Of a stretch of DNA of 64,000 bases, positions 1 through 64,000 are shown piece by piece (the stretch's first letter is position 1; each line of letters opens with the position of its first letter). Made by a program: the position numbers and the translations under genes. The stretch comes from Lewinella sp. W8 (GTDB lineage: Bacteria; Bacteroidota; Bacteroidia; Chitinophagales; Saprospiraceae), in contig NZ_SNAQ03000008.1 in the NCBI RefSeq assembly GCF_004375085.3, positions 67,531 through 131,530 of the forward strand. Reading direction: 5' to 3'. The notes beneath the pieces are model-generated. The model did not search any database, was not told where the DNA came from, and saw only the letters and a list, made by a program, of their open reading frames with translations.

Positions 1-617
1 GGCTCCAACGGTTCGAACTGCTCTGCCGCGAAGCGGAATCCTGGTGCCCCGACGAAAGGTCGTTGTCAATAAGGCAACGGCCTTTTCTTTTTTGGCTCCA
101 ACGGTTCGAACTGCTCTGCCGCGAAGCGGAATCCTGGTGCCCCGACGAAAGGTCGTTGTCAATAAGGCAACGGCCTTTTCTTTTTTGGCTCCAACGGTTC
201 GAACTGCTCTGCCGCGAAGCAGAATCCTGGTGCCCCGACGAAAGGTCGTTGTCAACAAGACAACGGCCTTTTCTTTTTTGGCTCCAACGGTTCGAACTGC
301 TCTGCCGCGAAGCGGAATCCTGGTGCCCCGACGAAAGGTCGTTGTCAATAAGGCAACGGCCTTTTCTTTTTTGGCCCCAACGGTTCGAACTGCTCTGCCG
401 CAACGCGGAATCCTGGTGCCCCGACAAAAGGTCGTTGTCAACAAGACAACGGCCTTTTCTTTTTTGGCCCCAAACGGTTCGAACTGCTCTGCCGCGAAGC
501 GGAATCCTGGTGCCCCGACGAAAGGTCGTTGTCAATAAGGCAACGGCCTTTTCTTTTTTGGCTCCAAACGGTTCGAACGGCTCTGCCGCGAAGCGGAATC
601 CTGGTGCCCCGACGAAA
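1..617 (+). repeat. Tandem array of about 6.6 units of 93 bp, each with a terminator-like hairpin
   Basis: Unit starts (ggctccaacgg or variant) fall at 1, 94, 187, 280, 373, 466 and 560; spacing is 93 bp, with one 94-bp step caused by an extra A. The last copy stops at about 617. Each unit contains a hairpin (first at 55-86: AAAGGTCGTTG, loop, CAACGGCCTTTT) followed by TTTTCTTTTTT, which looks like a plus-strand intrinsic terminator. A second small hairpin, CCGC-GAA-GCGG, lies in the other half. Two stem/loop versions occur: GTTGTC-AATAA-GGCAAC (U-G pair) and GTTGTC-AACAA-GACAAC (U-A pair), so pairing is kept while sequence changes. Because 93 is a multiple of 3, all frames stay open and give spurious ORFs. 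The array begins at the window edge and may extend upstream. Confidence 0.9.
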
Positions 618-736
618 CCTGAATCGTCCCAATTTTTGCGCTCACGTCAAGGGGAGATTCAACGACGGCTATGCTAAATCCGCAAAGCGGTACCGAGGCA
701 CCGCTATAGTCATTCTCTGCATGCACCGTGGTGGGT

Positions 737-820
737 GACCAGCGATTCCGGGGGAATCGTGAGTGTATTGTGGGGCACTCAGTAGGTGGCAACGCATGAC
801 TTGCCGCTACCTTCCTGTCC
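737..820. repeat. Composite palindromic repeat, copy A
   Basis: Begins gaccagcgattcc; an inverted repeat GCGATTCC-ggg-GGAATCGT lies at 742-760, followed by a gggcactcag segment and a degenerate palindrome around ggcaacgcatgacttgcc. The same order of modules recurs at 1823-1905 (copy B), so this is one dispersed REP/BIME-like element. The surrounding stretch 618-882 has no gene; 670-700 also holds a small CCGC-AAA-GCGG hairpin similar to that of the 93-bp units. Confidence 0.6.
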
Positions 821-882
821 CGGAATTGGTCTGCTTATTCCCGGGCATCATTACTTCCGTTACGCTCCCATAAATCTAAACA

Positions 883-1566
883 TCACAACTGATCAACGCT
901 TTGCGCAACCACCGCATCAACGATGGGCCGCAGGCGTTCCTCCAGTAAGCTGACGGAATACCAGTCCATTCGATTAAAACGCTCGACGGGGCGGGTCCAT
1001 TCTTCGTCAAAGTCGGTGCTCCGCACGGAGTTTGCCCCCTTCACTTCTTCGTTGATGGTTTTGATCTTCTGCCCACTTCCGTCGAACAACACGATCCGCA
1101 TCCGTGCTACCGGCTTGAATCCACTTAGCCCCCCGAGTATGGGTTTAGAGCAAACGATGTTGATGTTTAAAAAGTAATCCGCATAATCATCATTTTTTTT
1201 CTTGATGACACTTTTGGGGATTAATGGATTGGGATAACCACTCTCATTTAGGGTAGCGACTTTATCGCTGACCGTAAGCGGCTCCAGTTGAATACCTTTT
1301 TCCTCTAGCTGTTTTTGTAGCAGCTCGTAAGCACCATCCAGGAATAGTTTTGTCAAGCGCTTATCGACCCGTCCTTGCAGATCTTTCTCTTCGGAGGTGT
1401 AAGGAACATCATCGATTTTTCTGGGATCCAACCCATTTAAAACGTCCTCGTTGATCCCTCCCGTAAAACCGATGATGGCCACGCGACCGGCTGAGAGATC
1501 CTGGCCCAAAAGCTCAGCACCAAAACTTAGTGAACCGACAAGAATCAGCGATAAAAGAAGTTTCAT
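883..1566 (-). CDS. Secreted protein of unknown function
   Basis: A 227-residue protein with a clear N-terminal signal peptide (MKLLLSLILVGSLSFGAELL, cleavage likely near residue 22). The rest is a soluble domain opening with a beta strand (GRVAIIGFTGG) and containing DYFLNINIVC and ARMRIVLFDGSGQKIKTI, which suggests an alpha/beta periplasmic or secreted protein. I do not recognise the family. It has no operon partner: the nearest gene on the same strand is prfB, 0.8 kb upstream in its own reading direction, and a repeat-rich region lies between. The ATG start is chosen because it gives the signal peptide. Confidence 0.75.
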   Translation of the reverse strand: MKLLLSLILVGSLSFGAELLGQDLSAGRVAIIGFTGGINEDVLNGLDPRKIDDVPYTSEEKDLQGRVDKRLTKLFLDGAYELLQKQLEEKGIQLEPLTVSDKVATLNESGYPNPLIPKSVIKKKNDDYADYFLNINIVCSKPILGGLSGFKPVARMRIVLFDGSGQKIKTINEEVKGANSVRSTDFDEEWTRPVERFNRMDWYSVSLLEERLRPIVDAVVAQSVDQL

Positions 1567-1822
1567 AGTATCCTGCTTTTGGGTGAAGAATTACTGAAAG
1601 TAACCTTTATCAGCTGATTTCTTCAGGAATCTGCAACGTATCCGGGAATTAAAGCGCTGTGCACTCGCTTCGGAGGGTGGAAGCCCAATGCTTTCCTGGC
1701 TACCTTGAGAACATTGGGAAGCTTATATCAATATTGGCTAGCTACCCACTATTCGCCGGATGTCTACTACGCCGTGAAGTGGCAACCATTCGTTAATTCC
1801 CCCCTCAGACTTAGCTTTGCGC

Positions 1823-1905
1823 GACCAGCGATTCCAGAGGAATCGCGCTTGGAGTTCCGGGCACGCAGCAGGCGACAAGACATGTCTTGTCGCTACGTTC
1901 CCGCG
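1823..1905. repeat. Composite palindromic repeat, copy B
   Basis: Same module order as copy A: gaccagcgattcc, a perfect inverted repeat GCGATTCC-aga-GGAATCGC (1828-1846), a gggcacgcag segment, then a 22-nt perfect palindrome at 1872-1893 (GCGACAAGACA and its complement). The better-preserved stems here suggest this copy is younger or under selection for folding. Confidence 0.6.
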
Positions 1906-1919
1906 CCTAAGGGGTTTGG

Positions 1920-2310
1920 TCGACAGGCTTGCGCTTGCCTGACCAATCATTGATGGGGCGGGGAGCGAGGCTCTTCCGGAAAGATGGTCGGCCCTAGGAA
2001 TGGCTCGGCGTGGAACGCCTCGACCGGTTTTGGGTGCGTTCGCTTGGGACCTCGAAGTGTGCAACAAGCACAGCGCGTTGCTCCTTTGAGGGTCCCCGCC
2101 GGCTGCATTCTCCAGAATCAAGACCGGCTTGTGCTTGCCCGACCAATTAATGCACCCCCTTAATTTTTGAAATCAATAATCCGGTGCTACCGGTTCCTTT
2201 AATCGCGGCCAAAAGAACAAATCCTCGGCTTCAAGACCGGCTTGCGGAGCAAACCGGATCCGAGGTCACCCCAGCTTCGAGACCAGCCTACGGAGCAAGC
2301 CAGTTCCGGG
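1920..2310. repeat. Cluster of GACCGGCTTGC-type palindromes (REP-like)
   Basis: Several copies of a short palindrome are packed in a gene-free stretch (1567-2383): near 1920-1945 (CAGGC...GCCTG), 2121-2140, 2235-2257 (CCGGCTTGC-GGA-GCAAACCGG) and 2281-2305 (gaccagcctacggagcaagcc). Related copies occur at 16.5 kb and 21.2 kb. ORFs through this region have no coding character. I see no gene between the secreted protein at 1566 and the prfB stop at 2384. Confidence 0.6.
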
Positions 2311-2383
2311 GTCAACGGGTGACAGTAACTCCAAAAGTCTATTCTACCGCCGCCTGAATCCTAAATTCTTCAGCCTTGATCCT

Positions 2384-3472
2384 CTACTTCGCTTCTCCGC
2401 TCCAGCGCAGATAGGCCTTCAGGAAGTCTTCCAGATCGCCGTCCAGGACGGCGTCGGTCTGGCTGGTTTGCCAGTTGGTGCGGTGGTCCTTGACGCGGCG
2501 ATCGTCGAGGACGTAGCTACGGATCTGGCTGCCCCACTCGTTGGCCGTTTTGCCGGCCTCGATTTCGTCCTTCTCCGCCCGTTGTTTGGACAGCTCCAGT
2601 TCATAAATCCGGCTGCGGAGCATGTTCATGGCCCGTTCGCGGTTCTGGTGCTGGCTCCGCTCTTCCTGGCATTCGACCACGATGCCGGTGGGGGCGTGGG
2701 TTACGCGGACGGCGGATTCCGTCTTGTTGACGTGCTGACCGCCCGCGCCGCTGGCGCGGAAGGTGTCCCAGCTCAGATCGGCGGGGTTGATCTCGACTTC
2801 GATGGTATCGTCTACGCGGGGATGGACGAAGACGGAGGCAAAGCTCGTTTGCCGTTTACCCTGGGCGTTAAAGGGGCTAATCCGGACCAGGCGGTGCACC
2901 CCATTTTCGCCCTTGAGCATACCGTAGGCAAAGTCGCCGATAATCTCCACCGTGGCGGATTTGATGCCCGCTACGTCTCCTTCGGTGCGGTTGGCGACCG
3001 ACAGTTTATAGTCGGTATTCTTGTCAACGTACATCGAGTACATCCGCAGGAGCATATCGGCCCAGTCGTTGGCTTCGGTGCCTCCGGCACCGGCGTTGAT
3101 CTCCAGGATGGCTCCGAGTTCATCTTCGGGGCGGTTGAGGGTAGCCCGGAACTCAGCGTCGTCCAGCACGGCGATCGTCTCTTCGTAGCGGCGGTCCACT
3201 TCTTCCTCGGTCCCCTCCCCCTCCTTTAAGAATTCCTGCAGCACTTCGAGATCATCTACCCGATCCGCCACCGTCTGGTACTGTTTTACCCAGTTCTTAT
3301 GGCTCTGCAGGGACTTCATGATGGATTCGGCCTGCTTACTGTCGTTCCAGAAATTGGGGTCGAGGCTCCGCTGGGTGAGGTCCTCGATTTCGAAACTTCG
3401 CTTCTCCACGTCCAGGTACCCCTTGAGCAGCTCCAGGCGTTGCTTGAGTTCCTTCAGTTGATCGTTGGTCAT
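2384..3472 (-). CDS. prfB: Peptide chain release factor 2
   Basis: Recognises UGA and UAA stop codons and triggers peptide release on the ribosome. 362 residues, the normal RF2 length. The GGQ motif that reaches the peptidyl-transferase centre is at residues 244-246 (SGAGGQHVNKTESAVR), and the RF2-type stop-codon reading motif SPF at 199-201 (RISPFNAQGKRQTSF). Most RF2 genes contain an in-frame UGA near codon 25 read by a +1 shift; here the frame is uninterrupted (codons AAG GGG TAC CTG GAC GTG at about residues 17-22), so that autoregulation is absent. It lies downstream of the rpmB block but is separated from it by a strong terminator. Confidence 0.97.
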   Translation of the reverse strand: MTNDQLKELKQRLELLKGYLDVEKRSFEIEDLTQRSLDPNFWNDSKQAESIMKSLQSHKNWVKQYQTVADRVDDLEVLQEFLKEGEGTEEEVDRRYEETIAVLDDAEFRATLNRPEDELGAILEINAGAGGTEANDWADMLLRMYSMYVDKNTDYKLSVANRTEGDVAGIKSATVEIIGDFAYGMLKGENGVHRLVRISPFNAQGKRQTSFASVFVHPRVDDTIEVEINPADLSWDTFRASGAGGQHVNKTESAVRVTHAPTGIVVECQEERSQHQNRERAMNMLRSRIYELELSKQRAEKDEIEAGKTANEWGSQIRSYVLDDRRVKDHRTNWQTSQTDAVLDGDLEDFLKAYLRWSGEAK

Positions 3473-3572
3473 GGAAAATAATTTGGAATGTTTCCCCTGA
3501 GAATAAGGGCGATAAAGGTAGATAAATTAAAGTGTGACGGGAAGGGAATCCACCACGGTAAGCCACCACGAA

Positions 3573-3607
3573 AAAAGCTCAACTTCCCCGGGGGAAGTTG
3601 AGCTTTT
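3573..3607 (-). terminator. Strong intrinsic terminator after the rpmB-rpmG-DUF4295 block
   Basis: A 17-bp perfect inverted repeat (AAAAGCTCAACTTCCCC and its complement, one central G) is followed on the minus strand by TTTTTT. It ends the ribosomal-protein transcript and insulates prfB. Confidence 0.9.
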
Positions 3608-3627
3608 CATGAGGAATAACCAAAGGG

Positions 3628-3801
3628 TTACTTGTCCTTCATGAATTCGTCGATCTTGTCCTTGTGGACCATCACTTCCTTGTAAGAGTACTTACCAGTC
3701 TTGGGATCCTTAACGGACTGAACAACTTTGATGTAGTCACGACCGGAACCGGCGTTGGCGGCACGTTGGCCTACCCGTGAGTTCTTTGATACTTTAGCCA
3801 T
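3628..3801 (-). CDS. DUF4295 family small basic protein
   Basis: A 57-residue lysine-rich protein (MAKVSKNSRVGQRAANAG... ending DEFMKDK). The DUF4295 family is characteristic of Bacteroidota and is habitually encoded directly after rpmB and rpmG, as here (56 nt after rpmG). Its role is not established; the context, size and charge suggest a ribosome-associated protein. The start is the only ATG giving the conserved MAKVSKN N-terminus. Confidence 0.9.
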   Translation of the reverse strand: MAKVSKNSRVGQRAANAGSGRDYIKVVQSVKDPKTGKYSYKEVMVHKDKIDEFMKDK

Positions 3802-3857
3802 TGTTAGGTTGGTTTGGTATCCTTAACGACAATCGCCGCCCGGGATAGGTTCAATGA

Positions 3858-4046
3858 TTACTTAATTTCCCGGTGAACGGTCATCTTACGCAGAATCGGG
3901 TTGTACTTCTTCAGTTCAAGCCGTTCTGGCGTATTCTTACGGTTCTTCTGGGTAACGTACCGACTGGTGCCGGGTTGACCAGTAGCCTTGTGCTCGGTGC
4001 ACTCAAGGATGATCTGGTTACGGTTGCCTTTACTCTTCTTTGCCAT
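3858..4046 (-). CDS. rpmG: 50S ribosomal protein L33 (bL33)
   Basis: A 62-residue protein, [19 protein letters not shown] through [17 protein letters not shown]. This is the classic bL33 length and ending; the protein sits near the E site of the large subunit. The usual zinc cysteine pairs are absent (only one Cys, in LECTEH), so it is a C-minus, zinc-independent paralog type. It starts 12 nt after the rpmB stop, in one operon with it. Confidence 0.97.
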
Positions 4047-4058
4047 GGTATAGATGAA

Positions 4059-4307
4059 TTAGAGCTTAACGCCGGTATCAATTCCCTTGGATTCGAGTTT
4101 CTTTACGTAAGCGTAAACACCAAGCTTGTTGATGGTACGCATGGCGCTGGTGGATACCCGCAGCGTTACGAACTCGCCCGTTTCGGGAACAAAGAATTTT
4201 TTCTTCTGAATGTTGGGCACAAAACGACGCTTAGTCTTCCGGTTGGAGTGCGAAACGTTGTTGCCACTGATGGGCTTCTTACCCGTGAAATTGCAAACTT
4301 TAGACAT
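4059..4307 (-). CDS. rpmB: 50S ribosomal protein L28 (bL28)
   Basis: An 82-residue protein beginning [21 protein letters not shown] and ending [13 protein letters not shown]; the [14 protein letters not shown] segment is the L28 signature. The open frame extends upstream to 4409 but the start at 4307 gives the family N-terminus, and the extra upstream codons run through the tRNA terminator. First gene of the rpmB-rpmG-DUF4295 operon. Confidence 0.97.
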
Positions 4308-4337
4308 AGCTACTGGCGTTGGCCCGGGGGCTATCAA

Positions 4338-4363
4338 TAAAAAAGCAGACCGCAGTCTGCTTA
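4338..4363 (-). terminator. Intrinsic terminator after tRNA-Arg
   Basis: Stem AAGCAGAC, loop of 4, GTCTGCTT, followed on the minus strand by TTTTTTATT. It lies between the tRNA gene and rpmB, so the tRNA is probably an independent transcript. Confidence 0.85.
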
Positions 4364-4428
4364 GAAGTGACTCTGTTGGCCTTTTTATCAGGATTATTCT
4401 CCCGGTCAAAGACCCGTTTAGTCATTTG

Positions 4429-4502
4429 TGACTCTGTCAGGATTCGAACCTGAAACCTCTTGATTCGTAGTCAAGTGCTCTATCCAGTTGAGCTACAGAG
4501 CC
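4429..4502 (-). tRNA. tRNA-Arg (anticodon ACG)
   Basis: Read on the minus strand: acceptor GGCTCTG pairs with CAGAGTC (one G-U pair), D arm TAGCTCAACTGGATAGAGC, anticodon stem CTTGA/TCAAG with loop CTACGAA giving anticodon ACG (arginine CGN, A34 expected to become inosine), T arm CAGGTTCGAATCCTG, discriminator A. 74 nt; CCA is not encoded. Confidence 0.97.
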
Positions 4503-4676
4503 AATAACTTCTTCCGAAGCGGACGCAAAGGTAAGCAGATTTTTATTTTCTCACAACCCAGCAACAATTTTTATTGGCTTTTTTGTGAGGAATCCGCCGC
4601 GATAAAGTCACCTCCGTGGTAGTACCTCTTGATTAACAAGCAAATAGCCACGATTGGTTGCGAGAAAAGATTTTAT

Positions 4677-5387
4677 TTACTCTTCTCTCCCCAGTAATGA
4701 CCAACTCAGCACGCCCCCCAGCACGTCTACCGCCGTGTGCAACAGCATCAGGGGCCACAGGGTCCAGGACTTCATGAAGAAGAACCCAAACAGGATGGCC
4801 ATTAAAACGATCTTCATTACTGCCCTCCCCCCCTGATAGAAATGCCCGAGGCCAAAAGCAACGGCCGGAATAACCAGAGCGGAAACCTGACCGAGCGGAC
4901 TCGGGCCCAACACCTCCGTCAGGTAGCTGATCATAAAGCCCCGGTAGATTACTTCCTCACAGACGCCAGCCGTGACGGCCAGGAAGAGGAAGTGCAGAAA
5001 CTCCCGGGAGTTGGCGGGTAAGAAACCCATACGGTGGAATTCCCGCCGGGTGGCTTCCCGCCGATCCGAGCTGCCCGCCTCCAGGTATACGTCGAGCAGG
5101 TACAGCCCGATGAAGGCCGAAAGCACCATCACGGCACCAAGATCATAGGGGAAATCTCCCCATCCCAAACCGAGGTCAACCATCGGGCGGCCACTGAAGT
5201 ACCACACGATGATGATCATGGCCGTAAGTCCCCAGAGTAGCGCACCATTGCCGTAATACAGGGCAATTTTCATTTTAGAAGACCATCGGGAACTGTCTTC
5301 ATGCCGCCGTTTGCTCGCCGAGAAGAACAGGACTGCGGGCAGGAGGATACCCAGCAGAAAAAATAAGATATGATCCGCCAGTTGCAC
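4677..5387 (-). CDS. CPBP family intramembrane metalloprotease
   Basis: About 236 residues, strongly hydrophobic with roughly seven to eight membrane segments. It has the three CPBP (CAAX protease/bacteriocin-processing, Rce1-like) motifs in order: EEVIYRG, GLGHFYQGG and LLHTAVDV, which supply the glutamates and histidines of the active site. Members process prenylated or small membrane peptides or act in immunity to bacteriocins; the substrate here is unknown. The start is a GTG at 5387 that overlaps the divergent helicase reading frame by 18 bp, so at least one of the two starts is probably misplaced. Confidence 0.85.
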   Translation of the reverse strand: MQLADHILFFLLGILLPAVLFFSASKRRHEDSSRWSSKMKIALYYGNGALLWGLTAMIIIVWYFSGRPMVDLGLGWGDFPYDLGAVMVLSAFIGLYLLDVYLEAGSSDRREATRREFHRMGFLPANSREFLHFLFLAVTAGVCEEVIYRGFMISYLTEVLGPSPLGQVSALVIPAVAFGLGHFYQGGRAVMKIVLMAILFGFFFMKSWTLWPLMLLHTAVDVLGGVLSWSLLGREE

Positions 5388-8300
5388 GGGCGCAAGGTAT
5401 TACCTTTGGCGCTTTCGCTTGAAAATTTTGGAAAACGAATTCTCTTGGCCGACACTTCCGAAGTCCTTTTTAATTTCTTTGAGTTTCGAACGGGTATTTT
5501 TCTACCCAAAGCCTACGTAGCCAGCCGAAATACGGCGGGCAGATTGGTGCACATCCACCAAACGGCCCGGCCCGGAGGTCTGGGAATTTTCGACATCTCA
5601 CCCTCCGAGCCCCTGGAGCGGGCGCTCCAGCTCGCCGATTCCTTACGGGAAAAAAACATCACGGAAGTATTTCGCAAGGGCGCCAAAAAAGTCCCTACCC
5701 TGGCGGGCTTACTGGGCGGCAAGGAACGAGAAAACGTTATCCGGCACATCCACCACCGGACATCGGAGATGCTCACCATCTGCCGGGCGGAGGGCATTGC
5801 CGTTACGCTGGGGCTTGACCCCCGCAAAGCGCCCCACGATTATCTGGTCCCCTTCCATCCAACCCCTCCCCTGCCCCGGGCCAGCTTTAGTCTTCACGAT
5901 GGTGGCATGGATTATCGGCTGATCCTGGAGGGTAAGGATGGCCAGCTCCAAAACATCCGTTATCAGGACGTAAAGGTGATCACCAATCACCCCATCCCGG
6001 GCTGGATCGTGGCCGACGGCCAGCTTTATCCCCTCACGGGGATGAACGGCGATCAGGTCAGGCCCTTCCTGAGTCGGGATACCGTCCAGATTCCGTCGGA
6101 AAAGGTCAGTCAATATTGGCGGGAATTCGTCATTCGGGTAGCCAAGCACAATCCCATCCAGGCCGAAGGTTTTACCTACCGGGAAGTGCTCCAGCCCGAC
6201 CGACTGCGCATCGCCGCCCGCCCCCACCCCTTCGAAGGGAAATACTACCTCTACCCCGAATTCCTGTACGGCAAAACGGTATTCCCGCTGGGTGGCAGCG
6301 ATACCACTGCCGTAGACTATACCGCCCGCCCACCCTACCGGCTGACCCGGATCGTGCGTAATCCGGAACAGGAGGCGGAACTCCTCCAAAAACTGACGGA
6401 TACCGGTCTGCAACCCGTGACGGGAACGGCCGCCATGCTGCCCGATGATACGTCCGCCGAGGATCCCCACGCCGCCCTGCGGTGGCTGACGGAAAACGGT
6501 TCGCTGCTGGAAAGCCAGGGTATTGAAGTCACGCCGCCGGAAATCGAAGGCCAGGTGATCACAACGCATCCGGGCAGCATCACCATCACCTCCGAGCAGG
6601 AAAACGACTGGCTGGACCTGAAGGGAACCGTGGAAGTGGGGCCCCACCGGATACCCTTCGCTAAACTGGTTCGCTTCATCCAGCGCAATGATCCCTGCTT
6701 CCCGCTACCCGACGGCTCCATTTTCCTCATTCCCCAGACCTGGTTTTCCCGCTACCGCTCCGGCCTGCAGTTTGCCCGGGTCGAGGGACGCAAGGTGCGC
6801 CTCGCCCGTAGTCAGGCCCCCCTGCTGCAGGACATGGGCGTATCTACCCACGACGGTGAACTGGCCAGGACCCTCGCCAGCGCCTACCAACCCAGTCATC
6901 AGTTAAAGGCGACGCTCCGTCCTTACCAGCTGCGGGGTGCCCGGTGGTTGGTCCGCCACTATCACGAAGAGCTCGGTGCCTGCCTGGCCGACGATATGGG
7001 ACTGGGTAAAACCCTGCAGACGATCGCCGTGCTGCTTTACGCCAAGGAGCGCCTGGGAGAAGCAATAGGAAGTGTAGCTGGGCGCAAGCGCGCAGGTGCC
7101 GAAGATACTTCTGGCAGCAATGCTTCCAGCGGACAGCAAATGGACCTTTTCAACGCCCCCGCTGCCGACGAAGAGTTCCTCCAACCCCTCCGGGCACTGA
7201 TCGTACTTCCCGCCTCCCTGGTCTTTAACTGGCGCAATGAACTTCAGCAATTTGCGCCCTCGCTGACGGTAGCCACCCATACCGGAACGGGACGAACGAA
7301 AGACGCCCGGGTACTGCGTCGCTTCGATGTCCTCCTGACGACCTACCAAACGGCCCTGCGTGACCAGTCGGTCCTGGAGCAGATTGACTTCACCTACATC
7401 GTGCTGGACGAAAGCCAGCAAATCAAGAACCGCCAGAGCAAGGTTTTCCGGTCGCTCAACGAACTGTCCGCCCGGCACCGGATCAGCCTGTCGGGCACCC
7501 CGATCGAGAATTCGCTCTCCGACCTGTGGTCCCAGATGCAATTCATCAATCCGGGATTGCTGCGGAATTACGCCTTCTTCAAAAAGACCTTCATCACGCC
7601 CATTGAGCAACGGGACGACGAAGAGAAAAAAGCCCAACTACGGAAGCTGGTTAGCCCCCACCTGCTGCGCCGGACCAAAGAAGAAGTAGCGCCCGACCTC
7701 CCGGAACTCGACGTGCAGCAGTACTACTGTGAAATGTCGAGTCCGCAGCGGAAACGCTACGAACAGGAGGTTGCGGCCGCCAGAAATGCGCTACTGGGGG
7801 CTTACGCCCCCGAAAACGGGCAGTATAAGCTGCGGGTGATCCAGACGCTGACGCGTCTGCGTCAGCTGGCCAACCACCCGGTACTCGTGGAGGAAGACTA
7901 CACGAAAAGCTCCGGTAAGTTTGACGAGGTAATCGAGCAGTGGGAAACCGTCCATAAGTCGGGCCACAAAGTGCTCATCTTCAGCAGTATGGTCAGCCAC
8001 CTGGAATTGTTCCGGGCTAAACTCGAGGCCGAAGGAAAGCCCTTCGCCTGGATTACCGGCCAGGTATCCGCCAAACAACGGGCCGTGGAAGTTACCCGCT
8101 TCCAGGAAAATCCGGAGGTGCAGACGTTCTTCATCTCGATCAAGGCCGGTGGCACCGGCCTTAACCTGACCGCCGCGGACTATGTCTTCATCCTCGACCC
8201 CTGGTGGAACCCCTCCACCGAAGACCAGGCCATCGCCCGGGCCCACCGGATCGGGAGGAAGGGCAACGTCTTCGCGCGGAAGTTTCTGACCAAGGATACC

Positions 8301-8417
8301 ATCGAGGAGAAAATCAACCGGCTGCAGGCCCGGAAGAAGCAACTCTCCGAGGACATCATCGGAGACGGCGTCGGGCTGGACTTTGACCGGGAAGAATTAC
8401 GGTACCTCCTCGGTTAG
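5370..8417 (+). CDS. SNF2-family DEAD/DEAH helicase
   Basis: Double-stranded DNA translocase of the SNF2/RapA-like class, up to 1015 residues. The N-terminal 520 residues are a family-specific region. The ATPase core follows: Walker A DDMGLGKTLQT near 540, motif II DESQQIKN near 680, motif III LSGTPIENSLSDLW, then the C-terminal lobe with FISIKAGGTGLNL, DPWWNPSTEDQAIARAHRIG and the Q-x-x-R-x-x-R arginines. A Gly/Ser/Ala-rich low-complexity insert (near residues 568-595) sits between motifs I and Ia. A TACCTTTG -7-like element at 5401-5408 lies inside the annotated 5' end, so the true start may be downstream, for example the TTG at 5445. The 3' end overlaps msrA convergently by 21 bp. Confidence 0.93.
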   Translation: MIRQLHGRKVLPLALSLENFGKRILLADTSEVLFNFFEFRTGIFLPKAYVASRNTAGRLVHIHQTARPGGLGIFDISPSEPLERALQLADSLREKNITEVFRKGAKKVPTLAGLLGGKERENVIRHIHHRTSEMLTICRAEGIAVTLGLDPRKAPHDYLVPFHPTPPLPRASFSLHDGGMDYRLILEGKDGQLQNIRYQDVKVITNHPIPGWIVADGQLYPLTGMNGDQVRPFLSRDTVQIPSEKVSQYWREFVIRVAKHNPIQAEGFTYREVLQPDRLRIAARPHPFEGKYYLYPEFLYGKTVFPLGGSDTTAVDYTARPPYRLTRIVRNPEQEAELLQKLTDTGLQPVTGTAAMLPDDTSAEDPHAALRWLTENGSLLESQGIEVTPPEIEGQVITTHPGSITITSEQENDWLDLKGTVEVGPHRIPFAKLVRFIQRNDPCFPLPDGSIFLIPQTWFSRYRSGLQFARVEGRKVRLARSQAPLLQDMGVSTHDGELARTLASAYQPSHQLKATLRPYQLRGARWLVRHYHEELGACLADDMGLGKTLQTIAVLLYAKERLGEAIGSVAGRKRAGAEDTSGSNASSGQQMDLFNAPAADEEFLQPLRALIVLPASLVFNWRNELQQFAPSLTVATHTGTGRTKDARVLRRFDVLLTTYQTALRDQSVLEQIDFTYIVLDESQQIKNRQSKVFRSLNELSARHRISLSGTPIENSLSDLWSQMQFINPGLLRNYAFFKKTFITPIEQRDDEEKKAQLRKLVSPHLLRRTKEEVAPDLPELDVQQYYCEMSSPQRKRYEQEVAAARNALLGAYAPENGQYKLRVIQTLTRLRQLANHPVLVEEDYTKSSGKFDEVIEQWETVHKSGHKVLIFSSMVSHLELFRAKLEAEGKPFAWITGQVSAKQRAVEVTRFQENPEVQTFFISIKAGGTGLNLTAADYVFILDPWWNPSTEDQAIARAHRIGRKGNVFARKFLTKDTIEEKINRLQARKKQLSEDIIGDGVGLDFDREELRYLLG

Positions 8418-8921
8418 GGCGCGAACGGCCTCCTCGGAAAGGACTTCGGGTCGGCGACGTCGCAATGCCCGCAACTTCGGACTGATGTAGTTCTGGCAGA
8501 AGGGGCGGTTGGGGTCCGTGCGGTAGTAATCCTGGTATTCGGGAGGCGAAGCGCGAAAGTGGTCAAACATAACCACTTCGGTCACCAGGGGAGCAGAGAA
8601 TCCCGTGCGCAAATCATCCAGGATGCCGCCGAATCGCACCCTATCCTGGTCCGAGAACGCATAGATGGCCGAACGGTAACGGTGCCGCAGGCCATGATTT
8701 ACGGTGGAAGCATGGGTTTCCAGGTGCACGGCAATCAAATCCTCGGCGGAGATGACGGCAGGATCAAAATGAACGATGACGGCCTCCGAAAAGGTGTCGT
8801 GGGGAGCCGATCCGGCAATCCATCCCTGGTCCACTTTTTCCACTCCACGAAGGGAAACGAATACCCCTTCGGTGCACCAGTGGCAGCCGCCACCCAGGCC
8901 AATTTTCTCGAACTTTTTCAC
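8397..8921 (-). CDS. msrA: Peptide-methionine (S)-S-oxide reductase MsrA
   Basis: Repairs methionine-S-sulfoxide in proteins using a catalytic cysteine. The N-terminal motif is GGGCHWCTEGVF rather than the common GCFWG/C form; downstream are GVEKVDQGWIAG, EAVIVHFDP and RYRSAIYAF, all MsrA landmarks, and a further Cys in RPFCQNYISPK that could act as resolving residue. No ATG fits: the open frame runs to 9149, but the family N-terminus begins at a GTG at 8921 (174 residues). Converges with and overlaps the helicase 3' end by 21 bp. Confidence 0.85.
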   Translation of the reverse strand: MKKFEKIGLGGGCHWCTEGVFVSLRGVEKVDQGWIAGSAPHDTFSEAVIVHFDPAVISAEDLIAVHLETHASTVNHGLRHRYRSAIYAFSDQDRVRFGGILDDLRTGFSAPLVTEVVMFDHFRASPPEYQDYYRTDPNRPFCQNYISPKLRALRRRRPEVLSEEAVRALTEEVP

Positions 8922-9044
8922 CCAAAAACAACACTTCCGGCTAATCAGGGGTTGACGGCTCTTTTGGAGACAAGCTGGCACCTGCACTCCGTTGCCCAAA
9001 AGTATCGCCCCTACGAATCCTATATTCCTTCTTACCTTCACGCC

Positions 9045-9197
9045 ATGACCCCGCCAAATGACCACCAAATCGATCCGGAACCCGGACTGGACGGACCTCC
9101 CGTACTCGGTAGCTGGAAAAATGTGTACCTGTTCGTGCTGGTACTCCACGCCGTCATCATCATTTTATTCTATCTCTTCTCACAAGCCTACGCATGA
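9045..9197 (+). CDS. 50-residue single-pass membrane protein, partner of the symporter
   Basis: MTPPNDHQIDPEPGLDG opens a proline- and acid-rich N-terminus of about 25 residues, followed by a single hydrophobic helix (NVYLFVLVLHAVIIILFYLF) and a short tail. Its TGA overlaps the ATG of the sodium:solute symporter (ATGA), so the two are translationally coupled. Small accessory membrane peptides precede other SSS transporters (for example DUF485 and DUF4212 proteins before acetate-type symporters), but I do not recognise this family. A role as a small transporter subunit is inference from the coupling. Confidence 0.8.
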   Translation: MTPPNDHQIDPEPGLDGPPVLGSWKNVYLFVLVLHAVIIILFYLFSQAYA

Positions 9198-10903
9198 GTA
9201 CGATTGACTGGTTGGTAATGACCGGCACCCTGGCCGCCATTGTGGGCTTCGGTGTCTGGAAGACAAGATCCGTAGACAACGTAAAGAGCTATCTGCTCGG
9301 TGACCGCGACCTGAAATGGTGGACCATCGGTCTGTCCGTGATGGCCACCCAGGCCAGCGCCATTACCTTTTTGAGTACCCCCGGACAAGCCTATGATGAT
9401 GGTCTGGGCTTCGCGCAATTTTACTTTGGCCTGCCCATCGCGATGGTCATCCTCTGCGTATTCGTCCTGCCGATTTACTACCGCTTACAGGTCTACACGG
9501 CCTACGAATACCTGGAGGGCCGCTTTGACGTACGCGTCCGCACCCTAACGGCCCTGCTCTTTCTGATTCAGCGGGGACTGGCCGCGGGCATTACCATTTA
9601 CGCTCCCGCCATCATTCTGTCCACCATTCTGGGCTGGTCACTCAGTTTGACGATCCTGGTGATCGGTGTGGTCGTCATTTTCTACACCGTGGTGGGGGGC
9701 ACGAAGGCCGTTTCGGTTACCCAAAAGCAGCAAATGATCGTGATCCTACTGGGGATGCTGGCCGCCGGCGTGGTGGTGGTGATGCGATTGCCCAGCGACG
9801 TGGGTCTGGCGGACGCCATGGGCGTGGCTGGTAAACTCGGCAAACTGGAGGTCGTGGACCTGAATTTCGACCTCAACGATCGTTACAACCTGTGGTCGGC
9901 CCTTCTGGGGGGAACCTTCCTTTTCCTGAGTTACTTCGGTACGGACCAGAGTCAGGTCCAGCGCTACCTTTCCGGCAAGAGCCTGACGGAAAGTAGACTG
10001 GGACTGCTCTTCAACGGTATTTTCAAGGTCCCGATGCAGTTCATGGTGCTCTTCGTGGGCATTCTCGTGTTCGTGTTTTTCCTGTTTACCGCTCCGCCGA
10101 TTCACTTCAATACGGCCAACCTGGACAACCTGCGCAATTCGTCGCTAGCCCCGGAACTCAGCGTGCTCGAAGAGGATTACGCTGCCGTTAACGCCGAAGC
10201 CAGCGCTGCTTCCACCGCCCTGGTAGAAGCCCTACGCACCGAGGAGGAAGCGACCATTGAGGCTGCCCAGACGCAGCTGCGTTCAGCCGTGGCGGAACGG
10301 CAATTGATTTCCGAGAAAGTCGATCACCTGATCGAACGGATGAACCCCGAGGCCATCGTGGAGGACCGCGATTACGTGTTCATCACCTTCATCACCCAGT
10401 ACCTGCCCGTGGGCCTCATCGGCTTGCTGCTTGCCGTGATTTTTTCCGCGGCCATGTCCAGTACCAGTTCGGAGCTGAACGCGCTGGCCACCACCTCGAT
10501 GGTGGACCTGTACCGCCGAAGCTTCGTACGCAACCGGGAAGACGACCATTACTTCAAGGCCAGCAAGTGGCTCACCATCATGTGGGGATGTATTGCGCTC
10601 GGATTTGCGGCCGTGGCGAATCTGTTCGACAACCTGATCCAGGCCGTCAACATCATCGGCTCGCTGTTTTACGGCGTGATTCTGGGCATCTTCGTGGTAG
10701 CCTTTTTCTTCAAGCGGGTGGGCAGTACGGCCGTGCTGATCGCCGCCCTGGTGGCCGAAATGATCGTAATCCTCACTTTCGTGGGGTACTGGCTGGGCTA
10801 CCATGATCTGGCCTACCTGTGGCTCAACCTGATCGGTTGCGTGATGACGGTATTCATCGCCCTGCTGTTCCCCAAAGTTCCCGCTAAAGAGACGGTGGGC
10901 TGA
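9194..10903 (+). CDS. Sodium:solute symporter (SSS/SLC5 family)
   Basis: A 569-residue polytopic membrane protein with the LeuT-fold SSS core: GVWKTRSVDNVKSYLLG, WWTIGLSVMATQASAITFLS and YYRLQVYTAYEYLEGRF. The substrate cannot be deduced. An insertion of about 70 residues (near 315-385), rich in Ala/Glu and predicted to be coiled coil (SVLEEDYAAVNAEASAAST onward), separates two membrane segments; this is longer than in well-studied symporters and is likely exposed to solvent. ATGA overlap with the upstream 50-residue membrane peptide gives a two-gene operon. Confidence 0.93.
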   Translation: MSTIDWLVMTGTLAAIVGFGVWKTRSVDNVKSYLLGDRDLKWWTIGLSVMATQASAITFLSTPGQAYDDGLGFAQFYFGLPIAMVILCVFVLPIYYRLQVYTAYEYLEGRFDVRVRTLTALLFLIQRGLAAGITIYAPAIILSTILGWSLSLTILVIGVVVIFYTVVGGTKAVSVTQKQQMIVILLGMLAAGVVVVMRLPSDVGLADAMGVAGKLGKLEVVDLNFDLNDRYNLWSALLGGTFLFLSYFGTDQSQVQRYLSGKSLTESRLGLLFNGIFKVPMQFMVLFVGILVFVFFLFTAPPIHFNTANLDNLRNSSLAPELSVLEEDYAAVNAEASAASTALVEALRTEEEATIEAAQTQLRSAVAERQLISEKVDHLIERMNPEAIVEDRDYVFITFITQYLPVGLIGLLLAVIFSAAMSSTSSELNALATTSMVDLYRRSFVRNREDDHYFKASKWLTIMWGCIALGFAAVANLFDNLIQAVNIIGSLFYGVILGIFVVAFFFKRVGSTAVLIAALVAEMIVILTFVGYWLGYHDLAYLWLNLIGCVMTVFIALLFPKVPAKETVG

Positions 10904-10986
10904 TACCGGAAAAAAGATCGTGATTCCGGTCTTTGTTGATCCGTCGAACGGGGGTTCCTTGTTCACTAAACCCTATCTTGCTCGAC

Positions 10987-13900
10987 ATGAAGCAACGTTT
11001 GATGTTCCTGCTCTTGCTCATGGTGGGAGCGGCTACCCTGTCGGCCCAGCACGAGGTACGGGGGCGGGTTACCGGCACCGACGGAGAAGGATTGATCGGG
11101 GCGACCGTCCGCGACCCGGCCTCCGGCCGGGGCACGGCCACCGACCTCGACGGATCCTACGCCCTCACCCTGCCGGACAGTACCGGCCGCCTTACCTACT
11201 CCTACACCGGGATGAAATCCCGCACCCTCAGGGTCGCTGGCAAGGGCGGGGTGATTAACGTCGTCCTGCGCGAAGACGCCGCCATGCTCCAGGAAGTTAC
11301 CGTCACGGCCTACCGCGGGGAGCAGAAGGCCAGTGAAACGGTGGGCAGCTACGCCACCGTAGAGATGACCGAAACCCTCACGGACCGCCCCGTGGAAAGC
11401 CTCGATAAACTGCTCGAAGGCGTGGCCGCCGGGGTGCAGGTGCAGATCAATACCGGTGAACCGGGCCGACCGGTGCAGGTGCAGGTCCGGGGGCAGGGCT
11501 CCATCCCGGGCAACCTGAGTACGTTTTCGGCCTCCACCCAACCCCTCTTCGTGCTGGACGGCGTACCGCTCTTCGACGTGACGGAGCAACCCACGAGCGC
11601 CTCCTCCGGCGGGGCTATTTTCAGTGACGGCAACAGCCTGGCACTGAATCCCCTGACCTTCATCAACCCGGACGACATCCAGAACATCACCATTTTGCGC
11701 GACGCCAGCGCGACGGCCCTCTACGGGAGTGATGCGAGCAACGGCGTGATCCTGATCACCACCAAGTCGGGCCGGGCGGGGCCAACCCAGGTCAACCTGA
11801 GCGTCCGCACGGGATTCGCTAACCCCATCAACGAGATCAAGTACCTCAACACCGAGCAGTATTTGGAGCTGGCCCGGGAAACGGCCTTCAACTCCGGCAA
11901 TAATCCCGCCGAAGCGGGGCCGAGTGACGTGGATACCGACTGGCGGTCGCTGGTGCAGCAAACGGCCACCAACACCGACATCGACCTCAACCTCTCCGGC
12001 GGCAACGATCGCTTCCGGTACCGCCTGGCGGCGGGCTACGCCGTGCTGGAAAGTATCCACCGTAGCAACGGCCTGCGGACGGGGACCTTCTCCCTGAGCA
12101 TGACGGCCGACCTGCACCCGAAACTCGAATTGTACACCCGGATCAACGGCGGCGCCCAGCGGAAAGATAACGTCAGCACCTACGCCGCCTTCTCCTACCC
12201 GCCGAATCTTGACCCCTTCCTGCCCGACGGCAGCTTCAACGACCAGGGTACTTTCCTCAACCGGCCTAACCCCCTGGCGGCCCTGGCCCAAAACGAAAAC
12301 TACACCGACAGCCGCAATCTCAACGGCACCCTCCGCCTGCGCTATGACCCCACACAGGAGATCAACTTCCGGGGCCAGGTGGGCATCGACGTCAACCAGA
12401 ACAGTCAGTTTCGTTACGACAGTGCCCTGAACGGGTCCGGCAGAACGCGCAATGGTCGCCTGGTGCTCTCTGACCGTGACAACACCCAGTGGGTCGCCAA
12501 TCTGCAGGGCAGCTACCAGCCCAAATCACTGGGAGATCACCACCCCTTTTTCCTCCTCGGGGGCGAACTGCAACGGCAGGACCGTTTCAATCTGGTGGCG
12601 CAGGGCACGGACTTTCCCTTTGACGACCTGCGACGACTGGCTTTCCTGCCCCGCGAGAATACCGACACCGACGAGAGCATCTTCGAGCGAGCAAAAGTAT
12701 CCGGCTACAGTGAGCTGTCCTATAATTACGACTACCGCTACTTCTTCAAGGCCAACGCCCGGCTGGACGCTACCTCCCTGTTTGGGGGAGACACTCAGGC
12801 CGACGTTTTCTACGCCATCGGCGGCAACTGGAACTTCAGCGAGGAGGGCTTTATGGCCAGCCGTCCGCTGGGCATCACCAGCGGACGGTTGGGGGTCTCC
12901 TACGGGGTGACGGGCAACAGCCGGATCGGGGTATACACCGCCCAGGGACTCTATCGGATTGACGACGTCGACTACGGCGGTCAGTTTCCCCTCATCCCCT
13001 CCGCCCCCATCAATGACCTGCTGGGTTGGGAGCGGAAACGCCAGCTTAACCTGAGCCTCCAGGTCCGCTTCATTGAGGACCGGCTGGGCGTCAACTTTGA
13101 GTTTTACCGCAACCTCACCGTTGGGGGTATCTTCAACGTGCAGGTGCCCAACGCCAGTGGATTCCCCAACATTGTGGCCAACATTGCCACCATCCTGAAC
13201 TACGGTCCCGAGCTGACGGTTACCTGGCGTCCGCGGGGAGCGGACGGCCGGGGCTACAACGCCCGCCTGACGGCCTCGCGGAACTTCAACCGTCTGGTGT
13301 CCATTGACACCGGGGAACTCCCCACAGGATTCTCGACCACGCGTAACGGCCAGATCCTTACGCCCGGCTTTGACCTGAACATCATTTACGGAGTGCCCAG
13401 CCTGGGCGTCAACCCCCAGACCGGTGACGAAGAATGGCTGCTCGCCACCGGCGAGCGCACCACCGATGCCGCTCAGGCGCGCCGGCCGGAGAACCTGGTG
13501 CCCCTCGGGCGGTCCGCGCCCGAAGTGTTCGGTGGCTTGCTGCAGAGCTACGACTTTGGTCCCCTGCGCCTCAGTGCCCTGATCAACTTCAGCTACGGCA
13601 GTACGGTGCGGGTCAATAGCCTCACCTTCACTGACGGTCGGCAGATCGGCTTCAACAACCAGAGCGTAAACCAGCTGGATCGCTGGCAGCTACCCGGAGA
13701 CGTGACGGATACCCCGCGGCTACGGCTTGACGCTCCGTTGGTGAGTGCCAGCAGCCGGTACCTGTACGACCTGAACTTCATCCAGCTGGCGACCGTGGGA
13801 GCCAGCCTCGATTTGCGCGAGCTGGGCATCACCTGGGGCACCGGGCGGACGCTCACGGCCTCCTTCAACGTGAACAACGTGGGCTACCTCTACGACGACG

Positions 13901-13992
13901 ACACTCCGCGGGACCGCAACGGAGTGGCCGAGTATCGATTTAACTTTCCGGAGCAGCGGGCCTTTGTCTTCGGCATCAAAGCGGGATGGTAA
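10987..13992 (+). CDS. SusC/RagA-type TonB-dependent outer-membrane transporter
   Basis: 1001 residues. Signal peptide MKQRLMFLLLLMVGAATLSA, then a carboxypeptidase-regulatory-like domain (EVRGRVTGTDGEGLIGATV), a plug domain (VQVRGQGSIPGN, PLFVLDGVP, ILRDASATALYGSDASNGVI) and a 22-strand barrel ending RAFVFGIKAGW. With the SusD partner it forms a lidded importer for oligosaccharides, peptides or other nutrients. The start at 10987 is chosen over the longer frame (10933) because it gives a proper signal peptide. SusD follows with a TAATG overlap. Confidence 0.95.
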   Translation: MKQRLMFLLLLMVGAATLSAQHEVRGRVTGTDGEGLIGATVRDPASGRGTATDLDGSYALTLPDSTGRLTYSYTGMKSRTLRVAGKGGVINVVLREDAAMLQEVTVTAYRGEQKASETVGSYATVEMTETLTDRPVESLDKLLEGVAAGVQVQINTGEPGRPVQVQVRGQGSIPGNLSTFSASTQPLFVLDGVPLFDVTEQPTSASSGGAIFSDGNSLALNPLTFINPDDIQNITILRDASATALYGSDASNGVILITTKSGRAGPTQVNLSVRTGFANPINEIKYLNTEQYLELARETAFNSGNNPAEAGPSDVDTDWRSLVQQTATNTDIDLNLSGGNDRFRYRLAAGYAVLESIHRSNGLRTGTFSLSMTADLHPKLELYTRINGGAQRKDNVSTYAAFSYPPNLDPFLPDGSFNDQGTFLNRPNPLAALAQNENYTDSRNLNGTLRLRYDPTQEINFRGQVGIDVNQNSQFRYDSALNGSGRTRNGRLVLSDRDNTQWVANLQGSYQPKSLGDHHPFFLLGGELQRQDRFNLVAQGTDFPFDDLRRLAFLPRENTDTDESIFERAKVSGYSELSYNYDYRYFFKANARLDATSLFGGDTQADVFYAIGGNWNFSEEGFMASRPLGITSGRLGVSYGVTGNSRIGVYTAQGLYRIDDVDYGGQFPLIPSAPINDLLGWERKRQLNLSLQVRFIEDRLGVNFEFYRNLTVGGIFNVQVPNASGFPNIVANIATILNYGPELTVTWRPRGADGRGYNARLTASRNFNRLVSIDTGELPTGFSTTRNGQILTPGFDLNIIYGVPSLGVNPQTGDEEWLLATGERTTDAAQARRPENLVPLGRSAPEVFGGLLQSYDFGPLRLSALINFSYGSTVRVNSLTFTDGRQIGFNNQSVNQLDRWQLPGDVTDTPRLRLDAPLVSASSRYLYDLNFIQLATVGASLDLRELGITWGTGRTLTASFNVNNVGYLYDDDTPRDRNGVAEYRFNFPEQRAFVFGIKAGW

Positions 13993-15407
13993 TGCGAAAA
14001 ATATGGATGCTCTTATTGCCGCTCCTTGGCTGGTTGAGCTGCGGAAATTTTCTGGATATCGAGCCCCAGGACGAACTTTCCCGGGCCGAAGCGCTGTCGA
14101 CTATTCGCGGCATCGACGCCATCCTGGTCGGCGCCTACCAGCAACTGAGTTTCACCGATTATTACGCCCAGAGCTTCTTGTTTTTCCCGGAGATGGTGGG
14201 CAACCTGGTGCCCCTTGACGATAATGCCGGCAGCGTGTTGCGATACCGGCAGGTGCACGACCTGAACGTACCGTCGGATTACGAAGGGAGTGCGCTCAAT
14301 CAGTTGTATGACCGTCCCTTTACCCTGCTCTACGCAGTCAACGACGTGCTGGCGGCGCTTCCCGACCTGGAAGAAGGGACGCCGGAGCAACGGGCGTCGC
14401 TACGTGGGGAAGCTTTGCACCTGCGCGCCGTCGCCCACTTTGACATGGTCCGAGTTTTTGCCCAGGCCCCTGGCTTCAGCAACGGGGCGGCCCATCCCGG
14501 CATTCCGCTGATTGATCGTCCGCTGGGCGTGCTCGACCAACCCTCCCGGGCCACGGTCGCGGAAATTTACGACCTCATCGTCCGGGACCTGACGGAGGCC
14601 GCCGACCTGGTGGACCCGAGCTTCTCCCGGCGCAACGGAGACAATGTCTGGATCGAGCCGGCGGTCGTTTTGGGCGCCTTAGCGCGGGTGCAAGCCTACC
14701 GCGAAGACTGGCAAAGTTGTGCGGAATTCGCCACCCGGGCCATTACCGCAAGCGGACGGGAACTCACCCCCCGCGAAACCTACCTGGAAGCCTGGGAGGA
14801 TCGTGATCTCCCCGAAACCCTGTGGCGGATCGATATTCAACGCCTCCTCACTTCCAGCGGTGGCACCTCTCCGGCCCGGATTGCGGGACGGGGAGAAGAA
14901 GACCCCCTCTGCCGCGTCAGTGAGGACCTGATGAGCCTCTTTGCGCCCGACGATCTGCGCCGACAACTCTACCCCCAGGACACCCGGGGCTTCCGGCTGA
15001 CGGCCAAGTACCCCTTTTCTCCCTCCGCCATCTTCAACCCCATCTACCTGCGGCTTTCGGAACTCTACCTGCTGCGCGCCGAAGCCAACGCAGCCCTGAA
15101 CAACGATGCACTGGCGCAGGCCGACTACGACCTCATCCACCAGCGGGCCGTCCTGAACGCGCCCCCCATTACGTTGACCGGACCGGAACTTCTGGAGGAA
15201 ATCCGCCGGGAACGACGGCGGGAACTGGCCCTGGAGGGGCACCTGCTCTTTGACCTGAGTCGGTGGGGTGCCGACATTGACCGGGACGACTGCGCGGGTT
15301 CCGTTCGCTTTTGTGACCTGACTTACCCAAGTCCCTACTTCATCCTGCCCATTCCGGAGGACGCCCTTTTCCGCAACCCAAATTTGACGCAAAATGAAGG
15401 CTACTAG
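13992..15407 (+). CDS. SusD/RagB-type surface nutrient-binding lipoprotein
   Basis: 471 residues. Lipoprotein signal with lipobox LLGWLSC-G followed by NFLDIEPQDEL, the standard SusD opening; C-terminal RRERRRELALEGHLLFDLSRWG is the SusD/RagB signature. TPR-rich fold that caps the SusC barrel and binds the ligand. The start at 13992 (TAATG with the SusC stop) is preferred over the ATG two codons upstream. Confidence 0.95.
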   Translation: MRKIWMLLLPLLGWLSCGNFLDIEPQDELSRAEALSTIRGIDAILVGAYQQLSFTDYYAQSFLFFPEMVGNLVPLDDNAGSVLRYRQVHDLNVPSDYEGSALNQLYDRPFTLLYAVNDVLAALPDLEEGTPEQRASLRGEALHLRAVAHFDMVRVFAQAPGFSNGAAHPGIPLIDRPLGVLDQPSRATVAEIYDLIVRDLTEAADLVDPSFSRRNGDNVWIEPAVVLGALARVQAYREDWQSCAEFATRAITASGRELTPRETYLEAWEDRDLPETLWRIDIQRLLTSSGGTSPARIAGRGEEDPLCRVSEDLMSLFAPDDLRRQLYPQDTRGFRLTAKYPFSPSAIFNPIYLRLSELYLLRAEANAALNNDALAQADYDLIHQRAVLNAPPITLTGPELLEEIRRERRRELALEGHLLFDLSRWGADIDRDDCAGSVRFCDLTYPSPYFILPIPEDALFRNPNLTQNEGY

Positions 15408-16326
15408 TACCCTGTGGGGCGGTCTCCTGGTCCTGATCGTCCTGATCGCGGGCTGCCGCCCGGACGCCTCCCCCACCAACAGTGCTCCGCCCCAACTGGG
15501 CTGGGGAGATACCGAAGTAAGCCTTTCCGTGGTAAACGGGACGGCACAGTTGACGGCCTTTCTAACGCGGCCGGTCCGCCAGGAACTGAGCATACCGCTG
15601 GCCATCTCCGGCACGGCCATTCCGGGGCAAGACTATACGCTGCCCGGTGGAGACGTGCTCATTTTCGCGGCGGGCACCTCGGAGGCCAGCATCACCTTTC
15701 AAACCGACTCGAACCCCGACGAAGACCGCATCACCAAGATGCTCACCGTAGAGATTCCCACCAGCGAGGATTATCGGCTGGCGGAGGATCGCGCCGTAGC
15801 CACCCTCACCTTTGGCCTCAACAATACGGTCAACCTCGAACTGTGGGCTGACGGTACCTCCTTCCCGCAACTCTGGGGGTATACTACCTTTGGACCGGAC
15901 CCCGTCCCCCCGACGGGCCGCACCGGCCAGTTTTTTGCCTTCGCCTATCAGAGCAACACTATGGAAAATACCATCGGCTTCCTGGGCGACCGGCCGGAAG
16001 TCAGCACCAATGTGCTGAACATCGTGCGGATTTACGACGACCTCTCCGCCTTTTCCATGGGGGTCCGACTGCCGAATCTCCTCAAATTCACTCCCGCCGA
16101 AGAGGGGGCGACTGCGGGAACGGTTGAGGTCATCCCTCAGGACGTGTTCATTCAACGGATTTCTTCCTCCGACTTGCCGGATTTCACCATCGGGCTCTCC
16201 GGGAGTGGCACCTACGACGAAACGACCGGCATCATCCTGCTCGACGTTCATTTTGACGAAACGGACATCGGCGGACCGGCGGATACGCTGCGGCGGTATT
16301 CTTTGGAGGCGAGTCAGCGGAACTAG
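15394..16326 (+). CDS. Surface lipoprotein with Calx-beta-like segment, third gene of the Sus operon
   Basis: 310 residues; lipobox LIVLIAGC-R. Residues about 45-150 resemble a Calx-beta domain (AISGTAIPGQDYTLPGG, DEDRITKMLTVEIPT). The rest is beta-rich and unassigned. It overlaps susD by 14 bp and so is co-expressed; such third-position lipoproteins (SusE/F-like) usually sit on the cell surface and help bind the substrate. No glycoside hydrolase or peptidase accompanies the operon, so the substrate is unknown. Confidence 0.8.
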   Translation: MKATSTLWGGLLVLIVLIAGCRPDASPTNSAPPQLGWGDTEVSLSVVNGTAQLTAFLTRPVRQELSIPLAISGTAIPGQDYTLPGGDVLIFAAGTSEASITFQTDSNPDEDRITKMLTVEIPTSEDYRLAEDRAVATLTFGLNNTVNLELWADGTSFPQLWGYTTFGPDPVPPTGRTGQFFAFAYQSNTMENTIGFLGDRPEVSTNVLNIVRIYDDLSAFSMGVRLPNLLKFTPAEEGATAGTVEVIPQDVFIQRISSSDLPDFTIGLSGSGTYDETTGIILLDVHFDETDIGGPADTLRRYSLEASQRN

Positions 16327-16361
16327 GGGCTGGTTGCTGGTTAGTTGGTTGCTGGTTGGCT

Positions 16362-16424
16362 CGTTACTCGCTCATCGGATGCCTCCGGAACGCAGTGGAG
16401 GGTCATCCGATGTGTCGAGTAACG
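16362..16424. repeat. Long imperfect hairpin after the Sus operon
   Basis: Nested inverted segments: CGTTACTCG (16362-16370) with CGAGTAACG (16416-16424), ATCGGAT with ATCCGAT, and CCTCC with GGAGG, around a loop of about 10 nt. It lies 36 bp beyond the lipoprotein stop and could end or protect the transcript, although no T-tract follows. Confidence 0.6.
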
Positions 16425-16480
16425 ATGAGCGCTCCTTGGCTTATTTCTTTCCGTAATGAACCTTTTCTCCTTAGCCTGTA

Positions 16481-16584
16481 CGACCGGCTTGCGGAGCTAG
16501 CCTTTTCCGTACACTTCTCCTCAGCCTCAGCATTGCGACCGGCTTGCGGAGCAAGCCTTTTCCGTACACTTCTCCTCAGCCTCC
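16481..16584. repeat. Two direct copies of a 55-bp unit built on the GGCTTGC-GGA-GCAAGCC palindrome
   Basis: Copies at 16481-16529 and 16536-16584 share cgaccggcttgcggagc, agccttttccgtac and acttctcctcagcctc almost exactly. The core palindrome GGCTTGC-GGA-GCAAGCC is the element also found near 2.2 kb and 21.2 kb. The stretch 16327-16649 holds these repeats and no gene. Confidence 0.75.
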
Positions 16585-16649
16585 GCCTTGATCCTGAATC
16601 CTGTATCCTCAACCCTGACTCCTCTCTCCCTTATTCTTACCTTCGCGCC

Positions 16650-17858
16650 ATGGCCAAAAAATTCTACGCTGCTCATCTTGATGCGATCGCCGAGGCACTG
16701 CAAAACATTTTCCGTGAAGGGGCTTACGCCGACCGGGAGATTACCCGGGTGCTGAAGGCCGACCGTCGGCGCGGGAGTAAAGATCGGGCCTTCATCGCGG
16801 AGCATACCTACGGCATCGTGCGCTACTACCGTTTGTTGACGCACCTGCTGGGTAAAAAGCCGAAAAAACAAAAGGAGTGGTGGCCGCTGATTGGCATCCA
16901 TCTGATGCTGCAGGGTTATGAACTCCCACCCTGGCGGGAGTTTGAGTCGCTGGATAAAGACGCCATCCTGAAAAAGCACGCGGAGGCGCAGGACGAACGT
17001 CCGCTCCGGGAGAGTATCCCCGACTGGCTGGACAAAGTGGGTGCAGAACAGCTGGGCGAGCAATGGTCGGCTACGCTTTCGGCCCTGAACGAAACCGCCC
17101 CGGTCGTTTTACGGGCCAACCGGTTGAAGGCCAGTCCGGCAGACGTCGCCGCTTCCCTGAAAAAAGAGGGCATCCTCACCGAGCCCATCGGGGCGGATGC
17201 GCTGCTGGTCACCGAGCGCAAGAATCTCTTTCGCACCGAGGCCTTCCGACGGGGCATGTTTGAGGTGCAGGATTTCAGTAGTCAGCAGGCGGCGCCCAGC
17301 CTGGAGGTCAGTCCCGGGCAGACGGTGATTGACGCCTGCGCCGGTGCCGGCGGCAAGAGCCTGCACCTGGCCGCCCTGATGGAAAACAAGGGGCAACTGC
17401 TCAGTCTGGACATTCACGAGTGGAAACTGAAGGAACTCAAGAAACGGGCGCGCCGCAACGGCGTGAGTAATCTGGAAACCCGGGTCATTACCAGCTCCAA
17501 GGTCATCAAACGGCTGCACGGGCGAGCGGACCGCCTGTTGCTGGACGTTCCCTGTACGGGCCTTGGCGTCCTGCGCCGCAACCCGGACGCCAAGTGGAAA
17601 CTGAACCAGGACTTCATTGACCGGGTGGTAAAAGAGCAGCAGGAAATTCTGGAGCGCTACGCGAAAATGGTGAAGCCCGGCGGGAAAATGGTCTACGCTA
17701 CCTGTAGCATCCTGCCGCAGGAGAACGAACGGCAGGTGGAAGGATTTCTCGGCAGTCCGGCCGGCGAGGGCTGGACGCTGGAGCACCACCACACTTACTT
17801 CCCCCAGGAGGAGGGGTATGACGGTTTTTTTGTGAGCCGGTTGGTGAAGGCTACTTAG
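16650..17858 (+). CDS. RsmB/NOP-type RNA (cytosine-C5) methyltransferase
   Basis: 402 residues. The N-terminal half is a NusB-like helical domain; the C-terminal half is the SAM-binding catalytic domain: VIDACAGAGGKSLHLA (motif I), DRLLLDVPCTGLGVLRRNPD with the PC cysteine of motif IV, and VYATCSILPQENERQV with the TC cysteine of motif VI, the two cysteines used by m5C enzymes. The target is rRNA or tRNA. The start at 16650 is chosen because the frame upstream runs through repeats, and ATGGCCAAAAAATTC follows a TACCTTCG promoter-like element. The last 8 bp overlap the convergent cyclase. Confidence 0.92.
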   Translation: MAKKFYAAHLDAIAEALQNIFREGAYADREITRVLKADRRRGSKDRAFIAEHTYGIVRYYRLLTHLLGKKPKKQKEWWPLIGIHLMLQGYELPPWREFESLDKDAILKKHAEAQDERPLRESIPDWLDKVGAEQLGEQWSATLSALNETAPVVLRANRLKASPADVAASLKKEGILTEPIGADALLVTERKNLFRTEAFRRGMFEVQDFSSQQAAPSLEVSPGQTVIDACAGAGGKSLHLAALMENKGQLLSLDIHEWKLKELKKRARRNGVSNLETRVITSSKVIKRLHGRADRLLLDVPCTGLGVLRRNPDAKWKLNQDFIDRVVKEQQEILERYAKMVKPGGKMVYATCSILPQENERQVEGFLGSPAGEGWTLEHHHTYFPQEEGYDGFFVSRLVKAT

Positions 17859-19242
17859 ATTTTGTCACAAAATACCGGTCCATGGTCCCAATATTCTTCG
17901 CCTCGAAGGTACCCGCGGGGGTGCAGGTGAATTCCGGCCCCAGCAGATCACGGACGGTGGTGGAAATAGCTACCCTGCCGACTTCACCGGCGGCTTCCAG
18001 GCGTGCGGCCTGGTTGACGGTATCTCCCCAGACATCGTAGGCGAACTTTTCCTGGCCGACCACCCCGGCCACTACCGGTCCGGCGTGGATACCGACCCGG
18101 GCTTTGAAGTGAGGGTTGGACGCCAGGTAGGACTGCATGTCCAGGGCGGCCCGGACGGCCCGGGCCCCGTAGTCGTCGTGAGCCACCGGAAGGCCCGACA
18201 CACACATGTAGGCATCACCGATGGTTTTTATTTTTTCCAGCCCGTGGCGGATGATGATCTCATCAAAGGCCCGGAAGGCTTCGTCGAGCAGGTCCACCAG
18301 TTCTACCGGCTCCAGGGAGCCGGCCAGTCGGCTGAATCCCTGAAAATCGGCGAAGAGGACGGCGACAGAGTCGAATCTTCGGGCGGTGGCCTTTCCCGTT
18401 TCCTTCAGTTCTTCGGCTACCGGGGCGGGGAGGATATTACGCAGCAAATTATCGGAGCGCTTCCGTTCCTCGCTGATGATCTGGTTTTGCCTTTCCAGCC
18501 TGGCCCGGTAACGCTGGGAAGAACGGTAACGGGAATACAGACTGATCAGGATGAGCACGAAGGCTCCCGCCAGGACCAGCAGCAGGTTGCGGCGCAAGCG
18601 TTCCCGGGTAATTTCCGCTTCCCGCTGATCCAGTTGCCTTTCCTGTTGGAGTAACAGGATACTATCGTTCAGGGTCCGGAAAGCGTAGTCATCCAATTGT
18701 CGGCGTTGACGTTCCAGCTCGAGTAACTGCCGGACCTGGCTTCCCGTCAGGGAATCAATTTTTGCGTCCTGCACGGCCACGATGGCGCTGAGGGTGGCAG
18801 CCGTGATTTCCGTGGCCGAGGCCACGGTGTCGGGGGGAACCATTCGGTCGGAGGGTAATGCTTCCTCCTCGATGGAAGCACTACCGGTGAGTTGCTGGAG
18901 CCGGGCCACGATGTCCCTAACGGTATCCTCTTCCCCCAGCACTTTAAATTCCCTGGCCGCGGCCTGCAGGGCACGGATGCCCCGCACCCGATCGGCGGCA
19001 GCACTGGTGGCATCGTCGAGCAGGGCAATTCCCAGCAGGTAATTTCCCCGGGCAATTACCGTCTCCAGTTGAGCTTCCGTTCCCGAGGCGATGAGCGCTT
19101 CGGCCTGGGCGCGGGCCACCGCATAGCGTTTATTACGGATGAGTAATTCGATGGCGTTTACCTGATCGGCATACCCATCGCTTTCCTGGGCGAATACGCC
19201 AGGGGAAATCAGGAGTCCGCAAAGGATAAGGAAATGGCGCAT
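17851..19242 (-). CDS. Membrane-anchored class III adenylate cyclase
   Basis: 463 residues: signal peptide (cleavage after VFAQ), a periplasmic helical/TPR-like region to about 200, a coiled coil, one membrane helix (LLLVLAGAFVLILISLY, about 226-245), then a cytoplasmic cyclase domain. The catalytic landmarks are complete: first metal Asp in VLFADFQGF, LEKIKTIGDAYM with the adenine-selecting Lys and the second metal Asp, YDVWGDTVNQAARLE with the purine-selecting Asp and transition-state Asn/Arg. This predicts cAMP synthesis controlled by a periplasmic signal. It lies downstream of an ECF sigma/anti-sigma pair on the same strand. Confidence 0.9.
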   Translation of the reverse strand: MRHFLILCGLLISPGVFAQESDGYADQVNAIELLIRNKRYAVARAQAEALIASGTEAQLETVIARGNYLLGIALLDDATSAAADRVRGIRALQAAAREFKVLGEEDTVRDIVARLQQLTGSASIEEEALPSDRMVPPDTVASATEITAATLSAIVAVQDAKIDSLTGSQVRQLLELERQRRQLDDYAFRTLNDSILLLQQERQLDQREAEITRERLRRNLLLVLAGAFVLILISLYSRYRSSQRYRARLERQNQIISEERKRSDNLLRNILPAPVAEELKETGKATARRFDSVAVLFADFQGFSRLAGSLEPVELVDLLDEAFRAFDEIIIRHGLEKIKTIGDAYMCVSGLPVAHDDYGARAVRAALDMQSYLASNPHFKARVGIHAGPVVAGVVGQEKFAYDVWGDTVNQAARLEAAGEVGRVAISTTVRDLLGPEFTCTPAGTFEAKNIGTMDRYFVTKSK

Positions 19243-19317
19243 GGTGCTCTACTACCCCAAATATGAGGATAATGTTCACACCCGATCCGCTGCAACCGGA
19301 ATAAATATTGTTTCGGC

Positions 19318-19719
19318 CTAGCTTTGCTGGCGGTACTGCGGAGCGACGGTCAGGTCGCGGTACTCACTGCCCCGGACGATCAGAATACGTCCGGCCTTCC
19401 CGTCGGGGATGGCCTTGTAGTATTCCACGGGGGTGAACGTCTCGTCCGGCGTGTAGGGGCTGCTTAATTCTTCAACACTCTCGGCGCGTTTGGCCAGGGG
19501 GTTATTGGCGCGGGTGTTCATCTCCGACACGACCGTGACGCCCGCAACAATGAGCAATAGTGCGGCAATCATCCAGGGGCGTATGCCCAGAATGGTGGTG
19601 CCTCCCCGGCGTCGGTCCAGGCGATTTTCCACGCGATTCCAGGCCCGTGGAGAAGGGGTACGCCGAAGGCTGTTGGCACGGCGGCGAAACGCTTGGTCAA
19701 ATGGATCAAATTCAGCCAT
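19318..19719 (-). CDS. Single-pass membrane protein, putative anti-sigma factor
   Basis: 133 residues: a basic N-terminal cytoplasmic segment (DPFDQAFRRRANSLRRTPSPRAW), one membrane helix (WMIAALLLIVAGVTVVS, about residues 49-65) and a periplasmic tail. It starts 11 nt after the ECF sigma factor. The position, topology and size fit an anti-sigma factor; there is no zinc-binding HxxxCxxC motif, so it belongs to an atypical class. The function is inferred from context. Confidence 0.65.
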   Translation of the reverse strand: MAEFDPFDQAFRRRANSLRRTPSPRAWNRVENRLDRRRGGTTILGIRPWMIAALLLIVAGVTVVSEMNTRANNPLAKRAESVEELSSPYTPDETFTPVEYYKAIPDGKAGRILIVRGSEYRDLTVAPQYRQQS

Positions 19720-19730
19720 GACGGTGGTAT

Positions 19731-20279
19731 TTAGTGGTTAGGGGCGGTGTAGCCGAGCTGTTCCAACTGCTCCCGCATCCGTTTTTTGGCCAGGATGAGC
19801 TGGGATTTGCTCGTATTAATACTGATACCAAGCTGCTCGGCGATTTCGCGGTGTTTGTATCCCTCGATGACGTAGAGGTTAAATACCGTTCGATAGCCAA
19901 CCGGCATGCTATCCAAAAGTTTTAGAATATCCGCTTCGGCCAACCGATCGGCCGCCCGGGCGGGGATGGAATAATTAGCGGGATTGACTTCCGTCAGCTC
20001 CGCTGCCTGCTTCAGGGCGTGCTTCTTGCGCAGCAACATCAGGGCTTCGTTGACGACAATCCGACGAATCCACCCTTCGAAGCTTCCACTTTCCGTGAAC
20101 GTATCGATTTTATCGAAGGCCTTGAAAAAAGCGGAGACCAGCACGTCCTCGGCGTCAGCATCCCGTTGGGTGTACCGACGGGCCACGGCCAGCATGGTCG
20201 GAGAATACCGATCGTAGACCTCGCGCTGGGCGCGGCGGTCTCTGGCTTTACATCCGGTGATCATTTCCTCTTCCGTCAA
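19731..20279 (-). CDS. ECF-type RNA polymerase sigma factor
   Basis: 182 residues with sigma region 2 (YDRYSPTMLAVARRYTQRDADAEDVLVSAFFKAF split over 22-56, containing the -10 recognition helix) and region 4 (GYKHREIAEQLGISINTSKSQL, about 135-156, a helix-turn-helix). Regions 1 and 3 are absent, which defines the ECF group. Probably held inactive by the membrane protein encoded 11 nt downstream. Confidence 0.93.
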   Translation of the reverse strand: MTEEEMITGCKARDRRAQREVYDRYSPTMLAVARRYTQRDADAEDVLVSAFFKAFDKIDTFTESGSFEGWIRRIVVNEALMLLRKKHALKQAAELTEVNPANYSIPARAADRLAEADILKLLDSMPVGYRTVFNLYVIEGYKHREIAEQLGISINTSKSQLILAKKRMREQLEQLGYTAPNH

Positions 20280-20376
20280 GGGGAGTCGATTTGTCGTTCG
20301 CTTGATAGATGCCTACCCCCACCTGCTTGGTGGGTTCAACGAAGTAATTGTAGGAAAAATGTGGTGTTTTTCGGGA

Positions 20377-21102
20377 TCAATCGAGGGAAAACCCAAATAC
20401 TTCCTGAAAATGACGCTGGACGATGGGTTTAACCTCCGCCAGTTCAACGGGACGACCGAGCTCGACGCTCAGGCTGGTCACGGAACGATCGGATTCCGCA
20501 ATCCCGCAGGGGATAATGTTCCCAAAGTGGGTCAGGTTAGGACGGATATTGAAGGCAAACCCGTGTAGGGTGGTCCAGCGGCTGAGGTGTACGCCAATGG
20601 CGCAAATTTTTCGCCGGGGTTGGCGACGGCCGGCGTCACCCGGCAGCCATACGCCGGTGTAGCCCTCGTCCCGTTCTGCGGCGATATCGTATTCCGCCAG
20701 GGTTCGGATTACCACTTCCTCCAGGCTCCTCACGTAGCGGTGCACGTCCTCAAAGAATTCCGCGAGGTCAAAAATCGGATACGCCACCAATTGTCCGGGG
20801 CCATGGTAAGTGATGTCACCGCCCCGGTTGATCTCGTAAAAAGTAAATCCCTGCTCGGCCAGCTGGGACTCGTTGAGCAACAAGTGATCCATTGAGCCCG
20901 TCTTCCCCAGCGTATACACCGGAGGGTGCTCGACAAACAAGAGGTGATGCTCCTGTTGCATCAGGGGTTTCCCTTCCTTTTCTCGCTGGCGGTTCTCACG
21001 TTTCCGGGCCACGGCTGCCGAATGCAACTCCGTTTGGAGGTCCCAGGTTTCCCGGTAGTCCTTCAGGCCAAGATCACGAAAATGAACGAGCGGTTGGGGC
21101 AT
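20377..21102 (-). CDS. lipB: Octanoyl-[acyl-carrier-protein]:protein N-octanoyltransferase
   Basis: 241 residues. Transfers octanoate from ACP to lipoyl domains of 2-oxoacid dehydrogenases and GcvH, the first step of lipoate synthesis. Signature GGDITYHGPGQLVAYPIFDL, catalytic Lys in RRKICAIGVHLS and catalytic Cys in GNIIPCGIAE; HGFAFNIRPNLTHF completes the binding pocket. No lipA is nearby. 97 nt separate it from the sigma factor downstream. Confidence 0.95.
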   Translation of the reverse strand: MPQPLVHFRDLGLKDYRETWDLQTELHSAAVARKRENRQREKEGKPLMQQEHHLLFVEHPPVYTLGKTGSMDHLLLNESQLAEQGFTFYEINRGGDITYHGPGQLVAYPIFDLAEFFEDVHRYVRSLEEVVIRTLAEYDIAAERDEGYTGVWLPGDAGRRQPRRKICAIGVHLSRWTTLHGFAFNIRPNLTHFGNIIPCGIAESDRSVTSLSVELGRPVELAEVKPIVQRHFQEVFGFSLD

Positions 21103-21176
21103 GGAGCAGCGCTTTCACGTTTGGTGAAAAGAACGTTTGGGTGGGGAAAAGGTTATGCTGGATGCTAGAGCCATTA

Positions 21177-21204
21177 CGACCGGCTTGCTCCGCAAGCCTT
21201 TTCT
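21177..21204. repeat. Palindrome GGCTTGC-TCC-GCAAGCC with CGACC/TTTTC flanks
   Basis: Same element as at 16.5 kb, with identical flanks (cgacc before, ttttc after) but the three-base core reads TCC instead of GGA, as if the hairpin had flipped between constant flanks. Lies between the quinone oxidoreductase and lipB. Confidence 0.7.
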
Positions 21205-21222
21205 AGATGCTCCGCCTGGTTC

Positions 21223-22206
21223 TTAATCTCCGATGGTCAGCACAATCTTACCGACGTTGGCGTTGGAGGCCATGTAGCGGTGGGCGTCGGCGACTTCTTC
21301 CCAGTCGTAGATGGTATCCACGACGGTTTTGAGGCTACGGTCCGCGAAGGCGGGCCAGATCTTTTCGCGGAAATCGGCGATCAGCCGGGCCTTGTAGTCA
21401 TTGGAGCGGGAACGCAGGGTGGTGCCGGTCAGTTGGAGTCGCTTGAGCAGCAGCGGGGCCAGGCTGATGTTTTCTACCCGCGCGCCGCCGAGGGCGGCGA
21501 GGCTAACCATCCGGCCATCCCGGGCCAGTGCCCTGAGGTTTTGCTCCAGGTAGGGCGCGCCTACGAAATCCAGGACTACGTTAACTCCCTGCCCGTCGGT
21601 ATACTCCAGGGCCGCTTCCGCGAAATCTCCCTGGCGGTAGTCAACGCAGTGATCGGCACCCAGATCAAAGAGGGGCTGGTGCTTATGTGCACTGGCCGTC
21701 GCGATGACCCTGGCACCTGCGTGCTTCGCCAGCTGAATGGCCGCCGTACCTACGCCGCTGGCCCCCGCGTGAACCATGACCGTCTCTCCGGACCGCAAAC
21801 CGGCGATCCAGTGCAGGGCCTGAAAAGCCGTAAGGAAGACCTCGGGAACGGCAGCTGCCTTGGTGAAGGAAAGCCGCTCCGGGAGTCGGAGTAAGCGGAC
21901 CACGTCCACGGCAATCATCTGGGCGTATCCCCCGCCGTTGACCAGGGCGCATACGTTGTCCCCCACGGCGTAGTCCGTGACGCCCTCGCCCACTTCAATG
22001 ATGGTACCGGCCACTTCCAACCCCAGAATATCGCTACCGCCGGGAGGCACGGGATACTTCCCCTGCCGCTGCAGTAAATCCGCCCGGTTGAGGGCCGTGG
22101 CCGCTACGTGCAGCAGTACCTGCCCCGGTCCGGGTTGAGGATCGGGAACTTCACCGATGTAGAGCTGGTCTTCGTCTCCGGGTTGGTCAAATAAGATGGC
22201 TTTCAT
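21223..22206 (-). CDS. NAD(P)H:quinone oxidoreductase (zeta-crystallin/PIG3-like)
   Basis: 327 residues of the zinc-free medium-chain dehydrogenase superfamily. GroES-like N-domain with LNRADLLQRQGKYPVPPGGSD-type motif, Rossmann fold with VHAGASGVGTAAIQLAKHAGA. NADPH-dependent quinone reduction is the family activity. The frame is open to 22266; the ATG at 22206 gives the family start MKAILFDQPG. Confidence 0.9.
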   Translation of the reverse strand: MKAILFDQPGDEDQLYIGEVPDPQPGPGQVLLHVAATALNRADLLQRQGKYPVPPGGSDILGLEVAGTIIEVGEGVTDYAVGDNVCALVNGGGYAQMIAVDVVRLLRLPERLSFTKAAAVPEVFLTAFQALHWIAGLRSGETVMVHAGASGVGTAAIQLAKHAGARVIATASAHKHQPLFDLGADHCVDYRQGDFAEAALEYTDGQGVNVVLDFVGAPYLEQNLRALARDGRMVSLAALGGARVENISLAPLLLKRLQLTGTTLRSRSNDYKARLIADFREKIWPAFADRSLKTVVDTIYDWEEVADAHRYMASNANVGKIVLTIGD

Positions 22207-22329
22207 CGCGTGGGGAGTTGATTCGGGGATAAAGGACGGAAAAAATTCAGAATGATGCCCTCCCAAATCAGTCCGTAATCCGGAGGATCACTTTCGATCC
22301 CCACCGGGCCGTAACCCCACGGACGTACC

Positions 22330-23154
22330 CTAGCCGCCAACGGGCTGCCCGGTCATCAAATCCGCCACGGAAGGCCACCATAGTTTGGCCGTGAAATAAT
22401 AGGTGGCCAGGAGGAGAAAAAGGGTGGCCAGTACGATCAGTAAGGTGGCGATTCCCCGGGCGACCGGGGATTTTAACGCTCCCCGCCGGGCAATGAAAAT
22501 TTCGGCGACCAGTAGGTTGGGTAGGTAAAACCAGAAGTCCATGAAGTAGTCAAAGGGTCCCCGAAAGTCTCCGGTATGCCCCAGATCATCAGTGAAGAGG
22601 AACCAGAATCCGTAGTCCATCCGGTACAACCACGACCCGATGGCCAGCGCAAACAGTCGGATGGCCCAGGCCCGGTGCTGGGTGAATTTTTCCGCGCGGG
22701 CGTAGCGTATGGTCTGGAGAGCGGCCACCAGCATCAGCAATCCGTAACCGGCGAAGGCCACGTTCATCACCGTCCCACCAATGGTGCCCTTACGGAAGAT
22801 GAACACCAGTCCGCCAATGGCCGTCAGTATCGCCGCCGTAACGTAGACCCGCCCCAACCACCGGTGCCAGGCCGGATACCGCTCCCGGACGCTACTCAGC
22901 AACTGAATACAACCGAGGACCAAAATGATTCCTCCGGCCGCGAAGTGCAGTCCCATCCCCGCCGTGGCGGCGGGGGTGCGGTCATCGTACAGTCCGGGGA
23001 GTACCGTATTCCAGCGCAGGGTTTCCTCCATGATCAGGGAGGCGAAGTAGAAAAAGAGGATGTAGAGGCCGAAGAGCGTGGCACTGAGCCAGACGGTGCC
23101 CACCAGAATTTTGGTGGAGAGATGGAACAGATAGTTAGAAGTGCTTGACTGCAT
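22330..23154 (-). CDS. DUF2306 family integral membrane protein
   Basis: 274 residues with about seven membrane helices. WHRWLGRVYV and HRAWAIRLFALAIGSWLYR are the histidine-bearing motifs shared by DUF2306 proteins, whose histidines suggest haem or metal binding. Function is not established. Stand-alone, 123 nt upstream of the quinone oxidoreductase start and on the same strand. Confidence 0.8.
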   Translation of the reverse strand: MQSSTSNYLFHLSTKILVGTVWLSATLFGLYILFFYFASLIMEETLRWNTVLPGLYDDRTPAATAGMGLHFAAGGIILVLGCIQLLSSVRERYPAWHRWLGRVYVTAAILTAIGGLVFIFRKGTIGGTVMNVAFAGYGLLMLVAALQTIRYARAEKFTQHRAWAIRLFALAIGSWLYRMDYGFWFLFTDDLGHTGDFRGPFDYFMDFWFYLPNLLVAEIFIARRGALKSPVARGIATLLIVLATLFLLLATYYFTAKLWWPSVADLMTGQPVGG

Positions 23155-23241
23155 ACTGCATCAAAGATGACTAATCGGGGACGAACCGTGAAATTATCGC
23201 TTAATGGTCATTCTCCGGTTAGTTTGGATGAATCACACTCC

Positions 23242-25188
23242 CTACTCCACCACCAACTCAAAGGGCGTCACCGGCAGGCCTTCCTTAGAAAACAGATTAG
23301 CGTCGTCGGGATTACTGGCCCAGGCGTAGCGTACTTTGGCCACGCCGGTGCGGGCGGGGTTGAGGATGCGCACTTCGTTGAGGGTGGGGTCCAGGTAGGC
23401 CTGGGCGTAGTGCCACTTGCCGGCGAGATCCTGAAGGGTAAAGCCCTTGAGGTAGCCGTACTTACCGGGATTTTTGACCATCAGGCCCTGACCAATTTCG
23501 GCAAACTTCACCACGGCACTGGTCTTGTTGCGCTCGCCGATCGCGCGCGTAGCGCGGGGACTGGCCGCCTGCAGGTCGGTCTTGCCGTAGATATTTTTCA
23601 GGGCGTGCAGGCTCAGGCGACGGCCCACCTCCCACTTGTTGCGGGGGTGAATATCGTCGGCCTCGCCGATGTCGGTGATGACGGCCTGCCCGGTGTGGGG
23701 CAGGTCCAGGGCGGCCGTCTGGCTTTTCCGCAGGACGGCCCAGCCCGGGTCGTTGGCGGAAGTAGGAGGCGCCGTAAAGTTGGCGAGTTGTACCCAGTAG
23801 AAGGGTAAATCCGGATTATTGAAAAAGGTACGCCAGGAGCTGATCAGGGTTTTGAACTGTTGGGCGTAGGCCTCGGCGTCACCCCCTCCGGCGTTGCTTT
23901 CCCCCTGGTACCAGAGCACGCCCTTCAGGGGCCACCCCTTCATCGGGTGGATCATGGCGTTGTACAGAAGGGTGGGTACCTGATTGGACTGAGCGTCCAC
24001 CCGAAATAGGCCTACCCGATAGCGCCACTGACCGGCCAGGGCCACCGTACCGGCGGCCGTTTCCAGGCGAAGCATTTCCGGGGTGGCCGACAGGCCACCA
24101 CCACCGCCCGTATCGGTCACCTTGATGGTGATGTTGTTCTCTCCGGCCCGGAGGATCCCGGAGGGAATTGCGTACTCCCGGGGCACCGAATAGGAATTCT
24201 CCAGGCCACCGACCCGCTTACCATTGAGGTAGGTTTCGTCGCTGTCGTCAATGGCCCCGAGGAACAGTTCGGCGGCACCGGCGGCCTGGGCGGCGGTGAG
24301 GGTAAAGCTGCGACGGAAGTAGAATACACCGTCTACGTTGCGGTATCCCCGTCCTTCCCACATGCCGGGCAACTGCATGCTGCCCCATTCTTTGGTGTCG
24401 ACGTTGTCCAGAACATAACTACTGCCGTCCACTTCCTCGACGGGAGGCTCGCCGCCGAAGGTCGTACGGTATAATCCCGCACCCTCCTCGCGAATGGAAG
24501 CCAGGTAATCTTCCCGCTCCTTGATGGCCTTTTGGCCGTTCAGGCCAAGCGCCTCGGCGCTCATCCAGGGCTCAATGCGGCTTCCGCCCCAGCTGGAGTG
24601 GACGAGGCCGATGGGCACCTCCACGGACTCCCGGAGGTAATGTGCAAAGTAGCTCCCTACGCCACTGAAGTCTTTGATGTTGTCGGCGGTTCCCGTGCGC
24701 CAGCCCCTTCCGAAGGCCGTACTGATGGGGAGGTGTTCCTGAGGCCGGGGCAGCGATACCCGCTCCACCTTGATCTCCCGGATCATGGGGTCAGCGATGT
24801 CCCGGGCCCGCGATCCGTCCGGATCAGACTGTTGGAGTCGCCACTCCATGTTGGACTGTCCGGAGAGGAGGAAGACGTCGCCGAAATAGATGTTTTCCAT
24901 GGTGATGGTCTGCCGGCGGGCCGCGATGGACAGCTGGTGGGGGCCACCGGCGGGCATCGGGGGCAGCTCCGCCATCCACTTGCCGGATTTATCGGCCCTG
25001 GTCTTGATTTCCTGGTCCCCGAGGGTGATGGTCACCGTCTGCCGGGGTTTGGCCCACCCCCAGATGGGATGTTTCGCCTCCCGTTGCAGGATGGCCTGGT
25101 CGGTAAACAGTTCAAAGACGCTCAGGTCCTGGGCGGCCATTGGAAGCGACAATAGGCTGACGAATAGGCACAACAGAAGATTTCGCAT
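23242..25188 (-). CDS. Secreted sialate O-acetylesterase (SGNH fold)
   Basis: 648 residues with signal peptide MRNLLLCLFVSLLSLPMAAQ. Removes O-acetyl groups from sialic acids or other acetylated glycans. Catalytic Ser in FLLSGQSNMEW, oxyanion residues in VLWYQGESNAGG, catalytic Asp/His in DIGEADDIHPRN. A jelly-roll carbohydrate-binding insertion (about 250-390, MQLPGMWEGRGYRNVDGV to NNITIKVTDTGGGGG) splits the esterase domain, as is normal for the family. Divergent from the MFS gene. Confidence 0.92.
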   Translation of the reverse strand: MRNLLLCLFVSLLSLPMAAQDLSVFELFTDQAILQREAKHPIWGWAKPRQTVTITLGDQEIKTRADKSGKWMAELPPMPAGGPHQLSIAARRQTITMENIYFGDVFLLSGQSNMEWRLQQSDPDGSRARDIADPMIREIKVERVSLPRPQEHLPISTAFGRGWRTGTADNIKDFSGVGSYFAHYLRESVEVPIGLVHSSWGGSRIEPWMSAEALGLNGQKAIKEREDYLASIREEGAGLYRTTFGGEPPVEEVDGSSYVLDNVDTKEWGSMQLPGMWEGRGYRNVDGVFYFRRSFTLTAAQAAGAAELFLGAIDDSDETYLNGKRVGGLENSYSVPREYAIPSGILRAGENNITIKVTDTGGGGGLSATPEMLRLETAAGTVALAGQWRYRVGLFRVDAQSNQVPTLLYNAMIHPMKGWPLKGVLWYQGESNAGGGDAEAYAQQFKTLISSWRTFFNNPDLPFYWVQLANFTAPPTSANDPGWAVLRKSQTAALDLPHTGQAVITDIGEADDIHPRNKWEVGRRLSLHALKNIYGKTDLQAASPRATRAIGERNKTSAVVKFAEIGQGLMVKNPGKYGYLKGFTLQDLAGKWHYAQAYLDPTLNEVRILNPARTGVAKVRYAWASNPDDANLFSKEGLPVTPFELVVE

Positions 25189-25232
25189 GATCCCTTAAGG
25201 TTAATGAGATAGAAAAAGCATAGGGCGATGAA

Positions 25233-25272
25233 CGCAGGTGCATGGCTGAATGGTAGGAGCCATGCACCTGCG
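25233..25272. repeat. 15-bp perfect inverted repeat in a divergent intergenic region
   Basis: CGCAGGTGCATGGCT (25233-25247) and its exact complement (25258-25272) enclose a 10-nt loop. It lies between the divergent esterase (start 25188) and MFS (start 25381) genes, so it could be an operator or a REP-like palindrome; no T-tract follows. Confidence 0.8.
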
Positions 25273-25380
25273 CTCCGCGCCCAAAGACAATTGGATACCA
25301 GGAAATGGACGCTCCGTTGGCCAACAAACCCCGAATTTAATATAGTGGTCATTTGGCTTGAAGGGTTTACCTTCGTTACC

Positions 25381-26706
25381 ATGTCGCAGACCCTCGATGA
25401 CCCCCAGCCGCACCACGCGGACAACCTCAACGATCGCCGGACCCTCAACGGGTGGGCACTCTTTGACTGGGCCAATTCCGCCTTCGCCCTCGTGATCACC
25501 ACCGCCATCTTTCCCGCCTACTTCGCCGGGATCATCGACGATCGGTTTACGGTATTGGGGATCGAGTTCAGCAAAAGTGCCTGGTTTACCTTCATCATCA
25601 CGCTGAGCTACTTCGTCATTGCCACCCTTTCCCCCCTCCTCTCGGGCATTGCCGATGCGGGCGGGCGACGCAAGTGGTTTCTCCGGCTGTTTACCACCGT
25701 GGGCGGCCTGGCCTGCATCAGTCTGTTTTTCTTCACCGGTATGGACACCCTCTGGCTGGGCACCCTTAGCTTCGCCCTGGGCCTGATCGGCTTTGCCGGC
25801 GGACTGGTTTTCTACAACAGCTTCCTACCCGTCATCGCCACCCCGGATCGCTTCGATAAGCTCAGCGCCCGGGGCTTCGCCATGGGGTACGTGGGCTCGG
25901 TGCTCCTGCTGCTGCTCAACCTGGCCATGATCCAGCAACCCGCCTGGTTCGGACTGCCCACCGAGGGCACGCTGGCCGTACGCGTCACCTTCGTGACCGT
26001 CGGTGTGTGGTGGCTGGTGTTTGCCGCCGTTTCACTCTCCCGACTTCCCGACGATGTGCGCACGAAGGGCAACGGAATTGCCGACATGGCCCGGATGGGC
26101 TGGGCCGAGCTGACGTCCGTTTGGAAGAAGGTCAAAGACGCTCCCAACACCCTCATTTTCCTGGCGGCCTTTTTCAGTTATTCCGCTGGGGTGCAGACGG
26201 TAATTTTCCTGGCCTCCACCTTCGCCGAAATTGAGCTGGGTTTCGAAACGCAGGAGCTCATCATCGTGGTCCTCATCCTGCAGGTCGTCGCCATCGGCGG
26301 CGCTTACCTGGCCGCCAGTGTCAGTAAGCGCTACGGCAACAAAACCGGACTGTATTTTCAGCTGATCATCTGGACGGCCATCTGTCTGGCGGGCTACTTC
26401 GTGGAAGGCAAAACGACCTTCTATACCGTCGCCGCTGCCGTCGGTTTGGTGATGGGCGGTATCCAGTCGCTGAGCCGCTCCACCTACGCCAAACTGATTC
26501 CCAGTCGGGAAGACACCACCTCCTACTTCAGCTTCTACGACGTGCTGGAAAAGGTTGCCATCGTGCTTGGCACGGCCATCTTTGGTTTGCTGGACCTATT
26601 GACGGGCAGCATGCGCACCAGCCTGCTGATGCTCTCGGTATTTTTCGCGGCGGGGATGGTGCTGTTGCTGTGGTTCAGGTTGCCGAGGGGGAAAGTAGAG
26701 GGGTAA
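25381..26706 (+). CDS. MFS transporter, UMF1/Atg22-like
   Basis: 441 residues, about 12 membrane helices. The N-terminal NGWALFDWANSAFALVITTAIFP region (in two motifs, WALFDWANSAF and TTAIFPAYF) is the hallmark of the UMF1 subfamily related to vacuolar effluxer Atg22, whose bacterial substrates are undefined. The frame extends upstream to 25228 through the inverted repeat; the ATG at 25381 is the plausible start. Confidence 0.9.
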   Translation: MSQTLDDPQPHHADNLNDRRTLNGWALFDWANSAFALVITTAIFPAYFAGIIDDRFTVLGIEFSKSAWFTFIITLSYFVIATLSPLLSGIADAGGRRKWFLRLFTTVGGLACISLFFFTGMDTLWLGTLSFALGLIGFAGGLVFYNSFLPVIATPDRFDKLSARGFAMGYVGSVLLLLLNLAMIQQPAWFGLPTEGTLAVRVTFVTVGVWWLVFAAVSLSRLPDDVRTKGNGIADMARMGWAELTSVWKKVKDAPNTLIFLAAFFSYSAGVQTVIFLASTFAEIELGFETQELIIVVLILQVVAIGGAYLAASVSKRYGNKTGLYFQLIIWTAICLAGYFVEGKTTFYTVAAAVGLVMGGIQSLSRSTYAKLIPSREDTTSYFSFYDVLEKVAIVLGTAIFGLLDLLTGSMRTSLLMLSVFFAAGMVLLLWFRLPRGKVEG

Positions 26707-26855
26707 GCAAGCGTTAACGACTCCCCAAAACACCACCGAATTTTTCGAAAGATTTAACCCCCTGACTTCCCCACAGTTAGGGAGGTCGACGTATTTTGTG
26801 AGGGCGTTTACCCCCCTAAAGCCAACTACCCCAAAGGGTTAAAACCTGCCTTGTT

Positions 26856-29800
26856 TTGCGCTCCAAGATCCTATTTACGTTTCTGCTTTTTTCCAGTGCT
26901 ACGCTTTTTGCCCAGGAACCCAACCTGTCTTTCTCCATCCTCAACGGAGACTTTACGCGTTGCGCCGAAGACAGCCTCGTCAACATCCGAATCGTGCCCG
27001 ACCCGGACAAGACCTTTTCCACCATCACCTTATTCTGGGACGGGGACAACATCGACCCCGTCACCATCACCGACCCCGCCCAACTGGAGCAGGGCTACAC
27101 CTATGATTTCCCGGACCTCTTTGACAATTGCGACTACAGCGACCGCTGCATCAGTCGGGGCATTTATGGTTCCTGCTTCCTCATTGAGGTAGTGGCCACC
27201 TACACCGACGGCACCAACGAAAACGTTTCGCGCCGCATCGGATTTCAAAAGCCACCCGAACCGAGATTTAACCTCCCCTCCACCACCTGTACGGGAACGA
27301 TGCTGGACATTCCGAACCTGACCTGTCCGGGCAACGACACCAGCATGACCTACCTGTGGACGCTTCCCGACGGGAGCACGTCCACGGATTTTGAAGTGAG
27401 CTACGAGTTTCTGGCCACCGGACCGCAAACGGTCCGGCTGGCCGCCACCAACCTCTGCGGCACCCGGGTCATCAGCCGCACCATCGACATCGTGCAGGCT
27501 CCCGACGTTACCGCCATTCCGGACTCCAACGTGTTTGTGGGGGTGGACAATGACTTCCGGGTGTGCCTGGACGGGGAGAGCTGCATCCGCCTCAATGGGA
27601 GCGCTTCGACGGGCATCGACAGCTGGCGGTGGACGGTCGACAACCCCGTCGGGGTGAGCATTGAGGACCCCGAATCGCTCATCACCCGGGTATGCTTCAC
27701 CTCACCGGGAGAGCGCACCTTCACCCTGCGGGGCACCAACAGCAGCTGCAACGAATCGGAGGAGCATCCCTGTCCGGTTACCGTCCTGGAAGGCGAGTCG
27801 CTGACGCTGAATCCTCAGCCCGACGCCTGCCCCCAACTGGACTACACCCCCGAACCCAGCGTTGACCCCGACGCCACCTACTTCATCGACGGGGTCGTGG
27901 TGTCCTCCTTTCCGTTCACGATGACGCCCCGGAGCACGCCCTACGTCATTCGGGCGGAGAAGTCTACGGAGTGTGGCGACCTGGTCGCCCGGGATACTCT
28001 CTTCGTGGACCCGGCCATTCAACCCACGCTGCTCTCCCCCAACGATGGGGACGCCTACTGCCCCGACGAGAGTCTGGTCGCCCTGGAAGTATCCGATCCG
28101 GGGGGAAGCTGGTCCAACTCCAGCAGCCTGGTCTTCCAGGACGGAATGGCTTTTTTTGACCGTTCCGCCCCGGCGGGGGCCTATCCGCTGACCTACACCC
28201 TGGGCTCCGGTGACTGCGAGCGCACGCTGAACTTTACCCTTTCCATTGAGCCCACCGAAACGCTGGACTTCAGTCCGCAGGCTGATGCCTGTCCGGAGCT
28301 GCAATATTCACCCCTTCCGGGGATTGACCCGGCGGCCACCTACTTCATTGACGGCGTGGAGGTCAGCGCCTTCCCCGTGTTGCTGAGTGCCCGCTCGGCT
28401 CCCTACGTCATCCGGGCGGAAAAAAATACGAGCTGTGACAATCTGGTGGCCCACGATACCTTATTTATCGATCCCGCCATTCAGCCCACGCTGGTTTCCC
28501 CCGCGGACGGGGACTTGTTCTGCCCCAACGACACGGGCGTTCCGCTGGAAGTCTCGGATGCCGGGGGCACCTGGACCCCGGCCGAGGGGCTGATGCTCGA
28601 CGGGGAAGACGCCTTTTTTGACCGGTCGGTTCCCCCGGGCAGATACGATTTCACCTACACCCTGGGCGAGGACGCTTGCGAGCGAACGCTCACCTTCAGC
28701 CTGGAGATCGCCGACAGCGAATTGCAATTGCCGGCGGACTTCACCATTTGCGCCACCGGCGATCCGGTTGCGCTGGCGCCAAGTCCCGGCGACGGCACCC
28801 TTTCCGGGACGGGGGTGAGTGACTCAGACCGCACCTTCTCTCCCGCCGGATTGGTACCGGGGAACTACGCCATTACCTACTCGCGGGATAACACCACCAC
28901 CGGCTGCACCGAAAGCGGCAGCTGGACGGCGGAAGTCATTGCTGAGCCAACCGTGGAAGCCGGTGCGCCCATTGAGCTGTGCAACGCGGACCAAAGCATT
29001 CAGCTCCTGGATTTCACCGCGGGATTTGTGGCGGACCCACCATCGGCCATTCTCTCCTTTTCAGGACGCGGAATTACCGACGGATCTACCGGGGCCTACC
29101 GCCCCGGATCCCTGCCCGTCGGCACCGTGGATACCGTCCTGATCACCAGTACCGACCCGCGCACGCCGGACGTCTGTGCGGCCACGGACACCCTACTGGT
29201 CACCATTACCGAAATCGTTACCCCCAACGCCGGTGCCGACACGACCATCTGTGGCGGAGACGACACCTTCTTCCTCGGCGATCCGGCGGGAGGCCGCTGG
29301 TCCGGGCCGAACGCCAGTGCCGATGGTACGGTCAACTTGTCCGGCTTATCGCCCAGCACCTACGTGTACACCCTCAGCCTGGGGGCGGGGATTTGCCAGA
29401 GTAGCGACGAGATGGTGCTGACGATCGTTCCCGGAGACGGCGTTACAGCGGCCACTGACCAGCTATTCGTCTGCGATACGGCGGCGGTGGTGCAATTACC
29501 GGTCACCACTCCATCTCAGGGAGGGGTGTGGTCGGGTGACCTTCCCCTTGCGGGGACCAACATTGACGTTAGTGGGGCCGCCGTGGGCACCTACGATTTC
29601 CGTTACCTGGTCAGCAGTCTGCCGGAGGGATGCAACAGTGCCGATTTGCGCCTGGACATACTTCCCCGACCGACCACTACGCTTCGGGGGGATAGCGTGC
29701 GCTGTAACGACGGAAGCTGCGTCACGTTTCGGTCCGGCGGCACGGCCGCCGACCGGTACCGCTGGAGCACCAGCGACGGATTCAGGGGAACGGGGGATTC

Positions 29801-32198
29801 CATTTGCCACCAATTCCCCGCGGCGGGAGACTACAGCGTTCGCCTGGCGGGCGAACGCCTCCACCCCGTCGATGGTTCCTTGCTGTGCAGTTCCCCCACC
29901 GTGACCACTAGCATTAGAATACTGGATCCGCTCCAACCGGCCACCATTACCGTAGACCAAGATACCATCTGTCCGGGAGAAGCCCTCACCCTGCGTTTTT
30001 CGCCGCCGCCGAACGCCAACCTTGAATCTCTGGCGTACGAATGGCGCTACGGGAATACGACCATCCCGGCCAGTGGGCCCACCGACATCTTCTTACCCTC
30101 CCCGCTGCAGGACACCAGCTATCGCATCTCGCTGCATACCCTTGGCACCTGCGGTGACGCCCAACAATCCTTCGAGGTTTTCGTGCGCGCCAATCCCCGC
30201 GCCAACATCAGAGTAGTCTATCCGGAAAACTGTAGCGGAAGCGAGCTCATTTTGACCAATCTGGCGACGGGCACCCTGGACGAGACCATCTGGTTCAGCT
30301 CCGATGGGCAGCGGTACACGAGCTTTCAACCACCCGTACTGACGCCGGTCACGGGAGACAGCGCCCGCACCATTTTGTATTCCCTGGTGGCCGGCAACAG
30401 CTGTCTGCGGGATACCTTCTCCGTTCCGGTTACCGTCGAGCCCACCAGCATCCGTGCACTTCCCGCCCTGGTGGATACGACCATCTGCCCCGGAGAGCCC
30501 TTCATCGTGACCAACATTTCCACCCCCGGTACCCGGGCCGAATACGTCTTCTCGGACGGCCGCCGTTTCGGGGGCGACTCCATCGCCGTAGTCTTCGATG
30601 AGCCCGGTCCCTTTTCCTTCGTCCTGTACGCCTACGGCTGTGGCTACGACAGTAGCGTATGGTCGGGCACCGTGCTGCCCGAACCGGACCTTGACTTCAC
30701 CGCCCCCGCCTTCGCCTGCCCCTACGATGAGGTCCCTTACGTCCTGTCGTCCTCCGCCGCCAACACCCTGATCTATTTCGGGGACGGAGACAGCACCAGC
30801 CAAAATATCGGCACCCACCGTTATGCGCCAAGTAGTGATCGATTCCTGATTCGCTACGCCGCCACCAGCGGCAACGGCTGCCGGGCCGAGGGGGAACAGT
30901 TCATCGACCTCCTCCCCCAGCCCTTAGCCGCCATCGGTCCGCTGGACAGCCTCTGCGCCGGGGAAGAACAAACCGTGGTCAGCCTCGGCAGCGGCGGGCA
31001 GACCTGCCGCTGGACCTTCCCCGATGGGACGGTGGCCGACGGCTGCTCGGTGAGCCATGCTTTCACCGAGCGGGGTCTGTCTGCCCTCCAGTTGATCTAT
31101 ACCTCCGCCAACGGCTGTACGGACACCGCCGTGGCACCCGTTTTCGTACGGCCCACGCCGGAGGTTGCGCTGGACGTCTCCTTCGATGATTCCGATTGTG
31201 GCCCCACGGAAGTGCGTTTCTTCTACCGGGGGGACCTTCAGGACGTCAGCAGTTTCCGGTTGCTCACCGGCGATGGCAGTGCCCCCATAAATGGCCTCAA
31301 CCCGGTCCATCGCTACGACACCAGCGGACAGGTCACCGCCCGGCTGCGGACGGGCTTCGATGACGTTTGCTTCGACGATACGGAGCTAACCTTTTACCTC
31401 CGGCAGTATCCCCGGGCGGAGGCCCTGACGGAAGACGAACGCTGTGAGCTCGAAGACCGGGCCTCCGTGGTGATCCGGACGGAAAACCCCGAGGACCTGA
31501 TTTCCGGCTCGGGTCCCAATGGCTACTTCGAAAACGGCATCAATCGCTTCAACCTGCTTGATCCGGGTGACTACATTTTTGAGGTCGTCAGTCCCGACGG
31601 TTGCGATACCCTCATTGATTACACCCTTAATCCCGTTAGGCCGCTGGAGCTTTCCACCATCGAGGACGCCCAGATTGAACTGGGAGATTCGATCCAACTA
31701 ACCAGCTTCGTCAACAGTAGCGACGTGATGATTTCCTGGGTTCCCGGTCGGGAATTGTCCGATTCCACGGTGCTGTCCCCGACGGCCCGGCCAACGCGGC
31801 TCACCACCTACATCATTACCGCCCTGGATACCGTCACGAATTGCGTGCGCCGGGACACGGTCACGATCAGCCCGAGCCAGGATAATGATATGTTCGTTCC
31901 GACGAGCTTCAGTCCGAACGAGGACGGCGTCAACGATGTCTTCCAGATCTTCCCGAAAGTGAGCGTCGATCGGGTGGAGGTCGTTCGGATCTGGGACCGC
32001 TGGGGGAACCTGGTGTACGAACTGAAGGGTACCTCCACCAACCCCATCAATCAATTTACGCCCCTCTGGGACGGCACCTTCAACGGCCGGCCGCTCAACT
32101 CGGCGGTCTTCGTCTACCAGGTGATTTATCACACCATTCGCGGTCAGCGGAAGGTATTGCGGGGGGATCTGACCCTACTGGCCAGGTTTGGGCGGTAG
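26856..32198 (+). CDS. Giant secreted surface protein with type IX secretion type-B C-terminal domain
   Basis: About 1780 residues. TTG start followed by a signal peptide (SKILFTFLLFSSATLFAQ). The body is a chain of PKD/Ig-like beta domains; two adjacent 154-residue units are near-duplicates (about residues 313-466 and 467-620, both with DACP, ATYFIDG, PYVIRAEK, DPAIQPTL, CERTL). The last 100 residues (PTSFSPNEDGVNDVFQIFP, VVRIWDRWGNLVYEL, GVYIYQV-like FVYQVIYHT, RGDLTLLARF) form the gliding-motility-associated type-B sorting domain that directs export through the type IX system. Likely an adhesin or cell-surface structural protein; the domain composition rules out an obvious enzyme. Confidence 0.92.
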   Translation: MRSKILFTFLLFSSATLFAQEPNLSFSILNGDFTRCAEDSLVNIRIVPDPDKTFSTITLFWDGDNIDPVTITDPAQLEQGYTYDFPDLFDNCDYSDRCISRGIYGSCFLIEVVATYTDGTNENVSRRIGFQKPPEPRFNLPSTTCTGTMLDIPNLTCPGNDTSMTYLWTLPDGSTSTDFEVSYEFLATGPQTVRLAATNLCGTRVISRTIDIVQAPDVTAIPDSNVFVGVDNDFRVCLDGESCIRLNGSASTGIDSWRWTVDNPVGVSIEDPESLITRVCFTSPGERTFTLRGTNSSCNESEEHPCPVTVLEGESLTLNPQPDACPQLDYTPEPSVDPDATYFIDGVVVSSFPFTMTPRSTPYVIRAEKSTECGDLVARDTLFVDPAIQPTLLSPNDGDAYCPDESLVALEVSDPGGSWSNSSSLVFQDGMAFFDRSAPAGAYPLTYTLGSGDCERTLNFTLSIEPTETLDFSPQADACPELQYSPLPGIDPAATYFIDGVEVSAFPVLLSARSAPYVIRAEKNTSCDNLVAHDTLFIDPAIQPTLVSPADGDLFCPNDTGVPLEVSDAGGTWTPAEGLMLDGEDAFFDRSVPPGRYDFTYTLGEDACERTLTFSLEIADSELQLPADFTICATGDPVALAPSPGDGTLSGTGVSDSDRTFSPAGLVPGNYAITYSRDNTTTGCTESGSWTAEVIAEPTVEAGAPIELCNADQSIQLLDFTAGFVADPPSAILSFSGRGITDGSTGAYRPGSLPVGTVDTVLITSTDPRTPDVCAATDTLLVTITEIVTPNAGADTTICGGDDTFFLGDPAGGRWSGPNASADGTVNLSGLSPSTYVYTLSLGAGICQSSDEMVLTIVPGDGVTAATDQLFVCDTAAVVQLPVTTPSQGGVWSGDLPLAGTNIDVSGAAVGTYDFRYLVSSLPEGCNSADLRLDILPRPTTTLRGDSVRCNDGSCVTFRSGGTAADRYRWSTSDGFRGTGDSICHQFPAAGDYSVRLAGERLHPVDGSLLCSSPTVTTSIRILDPLQPATITVDQDTICPGEALTLRFSPPPNANLESLAYEWRYGNTTIPASGPTDIFLPSPLQDTSYRISLHTLGTCGDAQQSFEVFVRANPRANIRVVYPENCSGSELILTNLATGTLDETIWFSSDGQRYTSFQPPVLTPVTGDSARTILYSLVAGNSCLRDTFSVPVTVEPTSIRALPALVDTTICPGEPFIVTNISTPGTRAEYVFSDGRRFGGDSIAVVFDEPGPFSFVLYAYGCGYDSSVWSGTVLPEPDLDFTAPAFACPYDEVPYVLSSSAANTLIYFGDGDSTSQNIGTHRYAPSSDRFLIRYAATSGNGCRAEGEQFIDLLPQPLAAIGPLDSLCAGEEQTVVSLGSGGQTCRWTFPDGTVADGCSVSHAFTERGLSALQLIYTSANGCTDTAVAPVFVRPTPEVALDVSFDDSDCGPTEVRFFYRGDLQDVSSFRLLTGDGSAPINGLNPVHRYDTSGQVTARLRTGFDDVCFDDTELTFYLRQYPRAEALTEDERCELEDRASVVIRTENPEDLISGSGPNGYFENGINRFNLLDPGDYIFEVVSPDGCDTLIDYTLNPVRPLELSTIEDAQIELGDSIQLTSFVNSSDVMISWVPGRELSDSTVLSPTARPTRLTTYIITALDTVTNCVRRDTVTISPSQDNDMFVPTSFSPNEDGVNDVFQIFPKVSVDRVEVVRIWDRWGNLVYELKGTSTNPINQFTPLWDGTFNGRPLNSAVFVYQVIYHTIRGQRKVLRGDLTLLARFGR

Positions 32199-32303
32199 TT
32201 AGCGCAGGGGGGTGGGTGGTCACAAACGCCCGGAATATTTATCTCCTCACTTTCCGATATTTGCGGCCACCATTAATTCCGCCCACCGGCGTGGGTCTGC
32301 CGC

Positions 32304-33695
32304 ATGCTCTTTTCCTCCCTGATTTTTCTCTGGCTCGCCCTGCCCCTCATCTGGGGCGGAAGCTGGCTGCTCCCCCGGCGATGGCTGAACGCCTTCCTGC
32401 TGGTGGTAAGCCTACTGGTTTACGCCTGGGGAGGGGTAAGCTACTCTACCCTGCTGCTGGGCAGCATCGGGATGAATTACCTGCTGGGCCGTCAACTGCG
32501 GGGGAGTAAAAAGAAGTTCTGGCTAGCGCTGGGGGTAGTACTCAACCTGCTCTTGCTGGGCATCTTCAAGTACGCCGCCTTTGCGACTACGGAATTCAAC
32601 CGGCTGTGGACCTGGTTCGGAGAGGCACCGCTACCGGTGCCCGACCTGACGCTTCCCCTGGGGATCAGCTTTTACACCTTCCAGGCCATCTCCTATCTGG
32701 TGGATACTTACCGGGGAGTGACGCCTCCCCAGCGCCGGCTAGATCACCTGGGGCTGTACATCGCCTTCTTCCCGCAGCTAATTGCGGGGCCAATCGTGCG
32801 CTACCAGGACATCCGGGAGCAGATTCTGCAACGTGTACGCAGCTGGGAGAAAACCCACGAAGGGATTCGTCGCTTTCTCGTCGGCCTCGCCAAAAAGGTC
32901 CTCATCGCCAATACGCTGGCGGGCATCAACGAGGAGATTTTCGCCCTCGATTTCACCACGATGGATCCCCTGACGGCCTGGGTGGGCATCGTTTCCTACG
33001 CCGGACAGATTTACTACGACTTCAGCGGATACTCGGATATGGCCATTGGCCTCGGGTTGCTGTTCGGGTTTCGCCTGCCGGAGAACTTCAACTTTCCCTA
33101 CGCCAGCCGGAGCATCCGGGAGTTTTGGCGGCGGTGGCACATCACCCTCGGCGCCTGGTTCAGGGACTATCTCTACATTCCCCTCGGCGGCAGCCGGGGC
33201 AGCAACTGGGCCACCAGTCGTAACCTCCTGCTGGTCTTTATGGCCACGGGTATCTGGCACGGTGCCGCGTGGAGTTTTCTGCTCTGGGGGCTCTGGCACG
33301 GCCTGTTCATTGCCCTGGAGCGGCAGCGGTGGTGGCCCCTGCGGGGCGTCTTGTATGCTTTTCTGGTCACTCTTTTCGGCTGGGTACTTTTCCGTACTGA
33401 ATCTTTCACCCTCTCGGTTCAGTATTATGCGGCCATGTTCGGACTTAACGGGGAAACCATTCCTTTTGACTGGTCCTTCTATTGGAACCGGGAGTTATCG
33501 GTGGTAAGCGTGGTGACCCTGCTGGGGTTCTGGCCCTGGTGGCGCCCCATGACCGATCGATGGGGAGAAATCCTGGCCCGGCGGCCGTGGCTTAAGGAGA
33601 GTTTGCTCACCGGTGCACTGTTGGTCCTCTTTCTCCTCTGCACCAACTCCCTGGTCAACAATAACCTCAATCCGTTCATCTATTTCCGTTTCTGA
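32304..33695 (+). CDS. MBOAT family polysaccharide O-acyltransferase (AlgI-like)
   Basis: 463 residues, about 11 membrane helices. Moves acyl groups across the membrane for O-acetylation of an exported glycan. PLGISFYTFQAISYLVD, REFWRRWHITLGAWFRDYLY and GIWHGAAWSFLLWGLWHG carry the conserved MBOAT histidines. A GATATTTG promoter-like element lies about 40 bp upstream of the ATG. TGATG overlap with the next gene indicates an operon. Confidence 0.93.
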   Translation: MLFSSLIFLWLALPLIWGGSWLLPRRWLNAFLLVVSLLVYAWGGVSYSTLLLGSIGMNYLLGRQLRGSKKKFWLALGVVLNLLLLGIFKYAAFATTEFNRLWTWFGEAPLPVPDLTLPLGISFYTFQAISYLVDTYRGVTPPQRRLDHLGLYIAFFPQLIAGPIVRYQDIREQILQRVRSWEKTHEGIRRFLVGLAKKVLIANTLAGINEEIFALDFTTMDPLTAWVGIVSYAGQIYYDFSGYSDMAIGLGLLFGFRLPENFNFPYASRSIREFWRRWHITLGAWFRDYLYIPLGGSRGSNWATSRNLLLVFMATGIWHGAAWSFLLWGLWHGLFIALERQRWWPLRGVLYAFLVTLFGWVLFRTESFTLSVQYYAAMFGLNGETIPFDWSFYWNRELSVVSVVTLLGFWPWWRPMTDRWGEILARRPWLKESLLTGALLVLFLLCTNSLVNNNLNPFIYFRF

Positions 33696-34861
33696 TGAAG
33701 TCGAAATACCGGATATTCCTTCCCGTGGCGCTCGCCCTGCTGTTTGTGGTCTTTTGGCTGGATGCGCTGGTGTTGGGCGTCGGAGCGCAGGTGCCAAGTT
33801 TTGAAAACAAGCGGCCGGCCGATCCTCCGGAGTTTCGCCTTGACTACCTCGATCCCTTCCCCCGGGACGCCGAAGCCTACTTCAACGACCACTTCGCCTG
33901 GCGGGGTGTTTTCCAACGCTTCAACGCCCAGCTACAGCAGGTCACCAACGGACGGTCGCCGCTGCCGGATTACGTCGTGGTGGGCAAGGACGACTGGTTC
34001 TTCAAGGGCGGGTTACAACTGGACATCTACCGCGGCAAGCAGCGGTTCTCTCCCGAGCAGCTTGAGGAAGTCGTGCGTACCCTGCTGACCCGGCGGGACA
34101 GCATCGAGGCCCTGGGTGGGCGATACTATTTCGCCGTGCCGCCCCTCAAGCATCACGTATACGCGCACCATCTGCCGGACTACGTGCGACCGCTGAACAC
34201 CGAGTACGCCACCAAGCAATTATACGCCCGATTACGCTCCACCGACCTCCGGGTGATCGATCTGCACGAGCCGCTGTTGGCCTACGCGGATACGGCCTCG
34301 GTGGAAGAGCTTTATTACCGGACCGACCACCACTGGACCGTCCGGGCCGGGGTGGTGGCCGCCGAAGCCATCGTCGATCAGCTCCGGGAAGACGGTGTCC
34401 CGCTGACGCCCTTTAACCGGGACGCCTACTACTATAAGGTGTTCCCGAATCCCGGTATGACCCTGGCCAAACTGGCCGCCCTCGATCGGGAAGACCAGGA
34501 CGTCCTCTTTACCCTCCACAAGAAAAGTCCCTGGAATACGGAAGTCGTTGACCGGCCGGATCTCCAGCCCCCCGGGGATTTCCCCTACCCGGAGAACTAC
34601 GCCATCCACCGGCAACAAACCGACGCCCAAAAGCGCGCCCAGTACCCCACGCTCTTCGTCAACCGGGAAAGCTTCGGCGAAAACCTGCTGCTCCCCCTCT
34701 CCGACCACTTCGGCAAATCATTTTTCCTCTTCGATGAATGGGAGCACGACCTGAACCTCCCGGAATACAAACGGGAGGGCGGAGACATTTACCTTCAGCT
34801 CGTCTGGGAGGGCTTTCTCTTCAATCTCCTGAATCAGGACGTGGAAGACGGGAGCTGGTAG
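33695..34861 (+). CDS. AlgJ/AlgX-like SGNH acetyltransferase, periplasmic
   Basis: 388 residues, N-terminal membrane anchor (RIFLPVALALLFVVFWLDAL). YYRTDHHWTVRAG contains the DHHW motif that supplies catalytic Asp/His in the AlgX/AlgJ family, and NRESFGENLLLPLSDHF holds the probable nucleophile Ser. It accepts the acetyl group delivered by the upstream MBOAT protein and places it on a polysaccharide. ATG overlaps the MBOAT stop (TGATG). No polymerase or glycosyltransferase gene is adjacent, so the modified glycan is unknown. Confidence 0.88.
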   Translation: MKSKYRIFLPVALALLFVVFWLDALVLGVGAQVPSFENKRPADPPEFRLDYLDPFPRDAEAYFNDHFAWRGVFQRFNAQLQQVTNGRSPLPDYVVVGKDDWFFKGGLQLDIYRGKQRFSPEQLEEVVRTLLTRRDSIEALGGRYYFAVPPLKHHVYAHHLPDYVRPLNTEYATKQLYARLRSTDLRVIDLHEPLLAYADTASVEELYYRTDHHWTVRAGVVAAEAIVDQLREDGVPLTPFNRDAYYYKVFPNPGMTLAKLAALDREDQDVLFTLHKKSPWNTEVVDRPDLQPPGDFPYPENYAIHRQQTDAQKRAQYPTLFVNRESFGENLLLPLSDHFGKSFFLFDEWEHDLNLPEYKREGGDIYLQLVWEGFLFNLLNQDVEDGSW

Positions 34862-34900
34862 CCCGTACGAGATAATGGGTTCACCGAGCCACGTGGCCAA

Positions 34901-35190
34901 CCCTTTTGCCGGATAAATCCGGCGCTACTGAAATATTTGGGTTTATCCAATGGGTCTTTTACTCTACCGCTAACTTTAGCTGCCTTTCCGGCAATCGGGA
35001 AGGATTACGAGGTCATCACGCCAAAGTCTCTTCATCAATAATTATGGTTCTTCAGTAGCGACGGCTTTAGCCGTTGGGGTTTACCTTTCGCCGGATAAAT
35101 CCGGCGCTACTGAAAAATTGGGGTTTATCCAATGGGTCTTTAGCCTTTGGCCCCTACCCTTCACCGGGTAAATCCGGCGCTACCGGGATG
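34901..35190. repeat. Direct repeats GGATAAATCCGGCGCTAC, 2.5 copies
   Basis: Copies at 34901-34960 and 35084-35142 share GCCGGATAAATCCGGCGC, TACTGAAA and the GGGTTTATCCAATGGGTCTTT segment; a partial copy lies at 35158-35185. CCGGATAAATCCGG is itself palindromic. Between copies is GACGGCTTTAGCCGTT, a second short palindrome. The stretch 34862-35310 has no gene. Confidence 0.8.
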
Positions 35191-35315
35191 GTTTGATGTT
35201 TTCTTATTCCACGAGAACCTAAGGGTTCAAAGTAATGCTCTCCCACCCCGCGAACCCACAATTTTTGCTCCTTAAGCAATGCCACTGCACCTGCGTCTCA
35301 ACGCCCTAAATCAAC

Positions 35316-35391
35316 TTATTACGACTAAACTCGTAATAAAATTTGCTTTATTACGACCAGGCTCGTACTTTTGCTACGACCACACTCGTAA
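35316..35391 (+). promoter_or_regulatory. Promoter with three BlaI-type operators
   Basis: -33 TTTG at 35342-35345, a 20-nt spacer, and -7 TACTTTTG at 35366-35373: a close match to the Bacteroidota consensus TTTG-N19-21-TAnnTTTG. Three inverted repeats of the form (T)TACGA-N6-TCGTA(A) lie at 35316-35339 (9-bp perfect arms), 35348-35368 (inside the spacer) and 35374-35391 (over the expected transcription start). Centres are 32 and 23 bp apart. This layout predicts repression by the BlaI protein encoded immediately downstream. Confidence 0.88.
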
Positions 35392-35397
35392 TAAACC

Positions 35398-35787
35398 ATG
35401 CCCAAGCAACAACCTACCCAGCCCACGGCCTCCGAACTCGACGTACTCCAGTTACTCTGGGATCGGGGTCCACTGCCCGTTAAGGAGGTGCACGCGGCGC
35501 TTTCCCAGGAACGCGACATCGTGTACACCACCGTCCTCAAGACCATGCAAGTCATGTTTGAGCGCGGCTTTCTGACCCGTGAAAGTGCGGGACGGAAGCA
35601 TATTTACGCCGCCGCGATCGCCAAGGAGGACACCCAAAACAGCCTACTGGACACCTTCCTCAACAAGACCTTCGGTGGTTCCGCCAAGGCGCTGGCCATG
35701 CGGGCGCTCGGCAACTACCAGACGTCCCAACAGGACATTGATGAGCTCAAGGCCCTGATCGAGAAACTGGAAAACAAGGACCAATGA
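35398..35787 (+). CDS. BlaI/MecI family transcriptional repressor
   Basis: 129 residues with a winged helix (SELDVLQLLWDRGPLPVKEV, TTVLKTMQVMFERGFLTRE) and a C-terminal dimerisation part. BlaI-type repressors are cut or released when the partner M56 membrane protease senses a signal. The start ATG is 7 bp after the third operator. The stop overlaps the next start (ATGA), so repressor and protease are one operon and autoregulated. Confidence 0.95.
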   Translation: MPKQQPTQPTASELDVLQLLWDRGPLPVKEVHAALSQERDIVYTTVLKTMQVMFERGFLTRESAGRKHIYAAAIAKEDTQNSLLDTFLNKTFGGSAKALAMRALGNYQTSQQDIDELKALIEKLENKDQ

Positions 35788-38700
35788 TTGAGCAACTCCT
35801 CTCCCCCGATCTGGTCCACGCCCTGGGCTGGACCCTCGTGCATACCCTCTGGCAGGCCGCCGTATACGCCCTGCTGCTCGGCCTCCTGTTGATCCTGCTG
35901 CGGAAGTACTCCGCCCAGGCCCGCTACGTGGTGGCCATCGGCCTCCTGGTGGCCTTTTTCGTAACCGTCGGCGTTACCTTTTATGGGTTACTTCCCGAGG
36001 AAACCGCTCCAATATCTTCCAACCTGACGACGGTGGAAATGATGAGCGATGGCCCGCGGGCCATACCGGAGGTCTCTCCGGCATCCACTACGGTCACTCC
36101 GGAAATCAGCACGCCCGGTTTTCGGGAAAGGGTCATTCGTTACTACAACGACCATCTGCCCCTGATCGTAACCCTCTGGTTGATGGGTGTATTGGTCCTG
36201 CAGTTGCGGCTGCTTGGCCAACTGGCCTTCGTGCAACGCCTGAAGAACTACGGAACCAACCGTTTTCCCACCGAATGGGCAACCAAAATTCAGGAACTTG
36301 AGGGAGCCCTCAAGCTGAGTAAGCCCGTGCGCTACCTGACGACGCACCGAATTTCCTCTCCCATGGTCATCGGGTGGCTCCGTCCGGCGGTGCTCTTCCC
36401 CGCGCCCATGCTGGAGAAACTACAAGAAAATCAGGTGGTAGCCATCCTGGCGCACGAATTGGCCCACGTCAAGCGTCATGATTTCGCCGTCAATTTGCTC
36501 CAGAGTCTGTTCTGTACCGTTTTCTTTTATCATCCGGCGGTATGGTGGATGTCGGCCCGGGTAGAGGAAGAGCGGGAACACTGCTGCGACGATATCGCCA
36601 TCCGGGCCACGGGGCAGCCAGTTGGCTACGCCAGAACCTTACTGGAGCTAAAGGAATCCGAACTGGCCAATCCCCGGATGGCCATGGCCTTCACCGGCAG
36701 CGGCAAAGGGTTCAAGGTGAGGATATCCCGCTTACTGTCCGGATATTTGGGCACGAGCACCTACGGCGAAGGATTCACCACCGCCGTCATCATTGCGGGT
36801 TGTATTGCGCTGGCCGTCAATCTGTCCGGTCAGCGGGAAGCTTCTCCGTTAACGTCCGACCTGAACGGTGAGTCTACCATCCTGCAGCAGCCGGAGGGGC
36901 CACCGGCACCTCCTCCCCCACCACCACCGCCCGCTCAACCCTCCGGCACCGAAGGCTTTATCCGCCCTACGCCCGAGTTAAGTCCGGAACAATCCCTCAA
37001 AGTCAACGACATGATGGAGGACCTGCTGGCGGGGCAATTACGGCTGGACCCCAACGATCCTCAGGGCACCTTCGAGCTCTTCATGCACGCCATTTACGAG
37101 GGCGAATTGGAGCTGGTCCAGTACTTTCTCGATAAAGGAGAGATCACCGACCTAAACCAGGCCGACCAGTTTGGCTACACGCCGCTGATGGCGGCGGCCA
37201 GTGAGCACCATACGGAGGTCACGCGCCTGCTACTCAAGCGCGGTGCGCAGGTCAATCACGTTTCCCCCAACGGCTGGACGGCCCTGATGGCCGCCGCCGA
37301 AGAAGGCGCCGTGGATGCCGTGAAACTGCTGCTGGAATCGGGGGCCGACGTCAACCTCAAGGGTAAGAATACACCCCATACGCCCCTGACCGTGGCGGCG
37401 GAAAATGGCCACACGGACATCTTCACCCTGCTGGTCACCCGCGGAGCGGACATCTTTAGCCTGGGCGACGACATTCACCCGCTGCTCGCCGCCGCTAAGG
37501 AGGGCGAACTCGGTACGGTGCGGCAGTTGATCGACCTGAAAACCGACCTGAACGTCACCGATCACGAGGGACGAACCGCCATCATGTACGCCACCGAAGA
37601 TGGGTTTGCGGAAGTTGTGGAAGAGTTGATTCGCCGGGGCGCGGACGCAGGTGCCACGGACTCCCGGGGGCGCACTGCCCTGCACTACGCAGCCGGCGAG
37701 GGCCACTTTGAGGTGGCCAAAGTATTGCTGAAGGCGGGACTCGACCCCAACCAACTGGACCACGAGGGTCACGCTCCGGTGGTGTACGCCGTGGATGACG
37801 GCCACGTGGACGTGATCCGGCTTTTCGTGGAGGTTGGTAAAGTAGACCTTGAGGCCCTGCGGGCCGGCGGACACGACCTGATGGAGATTGCCGCCAAGGA
37901 GGGGCACGAGCACGTGCTCGAGTATCTCCTCGATGGCAAGGCCATTGCAGTAGATGATGAAGAGGCCGTGGCCTCCTTCCTGGCCGCCGCCCGGGAAGGT
38001 AAGCTGAACATCGTCCGGCGGTTCGTTGCCGATGGCATGTCGGTTGACGTCCGCGACGAAGACGGATACCGGGCCCTGGATCTGGCTGCCCGCGAAGGCA
38101 AACTTACCACGGTGGAGTACCTGCTGGATCAGATGTCTTCCGACACCAAGCTGGAGCCGGCCTTTCTGCTCGCCGCCCGCGAGGGGAAATATTCGGTAGT
38201 CAAGTTGTTTTTAGAGCAACAAATTGATCCCCAGGCCACCGATCGCGACGGCTATACCGCCCTGGCACTGGCCGCCCGCGAAGGCAAACAGGAAGTGGTG
38301 GAGTTGTTGCGCCCCGCCGCATGGTCAAAGGAAGATCTCAACCTCCCCCTCCAGTTGGCGGCCCGCGAAGGAAAGCTGGCCACGGTCACCTACCTCCACC
38401 GGGAAGGCGCCGACCTCAACGCCGCCGATGAGGACGGCAATACCCCGCTCAGCCTGGCGGTACGGGAAGGTAAATACGCCGTAGCGCAGTACCTGATCGA
38501 GCAAGGCGCCGACGTAGCGGGTTCTTCCCGCGGGTGCAGTCCGGTATTCCTGGCCGCCCGCGAGCGGCAGGCGAGCCTGATCACCCTGCTGGCCAGCAAC
38601 AAGGCCGATCTGGAGAGTACCTGTTCCTACCGGGACATCGACTACTTTGACAACGGACGCGCCAACCGCAACACGATTGCGCAATACGAAAACGCGACCC

Positions 38701-39053
38701 CACTGGTGGTGGCCCTCACCGAAACCGACATGGCCAGCGTGAATGCCCTGATCCGGGCGGGAGCTAACGTGAACGCCCGCAGCCGAAAGCTGCGGTTTCT
38801 GGCCAACCGCAAACTGGACTACCGCGACAGCTTCAACCTGACCGAAGCCTCCATGCGCCAGCAATTCGACCTCGATTACGAAGCCGACGGCTGGACCCCA
38901 CTGATGGAAGCGGTGGAAACCGGCAACGCTGACTTCGTGATCCTCCTCCTGAAAAACGGCGCGGACCGCAGCCTGGCTACCGACCAGGGATTAACGGCCC
39001 TGCAACTGGCCAAAAACCTAAAACTAGACACCATCGTTCGCGCCCTACAGTAA
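35784..39053 (+). CDS. M56 (BlaR1-like) membrane metalloprotease fused to about 19 ankyrin repeats
   Basis: 1089 residues. N-terminal half: membrane helices, cytoplasmic zinc protease with HELAH at 224-228 and EREHCCDD at about 263-270, a further membrane helix at about 333-349. After a proline tract (about 370-384) the whole C-terminal 690 residues are ankyrin repeats, for example FGYTPLMAAASEHHTEVTRLL, RGRTALHYAAGEGHFEVAKVL, many with an AAREGK turn. In BlaR1 this position holds the extracytoplasmic penicillin sensor; here ankyrin repeats probably sense a protein or peptide ligand in the periplasm (inference from BlaR1 topology). Start overlaps blaI stop. Confidence 0.92.
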   Translation: MIEQLLSPDLVHALGWTLVHTLWQAAVYALLLGLLLILLRKYSAQARYVVAIGLLVAFFVTVGVTFYGLLPEETAPISSNLTTVEMMSDGPRAIPEVSPASTTVTPEISTPGFRERVIRYYNDHLPLIVTLWLMGVLVLQLRLLGQLAFVQRLKNYGTNRFPTEWATKIQELEGALKLSKPVRYLTTHRISSPMVIGWLRPAVLFPAPMLEKLQENQVVAILAHELAHVKRHDFAVNLLQSLFCTVFFYHPAVWWMSARVEEEREHCCDDIAIRATGQPVGYARTLLELKESELANPRMAMAFTGSGKGFKVRISRLLSGYLGTSTYGEGFTTAVIIAGCIALAVNLSGQREASPLTSDLNGESTILQQPEGPPAPPPPPPPPAQPSGTEGFIRPTPELSPEQSLKVNDMMEDLLAGQLRLDPNDPQGTFELFMHAIYEGELELVQYFLDKGEITDLNQADQFGYTPLMAAASEHHTEVTRLLLKRGAQVNHVSPNGWTALMAAAEEGAVDAVKLLLESGADVNLKGKNTPHTPLTVAAENGHTDIFTLLVTRGADIFSLGDDIHPLLAAAKEGELGTVRQLIDLKTDLNVTDHEGRTAIMYATEDGFAEVVEELIRRGADAGATDSRGRTALHYAAGEGHFEVAKVLLKAGLDPNQLDHEGHAPVVYAVDDGHVDVIRLFVEVGKVDLEALRAGGHDLMEIAAKEGHEHVLEYLLDGKAIAVDDEEAVASFLAAAREGKLNIVRRFVADGMSVDVRDEDGYRALDLAAREGKLTTVEYLLDQMSSDTKLEPAFLLAAREGKYSVVKLFLEQQIDPQATDRDGYTALALAAREGKQEVVELLRPAAWSKEDLNLPLQLAAREGKLATVTYLHREGADLNAADEDGNTPLSLAVREGKYAVAQYLIEQGADVAGSSRGCSPVFLAARERQASLITLLASNKADLESTCSYRDIDYFDNGRANRNTIAQYENATPLVVALTETDMASVNALIRAGANVNARSRKLRFLANRKLDYRDSFNLTEASMRQQFDLDYEADGWTPLMEAVETGNADFVILLLKNGADRSLATDQGLTALQLAKNLKLDTIVRALQ

Positions 39054-39097
39054 ACCCAGACTTATCCCATAACCCCACCTTCTAAAGTACCCCCGAC

Positions 39098-39114
39098 GAG
39101 CGCCCCGGGCGCTC
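39098..39114. repeat. 17-nt GC-rich palindrome between M56-ankyrin and TonB-receptor genes
   Basis: GAGCGCCC-C-GGGCGCTC in the 76-bp gap before the receptor start. It might attenuate or separate expression of the receptor from the upstream pair; there is no T-tract, so it is not a standard terminator. Confidence 0.5.
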
Positions 39115-39129
39115 CCTAAAAACCAAACC

Positions 39130-41523
39130 ATGCGTTTAATTACCCTACTTGGGTTACTGGCCCTGGCCAGCAACCTCTTAGCTACTGCTTTACCTAATTC
39201 CCCCATTAAAGCCGCCCTTTCGGGCACCGTGGTGACCGAAGACGGACAGCCCCTCGAATATGCTACCGTCTCCGCCTACACCAGTGAAAACACCCTGGCC
39301 AACGGTACGGTCACCGACGAAAAAGGCCAGTTTACCTTACAGCTTCCCCACGGTGACTACCAACTGAAGATCGAATTTATCGGTTTTGCTACCCGGGACA
39401 TTCCCGTTGAGCTTAGCGGCAAGACCGACCTGGGCAACATCACCATCGGCCAGGATGCCCTCACCCTCGAAGCCGTTGAAGTGCGGGCCGACAAAAGTCA
39501 GATGGAACTCAAGTTGGACAAGAAGGTCTTCAACGTGGGTAAAGACGCCCTCGCCCAGGGCGGAGACGCCACGGATGTTCTGGCTCAGGTGCCTTCGGTT
39601 ACCGTCTCGGCGGAAGGCTCCGTGAGTCTTCGGGGCAACGGCAGCGTGCGGATTCTCGTCAATGGCCGTCCATCCGCCCTGGCCGACAACGGTTCTTTGG
39701 AGGGCATCCCCGCCAACAGCATCGAACGGGTGGAGATCATCACCAATCCCTCGGCTAAGTACGAAGCGGAAGGTTCGGCGGGTATCATCAACATCGTCCT
39801 CAAGAAAAACCAGCAGCGTGGCTACGGCGGTACCATCAGCCTGGGAACGGGCTTCCCGGCCGACCACCGGGCCAACGTCAACCTGAACCTGCGCCACGAG
39901 AAGTTTAACGCCTTCGCCAACGTGGGGGGGCGCTACGCCAACTTCCGGGGAGACGGTGAATTGAGCCGGACGTCCACCATCGAGGGAGAAATCACCAACC
40001 TGGTGCGCGTCCCGGACATGGACCGCAACGACCGCGCCTATTCCGTCTACACCGGTTTTGACTACAACCTCAGTGAACGGGGGACCCTTACGGCCTCCTA
40101 TTCCAGATATGACGTCATCAACGACGACATCAGTGTCAATACCTACGACTACAGCGACGGGGAATTCGTTCCGTTTCGTTCGCTCCGCCAGGTGGAGGAC
40201 TACCTGGAACCCGGCCTGTATCAGCAAATCGACGTGCTGTACAATCACAATTTCTCGGATGAGCGAAAGCTATCGCTGCAATTCAGCCACGATCGCTGGG
40301 CCGAAACCGAAAGCCAGGGCGTCATGATTGAAGAGACCTTTCCGGCTCTGGCGTCCGTGGTGGATTACCAGACGGAAAGCATTGAGAGCAGCGAAGACTA
40401 CCTCGCGCAGGCCGATTACGAAGCTCCGCTGGGAGAATACGGAAAACTTGAACTGGGGTTACGGGCCGAAAGCCGGGTGATCAGCTCCGATTACTTCGCC
40501 GAGCGGGCCACCGAAAATGGCTATGCGCCCATCCCGGGTTTTGCGGCCAACAAGTTTGACTACTTCGAGCAAATCGGAGCGGCCTATTTCCAGTACGGAT
40601 ACGAAAAGGAGGCCATCGGTTTCCAACTTGGTCTGCGCGCAGAGACCATCGGTATTGAAACCGAAAACAGCGAGGAGGCCGCCAACAACATCAATAAGAA
40701 TTTTCTGCAGCTCTTTCCTTCCGCCAGTATTCAGTACAAACTGACCGACGGCATCAGTAGTCAGGTAAGTTACTCCCGGCGAATCCGTCGTCCGGCCTTC
40801 TGGCAGTTGAGTCCCTTTGCGGGCATCCGCCTGCCCTCCAGTTTGTTTTTTGGCAACCCCGACCTTAATCCCTCCTTCACCAATCGGGTGGAATGGAACC
40901 TTCTGATGCGCGGGGAAAAACTCACCTTCAACCCGGCGATATACTATTCCTTCATTACCGACTACTTCCAAAACGTACTCTCTCAGGAGCCCGGCAACCT
41001 TTTCGGCCTCAACGACGGCACCATCATTTCGCGCCCCACAAACCTGCAGCGGGAGGGAGCCTACGGCGTCGAAGCAGACCTGGGCTACCGGCCTACCGAA
41101 ACCCTTAACTTCAACCTCTACGGCCGCTACTACGGTTACAGCCAAAGGGGCAACGTGGAGGGGAGAAGCTTCGATTTCGATTTTGCCACCTGGACGGCCA
41201 GCATCCGGGCCCAGATTAGACTCCCCAAAGAGCTGAGTTTCCAGACCCGCATTGGCTACAACGCCTACCGGGAAGACGCCCAGTCCGAAAACCCCGGCGT
41301 ATTCAACGGCAGTGCGGCCATCAGTAAGGAATGGGACAATAAATACACCGTTACGGTCAACGTGTACGCTCCGCGTTACTTTCGCGAAAACACCTTTCTA
41401 CCCACCTTCCGGCAGGAGGATTTCTTCCAGTGGACCGGCTGGCGTTTCGGGTTGAACCTGCAATACCGATTTGAGAAGGGTGCTCGTGCCGAGGGACGTC
41501 GGCAGCGGGGAAGCATCCGCTAG
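39130..41523 (+). CDS. TonB-dependent outer-membrane receptor
   Basis: 797 residues: signal peptide (RLITLLGLLALASNLLATA), carboxypeptidase-regulatory domain (LSGTVVTEDGQPLEYATV), plug (VLAQVPSVTVSAEGSVSLRG, VLVNGRPS-like ILVNGRPSALAD, SIERVEIITNPSAKYEAEG), then a large beta-barrel of the outer-membrane-protein family 3 type. Imports a ligand or acts as signal receptor; no SusD partner. It starts 76 bp after the ankyrin protease on the same strand and may belong to the same regulatory circuit. Confidence 0.93.
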   Translation: MRLITLLGLLALASNLLATALPNSPIKAALSGTVVTEDGQPLEYATVSAYTSENTLANGTVTDEKGQFTLQLPHGDYQLKIEFIGFATRDIPVELSGKTDLGNITIGQDALTLEAVEVRADKSQMELKLDKKVFNVGKDALAQGGDATDVLAQVPSVTVSAEGSVSLRGNGSVRILVNGRPSALADNGSLEGIPANSIERVEIITNPSAKYEAEGSAGIINIVLKKNQQRGYGGTISLGTGFPADHRANVNLNLRHEKFNAFANVGGRYANFRGDGELSRTSTIEGEITNLVRVPDMDRNDRAYSVYTGFDYNLSERGTLTASYSRYDVINDDISVNTYDYSDGEFVPFRSLRQVEDYLEPGLYQQIDVLYNHNFSDERKLSLQFSHDRWAETESQGVMIEETFPALASVVDYQTESIESSEDYLAQADYEAPLGEYGKLELGLRAESRVISSDYFAERATENGYAPIPGFAANKFDYFEQIGAAYFQYGYEKEAIGFQLGLRAETIGIETENSEEAANNINKNFLQLFPSASIQYKLTDGISSQVSYSRRIRRPAFWQLSPFAGIRLPSSLFFGNPDLNPSFTNRVEWNLLMRGEKLTFNPAIYYSFITDYFQNVLSQEPGNLFGLNDGTIISRPTNLQREGAYGVEADLGYRPTETLNFNLYGRYYGYSQRGNVEGRSFDFDFATWTASIRAQIRLPKELSFQTRIGYNAYREDAQSENPGVFNGSAAISKEWDNKYTVTVNVYAPRYFRENTFLPTFRQEDFFQWTGWRFGLNLQYRFEKGARAEGRRQRGSIR

Positions 41524-42144
41524 GAGCAGAGTATTCGGTGAGTTAATCGGTTGACTGATCTAAGCCTTGGATGATTCCGTATCGGCAGGAAATTTGTGGG
41601 ATGGCATTAGCGTTATACCTCTCCGGTATTTGTAGTTCATCCAGTAATGTTTGATTCAACCTTCCTAGGTTCCGGGCTTTACGAAAATCATGATCACCTT
41701 ACAGTAGAAATCATTCATCCAAGGGGTAAGCACCTGGTGTCGCCTTTCCCCGAAAGGCGACCACACCATCAAAGAAGGTAAGATTGGACAAGATCAATTG
41801 GCCACATCCTTTGGCGGGAAGTCCGTTAGTTACCCCGTCTGATTGGGTTTCCTTTCGGGGAAAGGAAACACCATTTAACCTGAATCATAGGGTATTTTCT
41901 CAAGAGGTACTAAGGATTGGCGTCTGAGTCGTCAGACTAATGGCCACAGTCTAGCAACGAACACACTAACATGAAGTGGAAAAGAAATCGTTTTCACAGG
42001 CCAAGAGGCCCAAAGCAAAGTACGGTTGTAACTCTACGCCACTGCAGGGGTTACAACTTTGCGCTAACCGACAAATTACCTGCCGCGACTGTGCACCCTA
42101 TTGAACATAACGGAACGGCCTATCGCTAGGCTCAAGATAAAAGC
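41524..42144. other. Gene-free stretch with several hairpins
   Basis: No coding region is visible. It contains two related perfect hairpins: GTCGCCTTTC-CCC-GAAAGGCGAC (41739-41761) and GTTTCCTTTC-GGG-GAAAGGAAAC (41847-41869), each followed by ACACCAT after a few bases, and an inverted repeat GTTGTAAC...GTTACAAC at 42025-42057. The stem changes are compensated on both arms. Confidence 0.7.
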
Positions 42145-43641
42145 CTAATAGTTGGCCAGTACCTCCTTCCGATGCAGGAGGTACTGGTCATTTGGCCCAT
42201 ACTCCAGGCCCTCGTTGACGTAGCTGCGGGCCAGTTGGTAGTCCCCCATCCGGAAGTAATAATCGGCAGCGGAGGCAAATACCGTCAGGGTCCATAGGTT
42301 ACGTTCCCGGCCAATGGGAATGTTGATCAGGGCCTCCCGAAATTGCGCCAGGGCCAGCTTGGCTTCCGTAACCTGATCGGTAGCGTAGAGGTCACGTACC
42401 TTCCACGCCTTTTCTCGCAGCAGCAGGTCGGCAAAGCGATCCTGACGCTGAATGAAGGGATAATTGGCCGCCGCACTTTCTACCTGACGCTGGAATTCCT
42501 CTCCCTTGGCCGAGGTGTTGCGTAAACCATCGATGACGAGTTCTCCCAGGATGTAGCGTACCGTCTCATTTTCGGGCTGCAGGCGGTAGAGGTGCTCGGC
42601 CATCCGCTTGGCCAGGTCCAGGCGTCCCTTTTTGTGGTAGTGGGTCAGTAGCCGCAAATCTTGCAATTGCCGCAGACTTTCGGCCCACGCCGTCTGGTTC
42701 TCCGGTGCCCGATCCAGAAAGCTCGTCAGGAGGATTTGTGCCTCGTGTTCCTCTTCGCGGGCCAGCAGGAGCTGCTGTTCCTTATCGAAGTGCTGCAGCA
42801 GGGCCGCGGGGAGATAGCGATTATCGGGATTTTCCCGCCACTGCTGGAAAAACTCGTCCACTTCGCCCTCCATTTCCGGACGGGTGATGGCCGCCACCTG
42901 CAGCTCCGCCGCCCGGCGAAGAACTAAAAAAGCCAGGCGCTCTTCCCGGCGCATTCCCTCGTCAATCAGGGTGATGCAGCGGGCGTAGTCCCGCTCTCCG
43001 TAAGCCACCTGTGCCCGGCGGAACAAGAGATAGGCCGACAGCTGGCCGAAGGTGAGCTTCCGTTCCGGAGCATAGTGGTATTTGTAGAAAAAAGCATCGG
43101 CTTCTCCGGCGGTCATGGACGGGATGTCTTCCTCCAGGGTCGCCCGGATGATGGACAGGTATTCCCGGCGGAATACCCGTTCGGCCTTATCGTCCCGCTT
43201 GACGGTGGCCGGGTGCCGGACCGTGACGGCAGCTCCCGCGGGATCCGCCACCAGGTAGCTTTCCCAGTGATCGACGAAGCCGTCGTAATCAATGTCGAAG
43301 TGCTCGAAGGTCAGGGCCGTCAGGACCGCCGCCGTAGCGTCGTTGTAGTGCCCCTTGCGGAAGGCCGCCGCCAAATCCGCCTCCGCCCGGTAGGTGCGCA
43401 GGTAGCTTTTCTCCAGCCGGGCCTTGATCCGGGAAACCTGCTTGTTCAGCGATTTCCGGGTGATCTTGTCCTCTTCCCGCAGCGAGCGCAACATGCCATC
43501 AATGCGCTGGTAGAGGAATTGCCGCTCGTTGACCGTTGCCGGGTCATCGCCGGGCAGAAGCAGCCGGAGGCGGACGGATAAATCATCGGCGCTCAGGCCC
43601 GCAGTCAAAACAATCAAAAAGGCGAGTAGGAGAATGCGCAT
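42145..43641 (-). CDS. Exported TPR-like protein of unknown function
   Basis: 498 residues with a signal peptide (RILLLAFLIVLTAGLSA). The rest is almost entirely helical, with TPR-like pairs (KGRLDLAKRMAEHLYRLQPE, MGDYQLARSYVNEGLEYGPN) toward the C-terminus. No catalytic motif is visible. Probably a periplasmic scaffolding or bookkeeping protein; specific role unknown. Monocistronic, 137 nt after the DinB stop. Confidence 0.8.
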   Translation of the reverse strand: MRILLLAFLIVLTAGLSADDLSVRLRLLLPGDDPATVNERQFLYQRIDGMLRSLREEDKITRKSLNKQVSRIKARLEKSYLRTYRAEADLAAAFRKGHYNDATAAVLTALTFEHFDIDYDGFVDHWESYLVADPAGAAVTVRHPATVKRDDKAERVFRREYLSIIRATLEEDIPSMTAGEADAFFYKYHYAPERKLTFGQLSAYLLFRRAQVAYGERDYARCITLIDEGMRREERLAFLVLRRAAELQVAAITRPEMEGEVDEFFQQWRENPDNRYLPAALLQHFDKEQQLLLAREEEHEAQILLTSFLDRAPENQTAWAESLRQLQDLRLLTHYHKKGRLDLAKRMAEHLYRLQPENETVRYILGELVIDGLRNTSAKGEEFQRQVESAAANYPFIQRQDRFADLLLREKAWKVRDLYATDQVTEAKLALAQFREALINIPIGRERNLWTLTVFASAADYYFRMGDYQLARSYVNEGLEYGPNDQYLLHRKEVLANY

Positions 43642-43789
43642 GGGTGCAGGCGGAGGGATTTGTCTACGAAGATACGTGGTTTGGACGCAGTTTTTCGGAG
43701 TCCGTCACCGAAGGGGAAAACTTACCAAGTCAACGATCAGGAGATCATCCTCGTATGTTCGGGCCCGATTCTCTCTACTTACGGGTACC

Positions 43790-44308
43790 TCACTGGTACC
43801 TTTCCCGGAAGATGGTGGCGTGGTGGTAGGTGTGTCCGCAAATGATGAATCCCTGGGCCGCCGCCGTGATCCGGTGGCCGCTGGCCGTACCGGCCCGCAT
43901 TAAATCCTCTTCCCACAGGCTGGTGAACAAGATGGTGGTAGCGGCCCGGACCAGACGGAATTCTTCCAGCATGTGTCGGTACGACCGTCGGTCGACGTCG
44001 GCCACGGCAGCATAGGCGTCCTGATCAAAGCCAGGCATGGGCGTCGTATCTCCCCGCACGATGCGCAGCGCCCGGGTCGTAAAGATTCTTTCCGTATCAG
44101 TGATGTGCTGGAGGCACTGCTTGATGGTCCACTTACCGGGCGCGTAGGCGTAGTCTTCCCGGTCTTCGGTCACGTTGGTCAAATAATCCAACAGCGCAGC
44201 CTCGCTTTCACCGAGCGCCGACCGCAGGCTCAAGTCCGGTACGGCATCGACGTAACCCGCGTAAAAGTCTGCGTAGTCTCCGGGTTTAAGAACACTTTTT
44301 CTGATCAT
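43790..44308 (-). CDS. DinB superfamily protein
   Basis: 172 residues, four-helix bundle family with a metal site of three histidines: one in CLQHITDTERIFTTRALRI (shortened: QHITDTER) and the pair in GHTYHHATIFRERY. Related proteins are bacillithiol- or mycothiol-dependent transferases or damage-inducible proteins; exact activity is unknown. The open frame continues to 44419 but the ATG at 44308 gives the family start MIRKSVLKPGDY. Confidence 0.88.
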   Translation of the reverse strand: MIRKSVLKPGDYADFYAGYVDAVPDLSLRSALGESEAALLDYLTNVTEDREDYAYAPGKWTIKQCLQHITDTERIFTTRALRIVRGDTTPMPGFDQDAYAAVADVDRRSYRHMLEEFRLVRAATTILFTSLWEEDLMRAGTASGHRITAAAQGFIICGHTYHHATIFRERYQ

Positions 44309-44695
44309 TGGTGTGGGTTTGGGGTAAATCTGGTGGGCGTGGCCGCAAGATAAGCAGGCCGGAGAATGTGGTGCTCTAATCCCGGTATTAAGTACGATAA
44401 GCCCTTCACTGCTGAGCATGAATGATTACCCCCGACACCGCCCCGAGCGGTGCCGGACATCAACCGGAATATCCGGGTATTCCGATCTGCTTTGCCACCG
44501 GAATTTTCGTGGCACCTGCCCTCCGGGCCCTTCCGAAAACCTCCCTCTCAGGCTAAAAGTCCGCCGTGACCGGGTTCGGCCGAAAGGGATTCCCCGACTT
44601 ACGGTCCGGCAATCGATTTCATGGTAAATTCCTTCGGTCAGCGTCCTACCATTCTACCATCCTTTGGTATCTTCCGCACCAAATAAAAAAAGATC
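44309..44695. other. Gene-free stretch with two hairpins
   Basis: Nothing coding is seen. Two small inverted repeats: CACCGC-CCCGA-GCGGTG at 44436-44452 and CGGAATA-TCCGGG-TATTCCG at 44465-44484. They may be short repeats or the regulatory region for the sugar isomerase gene to the right. Confidence 0.6.
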
Positions 44696-45751
44696 ATGAC
44701 CACAATTCAGGGTCCCGCCATTTTCCTGGCGCAGTTCATGGGCGACGAGCCTCCCTTCAACAACCTCGACGACATTTGTAAATACATGGCCAACCTGGGC
44801 TACAAGGGAATTCAGATTCCTACCTGGGACAGCCGACTCATCGATCTCCAGCAGGCTGCGGAAAGCAAGGGGTACTGTGATGATCTCAAGGGACGGATCG
44901 CCGACCACGGCCTGGTGGTTACCGAACTGGCCAGCCACCTGCAGGGACAGCTGGTGGCCGTACACCCCGCCTACCAGAAAATGTACGAAGGTTTTGCGCC
45001 CGCCGAAGTGGCCGGCAACGCCAAGGCCACCCAGGAGTGGGCCGTGCAGCAGATGAAGTGGAACGCCAAGGCCAGTATGAACATGGGGCTGAAGGCCCAC
45101 CCCTCCTTCCCCGGCGCCCTGCTGTGGCCCTACCTCTACCCCTGGCCACAACGCCCCGCCGGACTGGTAGAAGAAGCCTTCGGTGAACTGGGCAAACGCT
45201 GGAAACCCATTCTCGACGTCTTTGACGAATGCGGCGTAGACGTTGGCTACGAACTCCACCCCGGAGAAGACCTCTTCGACGGTACCAGTTTTGAAATGTT
45301 CCTGGATCACGTGGACAATCACCCCCGCGCTCAGATCAATTACGACCCAAGCCACTTCGTGCTGCAGTGCCTGGACTACCTCGAATTCATCGACATCTAC
45401 CACGAGCGCATTTGCGCCTTCCACGTCAAGGACGCCGAGTTTAATCCCAGTGGCCGTCAGGGCGTTTACTCCGGCTACGCCGGATGGGTCAATCGCGCCG
45501 GACGCTTCCGCAGCCTGGGCGACGGACAGGTCGACTTCAAGGCCATCTTCAGCAAGCTCAGCCAGTACAACTACGACGGTTGGGCGGTCCTGGAATGGGA
45601 ATGCGCCATTAAATCCAGCGACCAGGGTGCCGCCGAAGGTGCTCCCTTCATCGCCGAACACATCATCAACGTCACCGAGCGCGCCTTCGATGACTTTGCC
45701 GACGCCGGCACGGATGCGGAAACCAACCGCAAGATCCTGGGCCTCGGCTAA
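44696..45751 (+). CDS. Sugar phosphate isomerase/epimerase (AP-endonuclease 2-type TIM barrel)
   Basis: 351 residues. A TIM barrel with metal-binding acidic residues at strand ends: YELHPGEDLFDG, INYDPSHFVLQ, AFHVKDAEFNPSG, VLEWECAIKS. Family members isomerise or epimerise sugars or related polyols; the substrate here cannot be fixed from sequence. Followed by a strong terminator. Confidence 0.9.
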   Translation: MTTIQGPAIFLAQFMGDEPPFNNLDDICKYMANLGYKGIQIPTWDSRLIDLQQAAESKGYCDDLKGRIADHGLVVTELASHLQGQLVAVHPAYQKMYEGFAPAEVAGNAKATQEWAVQQMKWNAKASMNMGLKAHPSFPGALLWPYLYPWPQRPAGLVEEAFGELGKRWKPILDVFDECGVDVGYELHPGEDLFDGTSFEMFLDHVDNHPRAQINYDPSHFVLQCLDYLEFIDIYHERICAFHVKDAEFNPSGRQGVYSGYAGWVNRAGRFRSLGDGQVDFKAIFSKLSQYNYDGWAVLEWECAIKSSDQGAAEGAPFIAEHIINVTERAFDDFADAGTDAETNRKILGLG

Positions 45752-45778
45752 ACATACACCACCGTTATGAAAACACCC

Positions 45779-45813
45779 CGGGCCCGCAGCAAGTCTGCGG
45801 GCCCGTTTCGTTT
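45779..45813 (+). terminator. Intrinsic terminator after the sugar isomerase gene
   Basis: Perfect 11-bp stem CGGGCCCGCAG / CTGCGGGCCCG with a 5-nt loop, followed by TTTCGTTT. Confidence 0.9.
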
Positions 45814-45821
45814 ACCGTCAC

Positions 45822-47051
45822 ATGAAATACGTTGTTCTTTTTCTCGGTCTTATCCTCGTGGGCTGCACGACGGAACCCCATTCACCGGAGTGCTATCAGC
45901 TGTCGCGTGGTACGCATCTAGCCCGACTTTATCCCTACGGCGATCATCTCGTCCTGTCCTACGTGGATTCCAGGTCCGACGGCCACCGCCTGATGATGGC
46001 CGACGTCGGTCAGTTTCCCCTCCTCCTGGATTCCGTAGAAGTGAGTCGGGGCGACAACTGGTTCGTCAACTGGGCGGATTTCCCCTCCGTAGTCCCCTAT
46101 CATCGCGGTTCCGACAGCGCCCGCTTCGCTCACTGGTTACAGTATTCCGGCCGTGGCACCTACGACTACGACATTATGGTGCTCAATCAGGGTCGCCGCT
46201 CCACCGTATTACCCGCCAAACTGCATCAGGACACCGTTTCGGCCGAGCACGGCTTCCTGTCCTCCGCCCAGTTGCCGGGTGGTGGGTTACAGGTCAGCTG
46301 GTTGGACGGGCGCTATACTAAATCGGGCGCGGACGCAGGTGCCGGGTCTTCCAAAGACGACCATGGCCACGGCCATGGCGGGGCCATGACCTTACGTACC
46401 AAAGAAGTATCCGATTCGGTGAGCATGGAGCTTGACCACCGCGTCTGCGATTGCTGCAATACGGCAACCGTGGCCACCGATGAACTGATCATGGTCGCCT
46501 ACCGCGACCGATCGGAAAACGAAATTCGGGACATCGGCTACGTGACCAAAGCCACGGGTGACGGCAGCTGGTCAACACCCCAGCTCGTTCACGCCGACAA
46601 CTGGGAGATCAGTGGCTGCCCGGTCAACGGGCCGGCCCTGGGCAGCAATGCCGGCGGTGAGGTGGCGGTCGCCTGGTTCACCGGCGCTCAGGAGCGACCC
46701 CGGATTCAGTTCGCCCGTTACGATGGAGCGGTGGGCCGCTTCACCGCACCAGTCGTTCTGGACGATCAAAGTCCGCTTGGCCGCGTCGACCTCCAACTCG
46801 ATGACTCGGGAACGGCTTTCGTGACGGGGCTAAGCGTGGACGAAAAATCGGAGGAAGTTTTTCTCTCGCTTTGGGTCATCGCTCCCGACGATTCCGTTGC
46901 TCACCAGAAGCTGTCTCCGGCAAGCGGGGCGCGGGCTTCGGGATTTCCCAGAATTGCGCTGCACAGCGATCAACTCTACTGGGCGCGAACGGTGGTGGGG
47001 GAAACGGCTGGCGGGCAGTTCGTGGAGGTCTGCCGGCAACCTACCGAATAA
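45822..47051 (+). CDS. Exported sialidase-like beta-propeller lipoprotein
   Basis: 409 residues with lipobox LILVGC-T. Repeated blade-like segments (LVLSYVDSRSDGH, GGGLQVSWLDGRY, GEVAVAWFTGAQERPRIQFAR) suggest a beta propeller of the exo-alpha-sialidase superfamily. The distinctive HRVCDCCNTATVA motif could bind metal or form disulfides. A His/Gly/Ser-rich insertion (about 170-190) follows KSGADAGAG. Sialidase Arg triad and Asp boxes are not clearly present, so enzyme activity is uncertain. The 3' end overlaps the convergent glycosidase gene by 11 bp. Confidence 0.8.
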   Translation: MKYVVLFLGLILVGCTTEPHSPECYQLSRGTHLARLYPYGDHLVLSYVDSRSDGHRLMMADVGQFPLLLDSVEVSRGDNWFVNWADFPSVVPYHRGSDSARFAHWLQYSGRGTYDYDIMVLNQGRRSTVLPAKLHQDTVSAEHGFLSSAQLPGGGLQVSWLDGRYTKSGADAGAGSSKDDHGHGHGGAMTLRTKEVSDSVSMELDHRVCDCCNTATVATDELIMVAYRDRSENEIRDIGYVTKATGDGSWSTPQLVHADNWEISGCPVNGPALGSNAGGEVAVAWFTGAQERPRIQFARYDGAVGRFTAPVVLDDQSPLGRVDLQLDDSGTAFVTGLSVDEKSEEVFLSLWVIAPDDSVAHQKLSPASGARASGFPRIALHSDQLYWARTVVGETAGGQFVEVCRQPTE

Positions 47052-48387
47052 GGAGCACCCAGTCGTTCCCCCGGCGCGGATCCAGGGGAGGGTCCAGCAA
47101 TAGCTTATCCTCCGATCGTCCGGGTTGGAAGCGGAATTGGGTGCCGGTCCGGGGATTAAACCAGTAAAATTTTGCGTCCGGACGTAGTTTATCTTCCTCC
47201 ACTTCCAGGGTATCTCCGTAGGGGGTGTAGGCGATGACGATGCTGGCGTCTTCCGTTTTACTCAGCAATACTTCGCGTCCGGAGCTGTTGGGAGCGGCGT
47301 TAAGGAAATTAAAGTCAACGGTCATTTTCCAGTACGGCAATTGCTCCATGAATCGACCGAGGTGGCCAATCTGTGCCGCTCCCGGGTAGTGGAGGGCTTC
47401 GTGCCAGTCCGTTCTGGCTACGGAAATGGGTTCCCGCCCGGGGCGCCACATCTGCCAGATGTTGTGGTTCCCAAAGGTGTGTCCTACCGTACCCGCCAGC
47501 ACACTCCACCAGGCTACCTGCCGGGTATCAAAGTCGTCGAACCAGCCGTTTACCGGCCGCCAGTTGATGGGATGGTCCTCGTAGGCGGGCTCGCCGTTGA
47601 TGACCGGTTTAGCCGGCTTCAATGCCCGGACCCGACGCGGAAAATCATAATTGGCCTTGTCGTCCAGGCGCCCGTGTCCCGTCTGAAACATGTGGAAGTC
47701 GATCCAGTCATCCTCGGCGAAAAAATCCGCCGAAGAGTACCCTCCCTGGGGGTGGTAGGTGATCAGTTGCCGGTCCCCCACCACCGCGCGAATGCCCCTG
47801 GCCATGGCCCTGATGATGGCAAAGTCTTCGGGCTCCTCCGGATTACGGTCCCCTCCAAGTATCCAGATAACGTTATTATCGGCGTATCGCTCGCCGAGAA
47901 AACGGGCGAAGGTTTCAGCGTTGGTCGGATCAAAAACTTCCGGCCCCACACCCCACTTCAGGTTAAACTTATCCCCCCAGGTCGGCAGTAGGGCGAGGAA
48001 CAAGCCCAAGCTATCCGCCAGGCGAACCACCCGATCGACGTGGGTGAAGTAGGCCTCATTGGGTCGGGTGGGATCCTGGTTGATCAGGGCAAGCGCTCCC
48101 TCGGCGTTCGGGGTGGTCAGGCCCTCCAGTTCCGCCCGCACCACGCACTGGATGGTGTTGAACCCCTTCTTTTTCCGGTCCGCGAGGTAGGTCTTCGTTT
48201 CTGCGTAATCACATCGGTGCAGTAGCTCCCAGGCCGTATCGGCCAGGTAGAAAAATGGGGCTCCGCCGTCTTGGTAAATGAGATGAGTACCTTCTCCGCT
48301 GATCGCAAGCCGGGACTGGGCCAAAAGGGTTTGGGCGTTAACTAGGGTAGTAATCAGTAGTAGCAGGTGAAATAGAAGTCGGAACAT
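47041..48387 (-). CDS. Secreted GH140-like glycoside hydrolase (DUF4038)
   Basis: 448 residues, signal peptide (FRLLFHLLLLITTLVNAQ). TIM barrel with FFYLADTAWELLHRCDY, GFNTIQCVVRAE, VIWILGGDRNPEE, VINGEPAYEDHPI and a C-terminal beta domain (YWFNPRTGTQFRF). DUF4038/GH140 enzymes cleave apiose or related side chains of plant pectin; substrate here is inferred only by family. Start at 48387 gives the signal peptide; the frame remains open to 48435. Confidence 0.88.
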   Translation of the reverse strand: MFRLLFHLLLLITTLVNAQTLLAQSRLAISGEGTHLIYQDGGAPFFYLADTAWELLHRCDYAETKTYLADRKKKGFNTIQCVVRAELEGLTTPNAEGALALINQDPTRPNEAYFTHVDRVVRLADSLGLFLALLPTWGDKFNLKWGVGPEVFDPTNAETFARFLGERYADNNVIWILGGDRNPEEPEDFAIIRAMARGIRAVVGDRQLITYHPQGGYSSADFFAEDDWIDFHMFQTGHGRLDDKANYDFPRRVRALKPAKPVINGEPAYEDHPINWRPVNGWFDDFDTRQVAWWSVLAGTVGHTFGNHNIWQMWRPGREPISVARTDWHEALHYPGAAQIGHLGRFMEQLPYWKMTVDFNFLNAAPNSSGREVLLSKTEDASIVIAYTPYGDTLEVEEDKLRPDAKFYWFNPRTGTQFRFQPGRSEDKLLLDPPLDPRRGNDWVLLIR

Positions 48388-48461
48388 TTGGACGATTCGG
48401 GTACAGCACCAAGACGTACCCGAAACAGTTCCCACCTGAATAACCGCTGGTGTCTTTTAGA

Positions 48462-48917
48462 CTATCCGCGAAGTTTATCCAGTAATCTGCTCAACTCTTC
48501 ATTTTCTGCGTCGGTGAGGCGCGAAAAGGAATTTCTCCGGAGGCGCTCTACGGCGTCAGAAGCTTCCTGGATGAGGTCCAGGCCCTTGGGCGTGATCAGG
48601 ATGTCCACCCGGCGACGGTCCGTGGAACACTCCCGTCGTTCCACCAGTCCCTTTTGCTTGAGCTTGTCGACCAGTCGACTGGCGTTGCTCATCTTGTCGA
48701 TCATTCGCTCGGTCAAGAGCTTCACGGTGGAGGGCTCCTCTCCTCTTCCCCGAAGAATTCGGAGTACGTTAAACTGCTGCAGGCTAAGACCGTAGGGCTT
48801 CAGTGCCGAAGCGGTTTCCTGGTTCAGCCACGCGGCGGTGTAAATGATGTTAACCTGGGCCCGGTGATCGGGGGTTTTAAAATTCCTTTGTTGGATAGCC
48901 TCTTCGATGGTACTCAT
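48462..48917 (-). CDS. MarR family transcriptional regulator
   Basis: 151 residues from the ATG at 48917 (a second ATG five codons upstream is possible). Winged helix: GLSLQQFNVLRILRGRGEEP, TVKLLTERMIDKMSNASRLVDKL and the wing with ECSTDRRRVDILIT. A 29-bp palindrome that could be its operator lies just upstream. It is divergent from proC. Confidence 0.92.
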   Translation of the reverse strand: MSTIEEAIQQRNFKTPDHRAQVNIIYTAAWLNQETASALKPYGLSLQQFNVLRILRGRGEEPSTVKLLTERMIDKMSNASRLVDKLKQKGLVERRECSTDRRRVDILITPKGLDLIQEASDAVERLRRNSFSRLTDAENEELSRLLDKLRG

Positions 48918-48955
48918 AACATTCAATCTCAATTAGTGTCATTACAATAGATACA

Positions 48956-48984
48956 ATTCCAAACAAACGCTAATTGTTTGGAAT
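48956..48984. promoter_or_regulatory. Probable MarR operator
   Basis: ATTCCAAACAA-N7-TTGTTTGGAAT, perfect 11-bp arms, 39 bp upstream of the MarR start and 111 bp upstream of proC. Position and symmetry fit binding by a MarR dimer and autoregulation. Confidence 0.75.
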
Positions 48985-49068
48985 CTGCACCAAATAGGGT
49001 CAAAAACCGCAAAATAGGTGCTTTCTCGCTAAAAATGCACCCGGTTACCCGATCTACGCTTCGTGCCG

Positions 49069-49076
49069 TAATTTTG
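49069..49076 (+). promoter_or_regulatory. -7 promoter element of proC
   Basis: TAATTTTG, a full match to TAnnTTTG, 18 bp before the proC ATG. No convincing TTTG is seen at the -33 distance. Confidence 0.6.
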
Positions 49077-49094
49077 TCCTGCCAAAATCACCCC

Positions 49095-49898
49095 ATGAAA
49101 ATTCTGATCATCGGTGGCGGGAATATGGGAAAAACCTATGCCCGCAGCCTGCTACGTGCCCACCTCGTTCAACCGGAAGACTTGATGATGCTGGAACGCA
49201 GTCCGGAAAAGGCTGCCGCTCTGAGTAAAGAAAACCTTGGGGTTATCCATACCAGTCCGGACGGGTGTCTGAACGTCGCCGATCTGATTATTCTGGCGGT
49301 AAAGCCGCAGGACAGCGCAGCACTTTTTGCCAGCCTTCGTCCCGCCGCCGACCCCCAGCAGGTTTACCTTTCCATTATGGCCGGGGTAACCATGAAAACC
49401 ATTCAGGACGGACTGGGGGTAGAAAAGGTGATTCGGGCCATGCCTAATCTTCCCGCCCAGATCGGGCTGGGCATGACGGCCTACACGGCGAGTGAAGCGG
49501 TAACCCGCATTGAGCTGGTGCTCGTGCAAAACCTGCTGAACACCACCGGGAAGGCCATTTACGTGGAAAAGGAGGAGGAAATTGACGCCACCACGGCCAT
49601 TTCCGGGAGTGGCCCGGCCTACGTATTATACTTCATGCAAGCGATGATTGAAGCGGCCCAGGATATGGGCTTCAATGCAAGTCAGGCGGAGCTTTTGGTT
49701 GCCCAGACTTTTCGGGGCGCCGTGGAGCTACAGATGAAGAATGACCTGAGCTGTCAGGAGTGGATTGACCGGGTGTCCAGCAAAGGAGGGACAACGGAGG
49801 CCGCCATGAAAACGTTCCGGGCGACGAGCGTTTTCGAAGACATTAAAAGCGGTGCGGCCGCGGCACTGCAGCGGGCCCGGGAACTGGGCCAGAGCTAA
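49095..49898 (+). CDS. proC: Pyrroline-5-carboxylate reductase
   Basis: 267 residues. Last step of proline synthesis, NAD(P)H-dependent. Dinucleotide-binding ILIIGGGNMGKTYARS at the N-terminus, AVKPQD, VIRAMPNLPAQIGLGMTAY, and the C-terminal signature SGSGPAYVLYFMQAMIEAA with SSKGGTTEAAM. The start at 49095 is chosen for the Rossmann motif; the longer frame lies over the promoter. Confidence 0.95.
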   Translation: MKILIIGGGNMGKTYARSLLRAHLVQPEDLMMLERSPEKAAALSKENLGVIHTSPDGCLNVADLIILAVKPQDSAALFASLRPAADPQQVYLSIMAGVTMKTIQDGLGVEKVIRAMPNLPAQIGLGMTAYTASEAVTRIELVLVQNLLNTTGKAIYVEKEEEIDATTAISGSGPAYVLYFMQAMIEAAQDMGFNASQAELLVAQTFRGAVELQMKNDLSCQEWIDRVSSKGGTTEAAMKTFRATSVFEDIKSGAAAALQRARELGQS

Positions 49899-49911
49899 TC
49901 GCTTGTTTCCT

Positions 49912-51162
49912 TCAGAATTGTTCCCAAAGCTTCACCAGGAACAGCACCAAAAACAGCAGTAAGCACAGCGTCAGCAATACATTACTCTGCCAACGGTTCT
50001 TCAGCGCCCCCATCCACGCTGGCTGGTTATTCAGGTAAAGAATGGTCAGGGCCAGAAAGGGCATAAAGAAGGCTCCCGACAGGGCGTAGGCCTGACCAAT
50101 CCACCCCGGCCTCCCCGTATACACCAGCACGAGGGGCGGAATAGCCAGGTAGAGGAGAAAAAGAAAGTACTGCCTCGTTTTGTCCAACGGAACATCCACG
50201 GGCACTTGCCGCAGGTAGCGCCCCCGATACCGGCGTGCAAAGTCCGCAAACAGATACGGCACTCCATTCCAGACGCCAATCATGGACGTAAATACCGCCG
50301 CCCAGAATCCAATCAGAAAGGTCCAGCGGCCGAAATCCCCCAAAACTTCCCCCAGCCTTTCGGAAAGGGCGGAGACCAATTTGAAACCGGTAGCAACTTC
50401 GGGGCGAACACCCGCCGCGATGATCATGATGGCGATGCCAAACAGGGCCGTTAACGCATACGCCACCCCCAGATCCAGGCGGACCTCCGCGGCGGTCACG
50501 GGCTCCGACGATCTCTGCGCCCGTAACCAGTAGGAATAACACAGGATGGTCAGCGTCCCCCCTACCCCGCCAATCAGGGTAAGGACAGCGATGAAGGACG
50601 CCACGTCGGTGAGTCCTTCCAGGCTGAATACACCGGAGGCTACCTCTCCCCAGTCGGGAGAGACGAGCACCGCCGCCGTGATGATGAGGAAAAATAACAG
50701 GATCAGAAAGAATTTCATCACTCTCTCCATCCACCTGAAGCCTCCGCGGTAGATCAGTAAGGCGGCCACCAGGGAGTGCGCCCCCCCGTACACCAATCCA
50801 GCCAGCTGGGGCTCCAGCGGAAGCGGAAGCATTGCGTTCGCGGCCTGCCCCACGTAGGTGATGAGCGTGGCCGCCACCAGGAAAGCCCAGAAGACCAGGT
50901 AGAAACCAAAGTATACCGCGATACCCTTCGGGAGTTTTTCGATCCAGCCCTGCAGGAGCGTGGTGCCCGTGGCCAATTCCCAGCGCGCCAGTCCTTCGTT
51001 CATACCGTATTTGAGGAGTGCCCCCAGAAGAATCGCCCACACCAGGGTTACGCCAGACGTTGCGCCGGCAATGGCCGAGATCACCAGATCTCCGGCCCCG
51101 ATACCGGTGGCCGCCACGAGGAGCCCGGCCGTCAGCCGGGAGGAAAGTGAAGATTTTGCCAT
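49912..51162 (-). CDS. NRAMP-related transporter lacking the canonical metal-binding motifs
   Basis: 416 residues with about 11 membrane helices arranged as in the NRAMP/LeuT fold (TGIGAGDLVISAIAGATSG in helix 1, SYWLRAQRSSEP after helix 6). The DPGN motif of helix 1 reads GAGD and the MPH motif of helix 6 is absent (CYSYWL), so a divalent metal site like that of MntH is unlikely; NRAMP-related proteins with such changes carry other substrates, for example magnesium. ATG at 51162 is preferred to the upstream TTG. Convergent with proC, 13 nt away. Confidence 0.82.
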   Translation of the reverse strand: MAKSSLSSRLTAGLLVAATGIGAGDLVISAIAGATSGVTLVWAILLGALLKYGMNEGLARWELATGTTLLQGWIEKLPKGIAVYFGFYLVFWAFLVAATLITYVGQAANAMLPLPLEPQLAGLVYGGAHSLVAALLIYRGGFRWMERVMKFFLILLFFLIITAAVLVSPDWGEVASGVFSLEGLTDVASFIAVLTLIGGVGGTLTILCYSYWLRAQRSSEPVTAAEVRLDLGVAYALTALFGIAIMIIAAGVRPEVATGFKLVSALSERLGEVLGDFGRWTFLIGFWAAVFTSMIGVWNGVPYLFADFARRYRGRYLRQVPVDVPLDKTRQYFLFLLYLAIPPLVLVYTGRPGWIGQAYALSGAFFMPFLALTILYLNNQPAWMGALKNRWQSNVLLTLCLLLFLVLFLVKLWEQF

Positions 51163-51322
51163 GGAAACCAAGGTAACATTTCCCAGCTCACTATCGCCGG
51201 TTCGGCCTTCCTCTTTCCCGCCGGGCCAACGAATCGATGAACTAGGGTATCGTATTTCCGGAACGCATCAACTCCGTCCGGGAGGATTATCTTCCCACAC
51301 GCAAAAATGCCCCCGACACGGC

Positions 51323-51330
51323 TATCTTTA
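51323..51330 (+). promoter_or_regulatory. -7-like element before the MATE gene
   Basis: TATCTTTA (one mismatch to TAnnTTTG) ends only 4 nt before the GTG start at 51335, which would make the message nearly leaderless or place the true start slightly downstream. Confidence 0.45.
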
Positions 51331-51334
51331 CGAC

Positions 51335-52708
51335 GTGGAATTAAGCACCTCATACCGGGACATCTGGAAGGTATCTATCCCTATCATTATTGGCTCCGCT
51401 GCGCAAAACGTAGTGGCCATGACGGATAGCGTGTTCCTGTACTACCGCAGTGAGGACGACTTTGCCGCCATTGGTTTCGTGGCCACCTTTTACATCATTG
51501 TGGCGGCCATCGGCTTCGGTTTCAGTCGGGGCGGCCAGATCATGATGGCCCTCCGGGCCGGTCAAAAGCGCCCCGAGGAAGTGGGTAGGACCTTCTACAG
51601 CACGGTATACTTTGAACTGATTCTGGCGGGAATTCTCTTTCTCTTCATGACCTATGGTGCCTACTGGCTATTTGCCAGCCTGGTGGACTCCGACGTCATT
51701 TTTTATAAGGCGTTGGAATACCTGGATACCAGAAAATGGGGGGTATTCGCCAGTTACTTTGGGGTGGCCTGCGTGGCCCTGTATACGGGCATCGCCCGGC
51801 CCGTCTTTATCGTCATCGATACGGTGATCCTGGCGGCGGTCAACATCATTCTTGACCGGGCGCTGATCTTCGGAGAATGGGGCTTCCCCGAAATGGGTAT
51901 CGCCGGTGCCGGACTGGCCAGTACGATCGCCGAATACGTGGCCCTGGTCATCTTCATCATCTACATGATCCTGGACCGCAAAAACCGCAAGTACAAGATC
52001 TTTAAACTCCCCAAATGGGATCCGGCCATCATCCGGGAAATCATCGGTCTTTCGGTGCCCATTGTCGCTATGTCCGTCGTCGGCCTGGGCAGCGCCTTCG
52101 TTTTCTTCGGACTGGTGGAAAACTTCGGGGAGCGGGCGCTGGCCGTGACGAATATCGTCCGGATCGCCTACCTTATTCTTTCCATTCCCGCCTGGGGCTT
52201 CTGCACGGGCATCAACACCATGGCCAGCTATTTCGTGGGTAGTAAGCAACCCCAACACGTAGTGACCGTACTCTGGAAAACCTCCATCCTGTGTTTCGGC
52301 ATCACCGCCCTGATGGTACTGCCTTTACTCGTCTTCCCCCAGGAAGTACTCTACCCCATTCTCGGAGACGAACGGGCCTACTTGATTGACGCCGCCTACC
52401 CCATTTTTTGGGTACTCGGGGGCATTCTCACCACCTTCAGTTTCGGTAGTATTTTCTTCAATGGGCTCATCGGAGCTGGCGACACCGGGCTGGCGCTCAA
52501 ACTCCAGTTTGGCTGTGCCCTTGGCTACGTTGCCCTGATCTTGGTCGTGGTGAAAAGCAGCTGGGGAACCATGGCCCTGGCCTGGAGCGTGGAAATCATT
52601 TACTGGATCGTGATGTTTATCTTCTCCTACTGGTATTTCCGTCGACCAAGGTGGAAAAAGCCAGTAGCTACCCCGGAAAAGAAACCTGCCCCGGAACTGG
52701 CGGAATGA
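51335..52708 (+). CDS. MATE family multidrug/metabolite efflux transporter
   Basis: 457 residues with 12 membrane helices. YRDIWKVSIPIIIGSAAQNVVAMTDSVF-type opening (SIPIIIGSAAQNVVAMTD), GAGLASTIAEYVAL and NTMASYFVGSKQPQH are MATE landmarks. Exchanges Na+ or H+ for drugs or metabolites. The open frame extends to 50960 antisense to the NRAMP gene; the GTG at 51335 (VELSTSYRDIWK) is the family start. Confidence 0.9.
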   Translation: MELSTSYRDIWKVSIPIIIGSAAQNVVAMTDSVFLYYRSEDDFAAIGFVATFYIIVAAIGFGFSRGGQIMMALRAGQKRPEEVGRTFYSTVYFELILAGILFLFMTYGAYWLFASLVDSDVIFYKALEYLDTRKWGVFASYFGVACVALYTGIARPVFIVIDTVILAAVNIILDRALIFGEWGFPEMGIAGAGLASTIAEYVALVIFIIYMILDRKNRKYKIFKLPKWDPAIIREIIGLSVPIVAMSVVGLGSAFVFFGLVENFGERALAVTNIVRIAYLILSIPAWGFCTGINTMASYFVGSKQPQHVVTVLWKTSILCFGITALMVLPLLVFPQEVLYPILGDERAYLIDAAYPIFWVLGGILTTFSFGSIFFNGLIGAGDTGLALKLQFGCALGYVALILVVVKSSWGTMALAWSVEIIYWIVMFIFSYWYFRRPRWKKPVATPEKKPAPELAE

Positions 52709-52777
52709 TTGGGTGGCGGTTTTTCTTTGATTATGGCGGAGCAGGTGCCGTGTTTTTCCCGGTGGCCGGGTAAAGAA

Positions 52778-52812
52778 GAAGGCGGCATCAGCTGCTCGCT
52801 AATGCCGCCTTC
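52778..52812. terminator. Bidirectional-type hairpin between MATE and DUF458 genes
   Basis: GAAGGCGGCAT (52778-52788) and ATGCCGCCTTC (52802-52812) form a perfect 11-bp stem with a 13-nt loop between two convergent genes. On the minus strand it is followed by TTCTTTAC, on the plus strand by GGGGAG, so it works best for the minus strand. Confidence 0.7.
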
Positions 52813-52833
52813 GGGGAGAACGGTCCGGTCGGG

Positions 52834-53328
52834 TTAGCAAACCTTATCCGCACAGTAGGAACTGGCGAAGGCGTCCGGTTTCGCCTTGAAGACGAATCCC
52901 ATGCCCAGGATGTAGCCCATGGCTTCCTTGAGTGCCGTATTGCTTTCGAAGCTGGGGTCGGTGTTGATGTCGGCGTGGACTTCCAGGGCTACGTCGTGCT
53001 CGTCCAGCAGGTTACACAGGGCATAGGAGATCTCTACGGACCGGGCAACTTCCAGAATCATTCGCTCGCGGATGGACATCTTCTGCACATTCTTGTAGTT
53101 GGCAATGAACATGAACCCACCCTTTTTCTCCCGAAGAAAGACGATCACGGTAGCGAATTCAACCGTTTTGCCCCGGACCTGAGAGTCCGTTCCGATGCAA
53201 ACCTTCAGTCGGTGTCCACGAGCCTTTTCCCGAAGAATCGTCTCCTGCACCGCCTCCTGAATGGGCAGGGTAATCGGGCGACCATCAAATCGTCGCCACC
53301 TCATATCGGTTAATGCGGTTTGTTGCAT
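52834..53328 (-). CDS. DUF458/YkuK family RNase H-like protein
   Basis: 164 residues. KVCIGTDSQVRGKTVEFATVIVF carries the first acidic residue of an RNase H-like fold (GTDSQ), and VALEVHADINTDPSF the second. The family is named after Bacillus YkuK; its function is not well defined. A second possible start is the ATG eight codons in (MRWRRFDG). Confidence 0.85.
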   Translation of the reverse strand: MQQTALTDMRWRRFDGRPITLPIQEAVQETILREKARGHRLKVCIGTDSQVRGKTVEFATVIVFLREKKGGFMFIANYKNVQKMSIRERMILEVARSVEISYALCNLLDEHDVALEVHADINTDPSFESNTALKEAMGYILGMGFVFKAKPDAFASSYCADKVC

Positions 53329-53515
53329 GGCGGGGGGGTATTTGGTATTTATCGTGAATATAATGGCCCCTCCAGCTTAAATAGTTGCAACAACCCCCAG
53401 CGGGCAAAATTTAATTGGGAATTAACGGTAAACTATCGTTTTGCCAACCTAAAATGAATTTTCCCCCTTTTTTCACAACCAAAAGTAAAAATCACAGTTT
53501 CACGTTCATCTTTCC

Positions 53516-53607
53516 AACTTGCAAGGGGACGGCAATTATGCCTCTTGCAAGTTTAGATAGGTGGTTTTGGGGTACGCCGGCTCGTTCCGGCGTGCCTTTT
53601 TTCTTTT
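53516..53607 (+). ncRNA. Candidate small RNA with 5' hairpin and intrinsic terminator
   Basis: Inverted repeat AACTTGCAAG (53516-53525) / CTTGCAAGTT (53544-53553), then GGTACGCCGG-ctcgtt-CCGGCGTGCC (53571-53596) followed by TTTTTTCTTTT, a strong plus-strand terminator. No protein gene lies upstream on the plus strand for it to serve: the neighbour to the left (DUF458) is on the minus strand. A short transcript of about 90 nt is a reasonable reading. The rest of 53329-53836 shows no gene. Confidence 0.45.
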
Positions 53608-53836
53608 ACCGACCGCCCACAAAACGAGGCACTTACGGCTACCTCAGCACCCCGGTTCCGCTCCCCCTTTGGCGATAAACTACCTCTTCTTTTCCGGGGC
53701 TTTAATTTGCTTTGCGGACGTACAACATACCTCCTCATTCCGCTGTTTTGTTTGGAGATTCACGGCCGGCTTTTGGAACTATTTAAGGGGGCTGCGAACT
53801 ATTAATTGCTTACCGGTATTCCCCGTGCCCATCAAG

Positions 53837-53868
53837 TTTGCACAGGAAAGGAATTCGGTGTTACTTTA
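53837..53868 (+). promoter_or_regulatory. Promoter of the AAA+ gene
   Basis: TTTG at 53837-53840, 21-nt spacer, TACTTTA at 53862-53868: matches the Bacteroidota TTTG / TAnnTTTG arrangement with one mismatch. The ATG at 53874 is 5 nt beyond the -7 element, suggesting a leaderless or near-leaderless message. Confidence 0.65.
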
Positions 53869-53873
53869 CTATA

Positions 53874-56522
53874 ATGCGCACCGGCAAAGAAAAGTCTGTC
53901 GATATTCTCCCCTATAAGTTCAAGGAACTTAAGGTCTATAACTCTACGGAATACCTGTGGGAGAACGTAAAGAAGTATCGGCAGGTATTTGACCGGTTCG
54001 AGACCGCGTACATATACACGGAACTATCTCTTTACAACAAACACTTTGACGTTGAAGACTGGTCCCTGCGGGTTGACCTGAAGTGTTTCAGCATCGAGGA
54101 TCAGAAGCAGCGGGAAATCTGCAGTCTGACCATCGAAAAGGAGGTCAGCAAGTTTGACCACATCATCTATTTGCGGGAGGGTTGGGGCAACCAGAAACGC
54201 GGAACCTTCTGGAAAAAGGGAACCTATTTCTGGGAAGCCTACATTGACGGAAAGAAGATTGGTAGCAAGTATTTCTACATCATCGAACCGGCCGACCGTC
54301 CCGCCGACGAAGACCGCTGGGATGACGAGGAAGAATCCAATAAGTACCTGGACATTCAATCCATCCGTCTCTACGAAGGCCCCTACGATGACGTTTCCGA
54401 AGATGATCGGGTTTACCTGAAATCATTTTCCGTAAAGGAGACCCGCTACATCTACCTGGAATTGACCTTCCAGAACCTCCAACCGGGTTCTGACTGGCAC
54501 ATGGAGTTATTCACCAAATTCCATAACCAAAGTCGGGAATTAAAGGGGCAGGTGATTCGCTTGCAACAGGTAAAATCCGGTCAGGACATTTTCAAGATTA
54601 CGGCCGGCTGGGGAGCCGCCAATCCCAACCTTTGGCGGGAGGACAAGTATACGGCCGACATTATCTTCCTCGACAAGCTGATTGCCAGCGTTCCCTTTGA
54701 AGTCACCTCGGAGGCCGCCGTCGGGTTCCCGGCGGTTTACCTGCCGGGCAAGGACACACCGCTCGTACTCGCTCCGGATACGGAAGACACCGAGAGCTTC
54801 GAACACATCATGGGCAAACTCGACGCCCTCATCGGCCTGCACCAGGTCAAACAACAGATCCGGGAACACGCCGTCTACATCCGCTTCCTGCAGTTGCGTC
54901 AGCAGCGGGGATTTGAGATGGATAAGGGAATCGACGTTCACGCAGTCTTCAGTGGCAACCCCGGAACGGGAAAAACGACCGTGGCCCGAATGATGGGCAA
55001 GTTGTACAAAAAGATGGGATTGCTCAGTAGCGGGCATACCGTGGTGGCAGACCGGGTGGACCTCGTGGGAGAATACATTGGTCAGACGGCACCAAAAACC
55101 CGTGAAGTAATCGAAAGAGCGCGTGGCGGAGTCTTGTTTATCGACGAAGCTTACGCCCTGGCCCGAAGTAATGACGACGGAAAGGATTTTGGCCGTGAGG
55201 TCATCGAAATTCTGGTGAAGGAAATGTCTAACGGGCCAGGCGACCTGGCCGTCATAGTAGCCGGGTACCCCGAGGAGATGAAACGTTTCCTGGACAGTAA
55301 CACCGGACTCAAGTCGCGCTTCAAGCACCATTACGACTTCAATGATTTCCTCCCCCAGGAGCTGAGCACCATCGCGGATTACGCCAGTGAACAGCTTGGG
55401 GTACGCCTTACGCTGGCGGCCAAAGCCCGCCTGGACGAGATGATCGTTAAGGCCTTCCGGTCCCGTGACCGCACCTTCGGTAACGCACGATACATCCACG
55501 ACCTGATCGAAAAGGCCAAGGTTCAGATGGCCCTGCGCCTGATGGAGAACGAGGAAAAGACCGCGCAGCTGAGCGAGGAAGTACTCAGTACCATTGAAGT
55601 GCGGGACGTAGAAAAAATTAAATCCAAATCCCGCCCGGATCGCCCGGCGATCCCCATCAATGACGAATTGCTGGAGGAAGGTATGGCCGAACTGGATGCC
55701 CTGATCGGCATGGACAACATCAAAGCCCAAATTCGGGAGTTGATCAGCCTCGTCCGGTATTACCGACGCATTGACCGGGACGTACTCAATGCCTTCCACC
55801 TGCATACGGTACTGGTCGGCAACCCCGGAACGGGAAAAACGACCGTGGCCCGGATACTGGCAAAACTCTACAACGCCCTAGGGATTCTGGAGCGCGGCCA
55901 CATTGTGGAAACTGACCGCCAGGGACTGGTGGCCGGATACGTCGGTCAAACCGCCGATAAGACTGCCAAGAAAATTGACGAGGCCATCGGAGGGGTGCTG
56001 TTCATTGACGAAGCCTACGCCCTGACCCAAAAATCAAGTCAGCGCGGAGACTTTGGCGACGAGGCCATCCAGACCCTCCTTAAACGGATGGAAGACCGTC
56101 GGGGAGAATTCTTCGTCTGTGTAGCGGGCTACCCGGACAATATGGATACCTTCCTTAAAGCCAACCCCGGGCTGAGCAGCCGCTTTGATAAAATCCTGCG
56201 GTTCGAGGATTACAGCCCAGAACAACTGCTCGCCATCGCCAAAACCATGTTCGATAAGGCGGGGGCATCCCTCACTGCCGCAGCGGAGAAGCATCTGGCC
56301 GACTACCTTTCCTTCCTGCACAAGTACCGGGACAACTATTTCGGCAACGCCCGTTCCGTACGGCAAATCGTTGACGACATCCTACGCCGTCACGATCTCC
56401 GCATGGCGGATAAGGAGGAAAACAAAGCCAACGGTAAGGTATCCCTGCTCAAAGCAGACGTTACCCATCTCAAGCTCAACACCAAGGACCTGAGCATTCA
56501 GCGCAAGCGGATTGGGTTCTAA
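53874..56522 (+). CDS. Tandem CbbX/SpoVK-type AAA+ ATPase with duplicated N-terminal GWG domains
   Basis: 882 residues. N-terminal half: two copies of a beta-rich domain of about 140 residues, recognisable from YIYTELSLYNKHFDVEDWSL / YIYLELTFQNLQPGSDWHM and from the EGWGN and AGWGA motifs at 103-105 and 245-247. Then two AAA+ modules with Walker A GNPGTGKTTVAR at 361 and 649, Walker B VLFIDEAYAL near 422 and 711, pore-loop YIGQTAPKT / YVGQTADKT, Arg fingers SRF, and sensor-2 GNAR. CbbX-type motors remodel or unfold protein partners; the GWG domains probably select the client (inference). ATG at 53874 is preferred over one 12 codons upstream inside the promoter. Confidence 0.9.
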   Translation: MRTGKEKSVDILPYKFKELKVYNSTEYLWENVKKYRQVFDRFETAYIYTELSLYNKHFDVEDWSLRVDLKCFSIEDQKQREICSLTIEKEVSKFDHIIYLREGWGNQKRGTFWKKGTYFWEAYIDGKKIGSKYFYIIEPADRPADEDRWDDEEESNKYLDIQSIRLYEGPYDDVSEDDRVYLKSFSVKETRYIYLELTFQNLQPGSDWHMELFTKFHNQSRELKGQVIRLQQVKSGQDIFKITAGWGAANPNLWREDKYTADIIFLDKLIASVPFEVTSEAAVGFPAVYLPGKDTPLVLAPDTEDTESFEHIMGKLDALIGLHQVKQQIREHAVYIRFLQLRQQRGFEMDKGIDVHAVFSGNPGTGKTTVARMMGKLYKKMGLLSSGHTVVADRVDLVGEYIGQTAPKTREVIERARGGVLFIDEAYALARSNDDGKDFGREVIEILVKEMSNGPGDLAVIVAGYPEEMKRFLDSNTGLKSRFKHHYDFNDFLPQELSTIADYASEQLGVRLTLAAKARLDEMIVKAFRSRDRTFGNARYIHDLIEKAKVQMALRLMENEEKTAQLSEEVLSTIEVRDVEKIKSKSRPDRPAIPINDELLEEGMAELDALIGMDNIKAQIRELISLVRYYRRIDRDVLNAFHLHTVLVGNPGTGKTTVARILAKLYNALGILERGHIVETDRQGLVAGYVGQTADKTAKKIDEAIGGVLFIDEAYALTQKSSQRGDFGDEAIQTLLKRMEDRRGEFFVCVAGYPDNMDTFLKANPGLSSRFDKILRFEDYSPEQLLAIAKTMFDKAGASLTAAAEKHLADYLSFLHKYRDNYFGNARSVRQIVDDILRRHDLRMADKEENKANGKVSLLKADVTHLKLNTKDLSIQRKRIGF

Positions 56523-56575
56523 GTGTTTGACTACGCTTTAGTAATCCGGCCAGCAAACCAAAATCCAGCCTAGCG

Positions 56576-57418
56576 CTAGAATTCTTCAAACAAGCGTGCG
56601 GGCATTTTTTCACTCACGGCAATTTCCGAGAGCTGAAAACGTCCACCCCGATCTGAAGAAATCATCAGTCCGTTGTAGGGCTTGTAGTCGGACCATTCCG
56701 TCTGGATGGCCGGCTCCTGGTCCGCTGCATTACGGTAAAATTCCCAGGTGTTGATCCGGAAGTTGGTTTTATCCACGTAGAGACGGTAGCGGTTTCCGGG
56801 GGTATCTCCTACTTCACTGAAGGTCTGGTCGATCAGGTAACTGGGGCGGTTCATCTTGGGGTCCACTCTGACGTCTCCCGCATATTTGAGGGTTACTCCG
56901 GCGTCTTTAAGCTTAAATTGCTGCACCAGCCAGTAGCTGTCGTTCATCCACATGCTGAAGGCTCGTCCGAGGTAGTAGTCCAGCGAGTCGGGAGTCGTGA
57001 TTTCGTCCCCCAACTTTCGGACTCGCCCGGCCGGTTTATCTCCGCTGTAGTCCAGTAAGTAGACCATATTTTCACTCGGCACTTCAATTCGTACCCGCCG
57101 CTCCTGTTTGTCCCAGTAATGCTTTCTGGCGCCAAAGAAATTCCACTGCAGGTAGCGGCTCTTGTCCCAAACCGCACGCCCACCGTGGTACTTCATAATG
57201 CTGTCCGCAATCGCGACGGCCTTCGGGTCAGATGCCGCCATATTGAAGCCTTCCGCGGCGGGATTCTCCCCGGCTTCCCGTGGCAATTCAAAGGGAGTGA
57301 TCTCCAGCTTTTTTCCCTGCTGGTCCGCCGTAGGCTCTTCGGTAGCCGGGGTGGTATCGCCGCAGGCCACCAGAAAAAAACACACACTAAAGGACAGTAA
57401 ATGGAGTAGACTTCTCAT
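56576..57418 (-). CDS. Lipoprotein of unknown function
   Basis: 280 residues; lipobox FFLVAC-G after MRSLLHLLSFSVCF. An acidic linker (ATEEPTADQQG) precedes a beta-rich domain with WNFFGARKHYWDKQERRVRIEV and YRLYVDKTNFRINTWEFYR, reminiscent of outer-membrane lipoprotein-sorting (LolA/LolB-like or DUF6503-type) folds, in which an incomplete barrel binds lipid. The assignment is by appearance only. ATG at 57418 fits the lipoprotein signal; a longer start at 57442 is open. 300 nt to the right hold no visible gene. Confidence 0.7.
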   Translation of the reverse strand: MRSLLHLLSFSVCFFLVACGDTTPATEEPTADQQGKKLEITPFELPREAGENPAAEGFNMAASDPKAVAIADSIMKYHGGRAVWDKSRYLQWNFFGARKHYWDKQERRVRIEVPSENMVYLLDYSGDKPAGRVRKLGDEITTPDSLDYYLGRAFSMWMNDSYWLVQQFKLKDAGVTLKYAGDVRVDPKMNRPSYLIDQTFSEVGDTPGNRYRLYVDKTNFRINTWEFYRNAADQEPAIQTEWSDYKPYNGLMISSDRGGRFQLSEIAVSEKMPARLFEEF

Positions 57419-57718
57419 AGTATTAAAAGATTTAGTAGTCAACGGTTACGGCCATTTGCGTATGCGGCCCGGAGCGGGAGTTCGTTCTTACGCCCCTGGC
57501 CCGACCAGAAAACCTTGCACCTGCCTCCGGCCAAATTAATGGTATCACCTAGGGCCATGCGCTACCGTAAACATATCAACTTATTCGTTCTCCCCTGCGG
57601 CACCTCTAAACATGCTACTAAGAGCGCGCAAGGAATTCTGGCCTTCAAACACTCAGCGGGTAAAGCAGTTTGCTCTCCCGCCCTGTTTTCGGGACAATCG
57701 GGGCGCAGAATCCGTAGT

Positions 57719-58813
57719 TTACCGCAGAAACATCAACTTTACCGTCACCGGTTGGTGATCACTATAGGTAAATCCGTTGTCAATCCCCCTGGCCTCCATA
57801 ATTCGTAGGTTGGGGCTCACCAGGAAGAAATCAATCAGGGACAGGCGATTGGTGTGGCCGTCAAAGGGCTTGTCGGACTCCCGGACGGTAGCCGTGCCCG
57901 GATCGTAGGCCCACTTCCATCCCGGGGGCATAAAATCGTGGGCGATCGCCTTCGGCAACTCTACCGATTGTACGGTGGGATTGAGGGAAAACCAGTTAAA
58001 GCCAGGGGGCAACTGGTTCCAGTCTCCGCCCACTACGACATATGCACCCGCTTCGTAATCCTTCAGCACGAGTTCGCGGACCTTATCCATTTGCTGTCGC
58101 CGGATATTGCCTCCCTTATCGTAGGCCGAAAGGTGCACATTGTACACCACCAGGTCCTTGCCCCAGGCAGTGGAGAATACTTGCCGGAGCGCGCAACGGT
58201 CCAGTTGAAACAGCTTCGTTGGCCACGGGAATTCTCCCGGCAACTGAATTCTTTCGGCTAGTTTGGTTCGATAGCGGGCCAGCGAAATCAGGCCGCCGTG
58301 TACGTATCCATAGTGGTCCCAGGGCTGAAAAATGGGCAGCGGAACGCGTTGGCTCTGAAAGTTTGGTGCGTAATGCGCCTCATAGGCTGGCTTGGCGTCG
58401 ATGGCCGCGGCCAGTTGATTTGTGTAGTGACTTCTCCTCGCCGCCGTATCTACCTCCTGGTACAAATACAGATCACTGGGAATGGCCGTCAGTACCCCGG
58501 TTTGACCGGCAACGTTGGCTTCAACTCTTTCCCGTGACATGCGCACGGTTCCCAATTCGGTCCAGAAAAAGTCTCCCTTATTGTAGAAAAAAAAGTCTTC
58601 GGCTCCGATGCCACCGTAGCCCACGTTCCAACTCAGGAGGCTTACCACACTATCCTGAATAAGCTCGGGTGCCGTCGTTGATTCGTGCACCGGGCTCAGT
58701 TCTTCGGTACCGGTAGGCTGCCAGTCGGTGAAGGTTCCGTAAAGTAGAATGATGAGCACGTAGCCCACGAGGGCCAGCAAGCTCCACTTGAGCATTTTCC
58801 AGAATCGTTCCAT
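57719..58813 (-). CDS. Membrane-anchored endonuclease/exonuclease/phosphatase family protein
   Basis: 364 residues: N-terminal membrane helix (LKWSLLALVGYVLIILLYG) then an EEP domain with SLLSWNVGYGG, YLYQEVD, YNVHLSAYDKGG, VVVGGDWNQLPPG and IDNGFTYSDHQPVTVKL, which supply the metal and catalytic Asn, Glu, Asp, His residues. Membrane-anchored EEP proteins often act on phosphodiesters or lipids outside the cytoplasm; substrate unknown. The start at 58813 gives MERFWKMLKW. Confidence 0.88.
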   Translation of the reverse strand: MERFWKMLKWSLLALVGYVLIILLYGTFTDWQPTGTEELSPVHESTTAPELIQDSVVSLLSWNVGYGGIGAEDFFFYNKGDFFWTELGTVRMSRERVEANVAGQTGVLTAIPSDLYLYQEVDTAARRSHYTNQLAAAIDAKPAYEAHYAPNFQSQRVPLPIFQPWDHYGYVHGGLISLARYRTKLAERIQLPGEFPWPTKLFQLDRCALRQVFSTAWGKDLVVYNVHLSAYDKGGNIRRQQMDKVRELVLKDYEAGAYVVVGGDWNQLPPGFNWFSLNPTVQSVELPKAIAHDFMPPGWKWAYDPGTATVRESDKPFDGHTNRLSLIDFFLVSPNLRIMEARGIDNGFTYSDHQPVTVKLMFLR

Positions 58814-58863
58814 GCCGCAAAGGTAAAGCGGCCGGAGCAGCAAGGCCCATTTCCCGACCAGGT

Positions 58864-60084
58864 TTACTTGACGGGAAGTTCCCGGGAAATCAGTTTATGG
58901 TAGCGTTCCAGAAGGTTGGCCGCCAAAGTGCGACGGTCGTAGTGACGATAGAAACGGGCCGTGGCGTTGCGGCCGATGCGCTCCAGCTTACGACCCCGGC
59001 GATAACAGTCTTCGAGGGCCGCCACAAACTGTGCGGGCGTATCGGCCACGAAGAGATCACGGCGGTGCTTGGCGTTGATGCCCTCCAGTCCAATGGAGGT
59101 ACTGATGACTACCCGCCCCAGAGACATGGCCTCCAGAATTTTGGCCCGCATTCCGCCCCCACTCAGGAGGGGCACAATGCTGATGCTGTGCTCGGAAACG
59201 AAATCACAACTGCTTTCCACTTCGCCGTGTACCACGACGTTCTTCATCGCCAGCTGATGAAAATAGGCGGGCATATTCCGCCCGGCAATGTGAAATTCCA
59301 GCTCCGGGAACCGCCGGTGGATGTCGGGCCAAACGTCGTTCAGGAACCATTGCAGTCCTTCGAGGTTGGGCATCCAGTCCAGGGAGCCGATAAAGTGCAG
59401 GCTCAGGGGCCTGCGGTAGCTTTCGTAATGGGCTTCCCCACAAACGGCGTCAAGACCGATCGGGAGTACGTAGTGGCTTCCCCGGTAGCCCATGGCCAGG
59501 AATCGATCACGATCACGTTTGGTGATCGGGAGCAGCAAATCGTACTGGTTCAGCTGTTGCTGCTCGTAATCCTTGAGCTGAGCCGTCAGGTGACGCAGGT
59601 ACCAGCGCTTAGGTCCCCATTTGACGTTCACGCTGTAACGCTCCCAAATTTCGTGTTCCACGTTGTGCGATCGCATCACCACGGCAGCCTCGCTGTACCG
59701 CCGGATCGTAGCGATGTAGGGCGACAGGTAGAGCGTTTCCAGCTGAATGACGTCAAAGGTGCACTCCCGCAGCCAGCTGGCCAGCAACTGGTGCACGTTT
59801 TCCTGATCGAAGCGGCTGATGTGGTAAGACGTTCCCGTAACCAGGTTTTTCAGGGCGTCCAGTGCCGAAAGGTCATTGTTGACCTGTACCGTCCTGACTT
59901 CCTGGTAGTGCCCCATTTCTTCCGGCAACTCCGTACCCGAGAAAAAATGCTTGCTGGTATTCATGGCCAGCAGGCTTACCTCACACCCCAGCTCGGCCAG
60001 GCTCTTACTCAAACCGTGGATGGCCTGACTTTCGCCATCTTTAAGTGGATAGGGGAATTTTTTACTGAGTATTAAAACTTTCAT
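58864..60084 (-). CDS. Glycosyltransferase family 4 (GT-B fold)
   Basis: 406 residues. Starts MKVLILSKKFPYPLKDGESQ, the classic GT4 opening with a glycine-rich donor-side loop; LHFIGSLDWMPNLEGLQWF and SISIVPLLSGGGMRAKILEAMS with the EX7E-type acidic residue in the nucleotide-sugar domain. Probably adds a sugar during glycan or glycolipid assembly. The longer frame to 60153 adds a leader without family features. Confidence 0.9.
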   Translation of the reverse strand: MKVLILSKKFPYPLKDGESQAIHGLSKSLAELGCEVSLLAMNTSKHFFSGTELPEEMGHYQEVRTVQVNNDLSALDALKNLVTGTSYHISRFDQENVHQLLASWLRECTFDVIQLETLYLSPYIATIRRYSEAAVVMRSHNVEHEIWERYSVNVKWGPKRWYLRHLTAQLKDYEQQQLNQYDLLLPITKRDRDRFLAMGYRGSHYVLPIGLDAVCGEAHYESYRRPLSLHFIGSLDWMPNLEGLQWFLNDVWPDIHRRFPELEFHIAGRNMPAYFHQLAMKNVVVHGEVESSCDFVSEHSISIVPLLSGGGMRAKILEAMSLGRVVISTSIGLEGINAKHRRDLFVADTPAQFVAALEDCYRRGRKLERIGRNATARFYRHYDRRTLAANLLERYHKLISRELPVK

Positions 60085-60255
60085 AGTGGAGGTTGGTCGG
60101 GCGATAACGTCTGGTTTGAGGTGGTTCTTATGATCTTGATACCCTCGGGACACAAAGTGTTGCTCTTTCGGCGAGAATTAACCTGCGATTAACCTAATGT
60201 CCGTCACCCGACGATTGTGATTGGAAGACCGCCCTGACGTGCCTGAAATAGGAAA

Positions 60256-60287
60256 CCGGAAGCCGTAGGATGGTACGACTTCCGGTC
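60256..60287 (-). terminator. Hairpin after the M1 peptidase gene
   Basis: ACCGGAAGCCGTA / TACGACTTCCGGT with one mismatch and a loop of 6, 32 bp beyond the aminopeptidase stop. On the minus strand it is followed by TTTCC, so a terminator for that gene is likely. Confidence 0.7.
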
Positions 60288-60318
60288 TTCTCGTCCCGCA
60301 AACGGGCCAGTTAGGGGC

Positions 60319-62154
60319 TTACTCTTCCCCCCAGCTATTGTTTTCCACGTCGTCCTCAAACATCCGTCCACGTGGGTTGATTTGTACGGATTGTACGCTA
60401 CCCAGGTTGTGCTGAACGCGGAAGCGGTAGGTGGGGTGCGTCCAGGGCCAGTCTTCCAGCACGTTCCAGTTGCTGGCGTAGTCCGGCTGCGCCTTGGTGG
60501 CCCGGAGAATCCGCGGAGCCGTGTAGTACCAGTGCTCGCTGCCATCGGTGAGGGTAACGAGAATTTCCAGCGGCATCGGCATCCGGCCGACTTTTTCCAG
60601 GGTAATCTCGGTGGCATCTCCCGCGGCTTCGACGGTTTTCACGGCGTAGTCGGCGTAATCCGTTCCGTGCACCCAGTACTCCTTATACCAGTCCAGTTCC
60701 ATGCCCGATTCCTTCTCGGCAATGCGGATGAAATCGTTGGGGTTGGGGTGCTTGAACTTCCAGTCATTGAAGTACCGGAGCAGGGTTCGCTGGTGGGCTT
60801 CTTCGCCGATGATGTAGCGCAATTGCTCCTGAAAGACGTTGCCGTTCACGTAGGCCGCCACACTGTAGGCGGCATTCGTTGCGAAGTGGTCCGCGTGAAT
60901 GGTCAGTGGCTCCACCAGGTCACTCTGGCGGAAGCCCCGCAGACTGGCAAAGGTGCGGGCGTGGGGGTTTTCTACTGCTTCCCCGGGAATCAGCCCCTGC
61001 TTGCGCAGGTGATTCATCACCTCACTGCTCGCCCAGCTCGTGAACCCTTCGTCCATCCAGGCGTAGAGGCTTTCGTTGGTCCCCATAATCATCTGGTACC
61101 AGCTGTGCATCAGTTCGTGGACCGACACGCCCACCAGGCTGGTAAAGGAACGCTCGCCGGTGATCAGGGTAGCCATGGGGTACTCCATGCCACCATCCCC
61201 CCCCTGCACGAAGCTGTACTGCTCGTAGGGGTAGTGACCGTAGTGTTCATTGATGTAGCTGAACGCCTCATCCATCACCCGGGGCAGGTTCTCCCAGTTT
61301 TCCGTCGTTCGCTCTCCCGGCTGAAAGAAGAAATGCATCGTCATTCCGTCTTCCCTTTCTTTCGTGAGGTGTCGGTAGTCCGGGTCAGCGCCCCACATGA
61401 AATCGTGAACGTTAGGCGCCTTGAAGTGGTAGGTGATTTTCTTCTTGCGCTTTTTGGGTTCGGGAGCATAGCCGTAACCGATTTCTTCGGGGTTCTGCAG
61501 GTATCCCGTTCCGCCGACGACGTAGTCCCGATCGATGGTAATCTTCACGTCAAAGTCTCCCCAAACACCGTGAAATTCGCGGCCTACGTAGGGGTTGGCG
61601 TGCCAACCCTGGTAATCATATTCCGCCATTTTGGGATACCACTGGGCCATGCTGTATTCAATCCCTTCGGCATTGTCCCGGCCGGAGCGGCGGATCTGCA
61701 GGGGTACCTGAGCATCCCATTCCATGTCAAACTGGACGGAGGTTCCCGGTAAGATGGGTTGATTCAACGCTACTTCGAGGATGGTACCCACCGTCTCGTA
61801 CTGTACGGCGGCTCCGTTCTGGCTTAGCTTTTTCACCTTGATGTAGCCGATCTCGTCTTCCGCCAGTAGGCTGATCCGATCCGCGACCCGGCCATCCGCA
61901 TCGGGAAGGTTAAGGTTGCGGACGTCCATCATACTCCCGGGTTGGAAGGCATTGAAGTAAAGGTGGTAAAACACCTTGTCCAGGGTATCCGGAGAATTGT
62001 TGTAGTAGGTCAGCTGCTGCGTACCGGCATACTGATTTTTTTTGACGTCTACGTCAATGTTCATTTGGTATTCCGCACGTTGTTGCCAACGATCGGGTTG
62101 TGCGGCCAACGAAACAGTGAGGGAACATAGCAGTAATAAAAAAGCTAATCGCAT
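60319..62154 (-). CDS. Secreted M1 family metallopeptidase
   Basis: 611 residues with signal peptide (RLAFLLLLCSLTVSLAAQ). Zinc motif HELMHSW plus downstream Glu in WMDEGFTSWASSE (the HExxH-18-E arrangement); GGMEYPM is the exopeptidase (GAMEN-like) loop. An aminopeptidase acting outside the cytoplasm. A C-terminal beta domain (EITLEKVGRMPMPLEILVTL) follows the helical region. ATG at 62154 is used; another lies two codons upstream. Confidence 0.93.
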   Translation of the reverse strand: MRLAFLLLLCSLTVSLAAQPDRWQQRAEYQMNIDVDVKKNQYAGTQQLTYYNNSPDTLDKVFYHLYFNAFQPGSMMDVRNLNLPDADGRVADRISLLAEDEIGYIKVKKLSQNGAAVQYETVGTILEVALNQPILPGTSVQFDMEWDAQVPLQIRRSGRDNAEGIEYSMAQWYPKMAEYDYQGWHANPYVGREFHGVWGDFDVKITIDRDYVVGGTGYLQNPEEIGYGYAPEPKKRKKKITYHFKAPNVHDFMWGADPDYRHLTKEREDGMTMHFFFQPGERTTENWENLPRVMDEAFSYINEHYGHYPYEQYSFVQGGDGGMEYPMATLITGERSFTSLVGVSVHELMHSWYQMIMGTNESLYAWMDEGFTSWASSEVMNHLRKQGLIPGEAVENPHARTFASLRGFRQSDLVEPLTIHADHFATNAAYSVAAYVNGNVFQEQLRYIIGEEAHQRTLLRYFNDWKFKHPNPNDFIRIAEKESGMELDWYKEYWVHGTDYADYAVKTVEAAGDATEITLEKVGRMPMPLEILVTLTDGSEHWYYTAPRILRATKAQPDYASNWNVLEDWPWTHPTYRFRVQHNLGSVQSVQINPRGRMFEDDVENNSWGEE

Positions 62155-62339
62155 AATCAAGAGTGGTTAGGTAGAAGCGGTAAACGGTTTGGGGTTGGAA
62201 AAACCAGGTCGGCTATTGCTCTTGTCCTCCGGGAGATAGAGGGGTCTTCCCGGGAAGCCAGGCCTAAACTTAGGACAAACTTTCCATACGGATCGTTCAA
62301 GAAGCCGGGCCTAGTGAGCAGAAATTTGCTGCTGGTGGG

Positions 62340-63422
62340 CTACTGAGCTCCCTCCGCCTGGCTGCCGGCAATCTGATTAATGATCTGCCAGGCGGTAGGA
62401 ATATGCTCCTCGGTCCGCTCGGCGGAGAAGGCCAGCCCAATCCGGTCGGGAATACCGTAGAGGTACTCGTTGGCCTCCGAGAAGGTCTCGCAGGGGAATT
62501 CGAACCAGGCATTGGACATGACCTGCTGGTTGGCCGGTTCGTACAGGAAGTTGATGAAGGTCATGGCCATGTTCCGGTTGGGAGCATTGGCGGTCATCGT
62601 CACGCAGGTCATGTTGAAGAAGTTGACGCCCCCGGATTCCGTTTGGGGAAACCGTACCCGCCAGGCACCCGCGGCTTCGTAGTGCACCGGGTTCCCGTTG
62701 AGGAACCAACGCACGGCGTTGCCGGAGCTGACGAAGGCAATGTCCAACTCACCGGCCAGAAGCCGCTCCATCTGATCATAATCCGATCCTCCGGGAAAAC
62801 CGGCGGAACGCTCATACATTACCTTGGCCCACAGGGACGCCGCATCCGGATTCACCGCGGAATAGAGCGAGGAAACGATTCCCGCGAATCCGGAACTGTC
62901 CGGGTGGGCCATCCCGAGCCGGATGCCCCGCAGGGGAAGGGAGGCGATCCCCCGGTAGGACCCCGCCTCCTCGAAAGTGACGGCGTTGGGGTTATACACG
63001 GCAGACATGGTCCAGCGGGTCAGGCCCGCGTAGTAGCCTTCGTTGTCCAGGTACCGGTCGGCCACGTCTCCGTTCGTGAATTTATCCACGAAGAAGGGTT
63101 GCAGGGCACCAAACCCCTTCAGGCGGGCGGCATCTTCGATGGAGGGAACGATCACCACGTCGGCGTTCAGGGGTTGACCACTGGCGACCGCCGCCACGAT
63201 TTCGGCCATGGGCTTTACGGTAACGGCCACTTTGGTCCGGTAGCGCTGCTCAAATTTCCGGACGATGTCCGCATCCTGCGCCAGGTGCCGCCAGGTCAAC
63301 AACCGCAGGGCAGGCGGACGATTGTCCGCCTGAGCATCGCTGGAGGCACTTCCGGAGGAATCGCCACAGGCAAAAATGAATAGTATGAGGCCGGCAAAAA
63401 GCAGCCAGGTGATCTTTTTCAT
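62340..63422 (-). CDS. Extracellular solute-binding lipoprotein (iron/thiamine type)
   Basis: 360 residues; lipobox LILFIFAC-G, then a Ser-rich linker. Two-lobed periplasmic binding fold: LRLLTWRHLAQDADIVRKFE, ADVVIVPSIEDAARLKGFG, LRGIRLGMAHPDSSGFAGIV, DIAFVSSGNAVRWF, QTESGGVNFFNMTCVTM. It resembles Fe(3+)-binding proteins of ABC importers, but no permease or ATPase gene lies within view. The start at 63422 fits the lipoprotein signal. Confidence 0.87.
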   Translation of the reverse strand: MKKITWLLFAGLILFIFACGDSSGSASSDAQADNRPPALRLLTWRHLAQDADIVRKFEQRYRTKVAVTVKPMAEIVAAVASGQPLNADVVIVPSIEDAARLKGFGALQPFFVDKFTNGDVADRYLDNEGYYAGLTRWTMSAVYNPNAVTFEEAGSYRGIASLPLRGIRLGMAHPDSSGFAGIVSSLYSAVNPDAASLWAKVMYERSAGFPGGSDYDQMERLLAGELDIAFVSSGNAVRWFLNGNPVHYEAAGAWRVRFPQTESGGVNFFNMTCVTMTANAPNRNMAMTFINFLYEPANQQVMSNAWFEFPCETFSEANEYLYGIPDRIGLAFSAERTEEHIPTAWQIINQIAGSQAEGAQ

Positions 63423-63585
63423 GCTTCGGTATATCTTCATTTGGTGACACAAAGCTAATCGGTTGGCAGGATTTTTGGGCCGTGAGGATTAGCGGGCGCT
63501 GCGCAGCTGACCATCTTCGGTCGTGGAAGTCCCGAAAAGGACAAGCATTTGACGCGAAAGGAAAATCAGGACGCGGCAGATCAAC

Positions 63586-63593
63586 TATATTTG
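63586..63593 (+). promoter_or_regulatory. -7 promoter element of the DUF6580 gene
   Basis: TATATTTG, a full match to TAnnTTTG, 21 nt before the ATG at 63615. The nearest TTTG upstream (63548-63551) is too far for the usual spacing. Confidence 0.55.
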
Positions 63594-63614
63594 TGGCGAA
63601 TTACTTTTGCCCGT

Positions 63615-64000
63615 ATGTTTCCATCCACCACCAAACAACATCTTCCCCTTCTCCTGGCCCTCATCGTCGTGGCCGCCATGAGCCGCTTGCTCCCCCACCC
63701 GCCCAACTTCGTACCCGTGGGGGCCATGGCCCTGTTTGGAGCGGCTAGTCTGCCCCGGAAATGGATGGTTTTCCTCGTTCCCTTCGTGGCCTTTTACCTG
63801 AGCGACCTCGTACTGAACAACCTGCTCTACGCCCAGTATTATGAAGGTTTTTACTGGGGCCTGAGCCTCTGGGTATACGGAGGGATCGCGGCCATGATTT
63901 TACTGGGCATGGGCCTGCTGCGTAACCATCGCTTCAGTTGGCTCCGCATCGGAGGGACGGCGATTGGCGCCACGCTCATTTTCTTTCTGGTCACCAACTT
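63615..64000 (+). CDS. DUF6580 family membrane protein, 3' end outside the window
   Basis: 128 residues visible. HPPNFVPVGAMALFGAASLP followed by hydrophobic helices (WMVFLVPFVAFYLSDLVLNN) matches the N-terminus of DUF6580 proteins, small polytopic membrane proteins of unknown function common in Bacteroidota. The C-terminus is cut by the window edge. Confidence 0.8.
   Translation, partial: MFPSTTKQHLPLLLALIVVAAMSRLLPHPPNFVPVGAMALFGAASLPRKWMVFLVPFVAFYLSDLVLNNLLYAQYYEGFYWGLSLWVYGGIAAMILLGMGLLRNHRFSWLRIGGTAIGATLIFFLVTN

Follow-up and report, generated by a model that had tools for sequence, protein, structure and literature searches.

Organization of the locus

The stretch of DNA analysed here, called the window, comprises 64,000 nucleotides of the Lewinella sp. 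W8 genome (contig NZ_SNAQ03000008.1, positions 67,531 to 131,530). Three consecutive genes on its plus strand, delineated by open reading frame coordinates and Pfam matches, encode a BlaI-type repressor, an M56 metalloprotease with ankyrin repeats and a TonB-dependent receptor. The end of blaI (35398..35787, 129 aa) overlaps the start of the protease gene (35784..39053, 1089 aa), and the receptor gene (39130..41523, 797 aa) begins after a further 76 bp; both the ATGA overlap and the spacing agree with a preliminary description of this DNA. The second gene product combines the protease domain, four transmembrane segments, a proline-rich linker and 19 ankyrin repeats, as assigned by Pfam, topology prediction and an AlphaFold2 model. 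The third consists of a CarboxypepD_reg domain, a plug and an OMP_b-brl_3 barrel, an assignment drawn from Pfam, a receptor model, Foldseek folds and a tree.

The BlaI repressor and its predicted operators

The repressor belongs to the Penicillinase_R winged-helix family (PF03965, 4.2e-27, above the curated Pfam cut-off), and its residues 9-125 align with Staphylococcus aureus BlaI (1sd4, 2e-11). S. aureus BlaI is cleaved by BlaR1 at N101-F102, and the Phe at P1' is called almost invariant (PMC9834060). This bond aligns with R102-A103 of the window protein, which has Ala103 rather than Phe at P1'. Cleavage at the canonical bond can therefore not be assumed for the window BlaI. Of 115 BlaI sequences, taken from the studied loci and from seven own-genome genes with L030 and L031 left out, 101 have Ala at P1', 4 have Thr, 4 Val, 3 Leu and 3 Phe. 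An M-R/K-A/T-L-G block surrounding the aligned cut site is conserved among BlaI sequences and is a candidate region for any cleavage. Phe is confined to three own-genome paralogues (L028, L029 and L032), whose loci show palindromes of the ACTAAT/ATTAGT type in two cases and AACTAT/ATAGTT in one. The genome has at least two BlaI classes that differ in palindromes and cut-site residues, differences that may insulate one circuit from another. The 129-residue sequence is devoid of cysteine and hence of the C-terminal CxC metal motif of CopY-type repressors.

Immediately 5' of blaI stand three exact, unstranded palindromes of the form TACGA-N6-TCGTA, starting at 35320, 35352 and 35375: predicted operators 1 (TACGACTAAACTCGTA, 35320..35335), 2 (TACGACCAGGCTCGTA, 35352..35367) and 3 (TACGACCACACTCGTA, 35375..35390). 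They take the place of operators of the TACANNTGTA type, to which those of BlaI and MecI belong (PMC7253601). The palindromes are interleaved with a predicted promoter on the plus strand. Promoters of Bacteroidota follow the consensus TTG-N18..24-TAnnTTTG, and the match TTG-N20-TACTTTTG (-33/-7; 35343..35373) spans operator 2, which lies within the -33/-7 spacer and overlaps the -7 box by 2 bp. Operator 3 is placed immediately 3' of this box. The same pattern is found 5' of blaI in 16 of 34 M56-ankyrin loci, a raw count without comparison to shuffled sequences. A scan with the E. coli-type consensus found no promoter, compared with 2.9 in shuffles.

The distribution of the palindrome ties it closely to blaI genes. 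All 7 exact copies in the 6.18-Mb genome lie closely 5' of blaI genes: three at the window operon and the others at L026, a second M56-ankyrin locus, and L025, whose M56 protein is without ankyrins. The reversed control pattern occurs 4 times in the same genome. In a genus-wide scan, the matches listed, which cover 13 of 20 other genomes and part of G000, include 18 groups of at least two close sites, and all 18 (in 13 other genomes, compared by eye) are at a BlaI gene; lone exact palindromes are found away from BlaI genes too, and the control pattern appears 0-6 times per genome. A called BlaI is present in 109 loci, and at 101 of these at least one exact palindrome lies near the called start (three in 53, two in 41, one in 5 and five in 2); at least two of the other 8 (L066 and L096) are start miscalls. 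The gap between protease and receptor genes holds no exact palindrome in any of 22 loci, an early start call in L094 having left zero gap to search. An operator belonging to the receptor itself was rejected on this ground, and a wide BlaI regulon is unsupported since the 7 exact palindromes of the window genome are all at blaI genes. We infer that the palindromes are BlaI's operators and that the three genes are co-transcribed. The restriction of exact palindromes to the region 5' of blaI supports a single transcription unit under BlaI.

A membrane protease with an ankyrin array

Pfam places Peptidase_M56 (1e-32) at residues 22-315. The intact zinc site noted before is confirmed, with an HExxH motif in HELAH (residues 224-228; 36453..36467, plus strand) and E265xxxD269 within the gluzincin motif EREHCCDD (residues 263-270; 36570..36593, plus strand). 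Its letters H224, E225, H228, E263, E265, D269 and D270 are conserved without exception in the 31 aligned proteins. In the HMMER alignment with BlaR1 (8exs), E265 and D269 are paired with the two acidic residues of the ExxxD motif, given for BlaR1 as E242XXXD (PMC9834060).

Four hydrophobic segments occupy matching positions in all 22 aligned M56-ankyrin proteins, and L123 has a fifth. The first segment is followed by a stretch with 1-4 K/R and zero D/E in 22 of 22, and K/R residues before the fourth segment outnumber those after it in 19 of 22, the opposite being the case in L123, L134 and L138. BlaR1 has its protease facing the cytosol and its sensor projecting from the outside of the membrane (PMC9834060). 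Since the ankyrins come after the fourth segment, charge and homology point to a periplasmic array, and the protease is probably cytoplasmic. Topology had been named beforehand as a check on the proposed periplasmic scaffold, and the prediction agrees with it: the four segments recur throughout, and charge is concordant at TM1 in 22 proteins and at TM4 in 19.

The array covers residues 426-1088 (37059..39047, plus strand; Pfam Ank_2, 5e-102). The AlphaFold2 model, computed from a 22-sequence alignment, shows 19 predicted helix pairs between these residues, matching the earlier estimate of about 19 repeats; the count excludes an isolated helix at 689-694 and a short helix pair located in an insertion. 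The model has a mean pLDDT of 77.8 and a pTM of 0.49, and from residue 431 onwards most 10-residue blocks exceed 85. Two insertions with beta-hairpins are modelled near the array end (947-971 and 1000-1037). Foldseek ranks ankyrin-1 and ankyrin-B first for the protease model, and ankyrin proteins fill the best 50 rows, from which BlaR1 is absent. The penicillin-binding sensor is indeed missing, as first described: the C-terminal part matches only ankyrin-type Pfam models, and NCBIfam returns ankyrin-bearing proteins and no sensor. A cysteine pair at 918/947, a candidate disulfide, recurs with the same spacing only in L123 and L125.

Operon members have 7 to 16 repeats by a small sequence repeat model, counts that are minima because it detects 13 of the 19 in the window protein. 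Their first repeats are kept, but occupancy varies across the middle and the C-terminal half. For instance, L084 and L085 have about 8 repeats, the C-terminal half being missing, and still have the receptor. A long arm is thus not required for the linkage, and a periplasm-spanning ruler was rejected as a general rule. A fixed ruler is unlikely, and the functional surface is probably formed by the repeats close to the membrane.

The linked TonB-dependent receptor

The receptor matches OMP_b-brl_3 (7e-75), Plug and CarboxypepD_reg in Pfam. Its model has a pLDDT of 79.2, with a poor plug region, and its top structural matches are TonB-dependent transporters such as PhuR (5e-23). Sequence and fold searches for a cargo gave general TonB-transporter matches only and indicated no single cargo. 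STN is the usual module of signalling TonB receptors; Pfam finds no match to it here and CarboxypepD_reg instead.

Operon receptors form a clade of their own, with 20 rows set against 17 paralogues (SH-aLRT 100). In 21 genus genomes, all 10 receptor orthologues of at least 42% identity lie directly 3' of an M56-ankyrin gene, which in G381 is visible only as a contig-cut ankyrin tail. G375 has two whole operons (L085 and L092). A receptor orthologue at or above 42% identity is missing from two genomes that encode the protease, G383 (L091) and the half-complete G385 (L083).

Conservation of the gene order

The gene order was followed in 35 M56-ankyrin genes, which come from 60 regions chosen by score or ORF length rather than at random, together with the window, own-genome L026 and L144. 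A receptor of the operon family is next on the same strand in 22 (L073, L095 and L102 being cut by a contig end), 11 are without it and 2 are undecided: L096 ends within the protease, and L083 reaches its contig end 433 bp past the protease with no receptor trace. The corresponding count for M56 genes without ankyrins is 0 of 78 decidable, from a set of 29 in fetched regions and 57 named loci.

A tree of 84 protease domains (35 ankyrin, 29 non-ankyrin from fetched regions and the own genome, and 20 randomly drawn named non-ankyrin rows) groups 34 of the 35 M56-ankyrin rows in one clade (SH-aLRT 96). The exception, L077 (G055), sits outside it on a long branch and is perhaps a separate fusion event. 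Within the clade, a sub-clade of 26 rows (SH-aLRT 100) unites the 22 genes with the receptor, the 2 undecided ones and 2 without, own-genome paralogue L026 and L091, which have the same protease type. Conservation of the order had likewise been named beforehand as a check, and the three genes stay together in 22 of 24 decidable members of this sub-clade.

Among operon members, identity falls to 43% for protease domains and 39% for receptors, and a comparison of 96 flanking genes from 19 loci at E 1e-8 yields just 7 homologous pairs. The trio has held together despite this divergence and amid mostly unrelated flanks, so it is neither leftover synteny nor a chance neighbourhood. The tree is most simply read as a single gain of the receptor. 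As a result, linkage counts such as those of a Fisher test would not represent independent events, and retention is the stronger argument.

The closest named relatives are those of Neolewinella agarilytica DSM 24740 (L123), N. persica DSM 23188 (L125), N. xylanilytica DSM 29526 (L128) and Lewinellaceae SD302 (L127). Further relatives come from metagenome bins bearing the labels Lewinella, Saprospiraceae, Chitinophagales (L144) and Bacteroidia (L143). More than 80 named loci match; the 80 covered here comprise 23 M56-ankyrin proteins (L123-L145) and 57 M56 proteins without ankyrins. The search is confined to its score range, and any M56-ankyrin fusion scoring lower falls outside it. In a 395-genome sample of the phylum, no match outside the own genome reaches the M56-ankyrin range (best 240 bits, versus 278 in the family search for the lowest of the clade), and three longer matches from this sample (L103-L105) are without ankyrins.

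A proposed circuit and its alternatives

These features can be assembled into a circuit that we regard as reasonably likely, an autorepressed operon whose periplasmic sensor controls its own receptor. BlaI dimers on two or three of the TACGA-N6-TCGTA operators would cover the promoter and keep all three genes low. The M56 protein would span the inner membrane, exposing its zinc protease to the cytoplasm and using its ankyrin array to read a periplasmic event: binding of a protein or peptide, the receptor itself, or the cargo that the receptor imports. Once activated, the protease would remove BlaI, presumably by proteolysis, and the derepressed operon would make more receptor. Both BlaI proteolysis by this protease and sensing by the ankyrins are inferred, and the circuit is tempered by the Ala at the BlaI cut site and by the receptors kept alongside about 8 repeats. 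Further points against it are a hairpin in the 76-bp gap, the L026 and L091 proteases without the receptor, the varying length of the array, the lack of an E. coli-type promoter match and the reversed charge at TM4 in 3 of 22 proteins. The preliminary description, in which a periplasmic ankyrin scaffold senses a protein or peptide and adjusts an outer-membrane importer, thus stands in part: the operon is conserved and probably BlaI-controlled and the sensor is probably periplasmic, whereas the nature of the signal does not follow.

What the array reads is the point on which a second explanation departs. A loaded receptor may touch the periplasmic ankyrin array in a FecA-like manner, so that occupancy of the receptor rather than free ligand is detected, a tentative reading that we consider possible. 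Ankyrin arrays commonly bind proteins, and the operon receptor is a single clade bound to the M56-ankyrin type and found at none of the 78 decidable non-ankyrin genes. In known cell-surface signalling, moreover, a TonB-dependent transporter acts as the sensor and regulated proteolysis carries the signal (PMC7593790). The CarboxypepD_reg domain in place of STN speaks against this explanation, as do the members with about 8 repeats, which keep the receptor so that reach is not the point.

If the receptor were linked to the other genes and expressed separately, BlaI would control only itself and the protease. The 76-bp gap of the window contains a 7-bp hairpin (39098..39114, plus strand) that could modulate or lower readthrough into the receptor, gaps elsewhere reach 529 bp, and one of 22 (L097) contains a full promoter-like match, with the -7 box alone in L063 and L066. 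The hairpin has no T-run after it, was not listed by a terminator scan and is matched by 10 of 200 shuffles that fold equally well (region z -1.74). Against separate expression, six loci have gaps of 6-24 bp, lengths that, like others, may be off where a mechanically called ORF start is early (L089, L094 and L095); the other 21 gaps have no full match, several being too short for one; and the linkage is kept amid mostly unrelated flanks. Separate expression is accordingly judged unlikely. An ordinary beta-lactam response with a diverged sensor is very improbable. It would account for the BlaI and M56 families and for a beta-lactamase-family hydrolase (P0003, PF00144, 8e-64) 220 bp after own-genome L026, yet PF00144 covers many non-lactamase hydrolases, the protease is without a penicillin-binding or transpeptidase domain, and the window operon has no beta-lactamase gene.

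Other Bacteroidota loci place the proposed autorepressed operon in a wider setting. In 12 M56-BlaI loci, of which eight are from Hymenobacter and the others are L103-L105 and L081, the next gene on the same strand encodes a relative of a DUF5916/CBM9 protein (four checked with Pfam). In 8 loci this place is taken by a relative of a PDZ/T9SS-tail protein (two checked with Pfam, some matches possibly reflecting the tail alone), and in 11, of which ten are from Pontibacter, by a relative of a matrixin/T9SS-tail protein (one checked with Pfam). This pattern suggests that M56-BlaI is a chassis whose sensor and partner can be exchanged, the ankyrin-receptor form being one example. Combining it with receptor reading gives a bolder and rather doubtful possibility: the ankyrin protease would read the loaded receptor and destroy BlaI, a BlaR1-type antirepressor in an anti-sigma role, within a general Bacteroidota chassis whose extracytoplasmic domain and envelope partner are swapped together.

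Relation to known systems

BlaI-BlaR1 is taught as an antibiotic-resistance switch. Bacteroidota seem to employ the BlaI-M56 chassis widely with other sensors and partners, and the ankyrin arm and one receptor kept together suggest that Neolewinella and relatives have turned a well-known antibiotic alarm into a control of uptake. Among the matches listed in searches of open-access papers, there was no description of M56 proteins with ankyrin repeats or of a BlaI-M56-TonB receptor operon. Since sequence alone points to a sensor, a probable promoter with probable operators and one probable target, M56 control of an outer-membrane receptor becomes testable, and so does what the periplasmic ankyrin array senses.

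Among the closest parallels are BlaR1-BlaI and MecR1-MecI of Staphylococcus and Bacillus, which likewise pair a repressor with a membrane M56 zinc protease having HExxH and ExxxD motifs, four transmembrane segments and an extracytoplasmic C-terminal sensor. In both cases the genes are adjacent and palindromic operators, here predicted, lie over the promoter. The window system differs in having an ankyrin array instead of a class-D-beta-lactamase-like sensor and TACGA-N6-TCGTA instead of TACA-NN-TGTA palindromes. It also departs from S. aureus BlaI-BlaR1 in the Ala that replaces Phe at the cut site and in the linked outer-membrane receptor; the differences that matter in this comparison are the missing penicillin-binding domain and the Ala. 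FecA/FpvA-type TonB signalling similarly ties an outer-membrane receptor genetically to an inner-membrane regulator and is based on proteolysis, as is proposed here. Unlike those systems, the window operon has neither a sigma/anti-sigma pair nor STN, and its regulator is itself a protease that would act on a repressor. The CopY/CopR copper repressors (PF03965) share the winged-helix family and paired palindromic operators, again predicted here, whereas the window BlaI, being without cysteine, lacks their CxC metal motif and has a different palindrome. A further parallel is with other Bacteroidota M56-BlaI operons, which have the same repressor class and palindrome, an M56 C-terminal extension and an envelope or secreted protein next to it; these are without ankyrins and have other partners, namely DUF5916/CBM9 proteins in Hymenobacter and PDZ or matrixin proteins with T9SS tails.

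Parallel BlaI-M56 circuits in the Lewinella genome

The genome that contains the window encodes nine BlaI-M56 pairs. Five of the blaI paralogues (loci L027, L028, L029, L030 and L032) are preceded by palindromes of a type other than that of the window blaI, namely TACTACGGTTGTAGTA, TACTAATCAATTAGTA, AACTAATCAATTAGTT, TAACGTATTTTTACGTTA and CAACTATAAAAATAGTTG, and the BlaI proteins of this genome also sort into classes by the residue, Phe or Ala, that aligns with the P1' position of the S. aureus BlaI cleavage site. Judging from these palindromes and cut-site classes, the BlaI circuits appear as if mutually insulated. One paralogous operon (L026:5310-10019) runs in the order blaI, M56-ankyrin gene and PF00144 hydrolase gene; its M56-ankyrin protein has 867 aa, and the gene for the hydrolase (P0003, a beta-lactamase-family protein with TPR) lies 220 bp beyond.

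Upstream of the window operon, two neighbouring genes sharing one base (32304-34861) encode a polytopic membrane protein, which by eye looks like an MBOAT acyltransferase, and an AlgX-type SGNH protein (PF16822 match). The stretch that separates the AlgX-like gene from the blaI palindromes contains an intergenic repeat (GCCGGATAAATCCGGCGCTACTG; 34902-35185): two 58-bp copies are almost identical, and its core recurs in a third copy of lower similarity.

Other putative sensors and partners

One M56-ankyrin protein, at L077:7213-10074, falls outside the main clade of the protease-domain tree and is possibly a separate fusion of the same two parts.

Downstream of further M56-BlaI pairs, the next gene encodes a secreted protein that ends in a T9SS sorting tail, either of matrixin type (L148 and ten similar loci, nine from Pontibacter plus L171 from Adhaeribacter) or of PDZ type (L111, L112, L121 and others). 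At L103, L104, L105 and L081, as well as at eight Hymenobacter loci (L176, L185, L190, L192, L193, L195, L200 and L201), the M56 protein of the pair carries a long non-ankyrin C-terminal part and the next gene encodes a relative of a DUF5916/CBM9 protein (~860 aa); this combination is a second conserved sensor-partner pairing.
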